This document shows positions 1-64,000 of a stretch of DNA of 64,000 bases, in pieces. The position numbers and the translations under genes are program-made. The DNA is from Goekera deserti. Lineage in GTDB: Bacteria; Actinomycetota; Actinomycetes; Mycobacteriales; Geodermatophilaceae. The stretch is from the NCBI RefSeq assembly GCF_010685995.1, contig NZ_JAAGWK010000016.1, positions 62,001 through 126,000 of the forward strand, in the 5' to 3' direction. A model generated the notes under the pieces. The model was not told the origin of the DNA and ran no database searches. It worked only from the letters and a program-made list of their open reading frames with translations. Every line of letters begins with the position of its first letter. Within the stretch, counting starts at the first letter, position 1.

Positions 1-1259
1 GGCTGCGGGCGGAGATCTCCGACCGGGAGAAGGAGCTGTCCCGCGACACCCAGGCCAAGCGCCGGCTGGAGGCCGCGGAGGCGCTGGCCGCGCTGCGCAC
101 CGGCGACGTGATCCGGGTGCCCACCGGTCGCCGGCAGGGCCTGGCCGTGGTGCTCGACCCGGGGATCACCGAGCTGGCCGACCCGCGGCCGCTGGTGCTC
201 ACCGAGGACAAGTGGGCCGGCCGGCTGGGCTCCGGGGACTTCCCGACGCCGGTCACCGCGCTCGCCCGGGTGCGGGTGCCCAAGCAGTTCAACCACCGCA
301 GCCCGCACGCCCGGCGCGACCTCGCCTCCACCCTGCGCAACGCCCGGGTGGAGAACGACCTGGGGGCCCGGCGCACCAGGCAGCGCTCGGGGGCCTCCGA
401 CGACCCGGTGCTCACCGACCTGCGGCACGCGGTGCGGGCACACCCGGTGCACGCCCTGCCCGACCGGGAGGAGCGGGTGCGCACCGCCGAGCGCTGGCTG
501 CGCGCACTGCGGGAGGCCGAGCGGCTGCACCGGCAGATGGACGAGCGCACCGGCTCGCTCACCCGCCAGTTCGACCGCACCTGCGACGTGCTGCTGGAGC
601 TGGGCTACCTGGCTCCCGAGCCGGCTCCCGAGCCCACCCCGCCGCCGCTGGTGCAGGCGGCCCAGCGGACCGTGCACCACCCGGCCGAGCACCCGGCGGG
701 GCCGGCACCCACCGACGTCCCGAGGGCGGGGGAGGACGCCGTGGTCACCGACGACGGCCGGCGGCTCGCCCGGATCTGGAGCGAGACCGACCTGCTCACC
801 GCCGAGTGCCTGCGGGCCGGGGTGTTCACCGGGCTGAACGCCGTCGAGCTGGCGGCCTGCGTGTCCACGCTGGTCTTCGAGGCCCGCCGGGACGCGGCGT
901 CCCAGCCCTCGGTGCCGTCGGGCCGGGTGGCGGCCACCATCGCCGAGATGCGGCAGGTGCGGTCGCGGCTGGAGGACGTCGAGCGCGACCACGGCGTCCC
1001 GGTGACCCGGGACCTCGACCTGGGGTTCGTCTGGGCCGCCTACCGGTGGGCCGACGGCCAGTCGCTGGACCGGGTGCTCGCCGGGGCCGAGCAGGCCGGC
1101 ACGGAGCTCTCCGGGGGTGACTTCGTGCGCTGGGCCCGGCAGCTGGTCGACCTGCTGGACCAGCTGGCCAAGGTCGCCGGTGACCCGGTGGCACGCACCG
1201 CCCGCACCGCGGTCGGCCGGGTGCGCCGCGGGGTGGTGGCGGTCGCCGTCAGCGGCTGA
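1..1259 (+). CDS. helY: ATP-dependent RNA helicase HelY, C-terminal part
   Basis: This is the C-terminal 418 residues of a Ski2/Mtr4-like DEAD/DEAH RNA helicase; the reading frame is open from base 3 and the ATPase core lies upstream of the window. The visible part starts in a charged helix, continues into the beta-rich insert ([19 protein letters not shown]), and ends in a helical DSHCT domain ([31 protein letters not shown]), the order seen in actinobacterial HelY. The family is linked to RNA processing and surveillance; the substrate here is unknown. The GTG at 108 is internal, not a start. The family assignment is firm from the C-terminal domain alone. Confidence 0.9.
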
Positions 1260-1386
1260 GCCCGGCGGCACGCCCGGTCGCGCGCTGGCGGGCCGGGCCC
1301 GGTGGTGGACAATCGCAGCACCCGGCGGCTGGTGCCGCCGGGCCCGTGGTGCGCAGGTGGCGGCCGACAGCTGGACAGGAGCGACG

Positions 1387-2259
1387 ATGACCAACCCGCC
1401 GCAGGACGGCGACCAGCCGTCGACAGGCAGCTCGCCCGCCGGGTGGGGGCAGCAGCCGACCGGGTCGACCGGCTGGTCGGGTCAGGACGGCGAGCGTTCC
1501 ACCGGGGCGGACGGCGGCGAGGGTGCCGGGCGGCACGGGCAGCCCGGCTACGGCCAGCAGTACGGCCAGCAGCCCGGGTACGGGGAGCCCGGGTACGGCC
1601 AGCCCGGCTACGGGGGTCAGCAGGGCGCGGCGCAGTACGGACAGGGTCAGCAGCCGGGCCCGTACGGCCAGCCCGCCTACGGGCAGCCGGGGTACGGCCA
1701 GCAGGGCTACGACCAGCAGGGCCAGCCTCGGTACGACCAGCAGGGCCAGCCCGGCTACGGGCAGCAGCCCTACGGTCAGCAGCCGGCGTACGGGCAGCCC
1801 GGGTACGGGCAGCAGCCCTACGGCCAGCCCGGGTACGGGCAGCAGCCGTACGGGCAGCCCGGCTACGGCCAGCAGCCGTACGGCCAGCCCGGCTACGGCC
1901 AGCAGCCCTACGGCCAGCCCGGGCCCGGCCAGCCCGGCGCCGAGCAGCCCGGGAGCCGGAAGAAGCGCACGCTGCTGCTGGTCGGGATCGGTGTCGTGGT
2001 GCTGCTCGCCGTGCTCGCTGTCGTGCTGGCCCAGACGCTGGGCGGCCAGACCCTGCGGGCCAGCTCCGTCGAGCGCGACGTCGCCGCGCAGTTCGAGGAG
2101 CGCGAGGGGGTCGGCGTCGAGCTGGACTGCCCGAGCGACATGGCGGTCGAGGCGGGCGCGACCTACGACTGCGAGGCCGAGACCGACGACGGCGAGGACC
2201 TCACCATCACGATCACCGTCCTCGACGACGACGCCAACTACACCTGGGCCGAGGGCTGA
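1387..2259 (+). CDS. DUF4333 membrane protein with Gly/Pro/Tyr/Gln-rich N-terminus
   Basis: Predicted 290-residue bitopic membrane protein. Residues 1-190 are a low-complexity tract of [10 protein letters not shown]-type repeats facing the cytoplasm, followed by a KKR stop-transfer motif and one transmembrane helix at about 195-216. The C-terminal 70 residues form a DUF4333 domain, with Cys248 and Cys262 likely disulfide-bonded outside the cell. ATG 1387 was chosen because AGGAGC precedes it at good spacing; the longer frame upstream is shadow sequence. Function is unknown; similar proteins are common in actinobacteria. It follows helY by 127 bases and is probably transcribed from its own promoter. 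Confidence 0.85.
1540..1932 (+). repeat. In-gene repeats coding for [10 protein letters not shown]
   Basis: Imperfect direct repeats of 15 and 30 bases built on CAGCCCGGCTACGGC and CAGCAGCCGTACGGC. The period is a multiple of three, so copy-number change keeps the reading frame of the DUF4333 gene. The copies between 1770 and 1920 are the most uniform, which suggests recent expansion or gene conversion. Confidence 0.85.
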
Positions 2260-2281
2260 GCCGGCGCCCGACCGCCCGCGC

Positions 2282-3208
2282 TCACCCCGGCACCTGCTCG
2301 GGCCAGCCCAGCACGGCCCCCAGCCGGCGCACGGACGACTGCAGCCCGTGCGCCGTCGCCAGCTCGGCCAGGGCCGCCGGGTCGGCCGGCGCGGTGGGCA
2401 GCGCGCCGTCCACCGGCGGCAGGTCGATCGTCGTCACCACCCGGACGACGGCCGGGGCCACGTCCAGGTAGTCCGCGGCGGCGTGCAGCCGCTTGAGCAC
2501 GGCGGCGGTCAGCGGCGGGCGCGGCACCACCGTCCCGGCCGCGGCCTCGCGGATGCCGGCCAGCGAGCCGAAGGCCGAGATGAGGGCCGCGGCCGTCTTC
2601 TCCCCGACGCCCTTCACCCCGGGCAGGCCGTCGCTGGGGTCGCCGCGCAGCACCGCGTAGTCGGCGTAGGCGCTGCCCGGCACGCCGTACTTCGCCGCCA
2701 CGGCGCCCTCGTCGACCACCTCGATGTCGCTGATCCCGCGGTTGGTGTAGAGGACGCGCACCCCGCGGGCGTCGTCCACCAGCTGGAACAGGTCCCGGTC
2801 GCCGGTCACGACGTCGACCGCGGCCCGGGCCCGGGTGGCCAGCGTGGCGATCACGTCGTCGGCCTCGTACCCCGGCGCCCCGACCCGGGCCAGGCCGGCC
2901 GCGGCGAGCACGTCGACGAGCACGGGCACCTGCGGGCCGAGCTCGTCCGGGGTCTCCTCGCCGCCCTCGGGTGCCACCCGGTGGGCCTTGTAGGAGGGCA
3001 CGGCGGCCACCCGGAAAGCGGGGCGCCAGTCGTCGTCCCAGCAGGCGACGAGCCGGTCGGGACGGTGTGCCGCGACCAGCCGCGCGGTCATGTCCAGGAA
3101 CCCCCGGACGGCGTTGATCGGCCGCCCGTCGGGGGTCGTGACGCTCGTCGGCACGCCGTAGAAGGCCCGGAAGTAGAGGCTGGCCGCGTCGAGCAGCATC
3201 GTGGTCAC
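2282..3208 (-). CDS. 5'-3' exonuclease (PIN/XPG-like)
   Basis: A 308-residue stand-alone 5'-3' exonuclease of the FEN/PolA N-domain family, which removes 5' flaps or RNA primers. Metal-binding acidic residues are in place: Asp7 (LLDAASLYFRAF), EADD at 115-118 and TGDRD at 135-139. A helix-three-turn-helix (GDPSDGLPGVKGVGEKTA) at 189-206 contacts DNA. There is no polymerase domain, so it is not PolA. GTG 3208 and ATG 3199 are both possible starts; they differ by three residues. It is convergent with the DUF4333 gene (23-base gap) and divergent from the peptidase gene. Biological role beside PolA is not known. Confidence 0.9.
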   Translation of the reverse strand: MTTMLLDAASLYFRAFYGVPTSVTTPDGRPINAVRGFLDMTARLVAAHRPDRLVACWDDDWRPAFRVAAVPSYKAHRVAPEGGEETPDELGPQVPVLVDVLAAAGLARVGAPGYEADDVIATLATRARAAVDVVTGDRDLFQLVDDARGVRVLYTNRGISDIEVVDEGAVAAKYGVPGSAYADYAVLRGDPSDGLPGVKGVGEKTAAALISAFGSLAGIREAAAGTVVPRPPLTAAVLKRLHAAADYLDVAPAVVRVVTTIDLPPVDGALPTAPADPAALAELATAHGLQSSVRRLGAVLGWPEQVPG

Positions 3209-3276
3209 GATCGGGCACGGTAACGGCCTGGCAACGCCACGGGGGTCCTGTCGCCCCTGCTGGCTAGTCTGCGGAC

Positions 3277-4422
3277 GTGGTGACCGGACCAGGACCTGCT
3301 GACCTGACGACCCCCGAGCGGGTGCGCGCGGCGCGCGAGCTCGCCGACTCGCTCGGCATCGACGTCGTCGTCGTGACGCCCGGGTCGGACCTGCGCTACC
3401 TGTGCGGCTACCACGCCCATGCGATGGAGCGACTGACCGCCCTGGCCGTGCCCCGGCGGGGCGAGCCGCTGCTGGTCGTCCCGCGGCTGGAGGCGCCCAT
3501 GGTGCAGGCCTCGCCGGCCGGTGGACTCGGCCTGGACGTGCTCGCCTGGGACGAGACCGACGACCCGTTCGCGCTGCTGGCGCAGGCGGTCTCCGCGCGG
3601 CTGGGTGGTGCCCCGGCCCGGGTGGCGGTCGGCTCGCGCACCTGGGCCGAGCACGCCCTGGGCGTGCAGCGGGCGATGCCCGGCGCCGTCCTGGAGCTCG
3701 CCGGCCCGGTGGTCGACCGGCTGCGGATGGTCAAGACCGCCGCCGAGGTCGCCGAGCTGGCCGCCGCCGGCGCCGCGATCGACCGGGTGCACGCCGGGAT
3801 GGGGCAGTGGCTGCGGGTCGGCCGCACCGAGGCCGCGGTGGGCGCCGACATCGCCGCGGCGATCCTGGCCGAGGGCCACGTGGGCGTCGACTTCACCATC
3901 GTCGGCTCGGGCCCGAACGGGGCCAGCCCGCACCACGAGCTGTCCTCCCGGGTGGTGCAGGCCGGTGACCTGGTCGTGGTGGACATCGGTGGCTCCACGC
4001 CCACCGGGTACCGGTCGGACTGCACCCGCACCTACGTGGTGGGCGGCAGCGCGGACGCCGAGGTCCAGGAGTGGTACGCCGTGCTGCAGGCCTCCCAGGC
4101 AGCGGCCACCGCGGCGGTGCGCCCCGGGGTGAGCGCCGAGCACGTCGACGCCGTCGCCCGCGAGGTGATCACCGGGGCCGGGTGGGGCGAGCACTTCATC
4201 CACCGCACCGGCCACGGCATCGGCCTGGACACCCACGAGACGCCCTACATCGTGTCGGGCAACGAGGTCACCCTCGAGCCGGGCATGGCGTTCTCCGTGG
4301 AGCCCGGCATCTACCTGGCCGGCCGGCACGGGGCGCGCATCGAGGACATCGTCGTGTGCACCGAGGACGGCGTGCAGATCCTGAACAACGGTCCCCGTGA
4401 GCTCGTCGAACTCCCCGGCTGA
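3277..4422 (+). CDS. M24 family metallopeptidase (Xaa-Pro dipeptidase-like)
   Basis: A 381-residue cytoplasmic peptidase with a creatinase-like N-terminal domain and a pita-bread catalytic domain from about residue 150. All five metal ligands can be placed: Asp236 (VVVDIGG), Asp248 (SDCTRTYV), His313 (HRTGHG), Glu342 (VEPGIYL) and Glu356 (RIEDIVV). This fits hydrolysis of Xaa-Pro peptides by a dinuclear centre. The start is GTG 3277, 68 bases downstream of the divergent exonuclease start. Its last 26 bases overlap the following Lrp gene, so the two are probably one transcript. Confidence 0.9.
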   Translation: MVTGPGPADLTTPERVRAARELADSLGIDVVVVTPGSDLRYLCGYHAHAMERLTALAVPRRGEPLLVVPRLEAPMVQASPAGGLGLDVLAWDETDDPFALLAQAVSARLGGAPARVAVGSRTWAEHALGVQRAMPGAVLELAGPVVDRLRMVKTAAEVAELAAAGAAIDRVHAGMGQWLRVGRTEAAVGADIAAAILAEGHVGVDFTIVGSGPNGASPHHELSSRVVQAGDLVVVDIGGSTPTGYRSDCTRTYVVGGSADAEVQEWYAVLQASQAAATAAVRPGVSAEHVDAVAREVITGAGWGEHFIHRTGHGIGLDTHETPYIVSGNEVTLEPGMAFSVEPGIYLAGRHGARIEDIVVCTEDGVQILNNGPRELVELPG

Positions 4423-4879
4423 GCCGGGGGCGGTCGCCCCGGCCCCCGACGTCGACCGCGCGCTGATGGCCGCCCTGGCCCGGGACGGGCGGGCCAGCTA
4501 CACCGACCTGGCCGAGCGGGTGGGCCTGTCGGTGTCCGCGGTGCACCAGCGGGTGCGCCGGCTCGAGCAGCGGGGGCTGATCACCGGGTACTCGGCGAGC
4601 CTCAACGCCAAGGCCCTGGACCTGCCGCTGACCGCCTTCGTGTCGATCACCCCGATCGACGTGGCCGCCCCGGACGACGCCCCGGCCCGGCTGGCGCACC
4701 TGACCGCGATCGAGGCCTGCCACTCGGTGGCCGGCGCGGAGAGCTACATCCTCAAGGTGCGGGTGGCCTCACCCGACGCCCTGGAGGCACTGCTCGCGGC
4801 CATCCGGGCGGCGGCCAACGTCACCACCCGCACCACGGTCGTGCTGTCCACCTTCTACGAGGACCGCCCGCCCATCTGA
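4397..4879 (+). CDS. Lrp/AsnC family transcriptional regulator
   Basis: A 160-residue DNA-binding protein with an N-terminal winged helix-turn-helix (DRALMAALARDGRASYTDLA, then LSVSAVHQRVRRLEQRG, about residues 20-62) and a C-terminal RAM ligand-binding domain (about 75-150). Lrp/AsnC proteins sense amino acids and often control their metabolism. Starting with GTG 4397, it overlaps the peptidase by 26 bases, so translational coupling is likely; the pair may link peptide breakdown to amino acid sensing. Its 3' end overlaps the convergent RidA-like gene by 25 bases. Confidence 0.9.
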   Translation: MSSSNSPAEPGAVAPAPDVDRALMAALARDGRASYTDLAERVGLSVSAVHQRVRRLEQRGLITGYSASLNAKALDLPLTAFVSITPIDVAAPDDAPARLAHLTAIEACHSVAGAESYILKVRVASPDALEALLAAIRAAANVTTRTTVVLSTFYEDRPPI

Positions 4880-5295
4880 GCACCGGCTACCGCGACCGCC
4901 TGCACCTCGACGAGCTGGCCGGGGTACCCGAGCACCGTGACGCCCATCAGGGTGCTCGGGGCGTCATGGTCGCCCATGGCGGCCCGCACCTCGTCCCACG
5001 CGGCCACCAGGTCCTGCCGGTCGGACGATGCGACGTACACGGTCGTCGCCAGCACGTCGGTCAGCCCGGCACCTGCTGCCGCCAGGGCCGCCCGCAGGTT
5101 GGCCATCACCTGCACCGCCTGACCGGCGACGTCGCCCACGGCGACCGTCGCCCCGGCGGCATCGATCGGGCAGGCGCCCGCGGTGAAGACCAGCCGGCCC
5201 ACCACCGGCAGTTCCAGGGCAGCGGCGTACGCGTAGGGGACGGTCGGGGCCAGCGCGGGTGCACGCACCAGCCGTACCGGGGGAGGCAGGGTCAC
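4855..5295 (-). CDS. RidA/YjgF family protein
   Basis: A 146-residue protein of the RidA/YjgF/Rid family; characterised RidA hydrolyses reactive enamine/imine intermediates of amino acid metabolism. The family core is visible: LVFTAGACPIDAAG, then a helix QVMANLRAALAAAGAGLTDV, the strand TTVYVASS and the C-terminal VEVQAVAVA. The position that carries the catalytic Arg in archetypal RidA is not clearly conserved, so it may belong to another Rid subgroup. GTG 5295 was chosen because coding similarity starts there; the longer frame upstream is antisense to the radical SAM gene. It is convergent with and overlaps the Lrp gene. Confidence 0.82.
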   Translation of the reverse strand: MTLPPPVRLVRAPALAPTVPYAYAAALELPVVGRLVFTAGACPIDAAGATVAVGDVAGQAVQVMANLRAALAAAGAGLTDVLATTVYVASSDRQDLVAAWDEVRAAMGDHDAPSTLMGVTVLGYPGQLVEVQAVAVAGAQMGGRSS

Positions 5296-5359
5296 CGGGT
5301 GATCGTGCCTCGGGCATGGCCGAGCTGGACAACCGGTCGAACACGTGTTCGGATGGGCC

Positions 5360-6451
5360 ATGCGCTGGGACGCCCAACGGCTCGACCTCGACGAGCCGGA
5401 GACGCTGCCGGGCCTGCCCACGGTGCGCGGGCTGCTGCGCAGCGTGCAGGTGCCCGAGTTCCCCGGGCTGACCCTGCACGAGGTGCGGTGCAAGAGCGCC
5501 CTGAACGCCGTGCCGGCCGGGTCGGCGATGCCGTTCGGGCACACGGTCAACACGTTCCGGGGCTGCAGCCATTCCTGCGTGTACTGCTTCGCGCGCGGTA
5601 CGCACGAGTGGCTGGAGCTGGACACCGGCCGCGACTTCGACAGCCAGATCGTGGTCAAGACCAACGTCGCCGAGGTACTGCGCCGCGAGCTCGCCCGGCC
5701 GTCGTGGACGCGCGGGCACGTGGCACTGGGCACCAACACCGACCCCTACCAGCGGGCGGAGGGGCGCTACCGGCTCATGCCCGGGGTGATCTCGGCACTG
5801 GCCGCCTCCGGTACGCCGTTCTCGGTGCTGACCAAGGGCACGCTGCTGCGCCGCGACCTCCCACTGCTCGCCGCCGCCGCCGGCGACGTGCCGATCGGGC
5901 TGGGCGTCTCGATCGCCATCTGGGACGACGAGCTGCACGCGGCCCTGGAGCCCGGTGCCCCCAGCCCGCGGGCCCGGCTGGAGCTGGTGCGCGCCGTCAC
6001 CGACGCCGGGCTGCCGTGCGGGGTGTTCCTCGCACCCGTGCTCCCCGGTCTCACCGACACCCGGGAGCACCTGGAGCGCGCCGTCGGCGCGATCGCCGAC
6101 GCCGGGGCCACCGGTGTCACGGTGGTGCCGCTGCACCTGCGGCCAGGAGCGCGGGAGTGGTTCACCGGCTGGCTGACCCGGGAGCACCCCACCCTGCTGC
6201 CCCGGTACCGCGCGCTGTACGGCCGGGGGGCGTACGTGCCGGCAGAGTACCGCGCCTGGCTGGCCCGCCGGGTCGCACCGCTGCTCGCCCGGCACGGCCT
6301 GGACCGGCCCGCGGGGTCGGGGGCCCGCACACCGGGTGCCGGGTTGCCCGGCGACGACGAGGCGAGCTTCCCCGCGGGCAGCCTGCCGGTGCCCCGTGCG
6401 TCGCCACCGACCGTCCCGGCCGACACCGCGGAGCAGCTGACCCTCTGCTGA
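5360..6451 (+). CDS. Rv2578c-family radical SAM protein
   Basis: A 363-residue radical SAM enzyme with the CX3CX2C cluster motif at Cys69, Cys73 and Cys76 (GCSHSCVYCFAR), preceded by KSALN and followed by the family signatures ALGTNTDPYQRAEGRYRLM and LTKGTLLRRDLPLL. It closely matches the pattern of mycobacterial Rv2578c, and is related to SPL-like enzymes; the reaction is unknown. ATG 5360 (MRWDAQRL) matches the family N-terminus, and an upstream GTG at 5345 would add only five residues. It is divergent from the RidA-like gene with a short 64-base gap. Confidence 0.9.
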   Translation: MRWDAQRLDLDEPETLPGLPTVRGLLRSVQVPEFPGLTLHEVRCKSALNAVPAGSAMPFGHTVNTFRGCSHSCVYCFARGTHEWLELDTGRDFDSQIVVKTNVAEVLRRELARPSWTRGHVALGTNTDPYQRAEGRYRLMPGVISALAASGTPFSVLTKGTLLRRDLPLLAAAAGDVPIGLGVSIAIWDDELHAALEPGAPSPRARLELVRAVTDAGLPCGVFLAPVLPGLTDTREHLERAVGAIADAGATGVTVVPLHLRPGAREWFTGWLTREHPTLLPRYRALYGRGAYVPAEYRAWLARRVAPLLARHGLDRPAGSGARTPGAGLPGDDEASFPAGSLPVPRASPPTVPADTAEQLTLC

Positions 6452-6526
6452 GGCCGTGGCGCCCCGTGCGCCCCCGCTGAGCCTCCGGAGAGCCCCTGAG
6501 GAGCCTCCGGAGGGCCCCGGGAGAGC

Positions 6527-7363
6527 TCAGCCTTCCCGGCGGGGTGCCCGGCGCTGGGCGCGGACGGCGCCCCGGGGCGCCACCGGCTCGGTGCCGGCCG
6601 CCAGTGCCAGCCGGCGGAACGAGTCGTAGGACAGCGACGTGTAGGCGGTGGCCAGCGCCTCGACCGCCTCCCGGTCGCGGGGCCGGGCCGCGGCCCGCAG
6701 GTGGCCGGCGGTGCGGGCCGCGTGCTTGCCGAAGGTCACCTGCAGTGCCTGCGACGACAGCTGGCCACCGACGCGGCTGGCCGGGCCGGGGCCCTTGCGC
6801 AGTGCGGGCAGCACCCAGGGGCTCTCGGCGAGCACCGGGAAGCGGTTGCGGGCCTCCTCCCAGGCGTGCCAGCCGGTCAGCGCCCCGGACACCGCCCAGT
6901 CACCGTCCGGGGTGCCGATGACCAGGCGGTGAGCCGTTGCCCGCACCTGGTCCCGGCGCAGGGCACGGAACTGCCCGACCGTGGCCGGCCAGGCCAGCGC
7001 CAGGGAGCACCAGGCCACCGTGCGCAGGTGCTCCAGGGCGTCGTCGCGCACCTGGGTCAGCGGCAGCAGGTCCAGCCGCAGCGGGTCCGGCTCGGGGGTG
7101 CGGGGGAGGGGCAGGCCGATGCCGCCGTAGCGGGCGACCTTGCTGTACAGCGCCACGGTCGCCGGCTTCCACTCCCGCGCCGCGGCCACGGTGTCCAGCC
7201 CGCCCTCGGCGAGGTCCTCGGGACCCAGGTCCAGCTCGAGCGCCGCGTCGAGCAGCCGGCGCCACTGCGCCTCGTACCCCGGTGGGGCCGGCCAGCGTCG
7301 CCAGGCCCGCACGGCAGGCGGTGCGGGCATCTCCGGGAGCGGGGGTTGGAAGCCGCTGGTCAC
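6527..7363 (-). CDS. Hypothetical protein with tyrosine-recombinase-like features
   Basis: A 278-residue protein I do not recognise as a known family. It is rich in Arg and Trp. The middle (LAWPATVGQFRALRRDQV) recalls the helix around the first catalytic Arg of tyrosine recombinases, and the end (TAYTSLSYDSFRRLAL) could hold a tyrosine, but the HxxR box is absent, so any relation would be to a degenerate, non-catalytic copy. GTG 7363 gives a nearly leaderless start 12 bases after a GGGATAACGG motif in an AT-rich segment that stands out from its surroundings. Transfer is possible. Function unknown. Confidence 0.6.
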   Translation of the reverse strand: MTSGFQPPLPEMPAPPAVRAWRRWPAPPGYEAQWRRLLDAALELDLGPEDLAEGGLDTVAAAREWKPATVALYSKVARYGGIGLPLPRTPEPDPLRLDLLPLTQVRDDALEHLRTVAWCSLALAWPATVGQFRALRRDQVRATAHRLVIGTPDGDWAVSGALTGWHAWEEARNRFPVLAESPWVLPALRKGPGPASRVGGQLSSQALQVTFGKHAARTAGHLRAAARPRDREAVEALATAYTSLSYDSFRRLALAAGTEPVAPRGAVRAQRRAPRREG

Positions 7364-7520
7364 TCGAGGACCATACCGTTATCCCAAACAAAAATTTAAA
7401 TTGCCCACAAGCGTCCAGTCGCCGGCACAACTCACCCCCAGAGCAGCGTCAACAACCCAGCGAGCCACCCGGAGGCAGGCCGCACGACCACCGGACGGCG
7501 GTCCCGTTAGGGTCCGCTGC
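7364..7520. promoter_or_regulatory. AT-rich divergent promoter region with GATAACGG motif
   Basis: A 157-base divergent region. Bases 7384-7404 are an A/T run, exceptional here. On the minus strand GTTTGGGATAACGG (7389-7376) sits just upstream of the GTG of the hypothetical gene; GATAAC could serve as a -10 element. The same motif recurs near 35.18, 35.50, 38.80 and 55.82 kb. The + strand side leads into the acyltransferase gene. Confidence 0.45.
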
Positions 7521-8387
7521 ATGTACACGGCTTCCTGGCGCGATGTCGTGCGCCGCGACTTCTTCGGGCCGCACCCGTCACCCCGGGACCGTGCCTACCG
7601 CTTCATCATCCGGGTGACGCTCGTCGTCTTCCGGTTGTTCCGGTTCCAGTTCGACGTGCGCGGCCAGGAGCACGTGCCGGCGTCGGGTGGAGCGGTGATC
7701 GCCAGCAACCACGTCAGCTACCTCGACTTCACGTTCCTCGGTCTCGGTGCCTCGCCGCAGTTCCGCATGGTGCGCTTCATGGCGAAGGCCTCGGTGTTCG
7801 GTCACTGGTTCGCCGGGCCCTGCATGCGGGCGATGCAGCACATCCCGGTCGACCGGAAGGCCGGCGCGGCCGCGTTCGACGTCGCCGTCCGGGCGCTGAA
7901 GGACGGCGAGGTCGTCGGGGTGTTCCCCGAGGCCACGATCAGCAGCTCGTTCGAGCTGAAGGACCTCAAGGCCGGCGCCGCCCGGATGGCCGTGCAGGCA
8001 GAGGTGCCGCTGATCCCGGCGGCGGTGTGGGGCGGGCAGCGGATCGCCACCAAGGGCCACAAGGTGGTGCTGCGCCGCGGCGTGGCCATCACCGTCCTGC
8101 TGGGGGAGCCGATCGTGCCCGGGCCGGGGGAGAAGCCGCAGGCGGTCCTGCGCCGGCTGCGGGAGGCGCTCGAGGAGCTCGTCGAGCAGGCACAGTCCAG
8201 CTACCCGCAGCAGCCCGAGGGCCCGGACGACCGGTGGTGGCTGCCGGCACGCGCGGGCGGCACCGCGCCCACCCCGGAGCAGGCCCACGAGCTGGACGTG
8301 CACGACGTCGCCGGCAGGAAGGTCGGGGTGGCCAAGCCGCACCCGGTCGCCCGGCTCAAGGCCCTCGCCACCCGTCGTCGCCGCTGA
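7521..8387 (+). CDS. plsC: 1-acyl-sn-glycerol-3-phosphate acyltransferase
   Basis: A 288-residue PlsC-family acyltransferase that would transfer an acyl chain to lysophosphatidic acid at the inner membrane. It has the HX4D catalytic motif (NHVSYLD, about residues 63-69), the substrate motif VFPEATIS and the downstream PLIPAAVWGGQ block. A hydrophobic stretch (FIIRVTLVVFRLF) near residue 30 could anchor it in the membrane. ATG 7521 was chosen because the frame further upstream is antisense to the preceding gene. The C-terminal 60 residues are variable. Its 3' end is four bases from the convergent GNAT gene. A second acyltransferase lies at 21.4 kb. Confidence 0.88.
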   Translation: MYTASWRDVVRRDFFGPHPSPRDRAYRFIIRVTLVVFRLFRFQFDVRGQEHVPASGGAVIASNHVSYLDFTFLGLGASPQFRMVRFMAKASVFGHWFAGPCMRAMQHIPVDRKAGAAAFDVAVRALKDGEVVGVFPEATISSSFELKDLKAGAARMAVQAEVPLIPAAVWGGQRIATKGHKVVLRRGVAITVLLGEPIVPGPGEKPQAVLRRLREALEELVEQAQSSYPQQPEGPDDRWWLPARAGGTAPTPEQAHELDVHDVAGRKVGVAKPHPVARLKALATRRRR

Positions 8388-8390
8388 GGG

Positions 8391-8936
8391 TCAGTCCAGC
8401 ACGAACGGCGCGAGGGACCGGAAGACCTCCAGCTCGGTGTCGTACCACCGGCGCATCCGACCGAGCGGGGTCATGCCCAGCCGCCGGCACACCGCCAGCG
8501 ACGCCTCGTTGCCCGGCCGCACCACCGCGTAGACCTCGGGCAGCCCGAGGCCGAACGCCCGGTCCACGACGGCACGGGCCGCCTCGGTGGCACGACCCTG
8601 CCCCCAGGAGTCCGGGTGCAGGTGCCAGCCCACCTCGACCTCGCCGATCCCGTCCGGCAGCGGCCGCAGCAGCACCGTGCCGGCCACCACGCCGTCGGCA
8701 CGCTCGACCGCCCAGCAGCCGTTGCGCTCGTCCAGCTGGTGCACCAGCGCCCAGCGGGCCACCAGCTCGGGCATCGTGAGCGTCGGCGGGCCACCGATCC
8801 AGCGGGTGACCTCGTCCCGGCTGTAGATGTCCACCATCCGGATCAGGTCCGCCGGTGACGTCGTCCACGGCCGCAGCAGCAGGCGCTCGGTGCGCAGCAC
8901 GCACCCCGGGCGCGGGGTGGGCACCGAGGACGTCAC
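8391..8936 (-). CDS. GNAT family N-acetyltransferase (RimJ/RimL-like)
   Basis: A 181-residue GCN5-related acetyltransferase. The N-terminus LRTERLLLRPW is the typical RimJ/RimL start, the acetyl-CoA loop is HPDSWGQGRATEA, and VRPGNEASLAVCRRLGM is the usual C-terminal block. RimJ/RimL-type enzymes acetylate protein N-termini or small amines; the substrate here cannot be read. GTG or ATG choice at the 5' end is uncertain by a few residues. A strong palindromic terminator lies between it and the upstream kamA gene on the same strand, so it is probably a separate unit. Confidence 0.85.
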   Translation of the reverse strand: MTSSVPTPRPGCVLRTERLLLRPWTTSPADLIRMVDIYSRDEVTRWIGGPPTLTMPELVARWALVHQLDERNGCWAVERADGVVAGTVLLRPLPDGIGEVEVGWHLHPDSWGQGRATEAARAVVDRAFGLGLPEVYAVVRPGNEASLAVCRRLGMTPLGRMRRWYDTELEVFRSLAPFVLD

Positions 8937-8967
8937 CCGGTCTGCCTAACCGACCGGGCCGCCCCGC

Positions 8968-8993
8968 GCCACCTCCGCGGCCGCGGAGGTGGC
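8968..8993 (-). terminator. Intrinsic terminator after kamA
   Basis: A perfect 26-base palindrome, left arm GCCACCTCCGCGG, beginning 4 bases after the kamA stop codon. It would form a stable GC hairpin; there is no U-tract, as is usual in high-GC actinobacteria. Confidence 0.75.
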
Positions 8994-8997
8994 GTGG

Positions 8998-10419
8998 TCA
9001 GACGGTGAGGTCCGCGGCGGAGGCGGTGCGGGAGGCCACCGCCCGGGCCACGGCACGCTCCTCGGCGGCCACCGGGTCGACGTCCCGCTGGGCCCACCAC
9101 GCCTGCCCGGACGGCGGCAGCGAGGCGATCGGGTCGTAGTAGACGTAGCGGCGGTCCAGCGCGTCGGAGTCGGTGCGCTCGATGCCGGTGCGGTAGTTCT
9201 TCGTCCAGTAGCTGATGCCGAGCTCGCGGTCGTACTCGGCCACCTGGTGCACCCAGCGCTTGCCGACGTAGGGCACGTCGCAGACGATCCGCGGGGTGGC
9301 GAAGCCCGGCAGGTAGCCCATGATGTCGTGCTGCAGCGTCTGGGCCTGCGCCAGCGGCACCCGCCAGTGCTCCGCGCTGGGGATCATGTCGCACATGTAG
9401 AAGTAGTAGGGCGTGACGGAAGCACCGTCGAGCAGGGCGAAGCACAGGTCCAGCAGCTGCCCTGCGGTGTCGTTGACGCCACGCAGCAGCACGCCCTGGT
9501 TGCGCACGTCCCGCACGCCGACGGCGAGCATCGCCCGCGCGGCCTCGGCCACCAGCGGGGTCACCGACTGGGCGGCGTTGACGTGGGTGTGCACGGCGAG
9601 GGACACCCCGCGGGCCCGCGCGGTCTCGGCCAGCCGGCCCATGCCCTCGACCACGTCGGGCTGCAGCCAGTGCTGCGGCAGGCCCATCAGCGCCTTGGAC
9701 GCCAGCCGGATGTCGCGCACCGACTCGACCTCCAGCAGCCCGGCGACGAACGCCTCCAGGCTGCGGAACGGCAGGTTGGCGACGTCGCCGCCGGACACCA
9801 CGACGTCCCGGACGCCGGGGGTGCGGCGCAAGTAGGCCAGCATCTCGCCCTGCCGGTCGACCGGCTTCAGCTCGAACTTCAGCTTGGCGACCGCCGGCGT
9901 GGAGTTGCCGACCAGGTCCATCCGCGTGCAGTGCCCGCAGTACTGGGGGCAGGTGGGCAGCAGCTCGGCCAGCACCTTGGTGGGGTAGCGGTGGGTGAGG
10001 CCCTCCACGGCCCACATCTCGTGCTCGTGCAGGGAGTCCCGGGCCGCGTAGGGGTGGCTGGCGGCAGCGCCGGGCAGCCGGTCGGAGGTCACCGGGAGCA
10101 TGTACCGGCGCACCGGGTCGGCCAGCACGGCCGCGGTGTTCGGCACGGCGTCCGGCACGATCGTGTTGAGCATCTGCGGCGGCAGCAGCAGCGACATGGT
10201 GGCCCGCCCGGCCTGATCGGCCTCGACGTCGGCGTAGAACGACTCGTCCAGCAGGTCGCCGTACACCCCGCGCAGCTGTCGAAGGTTCTTGACACAGTGG
10301 GCGCGCTGCCACTGGGCGCTGCGCCACTGCTCGTCGGTGACGTCGGCGAAGCCGGGCAGGCGCCGCCAGTCGGGCTCCACCAGTGGGCGGGCGGTGTACT
10401 CGTACGGCTGCTCCAGCAC
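8998..10419 (-). CDS. kamA: Lysine 2,3-aminomutase (KamA family)
   Basis: A 473-residue radical SAM/PLP enzyme converting L-lysine to L-beta-lysine. The cluster motif CX3CX2C is at Cys157, Cys161 and Cys164 (CPQYCGHC); VVVSGGDVANL and QGVLLRGVND are KamA hallmarks. A lysine in VPYVGKRW is the candidate PLP-binding residue, though the surrounding loop differs from the glycine-rich loop of clostridial KamA. GTG 10419 is chosen because GAGGAGG lies at ideal distance; extending to 10506 would run into the promoter. It is divergent from the kdd-kal operon, whose products use beta-lysine, which supports lysine as substrate. A 26-base palindrome terminates it. Confidence 0.88.
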   Translation of the reverse strand: MLEQPYEYTARPLVEPDWRRLPGFADVTDEQWRSAQWQRAHCVKNLRQLRGVYGDLLDESFYADVEADQAGRATMSLLLPPQMLNTIVPDAVPNTAAVLADPVRRYMLPVTSDRLPGAAASHPYAARDSLHEHEMWAVEGLTHRYPTKVLAELLPTCPQYCGHCTRMDLVGNSTPAVAKLKFELKPVDRQGEMLAYLRRTPGVRDVVVSGGDVANLPFRSLEAFVAGLLEVESVRDIRLASKALMGLPQHWLQPDVVEGMGRLAETARARGVSLAVHTHVNAAQSVTPLVAEAARAMLAVGVRDVRNQGVLLRGVNDTAGQLLDLCFALLDGASVTPYYFYMCDMIPSAEHWRVPLAQAQTLQHDIMGYLPGFATPRIVCDVPYVGKRWVHQVAEYDRELGISYWTKNYRTGIERTDSDALDRRYVYYDPIASLPPSGQAWWAQRDVDPVAAEERAVARAVASRTASAADLTV

Positions 10420-10554
10420 GCAGTGCCTCCTCGTGGCGCTCCTCAGGCCCCGGCGAGCCAGACGTGAGAGGACGATACGGGAGGATGTTCGGTCTTTGAG
10501 CCACAACGCGCTACTTTCTCCACCTCACGAGCGAACACAGCGAGAGGAACGACG
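10420..10554. promoter_or_regulatory. Divergent kamA / kdd promoter region
   Basis: This 135-base space must carry both promoters of the lysine cluster. On the minus strand TATCGT (about 10471-10476) is a possible -10 for kamA. On the plus strand the GTG of kdd is preceded by GAGAGGA. No clear riboswitch or operator dyad was seen, and no regulator gene lies beside the cluster within the window. Confidence 0.4.
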
Positions 10555-11592
10555 GTGCAGCTGACCGAACGGCAACGGGCGCTCGGGGTGCACCGGGTGC
10601 TCGAGCCGGCCGGGGTGCTGCCCCAGGCCGCCTGGCGGCTGGACACCTCCCCGGACCTGCACCCCGACGAGGTGCGCATCTCGGTACAGCGGCTGAACCT
10701 CGACGCCGCGTCGTTCCGCCAGCTCTCGGAGGAGCACGGCGGGGACGGCGACGCCGTGCGCGCCGCGGTCGCCGGGATCGTGGCCACCCGGGGGAAGATG
10801 CACAACCCGGTCACCGGCTCCGGGGGCATGCTCATCGGCGTCGTCGACGCGGTGGGCGACGACTCGCCGCTCGGGCTGGAGGTGGGCCAGCCGGTGGCCA
10901 CCCTGGTGTCGCTGACCCTGACCCCGCTGGAGCTGACCGACGGGCTGGCGCGCTGGGACGGACGCTCGGAGCAGGTGCCCACCGCCGGTCACGCCGTCCT
11001 GTTCGCCCGGTCGCTGGCCGCCGTGCTGCCCGAGGACCTGCCGCAGGAGACGGCACTCGCCCTGCTGGACGTCTGCGGCGCCCCGGCTGCCACCGAGCGG
11101 GTGGTGGCGAGCTCGGGCCGGCGGCCGTCGGTGGCGGTGCTCGGCGCCGCCGGCAAGTCCGGCTGCCTGAGCCTGGCCGCGGCCCGGGACGCCCGGGCCG
11201 GTCACCTGATGGGCGTGGTGCGCACCGAGCAGGAGGCCGCTGCGCTGCGTGCGGCGGGCCTGGCCGACGACGTGGTGGTGGCCGACGCCACCGACCCGCT
11301 GGCCGTCGCCGAGGCCGTCGGCCGGCCGGTCGACGTCACGGTCGTCTGCGTGGACGCCGCGGGCGCCGAGCACGGCGCGGTGCTCGCCACCGCCGACGGT
11401 GGCACGGTGGTCTTCTTCTCCATGGCCACGTCGTTCTCCGCGGCCGCGCTGGGCGCCGAGGGCATGGCAGCCGACGTCACCATGCTGATCGGCAACGGCT
11501 ACACCCCCGGGCACGCGGCCCTGGCCCTGGACCTCTACCGGACGACGCCGGGCGTGCGGGCGCTGATCGACCCCCGGGTGCACCGCTCGTGA
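10555..11592 (+). CDS. kdd: L-erythro-3,5-diaminohexanoate dehydrogenase
   Basis: A 345-residue dehydrogenase matching Kdd, which oxidatively deaminates 3,5-diaminohexanoate to 5-amino-3-oxohexanoate with NAD(P). The N-terminus (HRVLEPAGVLPQAAWRLD), the block RGKMHNPVTGSGGMLIG and the Rossmann loop VAVLGAAGKSGCLSL near residue 195 are characteristic of the family. It opens the operon kdd - amidohydrolase - kamD - kamE - kal. GTG 10555 has a GAGAGGA ribosome site, and the stop overlaps the next start by four bases (GTGA). Identification is strengthened by the adjacent aminomutase genes. Confidence 0.9.
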   Translation: MQLTERQRALGVHRVLEPAGVLPQAAWRLDTSPDLHPDEVRISVQRLNLDAASFRQLSEEHGGDGDAVRAAVAGIVATRGKMHNPVTGSGGMLIGVVDAVGDDSPLGLEVGQPVATLVSLTLTPLELTDGLARWDGRSEQVPTAGHAVLFARSLAAVLPEDLPQETALALLDVCGAPAATERVVASSGRRPSVAVLGAAGKSGCLSLAAARDARAGHLMGVVRTEQEAAALRAAGLADDVVVADATDPLAVAEAVGRPVDVTVVCVDAAGAEHGAVLATADGGTVVFFSMATSFSAAALGAEGMAADVTMLIGNGYTPGHAALALDLYRTTPGVRALIDPRVHRS

Positions 11593-13103
11593 GCCTGCTG
11601 CTCACCGGCGTCACCGTGGGCGACGCCCGGGGCCGGGCCGTGCACGTCGACGGCGGCCGGATCCGCTGGGTCGGCCCGGCGGCCGACGCGCCGGCCGCCG
11701 ACCGGGTCCTGGACGGCGAGGGCGCACTGCTGACCCCGGCGTTCGTCGACGCGCACGTGCACGCGACCGCCACCGGGCTGGCCCTGACCGGTCTCGACCT
11801 GCACTCGAGCGTGAGCCTGCCGGCCGCGGTGGCCGCGGTGCGGGCGCACGTCGACCGGGAGCCGGCCGGCGTGGTGCTGGGCACCGGCTGGGAGGAGACG
11901 TCCTGGCCGGAGGGCCGCGGGCTGACCCGGGCCGACCTGGACGCCGTGGTCGGCGACCGGCCGGTGTACCTGGCCAGGGTCGACGTGCACTCGGCGACGG
12001 TGTCCACCGCGCTGCTCGACCGGGTCCCCGGCGTCACCGACCTGCCCGGCTACGCCGCGAACGGGCAGCTGCGCCTGGACGCCCACCACGCCGTGCGGCA
12101 GGCCGCCTTCGCCCTGGTGGACCCGCTGCAGCGCCGTCGGGCCCAGCAGGCCACCCTGATGGCGGCCGCCGGCCTGGGCATCGGGTCGCTGCACGAGATG
12201 GCCGGCCCTGAGGTGTCCGGGCTGGACGACCTGACCGACCTGCTCGCGCTGGCCGCCGAGCAGCCGGGTCCCCGGGTCAGCGGCTACTGGGGCGAGCTGG
12301 CCGAGCGGGGTGGGCTGGACGTCGTCCGGCGGCTGGGGCTGGCCGGCGCCGGCGGCGACCTGTTCTGCGACGGTGCGTTCGGCTCGCACACCGCCGCGCT
12401 GTCCGCGCCGTACACCGACCGGCCGGGCACCCGCGGGGTGCTGCGCTTCGAGACCGCCCAGCTGGTGCACCACCTGCGGGCGTGCACCGCCGCCGGGGTG
12501 CAGGCCGGGTTCCACTGCATCGGCGACGCCGCAGTCGACCAGGTGCTCGAGGCCGCCGGGGTGGTGGTGGCGGAGCTGGGCGTGGCCGCCGTGCGCGCCT
12601 GCCGGCACCGGCTGGAGCACGTGGAGATGGTCGGCCCGGCCGCGATCGAACGGATGCACGCCTGGGGCATGGTCGCCAGCGTGCAACCGGCCTTCGACGC
12701 GGCCTGGGGCGGCGCGGCCGGCATGTACGCCGACCGGCTGGGCCCGGAGCGGGCGGCGGCGTGCAACCCGCTGGCCGACCTGTCCGACGCCGAGGTGCCG
12801 CTGGCGCTGGGCAGCGACGCCCCGGTCACCCCGATGGACCCGTGGGCCGGTGTGCACGCCGCCGTCGACCACCGCACCGCCGGCTGCGGCCTGCGCCCCT
12901 TCGACGCCTACGACGCCGCCACCCACGGCGGCTGGTACGCCGTCCGCCAGGAGCACGCCCAGGGTCCGCTCGCCGTCGGCGCACCGGCCGACCTGGCGCT
13001 CTGGCAGACCACCGACACCCTGTCGACCGTGCTGGCCGACCGTGCCCGCCCCATCTGCCGCGCGCTGCTGGTCGCCGGCCACGAGATCGGAGCCCGCCCA
13101 TGA
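11589..13103 (+). CDS. Amidohydrolase family 3 protein (YtcJ-like) in lysine operon
   Basis: A 504-residue metal-dependent hydrolase of the Amidohydro_3 group. Ligand motifs are visible: DAHVHA (about residue 56), FHCIGDAA, RHRLEHVE and GSDAPVTPMDP, with the composite beta domain closing the protein (GAPADLALW). YtcJ-like enzymes cleave amides or cyclic amides of varied structure. Translational coupling to kdd (GTGA overlap) and position before kamD suggest a role in this pathway, where the beta-keto acid cleavage enzyme Kce is normally found. Opening of a lactam formed from the 5-amino-3-oxo acid is a guess; direct replacement of Kce is not supported by family chemistry. Confidence 0.82.
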   Translation: MSLLLTGVTVGDARGRAVHVDGGRIRWVGPAADAPAADRVLDGEGALLTPAFVDAHVHATATGLALTGLDLHSSVSLPAAVAAVRAHVDREPAGVVLGTGWEETSWPEGRGLTRADLDAVVGDRPVYLARVDVHSATVSTALLDRVPGVTDLPGYAANGQLRLDAHHAVRQAAFALVDPLQRRRAQQATLMAAAGLGIGSLHEMAGPEVSGLDDLTDLLALAAEQPGPRVSGYWGELAERGGLDVVRRLGLAGAGGDLFCDGAFGSHTAALSAPYTDRPGTRGVLRFETAQLVHHLRACTAAGVQAGFHCIGDAAVDQVLEAAGVVVAELGVAAVRACRHRLEHVEMVGPAAIERMHAWGMVASVQPAFDAAWGGAAGMYADRLGPERAAACNPLADLSDAEVPLALGSDAPVTPMDPWAGVHAAVDHRTAGCGLRPFDAYDAATHGGWYAVRQEHAQGPLAVGAPADLALWQTTDTLSTVLADRARPICRALLVAGHEIGARP

Positions 13104-13119
13104 CGCGCACCCACGACCC

Positions 13120-13158
13120 CGCTCCCTGTACCGGGAGCGCGGTGCTTTCTGTACAGAA
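13120..13158. promoter_or_regulatory. Hairpin and TTCTGTACAGAA palindrome before kamD
   Basis: Between the amidohydrolase stop and kamD are a hairpin with 7-base arms, CGCTCCC-TGTACC-GGGAGCG (13120-13139), and a perfect 12-base palindrome TTCTGTACAGAA (13147-13158), 18 bases before GTG 13177. The only sizeable gap inside the operon carries both. The palindrome may be an operator or the hairpin a partial terminator that lowers kamDE expression. Confidence 0.5.
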
Positions 13159-13176
13159 GGCGGAGAGGGGGCGGTG

Positions 13177-14754
13177 GTGAGCACTCGTCTCGACCTCGAC
13201 CCGAGGTTGACGGTCACGGCACGGGAGCTCGCCGCCCGGGCCGCCCAACCGGTGATCGACCTGGCCACCCGGCACACCACCGTGTCGGTGGAGCGGGCCG
13301 TGCTGCGGCTGGCCGGGCTGGCCGGCACCGACCCGGTCGCCGGCGAGGGCGACATCCCGTGGGTCAACCGGGTGGTCGACACCGTCCGCGAGCAGGTCGG
13401 CCTGGAGCACGGCGTCGCGCTGCCGGTGTGGCACGCGATCACCTCCGGGGCCGCCCACGACCTGGACGACGTCGCCGAACAGGTGGGTGCTGGCACCGCC
13501 CGGTTCACCGTGCCCGAGGGCACCGCTGCCGAGCAGGCCCGGGCCGCCGCCCGGGCGGCGAGCGCGCGCGGCATCGCCCGGATCGACGCCAACCGGGCCC
13601 GCCGCGACGAGCTGGTGGCGCTGCACGGCGACCCGCCCCGCCGGCCGTGGATCTACCTGATCGTGGCCACCGGGGACATCTACGAGGACATCCCGCAGGC
13701 CCAGGCCGCTGCCCGGGCCGGTGCCGACGTGATCGCGGTGATCCGCTCCACCGGCCAGTCGCTGCTGGACTACGTGCCCGAGGGCGCCACCCGCACCGGG
13801 TACGCCGGCACCTATGCCACGGGGGAGAACTTCCGGCTCATGCGGGCCGCGCTGGACGACGTGAGCGCCGAGCTGGGCCGGTACGTGCGGCTCACGAACT
13901 ACGCCAGCGGACTGTGCATGCCCGAGATCGCCGTGCTGGCCGGGCAGGAGCGGCTGGACATGATGCTCAACGACGCCATGTACGGGATCCTCTTCCGCGA
14001 CATCAACCCGGTGCGCACCTTCGTCGACCAGCGGTTCAGCCGGATGGTGCACGCCCGCGCCGGCATCATCATCAACACCGGCGAGGACAACTACCTCACC
14101 ACCGCCGACGCCGTCGACGAGGCGCACACCGTCACCGTCAGCCAGCTGCTCAACGAGCGGTTCGCCCACGAGGCCGGGCTCGCGGACTGGCAGATCGGCC
14201 TGGGCCACGCCTTCGAGATCCAGCCCGACCTGCCGGAGAGCTTCCGGTTGGAGCTCGCCCACGCGATGCTCGCCCGCTCGCTGTTCCCCGACGCCCCGCT
14301 CAAGTGGATGCCGCCCACCAAGCACATGACCGGCGACGTGTTCCGCGGGTACCTGCTGGACGGCTTCTTCAACCTGGCCGGGCTGCTCACCGACCAGAGC
14401 ATCCTGCTGGTCGGGATGATGACCGAGGCCGTGGTCACGCCGTGGCTGTCCGACCGGGACCTGGCGCTGCGCAACGTCCGCTACGTGCTGGACGCCGCCG
14501 GGGGCCTGTCGGAGGACTTCTCCCCGCCACCGGGCGGGTTCATCGACCGACGCGCCCACACCGTGCTCACCGAGGCGGTGACGCTGCTGGAGCGGATCGT
14601 CCAGGACGGCCTGCTGGAGTCCATCGCCGCCGGCACGTTCGGCATCACCAAGCGCCCGGCCGACCGCGGCAAGGGCCTGGACGGCGTCGCGCGGATCGCG
14701 GCCGACCACTACAACCCGGCGCTGGACGTGCTGACGGAGAAGGCAGATGACTGA
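13177..14754 (+). CDS. kamD: D-lysine/beta-lysine 5,6-aminomutase alpha subunit
   Basis: A 525-residue catalytic subunit of the adenosylcobalamin- and PLP-dependent 5,6-aminomutase, which moves the terminal amino group of beta-lysine to C5 to give 3,5-diaminohexanoate. Family blocks seen include IPWVNRVVDT, RAGADVIAVIRSTGQSLLDY, YATGENFRLMR and KWMPPTKHMTGD. Length matches known alpha subunits (about 515-520). GTG 13177 follows GGAGAGGGGG; GTG 13174 is a one-codon alternative. It overlaps kamE by eight bases, consistent with the alpha2-beta2 complex. Aerobic actinobacteria with this enzyme need cobalamin; no B12 genes are in view. Confidence 0.92.
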   Translation: MSTRLDLDPRLTVTARELAARAAQPVIDLATRHTTVSVERAVLRLAGLAGTDPVAGEGDIPWVNRVVDTVREQVGLEHGVALPVWHAITSGAAHDLDDVAEQVGAGTARFTVPEGTAAEQARAAARAASARGIARIDANRARRDELVALHGDPPRRPWIYLIVATGDIYEDIPQAQAAARAGADVIAVIRSTGQSLLDYVPEGATRTGYAGTYATGENFRLMRAALDDVSAELGRYVRLTNYASGLCMPEIAVLAGQERLDMMLNDAMYGILFRDINPVRTFVDQRFSRMVHARAGIIINTGEDNYLTTADAVDEAHTVTVSQLLNERFAHEAGLADWQIGLGHAFEIQPDLPESFRLELAHAMLARSLFPDAPLKWMPPTKHMTGDVFRGYLLDGFFNLAGLLTDQSILLVGMMTEAVVTPWLSDRDLALRNVRYVLDAAGGLSEDFSPPPGGFIDRRAHTVLTEAVTLLERIVQDGLLESIAAGTFGITKRPADRGKGLDGVARIAADHYNPALDVLTEKADD

Positions 14755-15544
14755 CGAGCCCACCGTCGTCCGGCCGTACGGCGACACCACCGGGGACGGC
14801 ATGGTGCAGACCTCGTTCACGCTGCCCGTGCCGCCGGGGCCGCGGGCCGAGGGCGCCGCGCTGCAGCTGGCCGCCAAGATGGGCATCGAGCCGGCGATGG
14901 TGGTGCACAGCCACGGCATCGGTGCCGGGTTCACGTTCTTCGTGGTCTACGGCAGCGTGCGCCACCTGGTCGACCTGGCCGAGGTGCACGTGGAGGAGCG
15001 GGCCTACCCGCTGCTCAGCCCCAGCGAGGTCAACGCCGCGGTCAAGACCGGCCTGCACCGCAAGCTGGTGGTGCTGGGGGCGTGCATCGGCACCGACGCG
15101 CACACCGTCGGCATCGACGCGATCCTCAACCTCAAGGGCTTCGCCGGGGAGAAGGGCCTGGAGTACTACCGGGAGCTGGCGGTGGAGAACATGGGCGCCC
15201 AGGTGACCGTGCCGGAGCTGGTCGCCCGGGCCCGCGCCCAGCGGGCCGACGCCGTCCTGGTGTCCCAGGTGGTCACCCAGAAGGACGCCCACCTGCGCAA
15301 CACCCGGGAGATGGCCGGGGCCTTCCGCGAGGCCATGGGGGAGCAGCGCCCGCTGCTGATCGTCGGCGGCCCGCGCTTCGACCCGCAGATGGCCGCCGAG
15401 CTCGGCGTGGACAAGGTCTTCGGCCGGGGCACCACGCCCGGGGAGGTGGCCAGCTACCTGGTCGCCGCGCTCACCCCCGCCCCGACCCCCGCCCCGACCC
15501 CGGAGACCACCTCCACCGACGCCGCCCAGGAGGTGCCCGCGTGA
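14747..15544 (+). CDS. kamE: D-lysine/beta-lysine 5,6-aminomutase beta subunit
   Basis: A 265-residue cobalamin-binding partner of KamD. The base-off B12 motif DxHxxG is present in GTDAHTVGIDAIL (about residue 122), and the Rossmann B12 domain continues through VLVSQVVTQKDAHL to LLIVGGPRFDP and GRGTTPGEVASYL. The N-terminal dimerisation segment begins MTDEPTVVRPYGDTTGDG. The last 25 residues are an extra Pro/Thr-rich tail (APTPAPTPET). It overlaps kamD by 8 bases and kal by 4 (GTGA), so stoichiometric translation is likely. The ATPases KamB/KamC that accompany it in fusobacteria are not in the window. Confidence 0.92.
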   Translation: MTDEPTVVRPYGDTTGDGMVQTSFTLPVPPGPRAEGAALQLAAKMGIEPAMVVHSHGIGAGFTFFVVYGSVRHLVDLAEVHVEERAYPLLSPSEVNAAVKTGLHRKLVVLGACIGTDAHTVGIDAILNLKGFAGEKGLEYYRELAVENMGAQVTVPELVARARAQRADAVLVSQVVTQKDAHLRNTREMAGAFREAMGEQRPLLIVGGPRFDPQMAAELGVDKVFGRGTTPGEVASYLVAALTPAPTPAPTPETTSTDAAQEVPA

Positions 15545-15948
15545 CCGCCCACGTCGGCCTGACCGTGACCCACCGCCGCTACGTCCCGTACGCCCACGCG
15601 CACTACGGTGGCTCGCTCGTCGACGGCGCCTACACCCTGGGCCTGTTCGGCGACGTCGCCACCGAGGTGGCCATCCGCGGGGACGGCGACGAGGGCCTGC
15701 TCGCCGGCTACTCCGAGGTGTCCTTCCTGGGGCCGGTGCAGGCCGGTGACGTGCTGGAGGCCTCCTGCGAGGTGGTACGGGTGGGCCGCCGCAGCCGCGA
15801 GCTGCGCTGCTGGGCCGACGTGGTGGCCCGGGCCGAGCCGGAGCGGGGCCCGTCGGCGGCCCGGGTGCTGGCCGAGCCGCTGCGCGTGGTGACCGCGGTG
15901 GCCACGCTCGTCGTCCCGGGCGCGCCCGAACAGGTCACAGTTCGATAA
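15541..15948 (+). CDS. kal: 3-aminobutyryl-CoA ammonia-lyase (hotdog fold)
   Basis: A 135-residue single-hotdog protein matching Kal, which removes ammonia from 3-aminobutyryl-CoA to form crotonyl-CoA, the last specific step of beta-lysine breakdown. Seen: RYVPYAHAHYGGSLVDGAY at the N-terminus, GDVATEVAIRGDGDEGLLAGY and a long strand ending in VTAVATLVV. GTG 15541 overlaps the kamE stop. It ends the operon; crotonyl-CoA would enter butanoate or beta-oxidation. Other hotdog thioesterases look similar, but context makes Kal the best call. Confidence 0.85.
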   Translation: MTAHVGLTVTHRRYVPYAHAHYGGSLVDGAYTLGLFGDVATEVAIRGDGDEGLLAGYSEVSFLGPVQAGDVLEASCEVVRVGRRSRELRCWADVVARAEPERGPSAARVLAEPLRVVTAVATLVVPGAPEQVTVR

Positions 15949-16251
15949 CGGGCTGTCGCAGGGGGCGCTCAGCCGTGTTCGTGCTGCGACGGCATCTCTA
16001 GGGTCGGCTCGTCCGACCGGGGTCCCTGGCCGAGGTGACTCCACGGCCGACCACGCATCACCAGACAACGGGACGACCGACCGCATCCGGCGGGCGGTGT
16101 CCCGGCCCGAAGGTGCGTGGCCGGCCCTGGGCGCCCGGCCGCTGCCGCCCAGGTCCGGGTGGGATGCTGGTCGTCGTCCGCTGCCCGAGCAGCGGGCCGG
16201 ACCGCCCGCCCGAGGGCCGGCTCCGCAGCCCGGGTCGGTGGAGCGGAGGAC
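15949..16251. other. Intergenic gap, kal to lnt
   Basis: 303 bases with no supported gene. Just after the kal stop codon there is TTCGATAACGGG, a partial match to the recurrent GGGATAACGG motif. No convincing terminator hairpin or promoter was found. Confidence 0.4.
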
Positions 16252-17910
16252 ATGGTGGCTGCGCCCCCGACGGTGGTCGAGGACCCGACGCCGGTCGACG
16301 GCACGCCGGTACTGCCGACCCGTGTCCGCCGCCCGCTCTGGCGCACCGCCGTGGCCGCGCTCGGCGGGCTCGCGCTGTTCCTGGCCTTCCCCGAGCACTC
16401 GCTGCTGCCCCTGGCCGTGGTCGGGCCGGCGGCGCTGGCCGTGGCCGTGCGCGGGGAGCGGCTGCGCTCGGGCCTGTGGCTCGGACTGGTCTTCGGCCTG
16501 GCGTTCCTGCTGCCGCTGCTGTCCTGGACCGGCATCTACGTCGGCGCCTTCCCCTGGCTGGCGCTGTCGGTCTACCAGTCGCTGTTCTTCGCCGTGCTCG
16601 GCGGTGGGCTGGCCGTGGTGTCCCGGTCGCGCTGGTGGCCGCTCTGGGGTGCGGCGGTGTGGGTGGCCGACGAGGCCGTGCGCTCGCGCTGGATCCTGGG
16701 CGGCTTCCCGTGGGGCAGGCTCGGGCTGAGCCAGACCGAGGGCCCGTTCCTCTCCCTGGCCGCCTACGGCGGTGTGCCGCTGGTGTCCTTCGCGATCGCG
16801 CTCACCGGCGGGCTGCTCGCCGCGGCCGTCGTGGCGCTGACCGGTGCTCGCCGCTGGACCGCACCGCACGGCGCCGGCGGCCGGGATGCGCTGCGCGGTG
16901 CGGCTCTCGCGCTCGCCGGGGTGGTCGCCGTCCCGGCGCTGGGCGCGCTGGCCTGGCTGCCGCTGGCCGGCCCGTCGCTCACCGAGGGCGGGCCGACCTC
17001 GACGGTCGCCGTCATCCAGGGCAACGTGCCGCGCGCCGGGCTGGACTTCAACGCCCAGCGGCGCGCGGTGCTGGACAACCACGTGTCCACCACCCTGGAG
17101 CTGGCCGACGCGGTGTCCCGCGGTGAGGCCGCCCAGCCGGACATGGTGATCTGGCCGGAGAACAGCTCCGACATCGACCCGTACCAGAACAGCGACGCCG
17201 CCGCCGCCATCACCCGGGCGGCCGAGGCCATCGGGGCGCCGGTCCTGGTGGGCGCGGTCGTCGAGGGCCCGGGCCGGTTCATCTCCAACACCGGCATCGT
17301 GTGGGACCCGGTGACCGGCCCCGGCCAGACCTACGTCAAGCGGCACCCGGTGCCGCTGGCCGAGTACATCCCGGCGCGGTCGTTCTTCCGGTTCTTCAGC
17401 GACAAGGTCGACCTGGTCACCCGTGACTTCACGAAGGGCACCCGGGTGGGAACGTTGGAGATGGCCGGCCGGCAGATCGGCGACGTCATCTGCTTCGAGG
17501 TCGTCTACGACGGGCTGGTCTCCGACGTCGTGGACGCCGGCGCCGGGATGATCGTGGTGCAGACCAACAACGCCACGTTCGGCTACACCGACGAGAGCGC
17601 GCAGCAGCTGGCGATGAGCCGCGTGCGGGCCGTCGAGTACGGCCGCACCGTGGTCGTGGCCGCCACCAGCGGCATCAGCGCCGTGGTGGCCCCGGACGGG
17701 TCGGTGGCCCGCCAGTCCGAGCTGTTCACCTCCGACGTCTTCGTGGAGGACATCGCCCAGCGCGACCAGCGCACGGTGGCCGAGCGGCTGGACGCCTGGC
17801 CGGAGTACCTGCTCACCGCGCTGGGTCTGGGCGCCCTGCTGGTCCCGGCCGTCCGCCGGCGCCGCCGCACACCCGCCGGGCCGGACGGCGGGGGAGCCGT
17901 CCCGGCCTGA
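16252..17910 (+). CDS. lnt: Apolipoprotein N-acyltransferase
   Basis: A 552-residue integral membrane enzyme that N-acylates the lipoprotein N-terminal cysteine, the last step of lipoprotein maturation. Residues 1-210 carry about six to eight hydrophobic helices; the C-terminal carbon-nitrogen hydrolase domain holds the triad Glu (VIWPENSS), Lys (YVKRHPVPLAEYIP) and Cys (DVICFEVVY). ATG 16252 follows GCGGAGG. The tail after the last helix is basic. Several lipoproteins with lipoboxes occur in this window (23.7 and 62.9 kb) as possible substrates. Confidence 0.92.
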   Translation: MVAAPPTVVEDPTPVDGTPVLPTRVRRPLWRTAVAALGGLALFLAFPEHSLLPLAVVGPAALAVAVRGERLRSGLWLGLVFGLAFLLPLLSWTGIYVGAFPWLALSVYQSLFFAVLGGGLAVVSRSRWWPLWGAAVWVADEAVRSRWILGGFPWGRLGLSQTEGPFLSLAAYGGVPLVSFAIALTGGLLAAAVVALTGARRWTAPHGAGGRDALRGAALALAGVVAVPALGALAWLPLAGPSLTEGGPTSTVAVIQGNVPRAGLDFNAQRRAVLDNHVSTTLELADAVSRGEAAQPDMVIWPENSSDIDPYQNSDAAAAITRAAEAIGAPVLVGAVVEGPGRFISNTGIVWDPVTGPGQTYVKRHPVPLAEYIPARSFFRFFSDKVDLVTRDFTKGTRVGTLEMAGRQIGDVICFEVVYDGLVSDVVDAGAGMIVVQTNNATFGYTDESAQQLAMSRVRAVEYGRTVVVAATSGISAVVAPDGSVARQSELFTSDVFVEDIAQRDQRTVAERLDAWPEYLLTALGLGALLVPAVRRRRRTPAGPDGGGAVPA

Positions 17911-18066
17911 CCGGGGCTCACAGCGACCTCCCAGCCCCGGCCTGGAGCAGAACGCTGTGCTCGTGCGTTGTGCAGGGCGGGTACCCGCAGCAGCGGGCGA
18001 CCGAGCGCGGCCCGGCAGGCGGGTCGCCGGGCCGCCGGCCGGCGCGGGACCGTGGAGGAGCACGAC

Positions 18067-18609
18067 ATGGCAACGCCGCTGGGTTCGACTGCGGTCGGCC
18101 GACCCGCCCGGGCCGGCCGGCTGAGGCCCCTGCTCGGGTTGTACGCGCTGGCCGAGGTCGTGGTGTTCGTGCTGGTGGCCAGCCAGATCGGCGTCGGGTG
18201 GACGATCCTGCTCAGCCTGGGCACCAGCGTGCTCGGCTGGGTGCTGCTGGCCCGGCAGGGCAGCCGGGTGCTGCGCGACCTGCAGGAGCGGGCCCGCACC
18301 CGCCGGCCGGCCGCCGACGCGCTCGGCAACGCCGGCCTGGTCGCCGCCGGCGGCGGCCTGATGGTGCTGCCGGGCTTCATCGGCGACGTGCTCGGGCTGC
18401 TGTGCCTGCTGCCGGGTACGCGGGCGATCGCCCGCACGCTCATCGCGCGGGTGTTCGCCGCGCGGGTGCTCTCGCACCTGCCGGACCGGGCCGCCGGGCC
18501 GGTGCACGTGACCAGCACCCGCACCGGTGAGGTGTTCGGCGCCTCGGGGCACCGGGCCGCGCCGTCGGTCATCGAGGGCGAGGTCGTGGGCGGCGAGCCC
18601 GGCCGCTGA
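18067..18609 (+). CDS. fxsA: FxsA family membrane protein
   Basis: A 180-residue inner-membrane protein of the FxsA family, named for E. coli FxsA, which relieves phage T7 exclusion by the F plasmid. Seen: paired hydrophobic segments (LLGLYALAEVVVFVLVASQIG and TILLSLGTSVLGWVLLAR), then a central amphipathic part and the conserved LMVLPGFIGDVLGLLCLLPGTR loop-helix. ATG 18067 follows GGAGGAG. It ends shortly before a bidirectional terminator facing rbpA. Normal cellular role is unknown. Confidence 0.88.
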   Translation: MATPLGSTAVGRPARAGRLRPLLGLYALAEVVVFVLVASQIGVGWTILLSLGTSVLGWVLLARQGSRVLRDLQERARTRRPAADALGNAGLVAAGGGLMVLPGFIGDVLGLLCLLPGTRAIARTLIARVFAARVLSHLPDRAAGPVHVTSTRTGEVFGASGHRAAPSVIEGEVVGGEPGR

Positions 18610-18660
18610 CGGCGGGCTCCGCACACCTCGGAGCGCGGCTCACCGAGCAGCACAGGACGA

Positions 18661-18696
18661 CGAAGGCCCCGGCAGGATCACCTGCCGGGGCCTTCG
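18661..18696. terminator. Bidirectional terminator between fxsA and rbpA
   Basis: A perfect 16-base stem, left arm CGAAGGCCCCGGCAGG, with the tetraloop ATCA and matching right arm. It lies between the convergent fxsA and rbpA genes and could stop transcription from either side. Confidence 0.85.
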
Positions 18697-18727
18697 TGGA
18701 CTCCGTGGGGGAGGGAGATGCCTTCCG

Positions 18728-19072
18728 TCAGCTGGCGCGGGTGCGCCGGCCGCGGAGAACCTCGAGGCGCTCGGCCAGGACCTCCTCGAGGTCCTCGACG
18801 GAGCGACGCTCGAGCAGCATGTCCCAGTGGGTGCGCGGGGGCTTGACCTTCTTGGGGGCCGGCTCCGCACCCCCGACGAGCTTCGCGGGGGCACCGTCGT
18901 ACTTGCACTCCCACGTGTCCGGGAGCTCCGCGTCGTCGGCGAAGGGCACGGTCACGACGTGCCCCTGGGGGCACCGGTACTCGGCGTACTGCCGCTCGAT
19001 CGGCGCGGTGTTGCGCTCGGTCTCGTAGCTCACGCTGCCCAGTCGGCTTCCACGTAGGGATCGCTCGCCCAT
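18728..19072 (-). CDS. rbpA: RNA polymerase-binding protein RbpA
   Basis: A 114-residue actinobacterial transcription factor that binds the principal sigma factor and RNA polymerase and stabilises open complexes. The order is typical: basic N-terminal tail (GERSLRGSRLGSVSYETER), the zinc/core domain around YRCPQGHVVTVPF and WECKYDGAPA, a basic linker (KKVKPPRTHWDML) and the sigma-interacting helices (RRSVEDLEEVLAERLEVLR). ATG 19072 gives the usual family length; a longer frame to 19210 runs into the promoter region. Upstream minus-strand sequence has GAGGACGG as ribosome site. Confidence 0.95.
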   Translation of the reverse strand: MGERSLRGSRLGSVSYETERNTAPIERQYAEYRCPQGHVVTVPFADDAELPDTWECKYDGAPAKLVGGAEPAPKKVKPPRTHWDMLLERRSVEDLEEVLAERLEVLRGRRTRAS

Positions 19073-19276
19073 GGCACACCGTCCTCTCGTGCTGATGAAA
19101 GTTCTATGGTCGTCGTCCAGTGCCCGGCACCGCGGTGGGTGACGAGGTGGAGTCAGATGGGACAACGACAGATGACCGGTGGAGATTCCGTCGCACCGGC
19201 CACCCATCATCGCATGGGGTCAGAATTCGTGTCACACCTACCCCGGACGGGTGGTGCCCACGCCTGCCCTGCGGGC

Positions 19277-19999
19277 TCAACCGAGGGCCAGCTGCCCCGG
19301 CCCGGTGGGGGTGGGGCCCAGCTGCCCGCGGGCGTGGTGCCGCCGGCACAGCACCTGGTAGTGCACCGGCCCGTCCTCGGCGGCCCCGCTGGGGGCGGTG
19401 TCGGCGACCACGACGGTGGCGCCCTCGCGCACCAGCGAGCCCTCCACGACGCGCCCGTTGAGCAGCGCCGGGAGACCGCACCAGCAGAGCACCTGCACCT
19501 GCACGCGCTGCACCTCGTCGGCGAGCTCCAGCAGCCGCTGGGTGCCGGTGAACAGCCGGGTGCGGAAGTCGGTGGTGAGCCCGAACGCGTAGACGTCGAC
19601 GTGCGAGTCGTCGACCAGCTCGGCCAGCTGCTCCACCTGGGTGCCGGTGAGGAACTGCGCCTCGTCCACGATGAGGTAGTCGACGCGGTGGCCCTGCGCC
19701 CAGCGCTCGCGCACGATCAGCCGCAGGTCGGTGTCGCTGCCGAACTCCCGTGCCTCGCGCACCAGCCCGACCCGGCTGCTGATCTGCGGCGCGGCGGACC
19801 GGTCGCCCTGGGTGAGCAGCAACCCGTGCCGGCCCTGCCGGCTCTGGTTGTGGTCGACCTGCAGGGCCAGCGTGGACTTGCCGCAGTCCATCGGGCCGTG
19901 GAAGAACACCAGGTGCGCCGGGGCCGGGTGCCGGCGCCGGTCCCCGGCGACCGGGACGGCGTTCGGCCCACCGGGCCCGGTCACCTGCGGTGGGCTCAC
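19277..19999 (-). CDS. tdk: Thymidine kinase
   Basis: A 240-residue kinase related to type II thymidine kinases, which phosphorylate thymidine for salvage. The P-loop is FFHGPMDCGKST near residue 31-42, differing from the usual GPMFSGKST; the Walker B/catalytic motif is LIVDEAQFLT, and cysteines near VLCWCGLPALL and VLCRRHH can form the zinc site. GTG 19999 overlaps the stop of the upstream MFS gene by four bases, so the two are co-translated. The DCG variant in the P-loop is shared by some actinobacterial homologues in my memory, but this was not checked. Confidence 0.85.
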   Translation of the reverse strand: MSPPQVTGPGGPNAVPVAGDRRRHPAPAHLVFFHGPMDCGKSTLALQVDHNQSRQGRHGLLLTQGDRSAAPQISSRVGLVREAREFGSDTDLRLIVRERWAQGHRVDYLIVDEAQFLTGTQVEQLAELVDDSHVDVYAFGLTTDFRTRLFTGTQRLLELADEVQRVQVQVLCWCGLPALLNGRVVEGSLVREGATVVVADTAPSGAAEDGPVHYQVLCRRHHARGQLGPTPTGPGQLALG

Positions 20000-21366
20000 A
20001 GCCGCACCGGCGGGGTGTTGCCCGCCTCCACGATCGCCCGGCGCAGGTCCAGGCGGGCCAGCATGACGCCACCGACGACGAAGAAGAACACCAGGCTGAA
20101 GATGGCATACCGGTAGGAGTCGGTCAGCTGGTAGGTCAGCGCGAACAGGAACGGGCCCAGCCAGCTGGTGCCGCGGTCGCTGATCTCGTAGAGCCCGAAG
20201 TACTCCGCCTCCCGCCCCGGCGGGATGAGCTGGCTGAACATCGACCGGCACAGCGCCTGGGTGCCGCCGAGCACGAACCCGATCAGCACGGCCAGGGCGT
20301 AGAACTGCACCGAGGCGCCGGCGGTGAGCGAGTAGGCGATGAGCAGCACCGCCGTCCACACCACCAGCGCCCCCAGGACGGTGCGCTTGGCGCCCACGCG
20401 CACCGCGATGCGCCCCATGGCCGTCGCCCCGAAGAAGGCCACCACCTGCACCAGCAGGATCGCCGACACCAGCGTGGTCTGGGACAGCTCGAGCTCCTCG
20501 GAGCCGTACTGCGCCGACACCCCGATCACCGTCTGGACGCCGTCGTTGAACAGCAGGTAGGCGACCAGGAACCACAGCGTCAGCTTCCGCCCGCGCAGGT
20601 CCCGCAGCGTGGCGCCCAGCTGCCCGAAGCTGGCCTGCAGCACGCCGGCCCGCTCGCTGCCCGACACCGCGGGTGCCCGGTTGCGCAGCAGCGTCACGCT
20701 GACCACGGTGAACCCGGCCCACCAGATGCCGGCCGACGCCAGGCAGATGCGCACCGCCTCGGCGTCGCTGAGCCCGAAGCCCTCGGCGCCGGTGAACAGC
20801 ACCAGGTTCCCGGCCAGCAGCAGCGCGCCACCCAGGTAGCCCAGCGCCCAGCCGCGGCTGGAGACGGCGTCCCGCTCGTCGGGGTCGGCCAGGTCGGGCA
20901 GCCAGGAGTAGTACACGACCGTGGCGGCGCCGAAGCAGAGGTTGGCCACGACGAACAGGCCCGCCCCGAGCAGGTAGCGCTGGTCGGCGACGAAGAACAG
21001 CCCCATCGTGCACAGCGAGCCGAGGGCGGCGAAACCGGCGAGCAGCTGCCGCTTGCGCCCGGTGTGGTCGGCCAGGGCACCGGTCAGCGGCAGCACCACC
21101 ACCTGCAGCAGCACCGACAGCGACAGCACGTAGCCGAAGAAGCTGCCGGTCGGGATGCCGATGCCCAGCGGGTACACCCGGCCGTCGGCGTCCGCGGCGC
21201 TCTCGGCGATCTCGGTGAGGTACGGGGCCAGGAAGACGGTGGTGACGCTGGTGTTGAACACCGACATCGCCCAGTCGTAGGAGTACCAGCCGAACCGCTC
21301 ACGACGCCGGGCGGCACCCGCGTCGTCGACGTCGGGCCGGCCCGTCCCGGGTGGGGCTGCTGTCAC
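19996..21366 (-). CDS. UMF1-type MFS transporter (Atg22-like)
   Basis: A 456-residue major facilitator protein with about 12 hydrophobic segments. The N-terminus RFGWYSYDWAMSVFNTSVTTVFLAPYL is characteristic of the UMF1 group related to yeast vacuolar Atg22, an amino acid exporter. Further marks are GALADHTGRKRQLLAG and FVLGGTQALCRSMFSQLIPPGREAEYFGLYE. Substrate unknown. GTG 21366 was chosen as the first start after the antisense-looking upstream frame. It is the first gene of a two-gene unit with tdk (4-base overlap). Confidence 0.88.
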   Translation of the reverse strand: MTAAPPGTGRPDVDDAGAARRRERFGWYSYDWAMSVFNTSVTTVFLAPYLTEIAESAADADGRVYPLGIGIPTGSFFGYVLSLSVLLQVVVLPLTGALADHTGRKRQLLAGFAALGSLCTMGLFFVADQRYLLGAGLFVVANLCFGAATVVYYSWLPDLADPDERDAVSSRGWALGYLGGALLLAGNLVLFTGAEGFGLSDAEAVRICLASAGIWWAGFTVVSVTLLRNRAPAVSGSERAGVLQASFGQLGATLRDLRGRKLTLWFLVAYLLFNDGVQTVIGVSAQYGSEELELSQTTLVSAILLVQVVAFFGATAMGRIAVRVGAKRTVLGALVVWTAVLLIAYSLTAGASVQFYALAVLIGFVLGGTQALCRSMFSQLIPPGREAEYFGLYEISDRGTSWLGPFLFALTYQLTDSYRYAIFSLVFFFVVGGVMLARLDLRRAIVEAGNTPPVRL

Positions 21367-21430
21367 CGGCGCAGCGTCCCAGCCGGGCCGGCACCGGTCC
21401 AGTCGCACCGCGGTGCGCGGTCGGCCCGGT

Positions 21431-22336
21431 TCACGGGACGTCGTCCGGGACGACGCCGCCGGGGTGCGCCGCGACCCCGGTGGTGGGCCGGGTGGGGTCC
21501 AGATAGGCGGGCCGGCCCAGCTCACCGGGGCGCAGCGTCGCCAGACCCCGGGTCAGGGCGGCGGCGATCCGGGCGCGGGCCCGGTGCGCGTCGCCCCGCC
21601 GGTCGAGCCGCAGCCCGGCCAGGTCCACGGGCGGGCCGATGTGCACCCGCAGGGCCGGACGCCGCCGGACGGCACTGAGCGCGGTGCGCAGCTTGCCCCA
21701 GTCGTTGGCGTACTGCAGCACCTCGTGGGCGCCCCACTGGCTGACCGGCAGCACCGGCACGCCGACCTCGAGGGCCAGTCGCGCCAGCCCGGAGCGACCG
21801 AGCTCCGGCCAGCCGTCCGGGGCCAGGCCCACGCGCCCCTCGGGGTAGGCCAGCACCTGACCACCGTGGGCCAGGGCGACCGCGGTGACCTCGGTGGCGA
21901 GGGTCGCGTCCCGGGTGCCCCGGTCGACCCGGATGTGCCCGGCGCGCTCCAGGGCCGGGCCGACCAGCGGGGTGCGCATGATCCCGCCCGTGACCAGGAA
22001 CCGGGGGACCAGCCCGGCCTTGGCCAGGGCGATCGCCAGCACGAACATGTCGAAGTCGCCGATGTGGTTGGCCGCGATCAACACCGGGCCGCGGCGCAGC
22101 TCCGGCGCTACCGAGCCGGTGACCTCCAGCCGGCCGAACACGGTCACCAGGCGCCAGCAGCGCCGGATCAGGAAGGTCCACACCCACCACGGGGGCCCGG
22201 TGGCGACGGCCAGCTCCCGGGCGAACCAGGCCGGGTGCTCCGGTGTCACCCGGTCGGCCAGGTACGCGGGCAGGGGAGGGAACGACGGCGTCCAGCCGGT
22301 GACCGCCCGCCGCAGCCTGCTCAGCGGGGATCCCAC
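21431..22336 (-). CDS. Lysophospholipid acyltransferase family protein
   Basis: A 301-residue PlsC-type acyltransferase. Family blocks are present: the HX4D motif within ANHIGDFDMF, GGIMRTPLVGPALERAGHIRVDRG and AYPEGRVGL, with a divergent HxxxxD context (HIGDFD). GTG 22336 overlaps the end of the glycerophosphodiesterase gene by 16 bases, so the two genes are coupled; a lipid-turnover function for the pair is likely. The C-terminal 40 residues (LGRPAYLDPTRP) are not conserved. It differs strongly from the acyltransferase at 7.5 kb. Confidence 0.85.
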   Translation of the reverse strand: MGSPLSRLRRAVTGWTPSFPPLPAYLADRVTPEHPAWFARELAVATGPPWWVWTFLIRRCWRLVTVFGRLEVTGSVAPELRRGPVLIAANHIGDFDMFVLAIALAKAGLVPRFLVTGGIMRTPLVGPALERAGHIRVDRGTRDATLATEVTAVALAHGGQVLAYPEGRVGLAPDGWPELGRSGLARLALEVGVPVLPVSQWGAHEVLQYANDWGKLRTALSAVRRRPALRVHIGPPVDLAGLRLDRRGDAHRARARIAAALTRGLATLRPGELGRPAYLDPTRPTTGVAAHPGGVVPDDVP

Positions 22337-23097
22337 TGGCCACGCTCCCGGAGCACGTCGCGCAGCATGGCGGGCCGGTCGGTCATGATGCCGTCCACGC
22401 CCAGGTCGAGCAGGTCGCGCACCTCCTGCGGGTCGTCGACGGTCCACACGTGCACCTGCAGCCCGCGGGCGTGCGCGGTGGTCAGGAAGCGCTCGTCGAC
22501 CAGGGCGCGGCCGCGCACGGTCCACGGCACCTGCGCGCAACCGGCCCCGAACCGGGCCAGCCCGGCCGCACCCGGGGACCAGGAGGACAGCCGCAGGGCG
22601 GCCACCCCCCGGGGGCCCATCGAGGTGCACACCCGGCCGCCGAACACGGCGCGGACGGCACTGATCCGGGCGTCGCTGAAGGACGCCAGCACCACCCGGT
22701 CCTCCATGCCCATCCGGCGGATCAGCCGCACCAGCGGGCTCACGGTGGCCGCGGACTTCATGTCCAGGTTGAAGCAGACGTCGGGCCAGGCGGCGAAGAG
22801 GTCCTCCAGGCGCACCAGCGGTTCGCGCCCGCCGATCCGGGCGTCGGCGATCTCGGCCCAGCGCAGCTGGTCCACCCGCCCGGGCCGATCGGTGACCCGC
22901 GCCAGGTCCGCGTCGTGGAAGGCCAGCAGGACGTCGTCGGCGGTGACCCGCACGTCGGTCTCCAGGTACCGGTACCCGAGCTCGACGCACGACGTGAACG
23001 CCGAGGCGGTGTTCTCCAGGTGCTCGATGGCACCGCCGCGGTGCGCGAGGGCCAACGGCACCGGCGAGTCCAGGACGGGGAACCGCGAGCCGGGCAC
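22321..23097 (-). CDS. Glycerophosphodiester phosphodiesterase
   Basis: A 258-residue GDPD-family TIM barrel that would release glycerol-3-phosphate from deacylated phospholipids. Catalytic and metal motifs are clear: ALAHRGGAIEHLENT (His-Arg and Glu), YLETDVRVTADDVLLAFHD (Glu, Asp, His) and the late FNLDMK and HVWTVDD. No signal peptide is visible, so it acts in the cytoplasm. ATG 23097 gives a complete domain. The 3' end overlaps the acyltransferase, placing breakdown and re-acylation genes together. Confidence 0.9.
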   Translation of the reverse strand: MPGSRFPVLDSPVPLALAHRGGAIEHLENTASAFTSCVELGYRYLETDVRVTADDVLLAFHDADLARVTDRPGRVDQLRWAEIADARIGGREPLVRLEDLFAAWPDVCFNLDMKSAATVSPLVRLIRRMGMEDRVVLASFSDARISAVRAVFGGRVCTSMGPRGVAALRLSSWSPGAAGLARFGAGCAQVPWTVRGRALVDERFLTTAHARGLQVHVWTVDDPQEVRDLLDLGVDGIMTDRPAMLRDVLRERGQWDPR

Positions 23098-23244
23098 CCC
23101 GACACGCTAACCGCGGTGACCGGGCGGGGTGCAGGCGACGTCCGCGCGGGGTGGGGGAGACGCGTCGGTCAGGTGGGACCTGCGGGCCGTGGTGGCGGGC
23201 GAGTCCGCCGACGACTGTCACCGGTGAGCGCTAGCCTCCCGACC

Positions 23245-23655
23245 GTGACCGCAACGCAGGACGCCGCACTGGCTGACACCACCGCTCCGGCCGGGGCACC
23301 CGACAGCACGCCTGCGTCCGGCCGGCGGTGCGGCTGGTGCCGCTCGCTGCTCGCCGTCCAGGAGTCGGTGGGGCGGCCGCGGTTGTACTGCGGCCAAGCC
23401 TGCCGCCAGCGCGCCTACGAGCAGCGGGCGGCGACGGCGAAGGCCGGGTTGTCCGCCGACGTGGTGCTGGTGACGCGCGCGGAGCTCGACGGGCTGCAGG
23501 ACCGGCTGTACCAGCTGCGCTGCGCCATCGAGGACGTGCAGACCCTGCTCGCCGAGAAGCCGACCAAGGCCGAGCTGGAGCAGTCGCTGGCCGACCTGGT
23601 GCGGTCCACTGGCCGGCTCGACCGGCTGTGGCTGACCGGGCGCGCCGCCGGCTGA
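23245..23655 (+). CDS. Small zinc-finger protein with CxxC motifs, unknown function
   Basis: A 136-residue protein with a putative zinc site, CGWC near residue 27 and YCGQACRQRAYEQR near residue 50, followed by a coiled-coil-like helix (LDGLQDRLYQLRCAIEDVQ and KAELEQSLADLVRS). Similar small CxxC/CRxxAY proteins occur in actinobacteria without assigned roles; nucleic acid binding is a guess. GTG 23245 was chosen over GTG 23224 because a GCTAGCCT hexamer region ends 7 bases upstream, as in leaderless actinobacterial genes. Confidence 0.7.
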   Translation: MTATQDAALADTTAPAGAPDSTPASGRRCGWCRSLLAVQESVGRPRLYCGQACRQRAYEQRAATAKAGLSADVVLVTRAELDGLQDRLYQLRCAIEDVQTLLAEKPTKAELEQSLADLVRSTGRLDRLWLTGRAAG

Positions 23656-23712
23656 TGGCCCCGGCGCACCCGGCCGACCGTCGTTGCGTCAGGGTGACGG
23701 AACCTGGTCGGG

Positions 23713-23958
23713 TCAGCCGCCCGGGATGCTCTCGGTGTCGGAGTCGTCCTGGTCGTTGTCGCCACTGTCGCCCTGGTTGTTCCTGCCGCCCTGCTCGACG
23801 CTGCCCGGGTCGTTGCCCGAGGTCTGGTCGCCCGAGTCGTCCGTCGTCCCGTCGTTGCGGTCCTGGCCGGCCGGGTCGCCGCAGGCGGTCAGCGAGGCAC
23901 TGCCACCGAGGAGTGCCAGTGCGGTGAGGAGAGCTGCCATCGGACGTCGGATCTGCAT
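23713..23958 (-). CDS. Small acidic lipoprotein, unknown function
   Basis: An 81-residue predicted lipoprotein. The signal peptide MQIRRPMAALLTALALLGGS ends in a lipobox LTAC with Cys at about residue 26; the mature part is a short, very acidic Asn/Asp/Gly/Ser-rich tail (DDSGDQTSGNDPGS, DSGDNDQDDSDTES) with no fold visible. Likely anchored outside the membrane, perhaps binding cations. A dyad CGTCA-GTG-TGACG lies at 24021-24033, about 63 bases upstream of the start. Confidence 0.65.
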   Translation of the reverse strand: MQIRRPMAALLTALALLGGSASLTACGDPAGQDRNDGTTDDSGDQTSGNDPGSVEQGGRNNQGDSGDNDQDDSDTESIPGG

Positions 23959-24477
23959 GCTCTTGACACTAAGCAGGTCCTCGTGCTTCTGCAGGGTGAT
24001 CTTCCGTCCGGCGATGCTTTCGTCAGTGTGACGTAACCCGGTGTTGGCGGGCGTAACGGGGAAGGGGTGGTCTCGCACGGTCTGGGCGCGACAGCGGCTC
24101 CCGGGTGATCGGTCGCCGGGGATGGCCCGTGGTGGTCGACCGTCTCGATCGGGGTGACCGTGATGATCAACTTCTCGATCGGGATGGTCGGCCGAGCGGG
24201 GTGCCCGGTAGGTGACGTCCAGTGCCGGGCGGACCGGTGCGCCACCTCGCCGACGGGAGGCCAGGTTCGCGTCGGCGGGCGACGGAGGACCACGGGGCAC
24301 GCTGATGCGTGAGATGGTGCGACCCGTGGTGGCGTCCAGTCGGCGGGTCGACGACCGTCGCCGACCTGCCACGAGCATGTCGTCAGCCTGTCCGGCGATG
24401 TCCGCTGTCCGCCGATAATCGACATTATGTCAAGTCGCGGTGATCCGACCCCGCCCCCGACGCCTGGAGCCCACCCG
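23959..24477. promoter_or_regulatory. Divergent intergenic region with CGTCA-GTG-TGACG dyad
   Basis: 519 bases with no supported gene. Bases 24021-24033 form CGTCA-GTG-TGACG upstream of the lipoprotein gene. CTCGATCGGG occurs twice within about 40 bases (near 24144 and 24172). Near 24415 CGATAATCGACATTAT is a local A/T-rich patch that may hold the -10 region of the YCII gene. Confidence 0.4.
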
Positions 24478-24819
24478 ATGCAGCGGTACCTGATCTCCTT
24501 CCCCGACGGCGCGATGGACCACGTCTCCGAGGACGACCTGCCCGACGTCAGCCGTGCCACGCGCGCCGTGGTCCATCAGGCCAAGGACGCCGGCGTCTGG
24601 GTGTTCGGAGCCGGCCTGCCGCGCCAGCGGGCCACCGTCGTCGCCACGGACGGGACGAGCACCGACGGCCCGCCCCCGGAGACCGCGACCGCCCTCGGCG
24701 GGTTCTCGATCATCGAGGTGTCCTCGCGCGCCGAGGCGCTGGACTGGGCCGCTCGGATCGCCGCGGGCTGCCGGTGCGCCCAGGAGGTCCGGGAGATCTT
24801 CTACGACCCGGAGTCCTGA
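24478..24819 (+). CDS. YCII-related domain protein
   Basis: A 113-residue ferredoxin-fold protein of the YCII/DGPF group: MQRYLISFPDGAM at the N-terminus, a central PETATALGGFSIIEVSSRAEALDWAARIA and the end CAQEVREIFYDPE. YCII proteins are small enzymes or accessory subunits of uncertain chemistry, frequently near ECF sigma factors, though none is here. ATG 24478 was preferred to ATG 24427 since GGAG lies nine bases upstream and homology begins at MQRY. Confidence 0.8.
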   Translation: MQRYLISFPDGAMDHVSEDDLPDVSRATRAVVHQAKDAGVWVFGAGLPRQRATVVATDGTSTDGPPPETATALGGFSIIEVSSRAEALDWAARIAAGCRCAQEVREIFYDPES

Positions 24820-24874
24820 GCCCTCGAGGACGGGCCAGGCCGCGAACCGGGACGACCCCGTCCGTCCTGCCTGC

Positions 24875-25363
24875 TCAGGCGGCCCAGGTGTCGTCGGCGA
24901 GCCGGTGCTCCACCTGCTGGCGCCAGGAGGCGATCACCTGGGGTGCGGGCAGGCCGGAGAACGCGGTGAGCCGCTCGGCCATCGCGATCGACACGTCGGC
25001 CAGCACCACCATGGCGGGCTCGGCGTCGTCCCCGGCACCGAGGTCGCGGGCGATGGAGCTGGCCTCGGCCAGGTCCTCCAGGGCGGTGTACAGCAGGGTG
25101 AGCACCGCGGGCACCACCGGCTGCGCCGCCGGCACCGGCTCGACGTGCAGCCCGCCCAGGACCCGGCTCGCCGGGCACTGACCGATCACGCTGGCCTGCC
25201 GGACCGACAGGTTCGTCACGGCGAAGACGCCCAGCACGCCGAGGCCCGCGTACTCGACGGTCAGCTCGTCGAGGACCTCGGTGAACACCTCGTACTCGTC
25301 CCGCTGTCGAGCGGTGACCAGGTCCAGTGCCGTGCGGTACAGAGCGGGGCTGTGTCTCGTCAC
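24875..25363 (-). CDS. Hypothetical protein, mostly helical
   Basis: A 162-residue protein I do not recognise. It looks all-helical and soluble (DLVTARQRDEYEVFTEVLDEL, LTLLYTALEDLAEASSIARDL), with one moderately hydrophobic centre and no signal peptide. The coding frame is continuous and its codon third positions are G/C-rich as expected for a real gene. The upstream 330 bases contain a large inverted repeat. Nothing about neighbours suggests a role. Confidence 0.6.
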   Translation of the reverse strand: MTRHSPALYRTALDLVTARQRDEYEVFTEVLDELTVEYAGLGVLGVFAVTNLSVRQASVIGQCPASRVLGGLHVEPVPAAQPVVPAVLTLLYTALEDLAEASSIARDLGAGDDAEPAMVVLADVSIAMAERLTAFSGLPAPQVIASWRQQVEHRLADDTWAA

Positions 25364-25474
25364 GCCGACCTCCGTGGGGCCAGTCCGGGGACTCCTGTGC
25401 TCACCTCATCGGCAGTCCAGGGCGATGTCCATACCCCCCGACGGTTCTTCCCTACCACTGCTCGTCACACAGAA

Positions 25475-25536
25475 CAGAACCGACACGACCAGCTCGCCAA
25501 GATGGCCATTGTGGCGGGCTGGTCGCGTCGGTTCTG
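25475..25536. repeat. 62-bp near-palindrome (25-bp arms)
   Basis: Left arm 25475-25499 (CAGAACCGACACGACCAG...) and right arm 25512-25536 pair at 23 of 25 positions around a 12-base spacer that contains ATGGCCAT, itself a palindrome. It lies in the gap between the hypothetical gene and trmL. It is larger than a normal terminator and could be a REP/MITE-like mobile hairpin. Right after it, CCCGAGCTGGGTG is repeated in tandem (about 25551-25577). Confidence 0.8.
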
Positions 25537-25699
25537 AGTCTCGACGCGCGCCCGAGCTGGGTGCCCGAGCTGGGTGCCTGGTGCTGGGAGCCTGATGCTC
25601 TCGGGCGCTCGGGGCGCGCTCCCCCGACGTCTCTGCGGCGCTCGTGCTGTCGACATGTCGACGGGGTCGTGCCTTCGTCGGGTTCCGTCACTGACGAAG

Positions 25700-26161
25700 T
25701 CAGGCGCCTTTGAAGTCGTGCTGTCGCCAGGCCTCGTACGCCGCGACGGCCGCGGCGTTGGAGAGGTTCAGCGACCGCCGTCCGGGCAGCATCGGCAGCC
25801 GCACCCGCTCGGTCACCCGGGGGTCCGCGAGCACCTCGGCGGGCAGCCCGGTCGGCTCCGGGCCGAACAGCAACACGTCCCCCACCTGGTAGGACACGTC
25901 GGTGTGCCGCACCCGGGCCGACGCCGTGAAGGCGAACACCCGGGCGTCCGGCAGGGCCGACCAGCACTGCGCCAAGCACTCGTGCACCGTGACCGAGGCC
26001 AAGTCGTGGTAGTCCAGTCCGGCCCGGCGCAGTTTCGCGTCGGACAGGTCGAAGCCCAGCGGGCCGATCAGGTGCAGCTCGGCGCCGGTGGCCGCGACCA
26101 GCCGGATCGCGTTGCCGGTGTTGGGTGGGATGCGGGGCTCGAGGAAAGCGATCCGGAACAC
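25700..26161 (-). CDS. trmL: tRNA (cytidine/uridine-2'-O-)-methyltransferase TrmL
   Basis: A 153-residue SPOUT methyltransferase that would methylate the 2'-OH of the wobble base of tRNA-Leu isoacceptors. Trefoil-knot motifs are present: EPRIPPNTGNAIRLVAATGAELHLI at the start, LLFGPEPTGLP in the middle and LPMLPGRRSLNLSNAAAVAAYEAWRQ at the end. GTG 26161 matches the family N-terminus (VFRIAFLEP), giving the usual length. It lies downstream of the integrase gene on the same strand, separated by 84 bases. Confidence 0.9.
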   Translation of the reverse strand: MFRIAFLEPRIPPNTGNAIRLVAATGAELHLIGPLGFDLSDAKLRRAGLDYHDLASVTVHECLAQCWSALPDARVFAFTASARVRHTDVSYQVGDVLLFGPEPTGLPAEVLADPRVTERVRLPMLPGRRSLNLSNAAAVAAYEAWRQHDFKGA

Positions 26162-26245
26162 CGGCTCAGTGTGCCGTCCCGCCGGCTCCGGATCCGGCGC
26201 CAGGGCCGTCACCGTGACCCGTGGCAGGTCGCAGTAGTCGGCAGG

Positions 26246-27427
26246 TCAACGCCGGTCGGTGGCCCGCTGAGCTGCGGAATCGCCGTGCGGGACGTGCGCC
26301 ACAGGACCGTCGTGCGCCCGGGGAGCGCCGCCGGGCCCCGGCGCCACGACGTCGGCGGACGCTCCGGCCCGCTCCCAGGCGGCGCGGATGTTGGCGTGCG
26401 CGTCCGGGGCCAGGAAGGCGTAGCGGCTCACCATCGCCGTCGAGCTGTGCCCCAGCGCCTGGGCGATGTCCCACAGCGGGACGCCGTCCTGCACCAGCCA
26501 GGAGGCGAAGGTGTGCCGGGTGACATAGGGCCGCACGTGCTCGATGCCCGCCCGCTGCAGCGCCGGCCGCCACACGTACCGGGAGTAGTTGGACTGCTCG
26601 ATCCGCCCGCCGCGGGGTGCGGGGAACGCCGGCGCGTCGGCCGGGCGGTCGGCCACCAGGGGCCACAGCAGGGCCAGCGCATCCGGGTGCACCGGCACCG
26701 ACCGCCGGGACAGGTCTGTCTTCGGGTAGGGCCGCAGCCCGAACGGCGTGGTCACCTGGCCGACCCGGATCAGCCCGCGCTCGAAGTCGACCGCACCGAC
26801 GTCCAGGCCGGCGAGTTCCCCGGAGCGCAGCCCGCTGTGGCACGCCACGGCCACCAGGGCCCGCCAGCGCTCGCCGTGCGGCTGGCCGTCGAAGGCGAGC
26901 AGCAGCCGCTGGTACTCCTCCCGGGACAGCCAGCGCGGCGCCGGCAGCTCGGCCTTGGGCAGCTCGATCTTCTGGCACGGGGTGGTGGGCAGCAGCCCCT
27001 CCAGGACGGCGTCGGCCATCAGCTTGGCGAACACCATGTACGCCGACTGGACGGCGTGCGCGCCGGTGCCGGCCGACTGCAGGGACTTCACCCAGGCCTG
27101 CACGTCGATGCGCCCGATGGAGCGCAGCGGCCAGCTGCCCCAGTACGGCAGCACGGTGCGCCGCAGCCGCAGCACCTGCTGGTACTCGGTGGTGCGGGCC
27201 ACGGTGCGGGCGGGCGCCCACTGCTCGTGCCACTGGGCCACGGTGGTCTGCCGGCCGCGCTCGGAGCGGATCTCGCCGTGCCGGAAGGCCACCTCGGTCT
27301 CCGCGGCCCAGGCGGTCACCACCCGCTTGAGCACGTCGGTCTTGGTCACCTTCCGGCCCGAGGGGTGCCGGACGGTGGCCTGCCACTTCCCCGAGGGCAG
27401 CTTCCTGATGTAGGCCACGACGTCCAC
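26246..27427 (-). CDS. Tyrosine-type site-specific recombinase (phage integrase family)
   Basis: A 393-residue integrase with an N-terminal AP2-like arm-binding domain (MDVVAYIRKLPSGKWQATVR), a core-binding SAM-like domain (about 65-150) and a complete catalytic domain: Arg in HSGLRSGELAGL, HxxR in VTRHTFASWL, His in LGHSS and Tyr in VSRYAFL. It should be active. No excisionase, phage or plasmid gene flanks it and no tRNA is next to it, so it is either a relic of an integrated element or a domesticated recombinase. The C-terminal 50 residues are a Gly/Ala/His-rich extension. Confidence 0.9.
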   Translation of the reverse strand: MDVVAYIRKLPSGKWQATVRHPSGRKVTKTDVLKRVVTAWAAETEVAFRHGEIRSERGRQTTVAQWHEQWAPARTVARTTEYQQVLRLRRTVLPYWGSWPLRSIGRIDVQAWVKSLQSAGTGAHAVQSAYMVFAKLMADAVLEGLLPTTPCQKIELPKAELPAPRWLSREEYQRLLLAFDGQPHGERWRALVAVACHSGLRSGELAGLDVGAVDFERGLIRVGQVTTPFGLRPYPKTDLSRRSVPVHPDALALLWPLVADRPADAPAFPAPRGGRIEQSNYSRYVWRPALQRAGIEHVRPYVTRHTFASWLVQDGVPLWDIAQALGHSSTAMVSRYAFLAPDAHANIRAAWERAGASADVVAPGPGGAPRAHDGPVAHVPHGDSAAQRATDRR

Positions 27428-27503
27428 GCTAGTGGCCCGGCGGGCTCCCGGCCGGGCCGGTGGACGGCGTGCCGCGGGGTGATCGACACCTCATTGCTTG
27501 CAC

Positions 27504-27520
27504 GACACAACCAGTGTGTC
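27504..27520. promoter_or_regulatory. Dyad GACACA-ACCAG-TGTGTC upstream of MFS/TetR operon
   Basis: Perfect six-base arms with a five-base spacer, 42 bases before ATG 27562. A TetR-family regulator is the second gene of the operon, so this is a good candidate for its autoregulatory operator. TTGCTTG and TACGGT flank it and could form the promoter it covers. Confidence 0.6.
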
Positions 27521-27561
27521 TACGGTCGATGACATCACCCGCTGACCCCCTGGAGCTGGGC

Positions 27562-29211
27562 ATGAGCACCACCACCGCGCTGCGTCCGCAGCCGGAGACC
27601 CTGGACGGGAGCACCTGGCGCGGCCGCGCGCTGACCCCGGTGCTGGTCTACGTCGGCATGCTGGTCGCCGTCGTCAGCAGCCTGGGGTCGCCGCTGATCC
27701 CGACCATCGCCTCCGACTACGGCGTCTCCCTGGGGGACGCACAGTGGACGCTGACGGTCACCCTGCTCGTGGGGGCCCTCGTCTCCCCCGTCGTCGGCCG
27801 GCTCGGCGACGGCCCGCAGCGCCGCGGCGTGCTGCTGGGTGCGCTGGCCGTGGTCGTGGCGGGCAGCGTGCTCGCCGCCGTCCCGGGTCTGCCGTTCGCC
27901 GCGCTGGTCACCGGGCGCGGGCTGCAGGGTGTCGGGCTGGCCCTGCTGCCGCTGGCGATGAGCATCGCGCGGGACCACCTGGACCCCGACCGGTCGCGCA
28001 GCACGCTGGCCACGCTGTCGGTCACCACGGTCATCGGGGTGGGGCTGGGCTACCCGATCACCGGCCTGATCGCCGAGCACCTGAGCTTCCACGCCGGGTT
28101 CTGGCTGGCCGCCGGCCTCGGCGTGCTCGCCATCGCCCTGGTGGCCGTCGTGGTGCCGCGCAGCGAGCACCAGGCCGCGCTGCCCTTCGACGGCGCCGGC
28201 GCGGTGCTGCTCGGCCTGGGTGTGGCCGGGCTGGTGCTGACCATCAGCGAGGGCGAGGAATGGGGCTGGACCAGCCCCGGGCTGCTGGCCCTCGGTGCCG
28301 CGGCGGTGCTGTTCCTCAGCGTGTGCACCTGGTTCGAGCTGCGCGCCGCGCACCCGATCGTCGAGCTGCGGCAGATGCGCGACCGCACCGTGCTCACCGC
28401 CAACGTGACCGGGGCGCTGGCCGGGGTCGGCATGTACATGCTCATGTCGATGGTGATCCGCTACGTGCAGACGCCGACCTCGGTGAGCTACGGGCTCGGC
28501 GCGTCGGTCGTGGTCAGCGGCCTGGTGCTGCTGCCGATGTCGGCCGCCAGCTTCTCAGCCAGCCGGCTGGCCACGTACCTGGGCCGCTTCATGGCGCCCT
28601 CCCGCATCCTGCCGATCGGCGCGCTGCTGTTCGCCGCGGCGCTGACCGTGTTCGCCACCGGCCGGGGCAGCCTGTGGCAGATCTGCCTCGTCATGGCCAT
28701 CGGCGGGCTGGGCATCGGGTGCTCGTTCTCGGTGCTGCCCCGGCTGATCGTCAGCACCGTGCCCGCCGACGCCACCAGCAGCGCGCTGGCGCTGAACCAG
28801 GTGCTGCGCACCGTCGGGTTCGCCGTCGGCAGCGCCCTGTCGGCCACGGTGCTCACCGCGCACACCCCGGCCGCCTCGCCCTACCCCGGCGACGCCGGGT
28901 ACACCGTCGGCGCGCTGGTGGCGATCGGGTTGTGCCTGTTCACTGCCCTGGTCAGCGTGGTCCTGCAGGCGCGCAGCCCGCGCACCGACGGGCAGGACGC
29001 GCTGCTGGTGCAGGAGAACATGGACGCCGCGCTGGCCGGCGCGCTGACCGCCGAGCCCGACGAGGACGACGTCGACGCCGCCGGCCGGCACAGCGCCGGC
29101 CGCGCCCTGGGCCGGCACCACCCGGACGGCCGGCACCGCGTGGTGCAGCGGGCCAGCACTGCCGGGGTGTTCCACGTCCAGGTGCCCGACGCCGAGCTGA
29201 GCCTGCGATGA
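27562..29211 (+). CDS. MFS drug exporter, DHA2 (14-helix) family
   Basis: A 549-residue proton-driven exporter of the EmrB/QacA type, with about 14 hydrophobic segments, the motif GRLGDGPQRRGVLLG (motif A) and GRGLQGVGLALLPLAMS. The C-terminal 80 residues are a soluble acidic tail (DEDDVDAAGR). ATG 27562 follows GGAGCTGGG; ATG 27529 is an alternative eleven codons earlier. The next gene is a TetR repressor starting inside the stop (ATGA), a standard layout for inducible efflux. The substrate is unknown. Confidence 0.88.
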   Translation: MSTTTALRPQPETLDGSTWRGRALTPVLVYVGMLVAVVSSLGSPLIPTIASDYGVSLGDAQWTLTVTLLVGALVSPVVGRLGDGPQRRGVLLGALAVVVAGSVLAAVPGLPFAALVTGRGLQGVGLALLPLAMSIARDHLDPDRSRSTLATLSVTTVIGVGLGYPITGLIAEHLSFHAGFWLAAGLGVLAIALVAVVVPRSEHQAALPFDGAGAVLLGLGVAGLVLTISEGEEWGWTSPGLLALGAAAVLFLSVCTWFELRAAHPIVELRQMRDRTVLTANVTGALAGVGMYMLMSMVIRYVQTPTSVSYGLGASVVVSGLVLLPMSAASFSASRLATYLGRFMAPSRILPIGALLFAAALTVFATGRGSLWQICLVMAIGGLGIGCSFSVLPRLIVSTVPADATSSALALNQVLRTVGFAVGSALSATVLTAHTPAASPYPGDAGYTVGALVAIGLCLFTALVSVVLQARSPRTDGQDALLVQENMDAALAGALTAEPDEDDVDAAGRHSAGRALGRHHPDGRHRVVQRASTAGVFHVQVPDAELSLR

Positions 29212-29768
29212 CCACCGGCACCACCACCCGCCGGCACGACTCGGCGGTGAGCCGGGCCCGGCTGCTGGAGGCCGCCGACGAGCTGTTCTCCGAGCGGGGC
29301 TTCGAGCGCACCACCGTGCGGGACATCGGGGCCCGGGCCGGGGTGGACCCGGCGCTGATCGCCCGGTACTACGGCAGCAAGGCCGAGCTGTACCTCGCCG
29401 CGCTGCGCCGCGGGGGCCGGCCCGCGCCCCCGGCGGCCGATCGGGTCGACCTGGAGGCGGTGCTGACCCGGCTGCTCACCCGGGGGCCGAGCCCGACCCT
29501 GTGGGCGGTGGTGCGCCGGCACGAGGACCCCGACCTGCAGGCCGCGGCCATGGAGGTGCTGCAGGCCCGCGTGCTGGACGCGGTGCAGCGCACCGCCGAG
29601 GTGGCCGGCCTGGAGCTGCCGCGGCTGCGCGCCGAGCTGGTCACCGCCGCGCTGGTCGGGATCGTGCTCAGCCGCACCGCCGGCGCCCTGGGTGAGCTCA
29701 CCGCCGCCGACCAGGCCGTGGTGGCCCGGCTGGGCGCCCAGCTGCTGGGCAGCGTGCTGGGCGGCTGA
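29208..29768 (+). CDS. TetR family transcriptional regulator
   Basis: A 186-residue repressor. The N-terminal helix-turn-helix (RARLLEAADELFSERGFERT, then VRDIGARAGVDPALIARYYGS) is complete; the C-terminal part is a typical ligand-binding helical domain with a TetR_C-like pattern. ATGA overlap with the MFS gene means co-expression; the dyad at 27504-27520 is its likely binding site, giving negative autoregulation of the exporter. It is convergent with the ABC permease gene. Confidence 0.9.
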   Translation: MTTGTTTRRHDSAVSRARLLEAADELFSERGFERTTVRDIGARAGVDPALIARYYGSKAELYLAALRRGGRPAPPAADRVDLEAVLTRLLTRGPSPTLWAVVRRHEDPDLQAAAMEVLQARVLDAVQRTAEVAGLELPRLRAELVTAALVGIVLSRTAGALGELTAADQAVVARLGAQLLGSVLGG

Positions 29769-29815
29769 CCCGGGCCGGTCAGGTCCCGGGCCGGCCGCCC
29801 GGCCGGTGACCGCGG

Positions 29816-30609
29816 TCAGCTGATCTCGGTGCGCAGTACCCGCACCCAGCCGAGCACCATCGGCGCGACCAGCCACAGCAGCAGGGACACACCCAACCGC
29901 GTCCAGCCCCCACCGGTCAGGTCGCCGGTGAACATCGGGGCGGTGGTGGTCGAGAGGTCCAGCCACTCCTGCACCCAGCTCAGCGCGCTGACCAGGCCGG
30001 TGACGATGCCGAACACCGTCGGCAGCACGAAGTTCAGCACGATGGCCAGCGGCGAGCTGAGCAGCAGCAGGCCCAGCGCCACGCCGACCAGCACGTAGAG
30101 CACCTGCACGAGCAGCGACTGCAGCAGCACGTCGGTGCCCAGCGTCCAGGCGGACTCCCGGTCGGTGAGCACCGGGGTGAGCGCGGTGGCCAGCACCGAC
30201 ACCAGCAACGACACCGCGAACCCCACGACGGCCAGCACCGCGGCGGCGAGCACCTTGGCGACGAGCACCCGCGAGCGCTGCGGCACCAGGCTGAAGGTGG
30301 CCATCGCGGTGCGCTGGGACCACTCGCTGGTGACCAGCAGGATCCCGACCACCGGCAGCAGCACCGCGGTCGGCAGCTGGCTGGTCGCCAGGTGGTCACC
30401 GGTCGTGTGCACCACGTCCCGGACGACGAGCATCTGGACCAGCACCACGGCGAGTGTCGCCAGGCCGATCACCAGCAGCAGCCAGGAGCCGGCCCGGGTG
30501 TCCCAGGACTTGCGCAGCTCCACCCGCACCAGCAGCGGGAGGGAGGGCCGGCTGGGCTGATCGGCCGCGGGCAGCACCCGCTCCGGCCCCGACGTGACCA
30601 TCGACGAGC

Positions 30610-30613
<4 letters not shown>
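29816..30613 (-). CDS. ABC-2 type transporter permease
   Basis: A 265-residue membrane protein with about six hydrophobic segments (WLLLVIGLATLAVVLVQML, VLLPVVGILLVTSEWSQRT, LAAAVLAVVGFAVSLLVSVL and others). The motif SEWSQRTAMATF is shared by ABC-2 permeases of antibiotic or lipid exporters. ATG 30613 overlaps the stop of the ATPase gene (ATGA). Its partner is encoded immediately upstream on the same strand, and a two-component system is divergent from them, suggesting envelope stress or antibiotic response. Confidence 0.88.
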
Positions 30614-31557
<944 letters not shown>

Positions 31558-31697
31558 GGACAGCAGCCTGCCGGGCCCGGGGACGCCGCACATCGGTCCT
31601 CGGGCTGCTCCCGGGCCGACCGACGTCGACTCCGGTCGGGCAGGACACCGACTTCGGTAGCTGCCCCCGGGCCGGGAGTCTCCGTAACCTCGCCATC

Positions 31698-32972
31698 ATG
31701 GAGCTGGGCACGCGACCGCCGCTCGACCCGGCCGCAGGGGTGGAGCACCCGTGGCTGGTGCCCGCGCACTTCCGCGTCCCGGACACCGACGACCAGCGAC
31801 CCCCGCGGGGCGGGGGCCCGGTCCGCCGGTCCGGCCGCGACCGCGCCGTCGACCTGACCGCCGTCCTGAGCTCGCTGCTCGGCGGCCTGCTCCTCCTGGG
31901 GGCGTCGCAGGAGGTGGCCCAGCCGCCCTCGGAGGCGCTGGTCGTGCTGGACCTGACGGCGGGGGTCGTCGGGTGCCTGGCGCTGTGGGGCCGGCGGCGC
32001 TGGCCGGTGGGCGTGGCGGTCGCGCTGCTGGTGCTCAGCTCGTTCTCCAACGCCGTCGGCGTCGCCGCGCTGTTCGCCCTGTTCACCGTGGCCGTGCACC
32101 GGCGCTGGCCGACGGTGCTCGCCGTCTCGGCCGTGTCGGCGGTCAGCGGCAGCCTGTTCGTGGTGTTCCGCCCGGACCCGGACGTGTCCGGGCTGTGGAT
32201 GTCGCTGCTGGCCGCGGTGCTGACCGCCGGCGTGGTGGCCTGGGGCATGTTCGTCCGGGCCCGCCGGCAGCTCGTGCTGTCCCTGGTCGACCGGGCGCGC
32301 CGGGCCGAGCGGGAGCGTGACCTGCGGGTGGAGCAGGCCCGGCACACCGAGCGCACCCGCATCGCCCGGGAGATGCACGACGTCCTGGCGCACCGGATCT
32401 CGTTGCTCGGCATGCACGCCGGCGCCCTGGAGTACCGCCCGGACGCACCGCCCGAGGAGGTCGCCCGGGCGGCCGGGGTCATCCGGGCCAGCGCCCGGCA
32501 GGCGATGGACGACCTGCGCGAGGTGATCGGTGTGCTGCGCGACGACACCGACGGCACCCCGGCCGGGCGGCCCCAGCCGACCCTGGCCGACGTGCCGACC
32601 CTGGTCGAGGAGTCCCGGCAGGCGGGCATGCGGGTGGAGCTCACGATCGACGTGCCGCGGGACGTCGCCGCACCGGAGGTGATCGGCCGCACCGCCTACC
32701 GGGTGGTGCAGGAGGCCCTGACCAACGTGCGCAAGCACGCCGGCGGCACCGTCGCCGCGGTGCACCTGTCCGGGCGCCCCGGCCCCGGGCTGACCGTGGA
32801 CGTGGTCAACCCGCCGGTCGTCGGCGCTCACGCGTTCGGGGCACTGCCCAGCGCCGGCACCGGCCTGGTGGGCGTGGGCGAGCGGGTGGGCCTGGCCGGC
32901 GGCACCGTCGAGCACGGCTGGACCGCCGAGGGCCGGTTCCGGCTCCGGGTCTGGCTGCCGTGGGCGGCGTGA
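31698..32972 (+). CDS. Sensor histidine kinase (NarL-type, HisKA_3)
   Basis: A 424-residue membrane kinase. Residues 50-170 hold about five hydrophobic helices with only short loops, suggesting intramembrane sensing. The HisKA_3 box is REMHDVLAHRISLLGMHAGA with the phospho-accepting His near 230; the N box is VVQEALTNVRKHAGG and the ATP-lid GTGLVGVGERVGLAGGT. It partners with the response regulator, whose start overlaps the stop codon (GTGA). It is divergent from the ABC exporter, which is the probable target. Confidence 0.9.
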   Translation: MELGTRPPLDPAAGVEHPWLVPAHFRVPDTDDQRPPRGGGPVRRSGRDRAVDLTAVLSSLLGGLLLLGASQEVAQPPSEALVVLDLTAGVVGCLALWGRRRWPVGVAVALLVLSSFSNAVGVAALFALFTVAVHRRWPTVLAVSAVSAVSGSLFVVFRPDPDVSGLWMSLLAAVLTAGVVAWGMFVRARRQLVLSLVDRARRAERERDLRVEQARHTERTRIAREMHDVLAHRISLLGMHAGALEYRPDAPPEEVARAAGVIRASARQAMDDLREVIGVLRDDTDGTPAGRPQPTLADVPTLVEESRQAGMRVELTIDVPRDVAAPEVIGRTAYRVVQEALTNVRKHAGGTVAAVHLSGRPGPGLTVDVVNPPVVGAHAFGALPSAGTGLVGVGERVGLAGGTVEHGWTAEGRFRLRVWLPWAA

Positions 32973-33655
32973 GCGGCCCGGTCCGCGTGCTGGTCGTGGA
33001 CGACGACCCGCTGGTGCGCGCCGCCCTGGCGATGGTGCTGGGCGGCCCGGGTGACCTGGTGCTGGTCGGGGAGGCGAGCGACGGTGACGAGGTGCCGGCC
33101 GCCGTGGACCGGCTCGCACCGCACGTGGTGCTGATGGACATCCGGATGCCCCGGGTCGACGGGCTCACCGCCACCGAGCAGCTGCGCCGGCGCCCGGACC
33201 CGCCGGAGGTCGTCGTCCTGACCACGTTCGACGCCGACGACCAGGTGCTGCGGGCGCTGCGGGCCGGCGCCAGCGGGTTCCTGCTGAAGGACACCCCGCC
33301 GGCCGACATCGTGGCCGCGGTGCGCCGGGTCGCGGCCGGGGAGCCCATCCTCTCCCCCACCGTGACCCGCCGGCTGATGGCGCACGTGGCCGACGGCGAG
33401 CGCCGCGCCGGGGTGTCCCCGGACCCGGCGCAGGTACGGCGCACCCAGGCCCTGGGCCTGCTGGACCAGCTGAGCGAGCGGGAGCGGGAGGTGGCCCGCG
33501 CGGTGGGCCAGGGCCTGCCCAACGCCCAGATCGCCACCGACCTCTACATGAGCGTGGCGACGGTCAAGGCGCACGTCTCACGGCTGCTGACCAAGCTGGG
33601 CGTGGAGAACCGGGTGCAGGTGGCCCTGCTGGTACACGACGCCGAGCTGGTCTGA
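32969..33655 (+). CDS. LuxR/NarL family response regulator
   Basis: A 228-residue two-component regulator. The receiver domain has VLVVDDDPLVRAAL, phospho-acceptor Asp in VVLMDIRMP (about residue 53), and the conserved Lys in FLLKDTPP; the C-terminal LuxR-type helix-turn-helix is LSEREREVARAVGQGLPNAQ and VATVKAHVSRLLTKLGV. GTG 32969 overlaps the kinase stop by four bases. It most likely controls the divergent ABC exporter 1.4 kb upstream, as in many cell-envelope stress modules. Confidence 0.9.
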   Translation: MSGPVRVLVVDDDPLVRAALAMVLGGPGDLVLVGEASDGDEVPAAVDRLAPHVVLMDIRMPRVDGLTATEQLRRRPDPPEVVVLTTFDADDQVLRALRAGASGFLLKDTPPADIVAAVRRVAAGEPILSPTVTRRLMAHVADGERRAGVSPDPAQVRRTQALGLLDQLSEREREVARAVGQGLPNAQIATDLYMSVATVKAHVSRLLTKLGVENRVQVALLVHDAELV

Positions 33656-33662
33656 GGTCCGC

Positions 33663-34262
33663 TCAGGCCCGGCGGTGCCGGTCCCGCCAGCGGCGGCCGT
33701 GCAGCCACCACTCGGCGCGGCGGGTGACCCACGGCAGCAGCAGGTAGGTCATCAGCGGGGTGAGCACCAGCGTGGTCACCATGACCCGCCAGACCACGAA
33801 CCAGTCCGCCAGCAGGTGACCCAGCGTCACGGTGGCCAGCAGGTTGAGCGGGAAGAACACCGACCAGATGGTCACCGCCTGCTTCCAGCGCGGCGGCACC
33901 GGCGGCGCCGGCGCGGCGGACTCGCTGACCACGGGCGCGTCGAACCAGCCCTCGATGCCGGTGCGCCGCTCGGTGCGGGTCACCTCCGCCAGACCCTGGG
34001 CCGAGCGGAGCCACCACTGGCGCTGCGGCGAGTCCTCCCAGGCCGCCAGTGACGCCTGGTCGGCGAAGCGGCAGAGCATGTGCCACTCGTCGGAGTCCTG
34101 CCGCGGGCGCACCCAGCCGGCGCCGAGGAACCCGGGGAAGCCCTCGGCCATCTGCAGGCCGGCCCTGGTCCACGCGGTCATCTCGGCGAGCTGGGAGGGG
34201 TCGGCACGGCGGGTGAAGGAGACGGTGACCGGGAGCCCCGCCGTCTGCACGTCCGTCGTCAT
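33663..34262 (-). CDS. Antibiotic biosynthesis monooxygenase-domain membrane protein
   Basis: A 199-residue protein with an N-terminal ABM ferredoxin-like domain (VTVSFTRRADPSQLAEMTAW, then EWHMLCRFADQASLAAWEDS, residues 10-110), a linker and two C-terminal transmembrane helices (IWSVFFPLNLLATVTLGHLL, VVWRVMVTTLVLTPLMTYLLL). Fused ABM-membrane proteins are common in actinobacteria but lack a defined role. ATG 34262 was chosen since the frame upstream is not conserved-looking. It is convergent with the regulator gene (7-base gap). Confidence 0.8.
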   Translation of the reverse strand: MTTDVQTAGLPVTVSFTRRADPSQLAEMTAWTRAGLQMAEGFPGFLGAGWVRPRQDSDEWHMLCRFADQASLAAWEDSPQRQWWLRSAQGLAEVTRTERRTGIEGWFDAPVVSESAAPAPPVPPRWKQAVTIWSVFFPLNLLATVTLGHLLADWFVVWRVMVTTLVLTPLMTYLLLPWVTRRAEWWLHGRRWRDRHRRA

Positions 34263-34408
34263 GGCTCCAGGGTGCGGCCTGCCCTGCCGTCGTGCGTCCC
34301 GCAGCGGGGTGATCTGCACCGCTGGCGCCCGGCGCGTGCCCACGCGGGGCACAGCCGCGTGCGGTTGACTCGACGTCCCCCGCGTCCGGACCACCAGGAG
34401 ACCACGCC

Positions 34409-35113
34409 ATCGACGTCCTCGAGCGGTTCTGGACCCGCGTCACCGCCGAGTCCGCGGCGCTGCCGCCCGGGGCGCTGCTCGGCTGCGGGCTGGTCGCGCT
34501 GCTGCTGGTGGGGTACCCGGCGCTGTGGCGGTACAGCCGCAACGCCGTGACCATCGCCCACGAGGGCGCGCACGGTCTCGCGGCCCTGGCCACCGGGCGG
34601 CGGCTGGCCGGCATCCGGCTGCACTCGGACACGTCCGGGCTCACCGTCTCCGCCGGCCGGCCCACCGGCCCGGGCATGGTGCTGACCGGGGCGGCGGGCT
34701 ACACCGGCCCGGGGCTGTTCGGTCTCGGGGCAGCAGCGCTGCTCGCCGCGGGCTACGCCGTCGGGTTGCTGTGGCTGCTGCTCGGCCTGCTGGCGCTGCT
34801 GCTGGTGCAGATCCGCAACTGGTTCGGGCTCTGGTCGGTGCTGGTCACCGGCGCGGTGGTGTTCGCCGCCACCTGGTGGCTGCCCGCGGCCGGGCAGTCG
34901 GCCTTCGCGCACGTGGTGACCTGGTTCCTGCTGCTGGCCGCGCCCACCACCGTCGTCGAGCTCCAGCGCAAACGACGGCGACGCGCCGCCCCGGACTCCG
35001 ACGCCGACCAGCTGGCCCGGCTCACCGGCGTCCCGGGGGTGCTGTGGGTGGGCTTCTTCCTGACCGTCGATGTCGGTGCGCTGGCCCTGGGCACGTGGTG
35101 GCTGCTCCCCTGA
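34409..35113 (+). CDS. M50 family membrane metalloprotease with ATC start
   Basis: A 234-residue membrane protein of the M50B-like group. The zinc motif HEGAHG follows a first hydrophobic helix, and further helices fill the rest (LFGLGAAALLAAGYAVGLL, LLGLLALLLVQIRNWFGLW). The frame is open from 34313 but has no ATG, GTG or TTG before GTG 34508, which lies inside the first helix and lacks a ribosome site. ATC 34409 (IDVLERFWTRV) follows AGGAG by eight bases and is the best start; an in-frame CTG is an alternative. The function is unknown; M50 proteases cleave membrane proteins. Confidence 0.65.
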   Translation: MDVLERFWTRVTAESAALPPGALLGCGLVALLLVGYPALWRYSRNAVTIAHEGAHGLAALATGRRLAGIRLHSDTSGLTVSAGRPTGPGMVLTGAAGYTGPGLFGLGAAALLAAGYAVGLLWLLLGLLALLLVQIRNWFGLWSVLVTGAVVFAATWWLPAAGQSAFAHVVTWFLLLAAPTTVVELQRKRRRRAAPDSDADQLARLTGVPGVLWVGFFLTVDVGALALGTWWLLP

Positions 35114-35567
35114 CCTGCCCCGCCGTGTCAGCTGGCGTCTGTCTGCACTTGTGCCCGATGAAGTTCGTTTGACTGTTGGCGATAACGGACGAAATGGCGG
35201 TCAGGGGTCTGTGTCGGCGGGTGGACCTGACTTCGACCAGCTCGTCGGCGGGCGGTGAACGACACTCTCGGCTGGACGTCCATCTCAGCGCATCGGCGAC
35301 CCGCTGATGCGGCGACAGGCCGATCGCTCGTGCGTCGGGTTCGGCAGGGCACCTGCGCGATCCCCGGCGTGCACGTCCCCGCAGGCCCGGTCATCTCCGC
35401 TGCTCGGCCACCCGCACGCTGCCCGAGCGAGAACAGCGTGCCGGTCACCTCCTCCCCTTGTCGCCGTTGTGTGTCTTCAGTTAGTGATCGACTCGTTCGT
35501 TGGGGATAACGGACTGATGGTCAGCGCGAGGACACCCGGGACACGACCGGGCTCGCGAGGTGCCGGG
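35114..35567. other. Convergent intergenic region with two GATAACGGAC motifs
   Basis: 454 bases between two convergent gene ends. GTTGGCGATAACGGAC (35175-35190) and GTTGGGGATAACGGAC (35499-35514) lie 324 bases apart in the same direction. The region is visibly less GC-rich than its surroundings and no ORF in it looks coding. An unannotated RNA or a relic of mobile DNA are both possible. Confidence 0.5.
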
Positions 35568-37943
35568 TCAGTCCGACGACGGCCGGCTGCGCCGGCGGGG
35601 TGCCGCTCCGTGCGGCTGGCGGACCGGGTCCACCCGGGGCGGCGGGGGCACGGGCAGCTCGGTGGTCTCCCCCGTCACGGTCACCGCCGCCCCGTGGTGG
35701 GCGATCTGGAGCGGGTCACCGCTGACCAGCCGGTACCGGGCGGCCTCCCGGGTGACCTCCACCGAGAGCACCCGGCCCTGGAAGACGACCCGGAAGGCCA
35801 GCCGGCTGAGCCGTGGGGGCAACCGGGGAGCGAAGGTCAGCGCGCCACCGTGGTCGCGCATCCCACCGAACCCGGCCACCGCGACGGTCCAGCCGCCGGC
35901 CAGGGAGGCGATGTGCAGCCCGTGCCCGCTGTTGCCGTGCAGGTTCTGCAGGTCGGTGAGCGCCGCCTCGCCCCAGTAGTCGTGGGCCAGCTCCAGGTGC
36001 CCGGTCTCCGCCGCCACCACCGCCTGCTGGGCGGCCGACAGCGAGGAGTCCCGCACCGTGCGGGCCTCGTAGTAGGCGAAGTCGGCGATCTTCTCCTCGA
36101 GGGTGAACGCGTCGCCCCGCAGGTGCAGCGCCATCACCAGGTCGGCCTGCTTGACCACCTGGGTGCGGTAGATCTCGAAGTACGGGAAGTGCAGCAGCAG
36201 CGGGTACTTGTGCGCCGGCGTACCGGCGAAGTCCCACTCCTCGTGCCGGGTGAAGTCGTTGGACTGCATGTGCACGCCCAGCTCGTCGTCCCAGGGCACG
36301 ACCATCGCCTCGGCGGCCCGCTCCCAGTGCGCCGTCTCCTCCGGGGAGACGTCCAGCCGGCCGGCCACGTCCGGTTGCCGGCGGACCGCGGCGGCCGCCT
36401 CGCGCAGGTTCTTCTGCGCCATCAGGTTCGTGTAGACGTTGTTGTCCACGATGGCGGTGTACTCGTCCGGGCCGGTGACGCCGTCGATGCGGAACCCGCG
36501 GCCGTCGTCGAAGTGCCCGAGCGAGGCCCACAGCCGCGCCGTCTCGATGAGCAGTTCGGCGCCGTAGTCGCGGTCGAAGTCGCCGTCCTGGGTGGCCGCG
36601 GTGTACCGGGCCACCGCGTCGGCGATGTCGGCGTTGATGTGGAAGGCGGCGGTGCCGGCCGGCCAGTAACCGGAGGTCTCCTCGCCGCGGATGGTGCGCC
36701 ACGGGAACGCCGCGCCGTTCTGCCCCAGTACCCGGGCGCGCTCCCGGGCCAGGTCCAGCGTCGAGTGCCGCCACCGCAGCGCATCCCGGACGGCGCCCGG
36801 CGCGGTGTAGGTGAGCACCGGCAGCACGTAGGTCTCGGTGTCCCAGAAGGTGTGCCCGTCGTAGCCGTCACCGGTCAGCCCCTTGGCCGGGATGGGCTGC
36901 CGCTCGGCGCGCAGGCCCGCCTGCAGGACATGGAACATGCCCACCCGCACGGCCTGCTGAAGCTCGTCGTCACCGACGATCTCCACGTCGGCCTGGGCCC
37001 AGTGCTGGTCCAGCAGCTCGCGCTGCTCCCGCACCAGGCGCTCCCAGCCGGCCAGCTTCGCGGTGGCCAGCCCGCCCTCCACCTGGTCGCGCAGCGCGGG
37101 CGCCGAGCGGCGGCTGGACCAGCCGTAGGCCAGGTACTTCACGATCCGCACCGCCGTGCCCGAGGTGAGCCGGGCGGCGAGCTGGAACCGGGCCAGGTCG
37201 CCCCAGGCCTCGATGCTCTCCTCGGCGGCGTCCGGGACGTCGACGTCGTGGTCCATCGCCACGGCGACCCGCAGCTTGCTGCGCCGGGTGCTGTGCACCA
37301 GCACCGCGCGACGCCCCCGGGGCGCGGTGGCCAGCTCGGCGACCAGCGGCTTCTTGAGGGCCGCGCCGGCGCGCGGGTCGTCGGTGCCCGAGCCGCCGGG
37401 GGTGTCCTCGTTGGCCAGCAGGTCCGACTGCAGGGCGATGTAGAGGTCGCCCTGGTCGTCGGTGCACTCCACCTGGTACTCGATGGCCGCGATGGACCGC
37501 CGGGTCAGGGACACCAGCCGGGTGCTGGTCACCCGGACGGTGCGCCCGTTGGGCGAGCGCCACTCGGTGACCCGGCGCAGCACCCCGGCCCGCAGGTCCA
37601 GGGTGCGCCGGTGGTCGATGATCTCGCCGTAGGCCAGGTCCAGCGGTGAGTCCCCGACGAGCAGCCGGATGATCTTGCCGTCGGTCACGTTGACCACGGT
37701 CTGCCCCTGCTCGGGGAAGCCGTAGCCGGCCTCGGCGTACGGCAGCGGCCGCTCCTCGAAGAACCCGTTGAGGTAGGTGCCCGGGACGACCGACGGCTCC
37801 CCCTCCTCGAACGTGCCGCGGAAGCCGACGTGCCCGTTGGCCAGCGCGAACACCGACTCGTTGACCCCCAGCGACGCCAGGTCCAGCCCGACCTCGGTGA
37901 GCGACCAGGGCTCGACCGGGAAGTGCGTGCGACCCTCGGTCAC
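35568..37943 (-). CDS. Glycoside hydrolase family 65 protein (disaccharide phosphorylase)
   Basis: A 791-residue GH65 enzyme, which would phosphorolyse an alpha-glucoside such as maltose, trehalose or kojibiose into glucose and beta-glucose-1-phosphate. The N-terminal beta-sandwich (about 1-280) is followed by an (alpha/alpha)6 barrel; the catalytic acid is in TGPDEYTAIVDNNVYTN, and the phosphate-contact region HGLHIASLAGG lies near the end. It begins with GTG 37943, overlapping the stop of the beta-phosphoglucomutase gene; that partner converts the beta-glucose-1-phosphate product and supports phosphorylase over hydrolase activity. Confidence 0.88.
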   Translation of the reverse strand: MTEGRTHFPVEPWSLTEVGLDLASLGVNESVFALANGHVGFRGTFEEGEPSVVPGTYLNGFFEERPLPYAEAGYGFPEQGQTVVNVTDGKIIRLLVGDSPLDLAYGEIIDHRRTLDLRAGVLRRVTEWRSPNGRTVRVTSTRLVSLTRRSIAAIEYQVECTDDQGDLYIALQSDLLANEDTPGGSGTDDPRAGAALKKPLVAELATAPRGRRAVLVHSTRRSKLRVAVAMDHDVDVPDAAEESIEAWGDLARFQLAARLTSGTAVRIVKYLAYGWSSRRSAPALRDQVEGGLATAKLAGWERLVREQRELLDQHWAQADVEIVGDDELQQAVRVGMFHVLQAGLRAERQPIPAKGLTGDGYDGHTFWDTETYVLPVLTYTAPGAVRDALRWRHSTLDLARERARVLGQNGAAFPWRTIRGEETSGYWPAGTAAFHINADIADAVARYTAATQDGDFDRDYGAELLIETARLWASLGHFDDGRGFRIDGVTGPDEYTAIVDNNVYTNLMAQKNLREAAAAVRRQPDVAGRLDVSPEETAHWERAAEAMVVPWDDELGVHMQSNDFTRHEEWDFAGTPAHKYPLLLHFPYFEIYRTQVVKQADLVMALHLRGDAFTLEEKIADFAYYEARTVRDSSLSAAQQAVVAAETGHLELAHDYWGEAALTDLQNLHGNSGHGLHIASLAGGWTVAVAGFGGMRDHGGALTFAPRLPPRLSRLAFRVVFQGRVLSVEVTREAARYRLVSGDPLQIAHHGAAVTVTGETTELPVPPPPRVDPVRQPHGAAPRRRSRPSSD

Positions 37944-38671
37944 GACCCGTCCGCCAGCAGCTCGTCGAGGTCCTGCACGACGACGTCGGCGCCCCGGGCC
38001 GCCAGCTCCGCGGCCTGCCCGACCCGGTCCACGCCCACCACGTACCCGAAGTCCCCGGCGCGGCCGGCGGCCACCCCGGACAGCGCGTCCTCGAACACCA
38101 CGGCCTCCGAGGGCTGCACCCCCAGCGCCTGCGCCCCGGCCAGGAAGGTGTCCGGCGCGGGCTTGCCGCGCAGCTGGTCACGGGCGGCGACGATGCCGTC
38201 GACGCGGGTGTCGATCAGGTCGGCGAAGCCGGCGGTCCGGATCACCTGCTCGCCGTTGGCCGACGCGGTGACCACGGCCGTGGCCAGCCCGGCGTCCTTG
38301 GCGGCCCGCAGGTACCGCATCGAGCCCTCGTACACCTGGACGCCGTGCTCCTCCAGCTCGGCGAGCACGAGCTCGTTCTTCCGGCCGGCCACCCCGGCGA
38401 CGGTGGCCGCGTCCGCCGGGTCGGTGTCGCTGCCCTCGGGGAGCTGGATGCCCCGGCTGGCCAGGAAGTCCCGGACGCCGTCCTTGCGGGGCTTGCCGTC
38501 GACGTGGGTGTTGTAGTCGTCCTGGGTGAACTCCGCAGCGCCCGGGTCCCGGCTGCGCAGGAACTCGTCGAAGGTGCGCTTCCAGGCGGCCTGGTGCACC
38601 TTCGCCGTCTGGGTGAGCACGCCGTCGAGGTCGAACAGGCAGGCACGGATCGTGTCCGGGAGGCCGAGCAT
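37940..38671 (-). CDS. pgmB: Beta-phosphoglucomutase family HAD hydrolase
   Basis: A 243-residue HAD-superfamily enzyme. Motif I is CLFDLDGVLT (nucleophile Asp near 15 and general acid Asp 17), with the cap domain holding the Thr-Asp-Lys pattern (HVDGKPRKDGV), motif II TAVVTASANG, motif III GKPAPD and motif IV VVFEDALSG. It should interconvert beta-glucose-1-phosphate and glucose-6-phosphate. ATG 38671 (MLGLPDTIRACLFD) matches the family start better than ATG 38695. GTGA overlap with the GH65 gene defines a two-gene disaccharide unit. Confidence 0.9.
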   Translation of the reverse strand: MLGLPDTIRACLFDLDGVLTQTAKVHQAAWKRTFDEFLRSRDPGAAEFTQDDYNTHVDGKPRKDGVRDFLASRGIQLPEGSDTDPADAATVAGVAGRKNELVLAELEEHGVQVYEGSMRYLRAAKDAGLATAVVTASANGEQVIRTAGFADLIDTRVDGIVAARDQLRGKPAPDTFLAGAQALGVQPSEAVVFEDALSGVAAGRAGDFGYVVGVDRVGQAAELAARGADVVVQDLDELLADGS

Positions 38672-38798
38672 GATCTCGACGCTACCGGCATCCACGTGAC
38701 GGCGAGCCGTCGAGGAGGCCGGCCTCGCACGTCAGGAGGACGCAGGACCCCTCCCCTGTGGTCGCTGTCTTCCCCTTCCGGGTCCTGAACGCGGCTTT

Positions 38799-38812
38799 GT
38801 TGGGGATAACGG
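38799..38812 (+). promoter_or_regulatory. GTTGGGGATAACGG motif in divergent promoter region
   Basis: Exact copy of the recurrent 14-base motif, 84 bases upstream of the PEBP-like gene and 127 bases from the start of the divergent beta-phosphoglucomutase gene. It may be an operator or an extended -10 element for the + strand gene. Confidence 0.5.
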
Positions 38813-38896
38813 CGGTGTGGCCGGTCGACGGGCACCTGTCCGTGACCGTGCCTACTGTCGGCAGCGACCCACGCCCCACCCGACGAGGAGACGCGC

Positions 38897-39442
38897 ATGG
38901 CCACCCGGCCCACCCCACCCGACCCCTACCAGTTCCTCCCCCAGGTGCCGAGCTTCTCGCTGAGCAGCACCGACCTGGACGACGGCGCCCCGCTGGGCAC
39001 CGCGCAGGTCAGCGGGATCATGGGCGCTGGCGGGGACGACGCCTCACCGCAGCTGTCCTGGAGCGGCGCCCCTGCCGGCACCCAGGGCTATGCCGTCACC
39101 GTCTACGACCCGGACGCACCGACCGGCAGCGGGTTCTGGCACTGGGCGGTCACCGGCATCCCGGCATCGGTCACCGAGCTGCCCACCGGCGCCGGCGACG
39201 AGGCCGGGACCGGGCTGCCCCCCGGCGCCGTGCAGCTGCGCAACGACGCCGGGACGGCCCGCTACATCGGCGCCGCTCCCCCGGCCGGGCACGGCCCGCA
39301 CCGCTACTACGTGGTCGTGCACGCCCTGGACACCGCCGACCTCGGCGTCCCGGCGGAGGCGACCCCGGCCTACCTCGGCTTCACCCTGTTCAGCCACACC
39401 CTGGCCCGGGCGACCCTGATCGGCACGTACGAGGCGAGCTGA
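38897..39442 (+). CDS. YbhB/YbcL family Raf kinase inhibitor-like protein
   Basis: A 181-residue PEBP-fold protein. The ligand pocket motifs are present: [25 protein letters not shown] (near residue 55-80), [13 protein letters not shown] and the [13 protein letters not shown] block. It resembles E. coli YbhB; bacterial members bind small anions or phospholipid head groups, with no agreed role. No signal peptide. ATG 38897 is preceded by GAGGAG. A GTTGGGGATAACGG motif lies upstream and a strong hairpin follows. Confidence 0.9.
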
Positions 39443-39455
39443 GCCCGGCCCCGGA

Positions 39456-39498
39456 CGGGCCCCCGCCGGCGCCAGGGTGCCGACCGGGCGGGGGCCCG
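39456..39498. terminator. Terminator hairpin after YbhB-like gene
   Basis: Arms CGGGCCCCCGCC (39456-39467) and GGCGGGGGCCCG (39487-39498) are a perfect 12-base match. It lies between convergent genes and can serve either strand. Confidence 0.75.
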
Positions 39499-39585
39499 CA
39501 GGGTCCGTCGAGGTCCCACCGGCGTGCGGGGCCCCGGGTCGGGTCACCCGGAGCAGGTCAGGTGGGTCGGGTCCGATCGGCCGGC

Positions 39586-40416
39586 TCAGGCCGGTTCGGC
39601 CACGCAGGTGGTGCCGACCCGGGCGAACCCGATGCGCTCGTAGACCCGGGCGACGTCGTCGTCGCCGGCGGACAGGAAGACCAGGTCGGCCGTCTGCCGG
39701 GCGTGCTCGACCAGAGCGGACGTGAGGCCGGCGCCCAGCCCGCGTCCCCGCAGCCGCGGCAGCGTGGCCACGCCCACCACCTCGCTCGCCTCGCCGTCCT
39801 CCAGGCGCACGGGCTGGTGGGAGCCCACCGCGACGGGCTCGCCGCTCTCCACGGCCACCATCATCACCGTGCGCCCCGCGCCGATCCGTTCGCGCAGGAC
39901 CGCGGTGTCCTCGGCCGGCGGCGTGTCCCCCGGCCACCCCGAGCCGGCGCCGTCGTCCTGGTGCGCCTCGCCCGGCCAGCCGCCCCCGGCGAACGCGCCG
40001 GCGAAGGACCGCTGTGCCAGCCGCTGGTAGCGAGGCAGCTGGGGGTCCTCGGACCCGATCACGTACAGCCGGACACCCGCCGGCAGCAGCACCTCCACCG
40101 GGTCGAGCGACACCAGCAGCGGCAGCTCGTCGACCGCGAGCCGCGCGCTGCGGACCGTGCCCGCCAGGTCGGGGAACTGCTCGGCCACCCACTCGAAGCT
40201 GATCAGGACGCCGGCCTGGCGCAGCAGCGCGGCGGCGTCCTGGACGTCGGCGACGGTCACCGGCCCGCCACCCCGGCGCGGACGCACCGGGTGCGGCCAG
40301 GCCGGCGAGCCGATCGGCACGTCGAGACCGCCCACCTGCTCGATGCGGGCGTCGGCGGCGGCGGCCGCGGTGAAGTAGCGGTCGATGCGGTCGAGCAACC
40401 CGGGACGGGAGGGCAC
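39586..40416 (-). CDS. GNAT family N-acetyltransferase
   Basis: A 276-residue protein. The C-terminal 120 residues are the acetyltransferase domain, with the acetyl-CoA loop [22 protein letters not shown] and the terminal strand [22 protein letters not shown]. The N-terminal 130 residues ([18 protein letters not shown] to LYVIGSEDP) are a partner domain seen in a small set of actinobacterial GNATs; substrate unknown. GTG 40416 was chosen as the most upstream start without overlap of the divergent coaA promoter. Confidence 0.8.
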
Positions 40417-40515
40417 GCCGCAGACCCTAGACCGGCCCGCGGACACCGCGCTCGGGGCTCGGGCCCCACCCGACCGGGCGACCCGGGCGGTGCCCGGCGC
40501 ACCGGCTGCAGCACC

Positions 40516-41475
40516 ATGTGCACCGTGACGTCGGTGACCCGCGGGCATGTCTCGCCCTACACGGCCTTCGACCGCACCTCCTGGCGCGACCTCGCCCGCG
40601 GTTCCGAGCTGCCGCTGGACGCCGACGAGCTGGCCTCGCTGGCCTCGCTGGGCGACCGGATCGACCTGGACGAGGTGGCCACCGTCTACCTGCCGCTGGC
40701 CCGGCTGGTCCACCTCCACCTGCAGGCCAGCCGGCGACTGTGGGCGGCGCAGACGGATTTCCTCGGCGCCAGCACCGACAAGGTGCCGTTCGTCGTCGCG
40801 GTGGCCGGCAGCGTGGCGGTCGGCAAGAGCACCACGGCCCGGTTGATCCAGGTGCTGCTCTCCCACGCCCCCGGCTCCCCGCGCGTCGACCTGGTCACCA
40901 CCGACGGTTTCCTGCTGCCCAACGCCGTCCTGGAGTCCCGCGGCATCCTGGACCGCAAGGGCTTCCCGGAGAGCTACGACCGCCGTGCGCTGCTGCGCTT
41001 CCTGGCCGACGTGAAGTCCGGCCGCGGGGAGGTCGAGGCGCCGACGTACTCCCACCAGTCCTACGACGTCCGGCCCGAGCGGCAGATGGTCGACCGGCCC
41101 GACGTCCTGGTGCTCGAGGGCCTGAACGTGCTGCAGGCAGGCAGCCGCAGCGACGGCCGGGTGCCGGAGGTGTTCCTGTCCGACTACTTCGACTTCTCCG
41201 TCTACGTCGACGCCACCGAGGCCGACGTGCAGGGGTGGTACGTGGAACGCTTCCTCGCCCTGCGCCGGACGGCGTTCCAGGACACGGCCGCCTACTTCCA
41301 CCGCTTCGCCTCGCTCAGCGACGAGGAGGCCGTGGCGACGGCACAGCGCATCTGGGCGACGGTGAACGGCCCCAACCTGCGCACCAACATCGCCCCCACC
41401 CGCTCCCGCGCCCGGCTGGTGCTCCAGAAGGCCGCCGACCACTCCGTCCGTCGGGTCCTGCTGCGCAAGGTCTGA
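40516..41475 (+). CDS. coaA: Pantothenate kinase, type I
   Basis: A 319-residue enzyme that phosphorylates pantothenate, the first step of CoA synthesis. Type I motifs are present: the P-loop [13 protein letters not shown] near 95-107, [34 protein letters not shown] and [14 protein letters not shown] 40516 gives the usual length; GTG 40525 is nearly equivalent. It is divergent from the GNAT gene with a 99-base gap and appears to be a single transcriptional unit. Confidence 0.95.
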
Positions 41476-41672
41476 CCGGCCGGTCACGCACTGCGACGGC
41501 GCGCGCTGCCAGTGGAACGTCAGTGACAACACATCCTGACGAGTGAGACCGCCAGCCTCGGCGCGATCCGCCACGGCGACAGGCCCCGGACCGGGCGCAG
41601 ACTCAGCACAGGGCCGCACGGATGTGGCCGACACGACACCCGGTCCGCCGGGACTCCACGGAGGTGCTCACC

Positions 41673-41876
41673 ATGTGCGCTCACGCCACACCCTGCCCCG
41701 CCGCCGACTCGGACCTGCGCGACCTCGCCGCCATCGTCAGCAGCCACCCCGAGCAGGGCTGGAACCTGCTGTGCAACGGCGTCGTGCTCTTCGACGACGA
41801 CGGCGAGTTGCTGCCCGACGGGCGCGTCGTGGCCGAGCACCGTTCCTGGCGGGCACTGGCGACCTCGGTCGCCTGA
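41673..41876 (+). CDS. DUF5999 small protein
   Basis: A 67-residue protein of the conserved actinobacterial DUF5999 family: MCAHATPCPAADSDLRDL, HPEQGWNLLCNGVVLFDDDGELLP and a short end. Three cysteines are present. Function unknown; family members are nearly invariant in length. ATG 41673 follows GGAGGTG. The longer frame from 41622 has no match to the family. Confidence 0.85.
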   Translation: MCAHATPCPAADSDLRDLAAIVSSHPEQGWNLLCNGVVLFDDDGELLPDGRVVAEHRSWRALATSVA

Positions 41877-42028
41877 CCCGATCGCTCTCCCCCGGCCGGC
41901 GGGGCCGCGCGCGGTGGGGGCACCTTTCACCGAGCACTTCTCGTCACGTCACGACACCGGTCGATGACACCGAGCACGGTGACACGCCGCGCACAACCGG
42001 ATCACACACCACTACGGGTGGTCTCACA

Positions 42029-42045
42029 GGTGCCACTCAGGCACC
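42029..42045. promoter_or_regulatory. Dyad GGTGCC-ACTCA-GGCACC before beta-lactamase-like gene
   Basis: Perfect six-base arms ending 18 bases before ATG 42064. A second, weaker dyad ACCAC-TACGG-GTGGT lies just upstream at about 42008-42022. Operator or leader hairpin; no cognate regulator is next to it. Confidence 0.4.
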
Positions 42046-42063
42046 ACGGTGATCATCTGACCC

Positions 42064-43002
42064 ATGACCGACCGCCGGCACCGCCCGCTGCACTGGTGGG
42101 CCGCTGCCGGTGTCGTGGCCGTGCTCGTCGGTGCCCTCCTGATGGACAGCTCCCGCGGCCCCGCACCGCGCCCCGCGCTCGACGCCGAGCTGACCGCGCT
42201 GGTCAGCGCGCTGGAGGGCGAGGTGGGCACGGCCGACGGTGACCCGGACACCCCGCTGCCGGCGCCCGTGCCCCCGCTGCCGTCGCCGGAGCAGCTGCAG
42301 AGCGCCCAGGCCGGCGTGGACGCCGCCGCGGCCGGCGCGGGCGGCCGGATCTCCGTCGTCGTCACGTCGGCCGCCGGCACGCTGCTGTCCAGCGGCGCGA
42401 GCGAGCAGGTGTACACCGCCTCGCTGGTGAAGCTGCTGGTGGTGGAGCGACTGCTGGCCCTGGAGCAGGTCGGGGCACTCGTGCTCGACGACAGCGACCG
42501 CCGGCTCATGGCGGCCGCCATGACCACCTCCGACGACGGCGCGATGTCCACGCTCTGGGACCGCCACGACGGCGAGGCGCTGGTCCTGGCCGCCGTCGCC
42601 GCCTACGGCCTGACCGGCACCGCCCCGCCGGCCACCCCGGGGCAGTGGGGCGAGGCGGTCACCACCGCCGGCGACATGGCCACCGTGCTCAGCGGCCTGC
42701 CGACCCGGCTGGCCCCCGACGACGCCGCCACCCTGCTGGGCTGGATGCGGGCGGCCACACCGGACGGCGCGGACGGCTTCGACCAGACGTTCGGGCTGCT
42801 GACCGGCACCGGGGACGGCACCGGGGCCAAGCAGGGCTGGATGTGCTGCGTCGACGGCACCCGGCAGCTGCACTCGGTCGGCGTGCTGGCCGACGGCACG
42901 GTGGTCACCCTGCTCGGCGACTTCCCCAGCTCGACGTCCTGGGGCGCGTCCCGGGCAGCGCTCGACGCCGCGGCCGCCGCGGTCCGCACCCTCCCGGTCT
43001 GA
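42064..43002 (+). CDS. Class A beta-lactamase-like serine hydrolase, secreted
   Basis: A 312-residue exported protein with an N-terminal signal-anchor (WWAAAGVVAVLVGALLM) and a beta-lactamase/DD-peptidase-like domain from about residue 95. The SxxK motif is TASLVKLLV, the second element MTTSDDGAMS takes the place of SDN, and the third box is KQG (AKQGWMCC) instead of KTG. The omega-loop Glu is not evident, so lactamase activity is doubtful; a peptidoglycan-related esterase or inactive sensor is more likely. Terminator follows. Confidence 0.8.
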   Translation: MTDRRHRPLHWWAAAGVVAVLVGALLMDSSRGPAPRPALDAELTALVSALEGEVGTADGDPDTPLPAPVPPLPSPEQLQSAQAGVDAAAAGAGGRISVVVTSAAGTLLSSGASEQVYTASLVKLLVVERLLALEQVGALVLDDSDRRLMAAAMTTSDDGAMSTLWDRHDGEALVLAAVAAYGLTGTAPPATPGQWGEAVTTAGDMATVLSGLPTRLAPDDAATLLGWMRAATPDGADGFDQTFGLLTGTGDGTGAKQGWMCCVDGTRQLHSVGVLADGTVVTLLGDFPSSTSWGASRAALDAAAAAVRTLPV

Positions 43003-43013
43003 CCGGGCCCCGG

Positions 43014-43037
43014 CCCGGCAGCCCGTGGGCTGCCGGG
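43014..43037. terminator. Terminator hairpin between serine hydrolase and gcvP
   Basis: Perfect 10-base stem CCCGGCAGCC / GGCTGCCGGG with a CGTG loop, between two convergent genes, starting 12 bases after the serine hydrolase stop and 9 bases from the gcvP stop. Confidence 0.8.
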
Positions 43038-43045
43038 CGGGTTCC

Positions 43046-46090
<3,045 letters not shown>

Positions 46091-46191
46091 TGTTGCGACG
46101 GTACCAGCGGGTCCGCGGCCCCCCGGCGGGCTCACGGCCGTCGCCGGCGTCGCCGGTCGGGGACCCCACGCGGACGATCAGGGGCCCGGTC

Positions 46192-46367
46192 GGTGCCGGT
46201 CGAACCCGGTACCGGTCGAACCCGGTGCCAGTCGAGCCCGGTGCCAGTCGAGCCCGGCGCCAGTCGACCCCGGCGCCGGTCGACCCCGGCGCCAGTCGAC
46301 CCCGGCGCCAGTCGACCCCGGCGCCAGTCGACCCCGGCGCCGGTCGACCACGGCGCCAGTCGACCAC
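46192..46367. repeat. Eleven tandem 16-bp repeats
   Basis: Unit GGCGCCAGTCGACCCC, eleven consecutive copies with changes that grade from GGTGCCGGTCGAACCC at the left to GGCGCCAGTCGACCAC at the right. The period is not a multiple of three. Each unit contains GTCGAC or a one-base variant of it. It lies about 100 bases upstream of the gcvP start and so may overlap its promoter region. Confidence 0.9.
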
Positions 46368-46994
46368 GGTCCGGCCGGTCGATGTCCATCGGTGCCGGTG
46401 GTGCCGGTGCCGGTGAGTGCGCGGCGGAGCGCATCCGAGGCCAGGCGCCTCTGCCACTCGACTCACAGGCCAGGCATCGGCCCGATGCCGGCCATGATCG
46501 TTCGGCATCTGGCCGGGCGGAGGCCAACGCTTGCCCCTGACAGGACGCGGCCGCCGCGGCGCGGTCGGTCTCGCTGCCTGGCTGCAGTCATCGCCCGCGC
46601 GGACGCCGACGTCGCGCTGGTCGCCGTGGGCCAGCGAGGTCGAGGTCGAGGTCGACCTTCAGCACCGCGTCGGCCACGACCAGCCCACTCCCGGCCTGCG
46701 TCGGTCCGGCGCTGCGCTGCGTGCCCGCGCCGCAGGCGGACTCGACCGACGCCGCCGGACTGCGTTCCACAGCAGCGCGACCCGCCAGCCACGCGACCCG
46801 CCGGCGGCGGTACGAACGCGGCGGCTGAGCGCCCCACGGTCAGCGGCGAGGTCGAGCGTCGTCCCGACATCGGCCAGGACCGGCCGGTCCATGGCCGGTC
46901 ACGGGCCAGTGCCTCGCGGCGACCGCGGACCAGCGCAACCCGGAGCTGTGGACGCGGACCGCGACCGGCCCATGGCCTCCGCCGGCGCTCCGCG

Positions 46995-47410
46995 CCACGA
47001 GCAGCACCGAGGCCGAGCATCGGCCCGAGGTCAGCCAGGACGGGCCCGCCCATGGCCGATGGCGGGCCAATGCTCCACGCACGTCGGCACGCCAGCGCGC
47101 CACCAGCAACGTCCAGGCCGAACATCGGCCCGAGGTCGGCCAGGACGAGCCCGCCCATGGCCGATGGCGGGCCAACGCCTCACCGGCGTCGACCGCCAGC
47201 GCGCCACCAGCAACGTCCAGGCCGAGCATCGGCCCGAGGCCAGCCAGGACGAGCCCGTCCATGGCCGATGGCGGACCAATGCTCCACGCGCGTCGGCACG
47301 CCAGCGCGCCACGAGCAGCGTCCAGGCCGAGCATCGGCCGAGGTCAGCCAGAACGGGCCTGCCCATGGCCTATGGCGGGCCACTGCCTCACCGGCGTCCG
47401 CAGGCGAGCG
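46995..47410. repeat. Four tandem 104/105-bp double-hairpin units
   Basis: The core hairpin GGCCGA-GCA-TCGGCC begins at 47011, 47116, 47220 and 47325, so the periods are 105, 104 and 105 bases. Each unit carries a second hairpin GGCCCGCC-CATGGCCGAT-GGCGGGCC about 17 bases later. Changes in units 3 and 4 mostly keep pairing through G-U pairs. Decayed copies appear near 46465, 46850 and 47470. The unequal periods exclude one continuous reading frame. Confidence 0.88.
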
Positions 47411-47821
47411 CGATGGGTCAGGTTGCGACGTAGGCCGCGACCAGGCGGCGCGCACCCGGTGGTGCGGCCGGGGCATCGGCCCGCACACGGCCAGGACTGG
47501 CGGGCTCCTGGCCGGACAGGGGCCACTGCCGCCTGGCACGACGTGCCGCGGAGAGCGACATCGACAGGGCGCCCCGTCCTGCTCGCCGGGGGGCACGCGC
47601 GCCGGTCGGCTCGTCACGGAGCCAGCGCCACAGGCCACACGCCCGGGACGACGCGAACACGCCGGCATCCGCGGACAGCCACGGCACCTGCGGACAGCCA
47701 CGGCGTCCGCGGGCAGCATGGGCGGAGGAGCACTCGGGGCCCCGCGCGACGGTGGACCCGCGGGCAGCGTGCGGGTCGGTCGCCGTCCCGGACGAGGTGT
47801 GGTCGGGGAAGCCGCCGGGGG

Positions 47822-47841
47822 CTCCTCCCGGCCGGGAGGAG
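47822..47841 (-). terminator. Terminator after MerR (ResR-like) gene
   Basis: Perfect 20-base palindrome CTCCTCCCGGCCGGGAGGAG, 16 bases after the stop codon of the minus-strand MerR gene; it separates that gene from the repeat region. Confidence 0.75.
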
Positions 47842-47857
47842 GGCGGCGTCCCCGGGA

Positions 47858-48424
47858 TCAGGCGAGCTTGCGGCGGCGGCGGGCGGAGAGCTCGTCGTCG
47901 GCGGCCTTGCCGGTGCCGTCCAGGCGCTCGGCGGGCAGCTCGGCCAGCTCGCCGGACAGCTCGCGCAGGGCGCCGGACACGGCGATGCCGAACACGCCCT
48001 GGCCGCCGGCCAGCAGGTCGACGACCTCCTCGGCGGAGGTGCACTCGTACACGGTGACGCCGTCGGAGAGCAGGGTGACGTTGGCCAGGTCACGCACGCC
48101 GCGGTCACGCAGGTGGTCGACGGCCTTGCGGATGTTCTGCAGCGAGACGCCGGTGTCCAGCAGTCGCTTGACCACCTTGAGCACCAGGATGTCGCGGAAG
48201 GAGTAGAGGCGCTGGGTGCCCGATCCTGTGGCCGTCCTCACAGAAGGACCGATCAGACCTGTTCTCGCCCAGTAGTCCAGCTGCCGATAGGTGATACCAG
48301 CGGCGGAACACGCCGTGGGACCGCGGTAGCCCACCAGGTCGGTGTCGACGTCGTCGTAGCTCGGGGCGCCGACGGCAGCGTCGGTGAAGAGCTGACCCTG
48401 GCCGCCGTTCCGCTGATCGCTCAC
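47858..48424 (-). CDS. MerR-family regulator, Rv1830/ResR-like
   Basis: A 188-residue MerR-type regulator. The helix-turn-helix is GITYRQLDYWARTGLI with the wing RLYSFRDILVLKVVKRLLDTG; the C-terminal domain (about 110-170) is shared with mycobacterial Rv1830 (ResR). GTG 48424 follows AGGAGGACG. It lies between gcvP and the DUF151 nuclease gene as in mycobacteria, where Rv1830 affects growth recovery after antibiotic exposure. A palindromic site at 48479-48494 may be its own operator. Confidence 0.88.
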   Translation of the reverse strand: MSDQRNGGQGQLFTDAAVGAPSYDDVDTDLVGYRGPTACSAAGITYRQLDYWARTGLIGPSVRTATGSGTQRLYSFRDILVLKVVKRLLDTGVSLQNIRKAVDHLRDRGVRDLANVTLLSDGVTVYECTSAEEVVDLLAGGQGVFGIAVSGALRELSGELAELPAERLDGTGKAADDELSARRRRKLA

Positions 48425-48478
48425 GGGCGTCCTCCTCGTTGTCGTGCTGCCCACCGATGGCTCGGCGGGACGCCTCGC

Positions 48479-48494
48479 GTGACACATGAGTCAC
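48479..48494. promoter_or_regulatory. GTGACACATGAGTCAC near-palindrome upstream of ResR-like gene
   Basis: A 16-base site, palindromic at 14 of 16 positions, 55 bases upstream of the minus-strand GTG 48424. Candidate autoregulatory operator of the MerR protein. It lies within a 223-base gap that also has CCGTTATC, a partial copy of the GATAACGG motif, near 48588. Confidence 0.45.
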
Positions 48495-48647
48495 ACCGAC
48501 GTGATTCGCTGAACGTAGGCGGGGGTGCAGGGGCGGTCAACCGAGCGGGGCGGCGTGTCGCCGAGCTCCTCCGACAGGGTGACCTACCCGTTATCAGTTG
48601 TCACTCCCTGGTCGGTGCAGGTCACCCGTAGTCGTGGGCCGGTCGGC

Positions 48648-49133
48648 TCAGGAGGGTCCGGACCCACTTCCGGCACCGAAGTCCTCGGGGCTGATCTGGT
48701 CGAGGAACTCGCGGAACTTCTCCACCTCGTCCTCCTGCTCGTCGGGGATCTCGATGCCGACCTCGTCGAGCAGCTTCTCCGCGCCGAAGATCGGTGCGCC
48801 GGTGCGCACGGCCAGCGCGACGGCGTCGGACGGGCGGGCGCTCACGGTCCGCTCGTCGGTGAAGACCAGCTCGGCGATGTAGATGCCATCGCGCATCTCG
48901 GTGATGTGCACGGCCTCCAGCGAGGCGCCGAGCGCGGTGACCACCTCGCGGAGGAGGTCGTGCGTCATCGGCCGGGCCGGCCGGACGCCCTGCTGCTCGA
49001 AGGCGATGGCGGCCGCCTCGACGGCGCCGATCCAGATCGGCAGGTAGCGCTCCCCCTGCGTCTCCTTCAGCAACAGGATGGGCTGGTTGCCGGGCAGTTC
49101 GACCCGGACACCGACGACTCTGAGCTCCTGCAC
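48648..49133 (-). CDS. Bifunctional nuclease family protein (DUF151)
   Basis: A 161-residue DUF151 protein. The core YLPIWIGAVEAAAIAFEQQG (near 32-51), MTHDLLREVVTALGA and RPSDAVALAVRTGAPIF are diagnostic. Plant homologues have RNase and DNase activity; the actinobacterial counterpart is Rv1829. The tail is acidic and Gly/Ser-rich. GTG 49133 (VQELRVVGV) follows GGAGGGAG. It sits between two MerR genes, in the conserved order. Confidence 0.9.
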   Translation of the reverse strand: MQELRVVGVRVELPGNQPILLLKETQGERYLPIWIGAVEAAAIAFEQQGVRPARPMTHDLLREVVTALGASLEAVHITEMRDGIYIAELVFTDERTVSARPSDAVALAVRTGAPIFGAEKLLDEVGIEIPDEQEDEVEKFREFLDQISPEDFGAGSGSGPS

Positions 49134-49245
49134 GGTCAGGCTCCCTCCGCTGACTCCGGGGCCCGGGACAGCGGGCTCGACCGGGTGGGACTCGACGACG
49201 GGGCGCGTCCGGCGCATCCCGTCGGGCGTTCACGGTACGCCCGCG

Positions 49246-50052
49246 TCAGGGGCGGAGCAGGTCGCGCAGCTGGGCCTCCAGCAGGGCCGTGTGGAGCCGG
49301 GCGGAGAGCGCGGTCAGCTCGGTCAGGTGCTCGGCGGCGCGGGCCCGCGACTCCTCGGACCGCGCCCGCACCAGCGGGGCCACCACCTGCTCGACCAGCC
49401 CTGCCTCGCGCTCGGCGCCGATCCGGTGCACCCGCAGGTGCCGGGGCCCGATGCCGTGCCGGGCCAGGCCCGCGGCGGCCCGGGCGATGGCCAGGTCGGC
49501 GGCGGCGTAGCGGCCCTGCGCGTCGGTGCCGAACAGGCCGAAGTGCACGCAGTCGGCCAGCTGGTCGTCGTCCAGGCCGGCGGCGGCCGCGAAGTCGGCC
49601 GCGGACACCGACACCGCGCCCGGCGGCAGGTCCGGCAGGGTGGGCACGGCCGGCACCGGGACGTCGGGCGCGACGCCCGCCACCGGGCCGGCGTCCGGCA
49701 CGTCGGGGACCGGCGCCGCACCGGTGAGGACGGCCGGGCCGCGGACGTCCTCACCGCGGTCGATGGCGTCCAGCTGGGTCTTGATGACCCGCAGCGGCAG
49801 GTAGTGGTCCCGCTGGGCGGCCAGCACGTACCGCAGCCGGGCGACGTCGGCGTCGGAGAACTTCCGGTACCCGGACGGCGTCCGCTGCGGGTGCACCAGC
49901 TGCTCGGACTCCAGGTACCGGATCTTGCTGATCGTGACGTCGGGGAAGTCCCCGCGCAGTCGCGCCAGCACCTCCCCGATGGTCAGCCGGGGGGTGGTCG
50001 GCTCGGGGTGGTCGGCATCGCGCCCGGGAGTGCGCTGGGGCACGGCGCTCAC
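49246..50052 (-). CDS. ftsR: MerR-family regulator, Rv1828/FtsR-like
   Basis: A 268-residue MerR-type protein. The helix-turn-helix is LTIGEVLARLRGDFPDVTISKIRYLE with the wing PSGYRKFSDADVARLRYVL; after a Pro/Val/Asp-rich linker (about 120-160) comes a second conserved domain up to the end. Orthologues Rv1828 in mycobacteria and FtsR in corynebacteria activate ftsZ. GTG 50052 is chosen since the upstream 15 residues are Gly-rich and unlikely. It precedes the FHA gene by position, in the same conserved block. Confidence 0.88.
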   Translation of the reverse strand: MSAVPQRTPGRDADHPEPTTPRLTIGEVLARLRGDFPDVTISKIRYLESEQLVHPQRTPSGYRKFSDADVARLRYVLAAQRDHYLPLRVIKTQLDAIDRGEDVRGPAVLTGAAPVPDVPDAGPVAGVAPDVPVPAVPTLPDLPPGAVSVSAADFAAAAGLDDDQLADCVHFGLFGTDAQGRYAAADLAIARAAAGLARHGIGPRHLRVHRIGAEREAGLVEQVVAPLVRARSEESRARAAEHLTELTALSARLHTALLEAQLRDLLRP

Positions 50053-50170
50053 CGACCCTCCCCTCCCGCCGCCCCCGTCGGAGGACGGCGGGACCACGTC
50101 TCGTGCGTGACCGGAGCCGACTGGCCGGTCGCTGTCGTCGAACTGGTGTGCGTGGAACAGGTGGTGCAGG

Positions 50171-50692
50171 TCAGAGGCCGTCGGCCGGGTCGCCGGTGCG
50201 CGGCCCGGTGAGGTAGACCAGGCGGAACTTGCCGATCTGGACCTCGTCGCCGCCGGCCAGCGAGGCGACGTCGACCGGCTCGCGGTTGACGTAGGTGCCG
50301 TTCAGGCTGCCGACGTCGTGCACGGTGAAGCCGCCGCCCTCGCGGTGGAACTCGACGTGCCGGCGGCTGACGGTGACGTCGTCGAGGAAGATGTCGCTGT
50401 CCGGGTGGCGCCCGGCCGTGGTGACCTCCTGGTCGAGGAGGAACCGGCTGCCGGCGTTCGGGCCGCGCTTGACGACCAGCAGCGCAGAGCCTGCCGGCAG
50501 GGACTCGACGGCACCGGCGTGCACGTCGGCCGGGTACTCCGAGACCTCGGGCTGCTCGCCCGACTCCTCGCCGCCGATCTTGGGGATGACGCTGGTCGAG
50601 TCACCGGGGCGCTCGGGCGAGAGAGCCGAACCGCACTGCGCGCAGAAACGACTGCCCTCGGGGTTCTGGTGTCCACAACGAGTGCAGTGCAC
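50171..50692 (-). CDS. garA: FHA-domain protein GarA/OdhI with N-terminal zinc ribbon
   Basis: A 173-residue regulator of 2-oxoglutarate and glutamate metabolism: in mycobacteria and corynebacteria it inhibits 2-oxoglutarate dehydrogenase until phosphorylated by Ser/Thr kinases. The FHA domain (VVKRGPNAGSRFLLD, AGRHPDSDIFLDDVTVSRRH, VGSLNGTYVNREPVD) is complete. The kinase-target-like TSV (STSVIPKIGG, about 39) is kept. The N-terminal 24 residues are a CxxC...CxxC zinc ribbon (CTRCGHQNPEGSRFCAQCG), which mycobacterial GarA lacks. GTG 50692 follows GGAGGAG. Confidence 0.9.
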   Translation of the reverse strand: MHCTRCGHQNPEGSRFCAQCGSALSPERPGDSTSVIPKIGGEESGEQPEVSEYPADVHAGAVESLPAGSALLVVKRGPNAGSRFLLDQEVTTAGRHPDSDIFLDDVTVSRRHVEFHREGGGFTVHDVGSLNGTYVNREPVDVASLAGGDEVQIGKFRLVYLTGPRTGDPADGL

Positions 50693-50980
50693 GTCTGTCT
50701 CCTCCGGGTGCAGGGGGCACCGCCGCAGCCCGGGTGGGACACGGTCGGCCGGCGTACGACACACCGGGCGGTGCGTCGCTGGTCGGCGTCGGCGCGGGGG
50801 TCGCGCTCGGGCCGGGGTCATGGAACCAGCCAGTCGACCCGAGGGTCAACCGGACGTACAGCGTGAGGGTCGGCCTGGCCCCGGCTGCACGCCGGGTCCC
50901 GTCCGCCCCGTGCAGATACTAGTGATCCACGCGAGCGCGTCTCCCCGCGGCAGGCGCCCGGGGCCCGTGCGACGGGTGGG
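50693..50980 (-). promoter_or_regulatory. Promoter region of the FHA gene; candidate -10 TAGTAT
   Basis: 288 bases between gcvH and the FHA gene. On the minus strand TAGTAT (50921-50916) is a good -10 match in ATCACTAGTATCTG, the only A/T-rich spot in the gap. No gene seen. Confidence 0.45.
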
Positions 50981-51385
50981 TCAGGAGTGCTCGACGAGCG
51001 CCTGGTAGGCAGCGGCGTCCAGCAGGGCGGCCGTGGGGTCGCCGTCGCCGTCCTCCACGGTCACCTCGACCAGCCAGCCCTCGCCGTAGGGGTCGGAGTT
51101 CACCGTCTCCGGGGCGTCGGTGAGGGCGTCGTTGCGGGCGGCGACCACACCGGACAGCGGTGCGTACACGTCGGACACGGACTTGGTGGACTCCACCTCG
51201 CCGATCGCGGCACCGGCGGTGACGCTCTCCCCCACGTCGGGCAGCTGCACGAAGACGATGTCCCCGAGCGCGTCCTGGGCGTGGTCGGTGATGCCGATCC
51301 GGACGACGGTCGGCGAGCCGGCCGCACCCTGCACCTGCACCCACTCGTGCTGGTCGGTGTAACGGCGGTCGTCGGGGAATGCCAT
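50981..51385 (-). CDS. gcvH: Glycine cleavage system H protein
   Basis: A 134-residue lipoyl carrier protein. The lipoylation lysine is in [13 protein letters not shown] near residue 66, and the fold landmarks [30 protein letters not shown] and [13 protein letters not shown] are all present. ATG 51385 gives full length. It would shuttle the aminomethyl group from GcvP (43-46 kb). Location next to the DUF881 genes and FHA gene follows mycobacterial order. Confidence 0.95.
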
Positions 51386-51417
51386 GCGGTGTCGTCTCCA
51401 GGATCAGTCGTCCACGG

Positions 51418-51469
51418 CCTCGGTGCAGGGTCCCGGCCGGCGCGGAGCGTCGGTCGGGGGGCACCGAGG
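51418..51469 (-). terminator. Weak attenuator/terminator between DUF881 and gcvH
   Basis: Nine-base arms CCTCGGTGC (51418-51426) and GCACCGAGG (51461-51469) with a 34-base loop that can itself pair. It lies between two same-strand genes, after the DUF881 stop. Confidence 0.35.
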
Positions 51470-51477
51470 TCCTTCTG

Positions 51478-52398
51478 TCAGTCGGCCGGCTGAGCGTATT
51501 CAGGGTCGTCCAGCGGTCGCAACGCGTCCACCACGACGGCGTCGGACTGCTCGATGCGCACGACGCCGCCCTCCCGGCCGACCTTGCTCTCCACGCCGCC
51601 GGGGATGGCCATGGCGGTCTCCAGGTCCTGCGGCGAGCCGATCACCACGAAGGTGTAGGGCGCGGTGACCGGTTTGCCGTCGACCTCCAGCGCCCCGGGC
51701 GACCCGGTGACCGCCGTCGAGACCCCGACCCGGACGTCGTCGATCTGCATGGTCTCCGCCCCGGCGCCGCGCAGTTCCTGGACCGCGTCGAGCACGGTGG
51801 CGGCCGACACCCGGTCGGTGGGGTCGGTGATGGTGAGCGTCAGGCCGGGACCGGTCGCGGCGATGCTGCCGTTGAGCACACCGAGGGCCTCCGCGCGCTC
51901 CCGGGCGCCCTCCAGTGCGGTCGCGGACTGGCTGTCGGTGTTGCCGAGCTGGTCGAGCAGGGTGCGCTGGTCGGCGATCTCCTGCCGCAGCCGGTCCTCC
52001 TGGGCGGTGAGGTCGTCGAGGATGCCGACCAGGTCCTCCTCGCGCTGCCCGGCCAGCGACTCGTCGGTGCCGCTGTTGCGCACCTGCACGGTGAAGGCGA
52101 AGCCCAGCAGCAGGGTGAGCACGCCGATGAACACCGCGGCCTTGCGGTCGCGCCGGCCCCGGCGCCAGGGCGCCGGCTCCTCGACGCCCGGGGTGCCTGT
52201 GTCGGCGGGCACGGGGTCGGCGGGCACGGGATCGACAGGCACGGGGTCGCCAGGCGCAGGTGGGTCGACGTCCGCGATCGGGACCACGGGCGCGGCGTCG
52301 TCCGGTGCCGGGTCCTCCGGGCGGGGATCGTCCGGGAGCGGGTCGTCCGGGAGCGAGTCGTCCGGACCGGGGTCGTCCGGGCGGGTGGGGCCGGTCAT
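51478..52398 (-). CDS. DUF881 family membrane protein (Rv1825-like)
   Basis: A 306-residue protein with a long acidic Pro/Asp-rich cytoplasmic N-terminus (PDDPLPDDPRPEDPAPDD, residues 5-75), one transmembrane helix (AAVFIGVLTLLLGFAFTVQV, about 87-106), a coiled coil (DLVGILDDLTAQEDRLRQEI) and the extracytoplasmic DUF881 domain. Bacillus YlxW/YlxX are relatives linked to cell division. It overlaps the upstream small basic protein gene by four bases (ATGA). The acidic tail is longer than usual. Confidence 0.88.
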   Translation of the reverse strand: MTGPTRPDDPGPDDSLPDDPLPDDPRPEDPAPDDAAPVVPIADVDPPAPGDPVPVDPVPADPVPADTGTPGVEEPAPWRRGRRDRKAAVFIGVLTLLLGFAFTVQVRNSGTDESLAGQREEDLVGILDDLTAQEDRLRQEIADQRTLLDQLGNTDSQSATALEGARERAEALGVLNGSIAATGPGLTLTITDPTDRVSAATVLDAVQELRGAGAETMQIDDVRVGVSTAVTGSPGALEVDGKPVTAPYTFVVIGSPQDLETAMAIPGGVESKVGREGGVVRIEQSDAVVVDALRPLDDPEYAQPAD

Positions 52399-52727
52399 GC
52401 GCGGAACACGTGCCGGCGGATGGCCGCGGCGTTGCCGAAGATCCGGATGCCCAGCACCACGACGACGGCGGTGGAGAGCTGGGCGCCCACCCCGAGCTGG
52501 TCACCCAGGAAGACGATCAGCGCGGCCACCACCACGTTGGACACGAACGACACCACGAACACCTTGGCGTCGAAGATCCCGTCGAACCGGGAGCGGACCC
52601 CGCCGAACACCGCGTCCAGCGCGGCGACGACGGCGATGGGCAGGTAGGGCTGCAGGGCGAGCGGCACGCTGGGGTCCAGCAGCAGCCCCAGGAGCACGCC
52701 GGCGACCAGGCCGAGGATCGGGATCAC
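52395..52727 (-). CDS. sbp: Small basic protein, DUF1290
   Basis: A 110-residue membrane protein with three hydrophobic segments (ILGLVAGVLLGLLL, PYLPIAVVAALDAVFGGVRS, VFVVSFVSNVVVAALIVFLG), matching Bacillus Sbp and mycobacterial Rv1824. The signature AALDAVFGGVRSRFDG is clear. It always sits between two DUF881 genes, as here, and is probably part of the same membrane complex. GTG 52727 lies three bases after the stop of the upstream DUF881 gene. Confidence 0.93.
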   Translation of the reverse strand: MIPILGLVAGVLLGLLLDPSVPLALQPYLPIAVVAALDAVFGGVRSRFDGIFDAKVFVVSFVSNVVVAALIVFLGDQLGVGAQLSTAVVVVLGIRIFGNAAAIRRHVFRA

Positions 52728-52730
52728 GGG

Positions 52731-53732
52731 TCAGCCTCCCTGCTCGCCGGGGGCCGGGGACGGCGCCACGCCGCTGGGCCGGTCGGTGGGGACGGCCGCC
52801 GCGACGACGCCCAGCGGGCGGGCGAAGGTGAGCTCGGACCCGCGGGCGGCGGGGAGCTCGAGCTCGTCCCGGGAGGCGAACTCGAAGACCACGCCGTAGG
52901 CGACGGCGACGTCGGCCAGCTCGGCGGTCGCCGGGGAGTCCAGGAAGCCCTCCTGCAGCGCGTCCCGGTTCCCGACCGCGCGCACCAGGTAGGGGCTGAC
53001 CACGGGGCGGAAGTCGACCAGGATCGTCTCCCCGGCCAGCCGGATGGCGGTGGTGGGCCCGAGCCGCTGGTCGTTGACGCTGATCGCCTCGGCGCCGGCG
53101 GCCCACAGCGCGTTCACCACCAGCTGGAGGTCGCGGTCCTGCACGAGGCCACCGGCGGCGATCTCGGCGTTGCCGCCGACCGGGTCGGAGTTCGTGCCCG
53201 CCGGCGCGTTGCCCAGGGTCACCTCCAGCCCGGGACCCCGCACCGCGGCCAGGGCGGCCCCCTGCTCGGCGGCGGCCAGGTCGGCCAGCGCCTGCTGCCC
53301 CACCGTGCTGCTGGCCAGCGCCTCGTCCCGCCGGTCGGTGACCTCCCCGCGCAGCTGCTCCAGCTGACCGGCCAGCTGGTCGCTGGTGTCGGACTGCGCG
53401 CCGATGTCGTCGATCAGGGCCTGCCGCACCTGCTCGCGGCCCTGGGCGCCGGAGGCGGCCTCGCGGTAGGTGACGGTGGCCAGCAGCCCGACGACCACCA
53501 TGACCGCGGCCACCAGCGCGGCCCCGCGCACCCGGCCGGGCTCGGTCGGCACCGCCTCGCCGGCCAGGGCGGCCCCGGTGGCGACCTGCCGCCGCGCCTC
53601 CCGGTCCCGCGCGGCCGCGGCGTAGCTGGGGTCCAGCGTCTCGGCCAGCACCTGGTCCAGCAGGGAGGAGCCCAGCGACCGGGTGCGAGCCGGGGCGCTG
53701 CCCGCCGATCCGCGCCCGGGCGGCGCCGTCAC
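52731..53732 (-). CDS. DUF881 family membrane protein (Rv1823-like)
   Basis: A 333-residue paralogue of the DUF881 protein at 51.5 kb. Order: N-terminal cytoplasmic part (about 80 residues), transmembrane helix (ALVAAVMVVVGLLATVTY), a short coiled coil (QLAGQLEQLRGEVTDRRDE) and the DUF881 domain with GPGLEVTLGNAP and GLVQDRDLQLVVNALWAAGAEAISVNDQR. GTG 53732 overlaps the PgsA stop by four bases. The two DUF881 genes and sbp form one co-translated unit with pgsA. Confidence 0.88.
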   Translation of the reverse strand: MTAPPGRGSAGSAPARTRSLGSSLLDQVLAETLDPSYAAAARDREARRQVATGAALAGEAVPTEPGRVRGAALVAAVMVVVGLLATVTYREAASGAQGREQVRQALIDDIGAQSDTSDQLAGQLEQLRGEVTDRRDEALASSTVGQQALADLAAAEQGAALAAVRGPGLEVTLGNAPAGTNSDPVGGNAEIAAGGLVQDRDLQLVVNALWAAGAEAISVNDQRLGPTTAIRLAGETILVDFRPVVSPYLVRAVGNRDALQEGFLDSPATAELADVAVAYGVVFEFASRDELELPAARGSELTFARPLGVVAAAVPTDRPSGVAPSPAPGEQGG

Positions 53733-54418
53733 CCGCCGGCCCCGCGGGGGTCGGCTGCCCGGGTGTCGGACGCCGAGGGGGCGCGCACGGCCGCGTGACC
53801 GTCCGCCCGCGCCAGCTGCACCACCTGGACGACGTAGAAGGCGCCGGCCAGCACGTACAGCACTCCGCCCCAGATGGTGAAGGCGTAGGCGAAGGGCCGG
53901 AACAGCGCGGCGACCGTGTCGGTGCCCTCGGCGATCAGCAGGCCCGGGAAGGCGTACAGCAGCAGGAAGGTGGCGGCCTTGCCCAGGTAGTTGACCTGCA
54001 GCGGCGGGTAGCCGTGGCGGCGCAGCACCAGCAGCATGACGCCGAGCACGAGCTCGCGGCCCACGAGCACCGCCACCACCCACACCGGCACGATGTCGCG
54101 GATGAGGAAGGCCACCAGGGTGGCGACGATGTACAGCCGGTCGGCGGCCGGGTCCAGCAGCGCACCCAGCCGGCTGGACTGCCCGAGCATCCGGGCGAGC
54201 TTGCCGTCGGCCCAGTCGGTGATCCCGGACACCATCAGCACGGCGATCGCCCAGCCGTCGGCCTCCGGGCCCAGCAGCAGCCACAGGAACAGCGGCACAC
54301 CGAGCAGCCGGAGCAACGACAGTGCGTTCGGCACGTTGACGACCTGGTTGCTCAGCTCGTCGCGCGAGGGAGCCCTCTCGTCCGGACCACCGTCCCCCTG
54401 GACACCGCCCGACCTCAC
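53729..54418 (-). CDS. pgsA: CDP-alcohol phosphatidyltransferase (PgsA family)
   Basis: A 229-residue membrane enzyme making a phospholipid from CDP-diacylglycerol and an alcohol, most likely glycerol-3-phosphate. The CDP-alcohol signature DWADGKLARMLGQSSRLGAL, then LDPAADR, is complete, with about five hydrophobic helices around it. Mycobacterial counterpart Rv1822 (PgsA2) has the same position. GTG 54418 follows GGAGGT; the longer frame to 54529 overlaps the vapBC promoter. Overlaps the DUF881 gene by four bases. Confidence 0.88.
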   Translation of the reverse strand: MRSGGVQGDGGPDERAPSRDELSNQVVNVPNALSLLRLLGVPLFLWLLLGPEADGWAIAVLMVSGITDWADGKLARMLGQSSRLGALLDPAADRLYIVATLVAFLIRDIVPVWVVAVLVGRELVLGVMLLVLRRHGYPPLQVNYLGKAATFLLLYAFPGLLIAEGTDTVAALFRPFAYAFTIWGGVLYVLAGAFYVVQVVQLARADGHAAVRAPSASDTRAADPRGAGG

Positions 54419-54536
54419 GTGACCTCCATCTCCTGCCTCACCGGTGCCCCACACTAGGGCCCGCCCACGACGGTCCCACCCGGCGCACCGTGCCGGTGCC
54501 TCCGCCGCCCCCCGCACAGACGCATGCATTCCGCAT

Positions 54537-54549
54537 GTAGCGCTGCTAC
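54537..54549. promoter_or_regulatory. Dyad GTAGC-GCT-GCTAC at vapBC promoter
   Basis: Perfect five-base arms directly before the ATG of the antitoxin gene; TACGAT (54547-54552), a likely -10, overlaps it, giving an almost leaderless mRNA. Good candidate for binding by the VapB-VapC complex. Confidence 0.55.
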
Positions 54550-54558
54550 GATGCAGTC

Positions 54559-54795
54559 ATGTCCGTCTCGATGACCATCCGCGACGTCCCCGACGAGACG
54601 CGGGACGAGCTGGCCGCGCGCGCCGCCCGGGCCGGCCAGTCGCTGCAGGAGTACGTGCGCGGCCAGCTGACCGCCCTGGCGGCCCGACCGAGTCCAGACG
54701 CCTTCTGGGCCCGGGTCGACGAGCAGGTGCGGGCGGCGGGCACGTCGCTGCCCGCCGCGGACATCGTGGCCGCACGGGACGCGGACCGCCGGTGA
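54559..54795 (+). CDS. vapB: VapB-type antitoxin (FitA-like ribbon-helix-helix)
   Basis: A 78-residue antitoxin. The N-terminal ribbon-helix-helix (SMTIRDVPDETRDELAARAARAGQ and SLQEYVRGQL) binds the operator; the C-terminal part (SPDAFWARVDEQVRAAG) would wrap the toxin. ATG 54559 lies seven bases after TACGAT. Its stop overlaps the toxin start (GTGA), so antitoxin and toxin are coupled. Confidence 0.88.
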   Translation: MSVSMTIRDVPDETRDELAARAARAGQSLQEYVRGQLTALAARPSPDAFWARVDEQVRAAGTSLPAADIVAARDADRR

Positions 54796-55184
54796 CGGTG
54801 GTCCTCGACGCCTCGGCGGCCGTCGCGGCACTGGTGGACGACGGCCCGGACGGCCGCTGGGCCCGCTCGGTCCTGGCCGACGAGGTGCTGACCTGCCCGG
54901 CCCACCTGCTCGTGGAGGTGTCGAGCGTCCTGCGCCGCAGCGTGCTCGGCGGCCGGCTGCCCCGGGAGGTGGCCGGGATCGCGCACCGGGCGCTGGTCGA
55001 CATGCCGCTGACCACGTTCCCGTTCGAGCCGTTCGCCGCCCGGGTCTGGGCGCTGCACCCCGACGTCACCGCCTACGACGCCGGCTACGTCGCCCTCGCC
55101 GAGGCGCTGGAGGCCCCGCTGGTCACCCTGGACCGGCGGCTGACCCGGGCCGGCGGCCCCACCTGCGCCTTCCTCGTCCCCTGA
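54792..55184 (+). CDS. vapC: VapC-type toxin, PIN-domain ribonuclease
   Basis: A 130-residue PIN-domain RNase that would cleave specific RNAs when free of VapB. Acidic residues expected in the active site are Asp6 (VVLDASA), a Glu in LLVEVSSVLRR, and Asp in TAYDAGYVALAEAL and TLDRRL. Length and motifs are typical. GTG 54792 overlaps vapB by four bases. The pair sits between the phospholipid gene and a GNAT and needs no other partner. Confidence 0.9.
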   Translation: MTVVLDASAAVAALVDDGPDGRWARSVLADEVLTCPAHLLVEVSSVLRRSVLGGRLPREVAGIAHRALVDMPLTTFPFEPFAARVWALHPDVTAYDAGYVALAEALEAPLVTLDRRLTRAGGPTCAFLVP

Positions 55185-55203
55185 GCGGCGCCGACTGCTG
55201 GGC

Positions 55204-55737
55204 TCAGCGAGGTTCGTCGTCCCAGTGCACCGGGGTGGTCGTGCCGTCGGCCCGGTCCTGGCGCAGCACCGCGTAGGCCACCGCGTCGACCGCGCTGCCG
55301 TCGGCGGTGGGCCAGGCCCGCCGGTGGTGCGCCTCCTTGACCCACCCGCACCGCACCAGCACCCGGCGCATCGCCACGTTGTCCACCCGGGTCATCGCCT
55401 CCACCCGGGTGCACGCGTGATGGTCGAACACCTGCCCGACCAGCCAGCCCACCGCCTCGGTGCCGAGCCCGCTCCCCCGGTGCGCCGCTCGTACCCGCAG
55501 GTCGAACTCGGCGGTGTCGTCACCGAGGTCGAACAGCCGCAGCAACCCGGCCCGGGGTGCCGCCGGCCGGCTCAGCCAGTACGTCTCCACGTCCGGTCCG
55601 GTGAACGCACCGGCGGCGATCCGGGCGCGGACGTCGGCCGCGCCGGGCCGGACGCCGGCGTGGAAGGGCCAGGGCTCGCCGGTGAGGAAGCCGACCAGGG
55701 CGTCGGCGTCCCCGGGCTGCACCAGGTCGGTCTGCAC
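55204..55737 (-). CDS. GNAT family N-acetyltransferase
   Basis: A 177-residue acetyltransferase. The acetyl-CoA loop is RAAHRGSGLGTEAVGWLV and the end block VEAMTRVDNVAMRRVLVRCGWVKEA is typical of GNATs that follow the RimJ/RimL pattern. The N-terminal part has a short insert (AGAFTGPDVETYWLSRPAAPR). The start (ATG 55737) is clear. Substrate unknown. It is divergent from the DUF1304 gene; the 130-base gap has a GTTGGGGATAACGG motif. Confidence 0.85.
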   Translation of the reverse strand: MQTDLVQPGDADALVGFLTGEPWPFHAGVRPGAADVRARIAAGAFTGPDVETYWLSRPAAPRAGLLRLFDLGDDTAEFDLRVRAAHRGSGLGTEAVGWLVGQVFDHHACTRVEAMTRVDNVAMRRVLVRCGWVKEAHHRRAWPTADGSAVDAVAYAVLRQDRADGTTTPVHWDDEPR

Positions 55738-55818
55738 CGGTCCAGGATGACCGGTCGGTGCCCGTGGTGGACGTGCGGTGCTCCGGCGACCGCGGCGGCG
55801 TGGCCGTCACGCGGTCGC

Positions 55819-55832
55819 GTTGGGGATAACGG
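55819..55832 (+). promoter_or_regulatory. GTTGGGGATAACGG motif upstream of DUF1304 gene
   Basis: Exact copy of the motif also found at 38799. Here it lies 35 bases before GTG 55868, or two bases before ATG 55835, on the same strand as the gene. It lies where a -10 element would be for a short-leader transcript. Confidence 0.5.
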
Positions 55833-55867
55833 TCATGAGGTCGGCTGCGTCTGGCACGCTCTGCGCC

Positions 55868-56272
55868 GTGCTCACCCTCGCCCTCGTCCTCGCCGCCCTC
55901 GCCGGCGCCCTGCACGTCGTGATCTTCGTGATGGAGTCGTTCCTCTGGCGCACCCCCCGGGTGCGCGCCGCGTTCGCCGTCGCCTCCGAGCAGGACGCCG
56001 AGGCGACCGCGGAGATGGCCTACAACCAGGGCTTCTACAACCTGTTCCTGGGCATCGGCGCCCTCGTCGGCGTCGGCCTGGTGGCCGGCGGTGCGGGGTC
56101 GAGCGCGCAGGAGGCGGCCGGCTGGGCGCTGGTGGTGTCCAGCTGCGCCAGCATGCTGGCCGCGGCGCTGGTGCTGGTCACCACGCACGCGAAGTACCGG
56201 GCTGCCGCGGCGAAGCAGGGCACCTTCCCGGCGCTGGCACTGCTGTGCGCCCTCGTCGGCGCGCTGACCTGA
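55868..56272 (+). CDS. DUF1304 family membrane protein
   Basis: A 134-residue membrane protein of the DUF1304 family with four hydrophobic helices. Signatures: HVVIFVMESFLWRTPRVR and AYNQGFYNLFLGIGALVGVGL. Function unknown. GTG 55868 (MLTLALVLAALAGALH) matches the family start; ATG 55835 would add eleven residues. A GTTGGGGATAACGG motif lies upstream. Confidence 0.85.
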   Translation: MLTLALVLAALAGALHVVIFVMESFLWRTPRVRAAFAVASEQDAEATAEMAYNQGFYNLFLGIGALVGVGLVAGGAGSSAQEAAGWALVVSSCASMLAAALVLVTTHAKYRAAAAKQGTFPALALLCALVGALT

Positions 56273-56438
56273 GGCCCCCGACCCACGCCGGGGCCCCACG
56301 ACGCCGAGCCCCGACCCCCGGGGCCGCCCCCGACCGGGGCCGCCCCCGCCGGAGCCGCCCCCGCCGTGGCCTGCCCCCGACCGGGCGCGCCCCGATGGCC
56401 GGCCACGGCCCCGGCGGCGCACTCCCCCGCGCCCGGCG

Positions 56439-56960
56439 TCAGGAGCTGACGCTGGCCGAGAGCGTCGCGGACTGCGGCGGCACGGTGAGCGCCGTCGTCG
56501 GCTTCAGCCGGACCCGGACCGTCTGGCCGGGTGCGAGCACCAGGGCGCTGGGCAGCACGCCCGGCACACCGGCGGTGGCCACGGGGGTGATGGTGCCGCT
56601 GCAGCTGCTGTTGAACACCGACTCCGTCCACGTGCCGCTGCAGGTCGACAGGGTCGCCCCGGCGTTCCCCGTGGTGGTCACCGACAGCCGGACGGTGAAG
56701 GAGCCGGCCAGTCGCGCCGTCCCGGTGTTGGTGACGTCGTGGAACGAGTCGCCGGTGAGCAGCACCGAGAGTGCACCGGCCAGCCCGCCGCCCTGCTCGA
56801 ACACCACCGACCAGGTCGCGACGCCGACGGTCGGGGCCGACCGGGCGTGCGCCAGCACCGCCGCGCGGGCGTCCCCACCGGTCGTCGCGGTGAGCAGCAG
56901 CACGCACCCGAGCACGACGGCGCGCACGGCGACCGCCCGCAGGACCCTGCCGCTGCTCAT
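56439..56960 (-). CDS. Secreted protein with signal peptide, in TasA-like pair
   Basis: A 173-residue exported protein. The signal peptide (RAVAVRAVVLGCVLLLTATTGG) is followed by WSVVFEQGGGLAGALSVLL and beta-rich repeats (FTVRLSVTTTGNAG, VRVRLKPTTALTVPPQSATLSASVS). Two Cys (STCSGTWTES and NSSCSGT) likely pair. It resembles structural fibre proteins or the second member of TasA/CalY loci by composition only. It ends the pair and starts 14 bases after the TasA-like gene. Confidence 0.7.
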   Translation of the reverse strand: MSSGRVLRAVAVRAVVLGCVLLLTATTGGDARAAVLAHARSAPTVGVATWSVVFEQGGGLAGALSVLLTGDSFHDVTNTGTARLAGSFTVRLSVTTTGNAGATLSTCSGTWTESVFNSSCSGTITPVATAGVPGVLPSALVLAPGQTVRVRLKPTTALTVPPQSATLSASVSS

Positions 56961-56974
56961 CCGATGCCGCCCGG

Positions 56975-57712
56975 TCAGCTGCCCGTGCTGGTGCCGGCCC
57001 GCTGGGTGATCGAGAACGTGTAGGTGAGCAGGTTGGTGAGCCCCTGGATGGTGGGGCTGGGCAGCACGCCGTTCACGGTGGTCTCGGTCTGGTCGGGCAG
57101 GCTCAGCACCAGGCGCAGGTGCGCCGTGGCGCCGGCGGCCAGCGAGGGCTGCAGCGGCTGCGCGGTGGCCGTGGTGCGCATCGCCGACAGCGGCGTGGTG
57201 GCCAGCAGCAGGGTGTCCCCACCGCCCGCGCACACCCCGGTGGCCGGCGTCCAGGCGACCGGGCAGGCGGACACGGCGAGCTGCAGGCCCTTGGCCGGGT
57301 CGTTGACCAGCGTGTTGTCGCTGGCCGGGAGGACGGCGAGGGCGAGGTCGCGGCCGTCGAGCAGGCCGCTGTTCCGGACCTCGACGTAGCGGGTCACGCT
57401 GTCGGTGGGGAGCATGTTGGCCACGCCGGCGCTGAAACCGGTGCCGTTGTCGCTGAGCTCCAGCTTGAGCGTGCCGGTGCCCACGGCCTCGGCGGTGCCG
57501 GTCGCCGTGGCCATCAGCAGCGCGTAGGACGCCACCGAGGTGAGCAGGGCGGTGAGCAGCAGGCCCAGCAGCATCCCCAGCACCCGGCGCCCGCGGCGCC
57601 GCTCACCCTGCTCGGCCCGCCGGCGGCCTGCCCGACCGGCGACGACGCGCACACCGGGCCCGGTGAGGTCGCCCGGCTGCGCGTCGCCGTCGCCGGGGGG
57701 TGGGGTGGTCAC
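56975..57712 (-). CDS. TasA/CalY-like secreted protein
   Basis: A 245-residue protein with a long basic N-terminus (about 45 residues), one helix (GMLLGLLLTALLTSVASYALLM) followed by a cleavage-like ATATGTAEA, and a beta-sandwich (LKLELSDNGTGFSAGVANMLPTD, RYVEVRNSGLLDG, LRLVLSLPDQTETTVNG). The pattern 'maximum Gly-Ser, PTDSVTRYVEVRNSG' resembles camelysin/TasA proteins exported through SipW-type signal peptidases. No SipW gene is in the window. GTG 57712 precedes GTCACC; earlier residues are uncertain. Confidence 0.68.
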   Translation of the reverse strand: MTTPPPGDGDAQPGDLTGPGVRVVAGRAGRRRAEQGERRRGRRVLGMLLGLLLTALLTSVASYALLMATATGTAEAVGTGTLKLELSDNGTGFSAGVANMLPTDSVTRYVEVRNSGLLDGRDLALAVLPASDNTLVNDPAKGLQLAVSACPVAWTPATGVCAGGGDTLLLATTPLSAMRTTATAQPLQPSLAAGATAHLRLVLSLPDQTETTVNGVLPSPTIQGLTNLLTYTFSITQRAGTSTGS

Positions 57713-57857
57713 CGTCCGAGCCGGACCGGTCGGGCCACCGGGCCGGTGGCGGGAGGCGGGCTTGCGATGGCGCACACCACCTCCTATCGGCGGGCCGCAC
57801 GCCGACTCGCCCCGGAACCGGGAACCGGGCGCGGTCGATCCGGTCGGGTGCGACCGG

Positions 57858-59381
57858 TCAGTGCACGAGGACCGGGGCCGCGTCCGGGTCGACCTGCCGC
57901 GCGCGCATCGGCAGGAGCAGCGCGGCGACCACGGCGCCGGCGAAGAAGACCCCCGCCGCCCAGCCGAAGGCCGCGGTGTACCCCTGGACGGCCGCGGACA
58001 GGCCGGCCAGCGGGTCCGCCGGGTCACTGCCGACCAGCGCGTCGTCCACGGCGCTGGCGGCGACCCAGGAGAGCACCGCGGTGCCGATGGAGCCGCCGAT
58101 CTGCTGACTGGTGTTGGTCATCGCCGAGGCGACCCCGGCGTCGTCGCCGTCCACGCCGGCGGTCGCCGCGCTGATCGAGGGCACGATGACGAAGGCGATG
58201 CCGACCCCGACGACGACGAGCGCCGGCAGGATGTCGGCCGCGTAGCTGCTGTCCAGGCCGAGCCGGGTCAGCAGGAGCATCCCGGCCCCGGCGACGACCA
58301 TCCCGGCGGTCACCGTGAGCTTGAGCCCGATCCGCGCGAGCGCGACCGGGGCCACCTGGGCGGCGACGACGATGCCGCCGATCATCGGCAGGAAGGCGAA
58401 CCCGACCTCGAGGGGCTGGTAGGCCAGCACGGTGCTCAGGTAGTAGGTCAGGAACAGGAACACGCCGAACATGCCGACGCCCATGACCGCCAGGTTCACC
58501 AGCGCACCGCCGCGCGCCCGGTCGACGACGATGCGCAGCGGCAGCAGCGGGTGCGCCACCCGGCGCTCGACGACCACGAACGCCGCCAGGAGCAGCAGGC
58601 CGACGACGATCGGGGCGATCGTGACGGCGGACGACCAGCCCTCGGTCTCCGCGCTGGCCAGCCCGAACACCACGCCGACCAGGCCGGCGACGCTCAGCAC
58701 CGATCCGGGCACGTCCAGGCCCGTCGCCGCGGACGTCGTCCCGGTGTTGCGGGGGCTGATCCAGGCCAGGGCGCCGGCCACCACGACGAGCACGATCGGC
58801 ACGTTGACCAGCAGGCACCAGCGCCAGGACAGGTACTCGGTGAGCGCGCCGCCGAGGATCAGGCCCAGGGCGCCGCCGGCACCGGAGATGGCGCCGAAGA
58901 CGGCGAACGCCCGGCCGCGCTCGGCCGGGTCGGTGAAGGTGGTGGTCAGCAGGGACAGGGCGGCCGGTGCCAGCAGCGCGCCGAACACGCCCTGCAGGGC
59001 GCGCGCCGCGACCAGCACCTCGAAGCTCTCCGCGACACCGCCGAGTGCGGAGGCGGCGCCGAAGCCGATCAGGCCGATGACGAACGTGCGGCGGCGTCCG
59101 ACGAGGTCGCCGAGCCGCCCGCCCACCAGCAGCAGGCTGCCGAAGGCCAGGGCGTAGCCGGTGACCACCCACTGCCGGCTGTCGTCGGAGAAGCCGATGT
59201 CGGCCTGCGCGGTGGGCAGGGCGATGTTGACGATGGTCGCGTCGAGCACGACCACGAGCTGCGCCAGCGAGGCCAGGGCCAGCACCAGCCAGCGGCGGCG
59301 GTGGGCCGCGTCCTGGGCGGTGTCCACCGGGGGTCCGGCGGACGGCGCGCGCTCGTCCCGGGCGGCGTCGGTCGAGGTCAT
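57858..59381 (-). CDS. MFS drug exporter, DHA2 (14-helix) family
   Basis: A 507-residue EmrB/QacA-type exporter. The signatures [20 protein letters not shown] (helix 1), [17 protein letters not shown] (motif A) and [20 protein letters not shown] are complete and 14 hydrophobic helices can be counted. It is about 40 residues shorter than the exporter at 27.5 kb, which has a long acidic tail. ATG 59381 is clear. No regulator overlaps it. Substrate unknown. Confidence 0.88.
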
Positions 59382-59524
59382 GAGGGCTCCCGTGCAATGA
59401 AGTGGAGGACGACGTCCGTTTCGTCGTCGACCGTAGCATCATCCGGAGAGGAGCCTCCGGTCGTTCACCGACTCGTCACCTGTCGGCTCGCTCACAACCG
59501 GACGCGCTCCGGCGGCCGGTCCCG

Positions 59525-60451
59525 TCAACCGGGCGGCGTGGGGATCCAGGAGACGTGCCCGGCCAGCAGCGCGTACCCGACGAAGGCGACGACGTCGATG
59601 AGCGTGTGCGCGGCGATGAACGGCCCGACCCGGCCCCACCGCTGGTAGAGCCGGCCGAACAGCAGCCCCATCACCAGGTTCCCGGCGAAGCCCCCGAACC
59701 CCTGGTACAGGTGGTAGCTGCCGCGCAGTACGGCACTGACGGCGAGCGCGCGACCGTCCCCCCAGCCCAGCCGGCGCAGCCGGGTCAGCAGGTAGCCACC
59801 GACCAGCACCTCCTCCAGGACGGCGTTCTGTGCCGCGGACAGCACCAGCACCGGGATCCGCCACCACACCGACGGCAGGTCCTCGGCGACCACGGTGAGG
59901 TCCAGCCCCGCGGCGTGCACCGCGGCGTAGAAGGCCAGCCCGGTGCCGCCCACCACCGCGGCGAGCACCACGCCGCGGGTCAGGTCGGCGCGGCGGTGCC
60001 GCAGGTCGAAGCCGATGGCCGCCGCGCCGTCCCCGGAGCGGGTCAGCAGGTGCAGGGCCAGGGCCACCGGCACCAGGCCCGCGGTCAGTGCCACCAGCTG
60101 CAGCACCAGGTCGGTCCACGGGCGCCCCGGCGCCAGCGACCCGTTGAGCAGCGCCGCCTGGTGGCCCAGCGGCACCCCGGAGGTCAGCGCGGAGACGAGC
60201 TGGACCAGCGCCCGCACCGCCGAGGCGCCCAGCGAGAGCGCGAACACCAGCCACAGCTCGGTGACCAGCCAGCGCCGGGGCACCACCGGGGGCGCGGTCA
60301 CGGTCGTCGGCTGCACGACCCGGGACGGTCGGCCCGGCGCCTGGGAACCGGGCGGGGACGCGCTGGGAGTCGCCTGGACGCCCGCCGCGTCAGGTGCCTG
60401 ACCTTGACTGCTTGACCTTGACGCAGCGTCAGGGCCGGACGCTGCGCCCAT
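59525..60451 (-). CDS. CPBP family intramembrane metalloprotease
   Basis: A 308-residue membrane protein of the Abi/CAAX-protease group, with about eight helices. The conserved motifs are [14 protein letters not shown] (EE pair; the usual EExxxR Arg is Gly here), [12 protein letters not shown] and [13 protein letters not shown] 60451 overlaps the ATG of the divergent ABC gene and would place this start inside the regulatory site, so the true start may lie further in. The first 60 residues are Pro/Ser-rich. Some homologues act on bacteriocins or membrane proteins. Confidence 0.8.
60416..60434. promoter_or_regulatory. MerR-type operator CCTTGACGCAGCGTCAGGG
   Basis: 19-base site with a perfect TGACGC-A-GCGTCA core, ending 15 bases before ATG 60450. 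TTGACC at 60412-60417 could be the -35 element. MerR-family activators bind dyads placed between -35 and -10; the last gene of the operon is such a MerR protein, so feedback or drug-induced activation is likely. Confidence 0.65.
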
Positions 60452-61214
60452 GACATCAGCGATCGCGGTCGCGGGACTCCGGAAGTCCTACGGCGACCAT
60501 GCAGTGCTCGACGGCGTGGACCTCGACGTGCCCCGCGGCACCGTCCTCGCCCTGCTCGGCTCCAACGGGGCCGGCAAGACGACCGTGGTGCGGATCCTGT
60601 CCACGCTGCTGCGGGCCGACGGTGGCACCGCGACCGTCAACGGCTTCGACGTGGCCGGCCAGCCCGAGCAGGTGCGCGGCTCGATCAGCCTCACCGGCCA
60701 GTTCGCCGCCGTCGACCAGGTGCTCACCGGGCGGGAGAACCTGGTCCTGATGGCCCGTCTCCGGCACCTGGACGACGCGGGCCGGGTCGCCGGCGACCTG
60801 CTCACCCGCTTCGACCTCACCGACGCCGCCGACCGCCGGGTGGCCACCTACTCCGGTGGCATGCGCCGCCGGCTGGACATCGCCATGAGCCTGGTCGGCG
60901 ACCCGCCGGTCCTCTTCCTGGACGAACCGACGACCGGGCTGGACCCGCAGTCCCGGACCGCGGTGTGGGCCACGGTCCGGGAGCTGGCCGGCAGCGGCAC
61001 CACCGTGCTGCTGACCACCCAGTACCTGGACGAGGCCGAGCAGCTGGCCGACCGGATCGCGATCCTGCACCGGGGCCGGATCATCGTCGAGGGCACCCTG
61101 GCCGAGCTGCGGCGGCTGCTGCCGCCGGCCACCGTCGAGCACGTGGAGAAGCAGTCCACGCTGGAAGAGGTCTTCCTGGCGGTCGTCGGCTCCGGCGGGC
61201 AGGCAGGGCGATGA
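60450..61214 (+). CDS. ABC transporter ATP-binding protein (DrrA-like)
   Basis: A 254-residue ATPase of the antibiotic-exporter (DrrA) group: Walker [14 protein letters not shown], signature [13 protein letters not shown], Walker [14 protein letters not shown] and the usual C-terminal tail ([12 protein letters not shown]). With the permease encoded next (ATGA overlap) it would export a hydrophobic drug such as an anthracycline or a macrolide. ATG 60450 overlaps the divergent CPBP start; MerR operator immediately upstream. Confidence 0.92.
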
Positions 61215-61975
61215 GCGCCGGCCACGCCGTCCGGGACACCCGCAGGCTGGTGGGCCGGTCGCTGCGGCACGTGCTGCGCAGCCCGGACACGATCATCACC
61301 ACCGCCGTCACGCCGATCGCGATGCTGCTGCTGTTCGTCTACGTCCTCGGCGGCGCGATCGACGTCGGCGGCGCCGAGTACGTCACCTACCTGCTGCCCG
61401 GGATCCTGCTGATCACGGTGGCCTCCGGGGTCGCCTACACCGCGTTCCGGCTGTTCACCGACGTCTCCACCGGCATCGTGGAGCGGTTCCGGTCGATGGC
61501 GATCGCCCGGTCGGCGCTGCTGTGGGGCCACGTGGTGACCTCGGTGGTGGCGAACCTGGTGTCGGTGGTGCTCGTCGTCCTGGTGGCGCTGCTGATGGGC
61601 TTCCGCTCCGGGGCCGGGGTGCTGGCCTGGCTCGCGGTGGCCGGCATCCTGGTGCTGTTCACCCTGGCGCTGACCTGGCTGGCCGTCGTCCCCGGGCTGA
61701 CGGCGACGACGGTCGACGGGGTCAGCGGGTTCTCCTACCCGCTGGTGTTCCTGCCGTTCGTCAGCTCGGCGTTCGTGCCCACGGAGAGCATGCCGGGCCC
61801 GGTGCGCTGGTTCGCCGAGCACCAGCCGGTCACCTCCATCGTGGATGCCCTGCGCGCCCTGCTCACCGAGCAGCCGGTGGGCAGCGCCGGCTGGACGGCC
61901 GTCGCGTGGTGCCTGGGGCTGCTGGTCGTGGCCTACGTCTGGGCCGTGCGGACCTACCGCCGCACGGTCTCCTGA
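61211..61975 (+). CDS. ABC-2 type permease (DrrB-like)
   Basis: A 254-residue membrane protein with six helices ([55 protein letters not shown] and others) and the DrrB hallmark [23 protein letters not shown]. It forms the channel for the preceding ATPase. ATG 61211 overlaps the ATPase stop by four bases. The downstream MerR gene follows after 60 bases. Confidence 0.9.
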
Positions 61976-62035
61976 CCGCACCATGACCACGCGGCCGGTC
62001 ACGCTCCGGGACGACGAGGCGGGAGGGGGCGACCG

Positions 62036-62836
62036 GTGCTGACGATCGGCCAGCTCGCGGCCTACGCCGGGGTGACGATCCGCGCGGTGCGGCACTACCA
62101 CGCCACCGGGCTGCTGCCCGAGCCCGGGCGCGACCACTCCGGCTACCGGCGCTACGGCGCCGCGGCCGTGGTGGACCTGATCCGGATCCGCACCCTGGCC
62201 GAGGCGGGGGCACCGCTGGCCCGGGTGCGCGAGCTGCTGGCGGCCGAGGGGGACGAGTTCGCGGCCGCGGTGGCCGACATCGACCGGCGGCTGCAGGCGG
62301 AGATCCGGGAACGGCAGCGGCACCGGGAGCGGATCGCCCAGCTCGCCGCCGGCGACAGCCTGGCGCTGCCGCCGGAAGCGGTCGCCTACGTCGACCGGAT
62401 GCGTGAGCTGGGGTTCCCGGAACGGCTGATCGAGATCGAGCGGGACAGCTGGATCCTCATCTCGGCCCAGATGCCGGACGAGGTGCCTGCGTTCATGGCG
62501 ATCAAGCACGCGCAGCTGGAGCACGAGCCGCTGCGCAAGCTGTACCTGGACTGCGCCGGCCTCGCCGACTGCACGCCCGACGACCCGCGCCTGCCGCAGC
62601 TCGCCGACCGGATGGTCGCCTTCCTGGAGGCGGCCGGGGCCACGGCCACCGACGTGCTGGACGCCGCGGCGGTCGAGGAGGCGGACGCGCACCCGATCAG
62701 CGCCGAGCTCGTGGCGCTGCTGGACGCGGCGTTCGTGGAGGCCTTCCCCTGCGCGCCGCGGCTGTTCCAGCTGCTCGCCGAACGTGGCTTCACCGGCTGG
62801 ACCGACATCCGGCGCACGGACCCCGCCGGCCGGTGA
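62036..62836 (+). CDS. MerR-family transcriptional regulator (TipA/BmrR-like)
   Basis: A 266-residue regulator. The N-terminal helix-turn-helix is LTIGQLAAYAGVTIRAVRHYHATGLLPEP with the wing HSGYRRYGAAAVVDLIRIR; then a dimerisation coiled coil (about 75-115), and a ligand-binding C-terminal part without TipAS or GyrI signature. It is the third gene of the drug-exporter operon; the 19-base operator at 60416 lies upstream of the first. Binding of the exported drug by the C-terminal part is a guess. Confidence 0.9.
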   Translation: MLTIGQLAAYAGVTIRAVRHYHATGLLPEPGRDHSGYRRYGAAAVVDLIRIRTLAEAGAPLARVRELLAAEGDEFAAAVADIDRRLQAEIRERQRHRERIAQLAAGDSLALPPEAVAYVDRMRELGFPERLIEIERDSWILISAQMPDEVPAFMAIKHAQLEHEPLRKLYLDCAGLADCTPDDPRLPQLADRMVAFLEAAGATATDVLDAAAVEEADAHPISAELVALLDAAFVEAFPCAPRLFQLLAERGFTGWTDIRRTDPAGR

Positions 62837-62927
62837 CCAGCGGCGCGCCGCCGCCGCGGTACCGCAGCGTCACGATCGCGCATCGACGCTGGTCCCGGTC
62901 GGCGTCCCGGCCCTACGGTCACGCGCC

Positions 62928-63782
62928 ATGAAGCCCGCGCTGGCGACAGCGACCGCCCTGCTGGCCGTGACGCTGCTCGCCGGCTGCACGGAGGGCAGCG
63001 GCAGCTCGGACGCGAGCTCCGCCGGCGGCGCCGCCGAGGTCGCGCCCGGCGACCCGGGCGCCGCGCCGGGGGCGCCGGGTGCGGTGGACCCGGAACGGCA
63101 GGTGGTCACCACCGCCTCGGCCTCGCTGTCGGTCGACGACCCCTCCGACGCCGCCCAGCAGGTCAGCGAGCTGGTGGAGACCGCCGGCGGCCGGGTCGAC
63201 GAGCGCACCGAGCAGGCCGCCTCGGACGACGACGGCGGCGAGGCCGACCTGCTGGTCCGCGTACCCGCGGACGCGCTGACCGGTGTGCTGGCCGACCTGG
63301 AGGACGTCGGTGAGGTCGACACCGTGTCGGTGTCCCGCTCCGACGTGACCGCCAGTGCCGTGGACCTGGACGCGCGGATCTCCGCGCTGCGCACGTCGGT
63401 GGACCGGTTGCAGGGCCTGCTGGCGGGCGCGGCCACCACCGAGGCCCTGCTGTCGGCCGAGCGGTCGCTGTCCGAGCGGCAGGAGCAGCTGGAGTCGCTG
63501 CTGGCCCAGCGGTCCCAACTGGCCGACCAGGTGGAGCTGTCCACGCTCAGCGTGCACCTGGAGCCGGTCGGCGTCACCCCGCCCGGCGGCCCGGACGGCT
63601 TCCTCGACGCGCTGGGCACCGGCTGGCGCAGCCTGGTCACGGCGCTGGGTGCGCTCGTCGTCGTCCTCGGTGTGGTGCTGCCGTGGGCGCTGGTCGCCGG
63701 GGCGATGGCCGCGGTCGTGCTCGTCCCGCTGCGCCGCTACCGGCGCCGCGCCTCCGTGGCAGGTGCCGCGCCGACGTCCTGA
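62928..63782 (+). CDS. DUF4349 lipoprotein
   Basis: A 284-residue exported protein. Signal peptide MKPALATATALLAVTLLAGC ends in a lipobox LLAGC with Cys at residue 20. DUF4349 follows: a strand QVVTTASASLSVDDPSDAAQ, then LVRVPADALTGVLADLEDVG, a coiled coil (ISALRTSVDRLQGLLA, ERQEQLESLLAQRSQLA), a strand ending in STLSVHLEP, and a C-terminal membrane helix (LVTALGALVVVLGVVLPWAL). The tail is basic. ATG 62928; TACGGT nearby upstream suggests a leaderless transcript. Function unknown. Confidence 0.88.
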   Translation: MKPALATATALLAVTLLAGCTEGSGSSDASSAGGAAEVAPGDPGAAPGAPGAVDPERQVVTTASASLSVDDPSDAAQQVSELVETAGGRVDERTEQAASDDDGGEADLLVRVPADALTGVLADLEDVGEVDTVSVSRSDVTASAVDLDARISALRTSVDRLQGLLAGAATTEALLSAERSLSERQEQLESLLAQRSQLADQVELSTLSVHLEPVGVTPPGGPDGFLDALGTGWRSLVTALGALVVVLGVVLPWALVAGAMAAVVLVPLRRYRRRASVAGAAPTS

Positions 63783-63943
63783 GCCGGCCACTCGAGGCCG
63801 CTCGGTGCTGCTGCGGGCGGTTCCTCCGCGGTGCCGGAGCCCGCGGCACGGAGGACCCCTGGCCCTCGGCGCCTGCCGGCGACGGCGGCAGACACCAGCA
63901 CCCCCGCCCACAGCAGGAACGTGAACAGGACGGTTGCGCTCAT
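63737..63943 (-). CDS. Small membrane protein, possible
   Basis: A 68-residue frame beginning MSATVLFTFLLWAGVLVSAAV (one membrane helix), followed by an Arg/Gly/Ala-rich tail. Its 3' end overlaps the DUF4349 gene by 46 bases on the opposite strand, which lowers confidence. A start at 63988 would add 15 residues. No family recognised. Confidence 0.35.
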   Translation of the reverse strand: MSATVLFTFLLWAGVLVSAAVAGRRRGPGVLRAAGSGTAEEPPAAAPSGLEWPAQDVGAAPATEARRR

Positions 63944-64000
63944 GACGTCGTCGTCGTCCGTCGTGAGGAACTCCCGCAACACGACCACGGCCGCCGCGAC

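Follow-up and report, generated by a model that had tools for sequence, protein, structure and literature searches.

Dispersed palindromes of 58–60 bp bracket genes for a predicted AbiEi-like/Vsr-like protein in Geodermatophilaceae and form a partly tandem cluster in Goekera deserti

The window, i.e., the whole analysed stretch of 64,000 nucleotides from Goekera deserti (the host genome), holds seven copies of a palindromic element at 46474–47530, in the interval between gcvP and a gene for a MerR-family regulator (Table 1). All seven are best read in one orientation and the middle four alone stand in tandem; no further nhmmer match better than E 0.028 was found in the rest of the 64 kb window. 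A sequence-only reading of this DNA had described four units at steps of 105, 104, and 105 bp, decayed copies on both sides of them, and a position between gcvP and a resR-like gene. Array analysis with Tandem Repeats Finder confirmed the units and their steps, and the decayed copies and the position were likewise found as described, the resR-like gene being of the MerR type (PF13411). The extent given there (46845–47540) covers an array that is real and is too narrow for the feature as a whole, which takes in all seven copies and a relic near 46660.

Each unit of the array consists of one palindrome of ~59 bp and a spacer of about 46 bp. The hairpin GGCCGA-GCA-TCGGCC, which had been taken as part of the unit, is out of register: the conserved unit begins at GCA, and the GGCCGA before it is spacer. 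As far as tested, the array does not encode a protein: none of the five open reading frames crossing it had a Pfam match, and a coding array was rejected on these grounds. The tandem growth most simply stems from unequal exchange between neighbouring copies.

Two shorter tandem repeats were observed in the same interval: 11.2 units of 16 bp (CGGCGCCAGTCGACCC, 93% matches), each with a GTCGAC palindrome, at 46191–46369 between the start of gcvP and palindrome copy 1, and some three 19-bp units (CGGCAYCCGCGGACAGCCA) at 47663–47717, downstream of palindrome copy 7. At 1531–1938 of the window, overlapping short tandem repeats with units of 15–39 bp around TACGGCCAGCC probably encode a repetitive protein segment.

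Table 1 Features of the interval between gcvP and the MerR-family gene, with coordinates in the window
Feature	Position	Strand	Evidence
gcvP, flanking gene (context)	43046..46135	-	NCBIfam TIGR00461, 1306.6 bits
Palindrome copy 1, single, decayed	46474..46531	+	nhmmer E 7.2e-9; row in the 26-copy alignment
Weak and uncertain palindrome relic	46660..46714 (about)	+	covariance model E 0.0036; nhmmer E 0.028
Palindrome copy 2, single	46855..46913	+	nhmmer E 2.1e-11
Tandem array	46991..47412	.	Tandem Repeats Finder: period 104/105, 4.0 copies, 85% matches
Palindrome copy 3, tandem unit 1	47016..47074	+	nhmmer E 2.5e-14; covariance model 74.3 bits
Palindrome copy 4, tandem unit 2	47121..47179	+	nhmmer E 5e-13
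Palindrome copy 5, tandem unit 3	47225..47283	+	nhmmer E 2.2e-13
Palindrome copy 6, tandem unit 4	47330..47387	+	nhmmer E 5.3e-11
Palindrome copy 7, single, nearly symmetric	47472..47530	+	nhmmer E 3.7e-9 on +, 5.8e-10 on -
MerR-family regulator, flanking gene (context)	47858..48487	-	Pfam PF13411 E 2.4e-15

The array was compared with the host genome, and a shorter match on another contig exposed the dyad-symmetric element of ~59 bp. Copies from five extragenic stretches (26 in total) were aligned almost without gaps, and the conserved unit in this alignment is a single dyad-symmetric element of about 59 bp with the consensus, roughly, GCAnTGGCCC-n6-GGCCAGGA-n10-TGGCCG-n5-GGGCCAnTGC. A covariance model built from this alignment was then used for searches in which the best 150 candidates were scored in the host and the best 50 in each relative genome, so that copy numbers are lower bounds. 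The host genome contained at least 50 distinct places at E 0.01 or better (from at least 95 rows), grouped into about 20 clusters or single copies that are spread over 13 contigs. By a simple gene call from codon-position GC, 48 of 49 examined host copies were extragenic, the single exception being the weakest of the 49, despite 63–99% of the stretches around the copies being called coding. The sequence-only reading had proposed looking for copies in other intergenic gaps, and that is where they were found. It had also left the choice between a repeated structured RNA and a DNA-structure element; the host unit is supported as a dispersed extragenic palindrome, which favours the DNA element, and the RNA half is not supported by the results that follow.

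Base changes in the units had been said mostly to keep pairing. This does not hold for the 26 host copies, in which the paired cells made up 78.8% (shuffles, 78.6%) and the score for covariation (0.081) equalled the shuffled mean (0.081). The host class is conserved as sequence, and changes in one arm are usually unanswered in the other; the sole proposal of RNAalifold on these copies was a four-pair stem in a different register. Rfam gave no match at gathering scores in the window and none up to E 1 in 46000–48000. Neither a terminator-like nor a sigma-70-type promoter-like site was found in 46100–47900, and intrinsic terminators were rejected as the identity of the units.

Among the matches listed for the same covariance model, three relative genomes held pairs of elements 1025–1027 bp apart, with one gene of about 300 codons between the paired elements; its reading frame looks broken in one genome (G031). 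The host homolog lies on another contig, outside the window (G000:C32:506963–507922), and is bracketed by eight copies, i.e., a run of five upstream and a run of three downstream. The C-terminus of the protein matched DUF559 (PF04480) / REase_MTES_1575 (PF18741) in Pfam, no transposase domain was found in the gene by Pfam scans, and PADLOC AbiEi models matched the N-terminus by sequence in all three proteins searched (E 1.7e-10 to 3.4e-18). A structure was predicted for the homolog of Blastococcus sp. URHD0036 from 37 aligned proteins (mean pLDDT 94.3). In this model, residues 1–192 resemble Streptococcus agalactiae AbiEi (6y8q_A; Z 13.3, rmsd 5.0, 179 aligned), and the N-terminal ~190 residues resemble Mycobacterium tuberculosis Rv2827c (1zel; Z 9.6). 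Residues 191–301 resemble a Neisseria endonuclease-like protein (3hrl; Z 13.1, rmsd 1.8, 92 aligned), the homing endonuclease I-Bth0305I (3r3p; Z 11.3, rmsd 2.7, 96 aligned), and Vsr (1cw0; Z 9.6, rmsd 2.6, 101 aligned). E216, D248, E259, D261, and H266 were invariant in 28 of 28 homologs. Going by the predicted folds and the sequence signals, the gene encodes a probable DNA-cutting protein in which an AbiEi-antitoxin-like winged-helix module is fused to a nuclease domain of the Vsr/homing-endonuclease type. Seven neighbour genes were scanned at five loci; none matched a nucleotidyltransferase toxin, and one was without any match.

Upstream of the gene, GTCCACAG was conserved in 68 of 100 loci (duplicate loci included) and in none of 100 downstream stretches. 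It lies in gene orientation upstream of the start codon (e.g., L170, L173, L175, L176), and TTGTCCACA occurred in 20 of 100 loci. GTCCACAG resembles the actinobacterial DnaA box, and it may tie expression of the gene to replication.

Homologous loci were collected by a genome scan with protein alignment, which yielded 76 loci, mostly from Geodermatophilaceae (Blastococcus, Geodermatophilus, Modestobacter, Klenkia, Trujillonella). Homologs outside this family came from some Demequina, a single Catelliglobosispora, a single Acidimicrobiia MAG, and others. Palindromes on both flanks were first seen on 30 homologs and then in further genomes, including Catelliglobosispora (L206) and the Acidimicrobiia MAG (L238). 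For counting, 106 loci were reduced to 86 by removing six without an open frame of more than 200 codons with the catalytic motif and 14 that were duplicates or had short flanks; the same motif filter found no gene in the loci of three further weak host homologs (C17, C45, C32:71279), which therefore lie outside the flanking-palindrome test. Flank pairs were scored by the pairing of each palindrome plus the mutual identity of the pair, and controls were taken from the same loci by shifting both windows 500 or 900 bases. At a score of at least 70, matched palindromes stood on both flanks in 55 of the 86 non-duplicate loci vs 0 of 160 displaced control pairs, and at a score of at least 65 in 60 of 86 vs 7 of 160. 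The remaining 26 loci, including six from Demequina (L227, L231, L232, L234–L236), scored below 65, which counts against the main reading given below. The palindrome often abuts or overlaps the 3′ end of the gene. We regard the association of gene and palindrome as secure in outline and as new in kind. At three loci (L204, L205, L225), matched palindromes bracket a stretch without a full-length reading frame; these appear to be decaying gene copies.

The palindromes vary widely in sequence among lineages (GCGTTGTCCC.., GGTGATGTGC.., CCGTTGAACC.., GGCACTGTGCG.., GGCATAGGAAGC.., TCCACATCCC..), with a constant length of ~58–60 bp. Among 52 loci, the two flanks of the same gene had a mean identity of 0.74, a value raised by the score filter that these loci had survived and that favours matched flanks; the flank pairs counted above give the comparison free of this filter. 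Palindromes of different loci had an identity of 0.61 at a protein divergence within 30% and of 0.34 beyond 65%, and palindrome and protein divergence were correlated across the 52 loci (Mantel r 0.83, none of 5000 permutations as high). Such a correlation is also expected from common descent, which by itself would not leave both flanks similar to each other as they change; only the match from flank to flank speaks for concerted change. Of 11 organisms with two loci, seven had two usable paralogs and were compared, the other four lacking a good pair at one or both loci. The mean match was 40.9/59 within a gene and 23.9/59 between paralogs, and in six of the seven organisms both same-gene pairs beat every cross-paralog value, the pairs having been pre-chosen for fit, so that the comparison is illustrative. 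To that extent, the class of palindrome follows the particular paralog and not the genome.

A second class (the GGAAGC class), searched with an exact pattern, was present in 34 of 108 genomes of the family with 1 to 44 copies each and was absent from the host genome; a reversed control pattern gave no match in any of the 108. Its copies were compared with the matching paralog, which was called at E 1e-80 (32 of 108 genomes), a threshold set after the scores had been seen to fall from 1.4e-83 to 7.6e-47. Both were present in 24 genomes, the gene only in 8, copies only in 10, and neither in 66 (Fisher p 8e-10, uncorrected for relatedness). In at least six of the eight gene-only genomes (G024, G022, G090, G052, G081, G083), the gene carries palindromes with variant outer arms, which were missed because the exact pattern cannot match them. 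Copies without a detected matching gene were seen in G001, G002, G023, G050, G056, G042, G047, G019, G020, and G091, and possibly these are orphans after gene loss.

Covariation, for which the sequence-only reading had called and which in the host class did not exceed shuffles, was strong in this second class. Across 30 copies from 30 genomes, 92.2% of cells were paired vs 79.1% in shuffles, and 108 cells showed double changes vs 38.7 (sd 5.8), with none of 500 shuffles as high; as the pattern fixes the outer arms, the free positions alone bear on these values. Within single genomes, the right arms were re-dealt among the copies in 2000 rounds. None of the re-deals attained the observed pairing in G004 (12 of 12 copies) and G008 (18 of 19 copies), 1 did so in G005 (19 of 25 copies), 93 did in G002 (11 of 11 copies; a weak signal), and 361 did in G001 (11 of 11 copies; no signal). 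The last two are both genomes without a detected matching gene, which, over five genomes, gives only a hint that orphan copies decay in pairing. Where the gene is present, copies tend to be self-complementary whatever their sequence, an indication of DNA hairpins or cruciforms and not of one fixed operator. The GGAAGC palindrome was further seen to extend by about three more pairs (bias to A/G-C-C on the left and T/C-G-G on the right; L244–L273). The flanks at the same loci often resemble C-rich/G-rich hairpin stems, which possibly reflects a target preference.

The nearest known counterpart is the REP/REPIN-RAYT system. REPs are palindromes of 20–40 bp with a GTAG or CGTC tag at one end (PMC3733652), and RAYT genes are bracketed by the REP classes tied to them, which sometimes overlap the gene end (PMC3116915, PMC3733652). 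The palindromes described here are similarly dispersed and extragenic (host class) and come in several classes, each bracketing its gene. They differ in their length of 58–60 bp, in a consensus without a GTAG or CGTC end (26 host copies, 30 second-class copies), and in the enzyme, which is AbiEi-like and Vsr-like. The RAYT/Y1 transposase domain PF01797 was not found in the one host genome and was present in 5 of 14 control genomes; a RAYT as mobiliser was thus rejected for the host.

The front half of the protein shares its predicted N-terminal fold and its sequence signal with AbiEi of type IV toxin-antitoxin systems (S. agalactiae AbiEi, Rv2827c), members of which bind inverted repeats of their own promoter (PMC7319586). 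Here, in contrast, a nuclease domain is fused to it, and palindromes lie on both sides of the gene and genome-wide. The C-terminal 110 residues share their predicted fold and the PF04480/PF18741 signal with Vsr-fold nucleases (I-Bth0305I, DUF559 / REase_MTES_1575); MTES_1575 is itself described as a Vsr-type restriction endonuclease (PMC3710099). A difference from these nucleases is that the genes examined here were not seen in the setting of an intron, an intein, or a phage. Like insertion sequences and MITEs, the system has a gene between matched repeats as well as solo repeat copies; unlike them, it showed no transposase domain in the Pfam scans of the gene, and each end is a whole palindrome instead of one half of an inverted pair. 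In searches of open-licence papers, no title or abstract linked a DUF559/AbiEi-like enzyme with palindromes on both sides of the gene that encodes it.

We regard mobility of the palindromes as likely. Some genomes have the gene type beside clpX and G031 has it beside a gene for a short-chain dehydrogenase, which indicates that gene and palindromes together occupy different places. Many homologs hold a fixed place beside clpX, and this suits vertical descent. Direct signs of mobility were absent where sought, i.e., target-site duplication, empty site, and plasmid or phage homolog, and this counts against the main reading. Around 32 second-class copies, nearly all solo, there was no direct repeat of at least 3 bases, again unlike insertion sequences, and 2-base direct repeats numbered 3 vs 2.99 expected. 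The host protein had no match in 72,556 plasmid records, and the protein of G109 had none in 50,697 phage records. Visual inspection of 20 genomes over 420 bases downstream of clpX revealed no precise empty site; four genomes (G053, G054, G099, G107) show no gene in this stretch, and their neighbouring sequence is too diverged for an exact junction.

We consider it rather probable that the palindromes belong to a system like REPIN/RAYT that relies on an unrelated enzyme, and that the cluster in the window is a non-autonomous set cognate to the one host gene. By analogy with AbiEi antitoxins and their promoter repeats, the AbiEi-like part may recognise the palindrome. The Vsr-like part would nick or cut the palindrome, perhaps in a hairpin or cruciform state at a replication fork, and repair or template switching would copy either a single palindrome or two with the intervening gene to new extragenic sites. 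Local unequal exchange may have turned one copy and its spacer into the 104/105-bp tandem array. Copying via repair, with or without the gene, would explain the dispersal, the bracketed gene, and the concerted classes. The broader proposition stands, in our judgement, at an even chance: that this is a new kind of selfish DNA, in which an AbiEi module with a homing-type Vsr nuclease spreads its own 58–60 bp palindromic operator independently of the HUH transposases by which REPs spread. Gene and palindromes would then diverge in concert into many classes in Geodermatophilaceae and some other actinobacteria, and several such lineages could share a chromosome, each keeping its own palindrome.

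The alternative that survives best, and that we still regard as unlikely, has nothing mobile in it: the palindromes would be operators or chromosome-organising sites of the AbiEi-Vsr protein, the flanking pair serving autoregulation and the dispersed copies forming a regulon or having a structural role. The promoter repeats bound by AbiEi antitoxins (PMC7319586) fit such a role, as do the GGCC boxes of the host class, whose spacings of 11, 21, and 11 columns correspond to about one and two turns of the helix, the one-sided placement of GTCCACAG upstream of the gene, and the conservation without covariation of the host class, which is expected of a bound site. An operator is harder to reconcile with a palindrome that often abuts or overlaps the 3′ end of the gene, with clusters of up to seven copies and second-class numbers ranging between genomes as given above, and with inner arms that vary yet stay self-complementary in three of five genomes, which fits pairing and not a fixed operator.

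It is less plausible still, and in our view improbable, that the palindromes are extragenic hairpins, useful to the host or neutral, amplified by replication slippage and hairpin-templated repair with no dedicated enzyme, the gene being one that tends to land in or near them. The tandem growth in the window does resemble ordinary unequal exchange, the second class occurs in ten genomes with no gene detected, and target-site duplication is absent, all of which would suit such an origin; against it, the palindrome class tracks the paralog and not the genome, and the presence of the second class follows its paralog. Least of all do we expect the interval from gcvP to the MerR gene to encode repeats of a structured RNA (a leader of an mRNA, an array of sRNAs, or a terminator), a reading that is very improbable and was rejected: the unit can form hairpins and one related palindrome class covaries in its pairing, but the host copies covary no better than shuffles, Rfam is empty, no terminator-like site was found, the copies are spread over many intergenic contexts, and the second-class covariation is equally expected of hairpin DNA.

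For the large and unexplained actinobacterial family of DUF559-type nucleases with an AbiEi-like front half, the flanking palindrome is a concrete candidate substrate. Since the two flanking copies label the site of every gene, recognition codes could be readable directly from genomes. CGTC-type REPs are described as without a dedicated transposase (PMC3733652), and the present case suggests seeking enzymes for them beyond the known transposase families. If the favoured REPIN/RAYT-like reading is true, the REP/RAYT way of life would have arisen in a second, unrelated form, and the system would illustrate how an operator-binding protein of toxin-antitoxin origin can turn into the part that targets a mobile nuclease.
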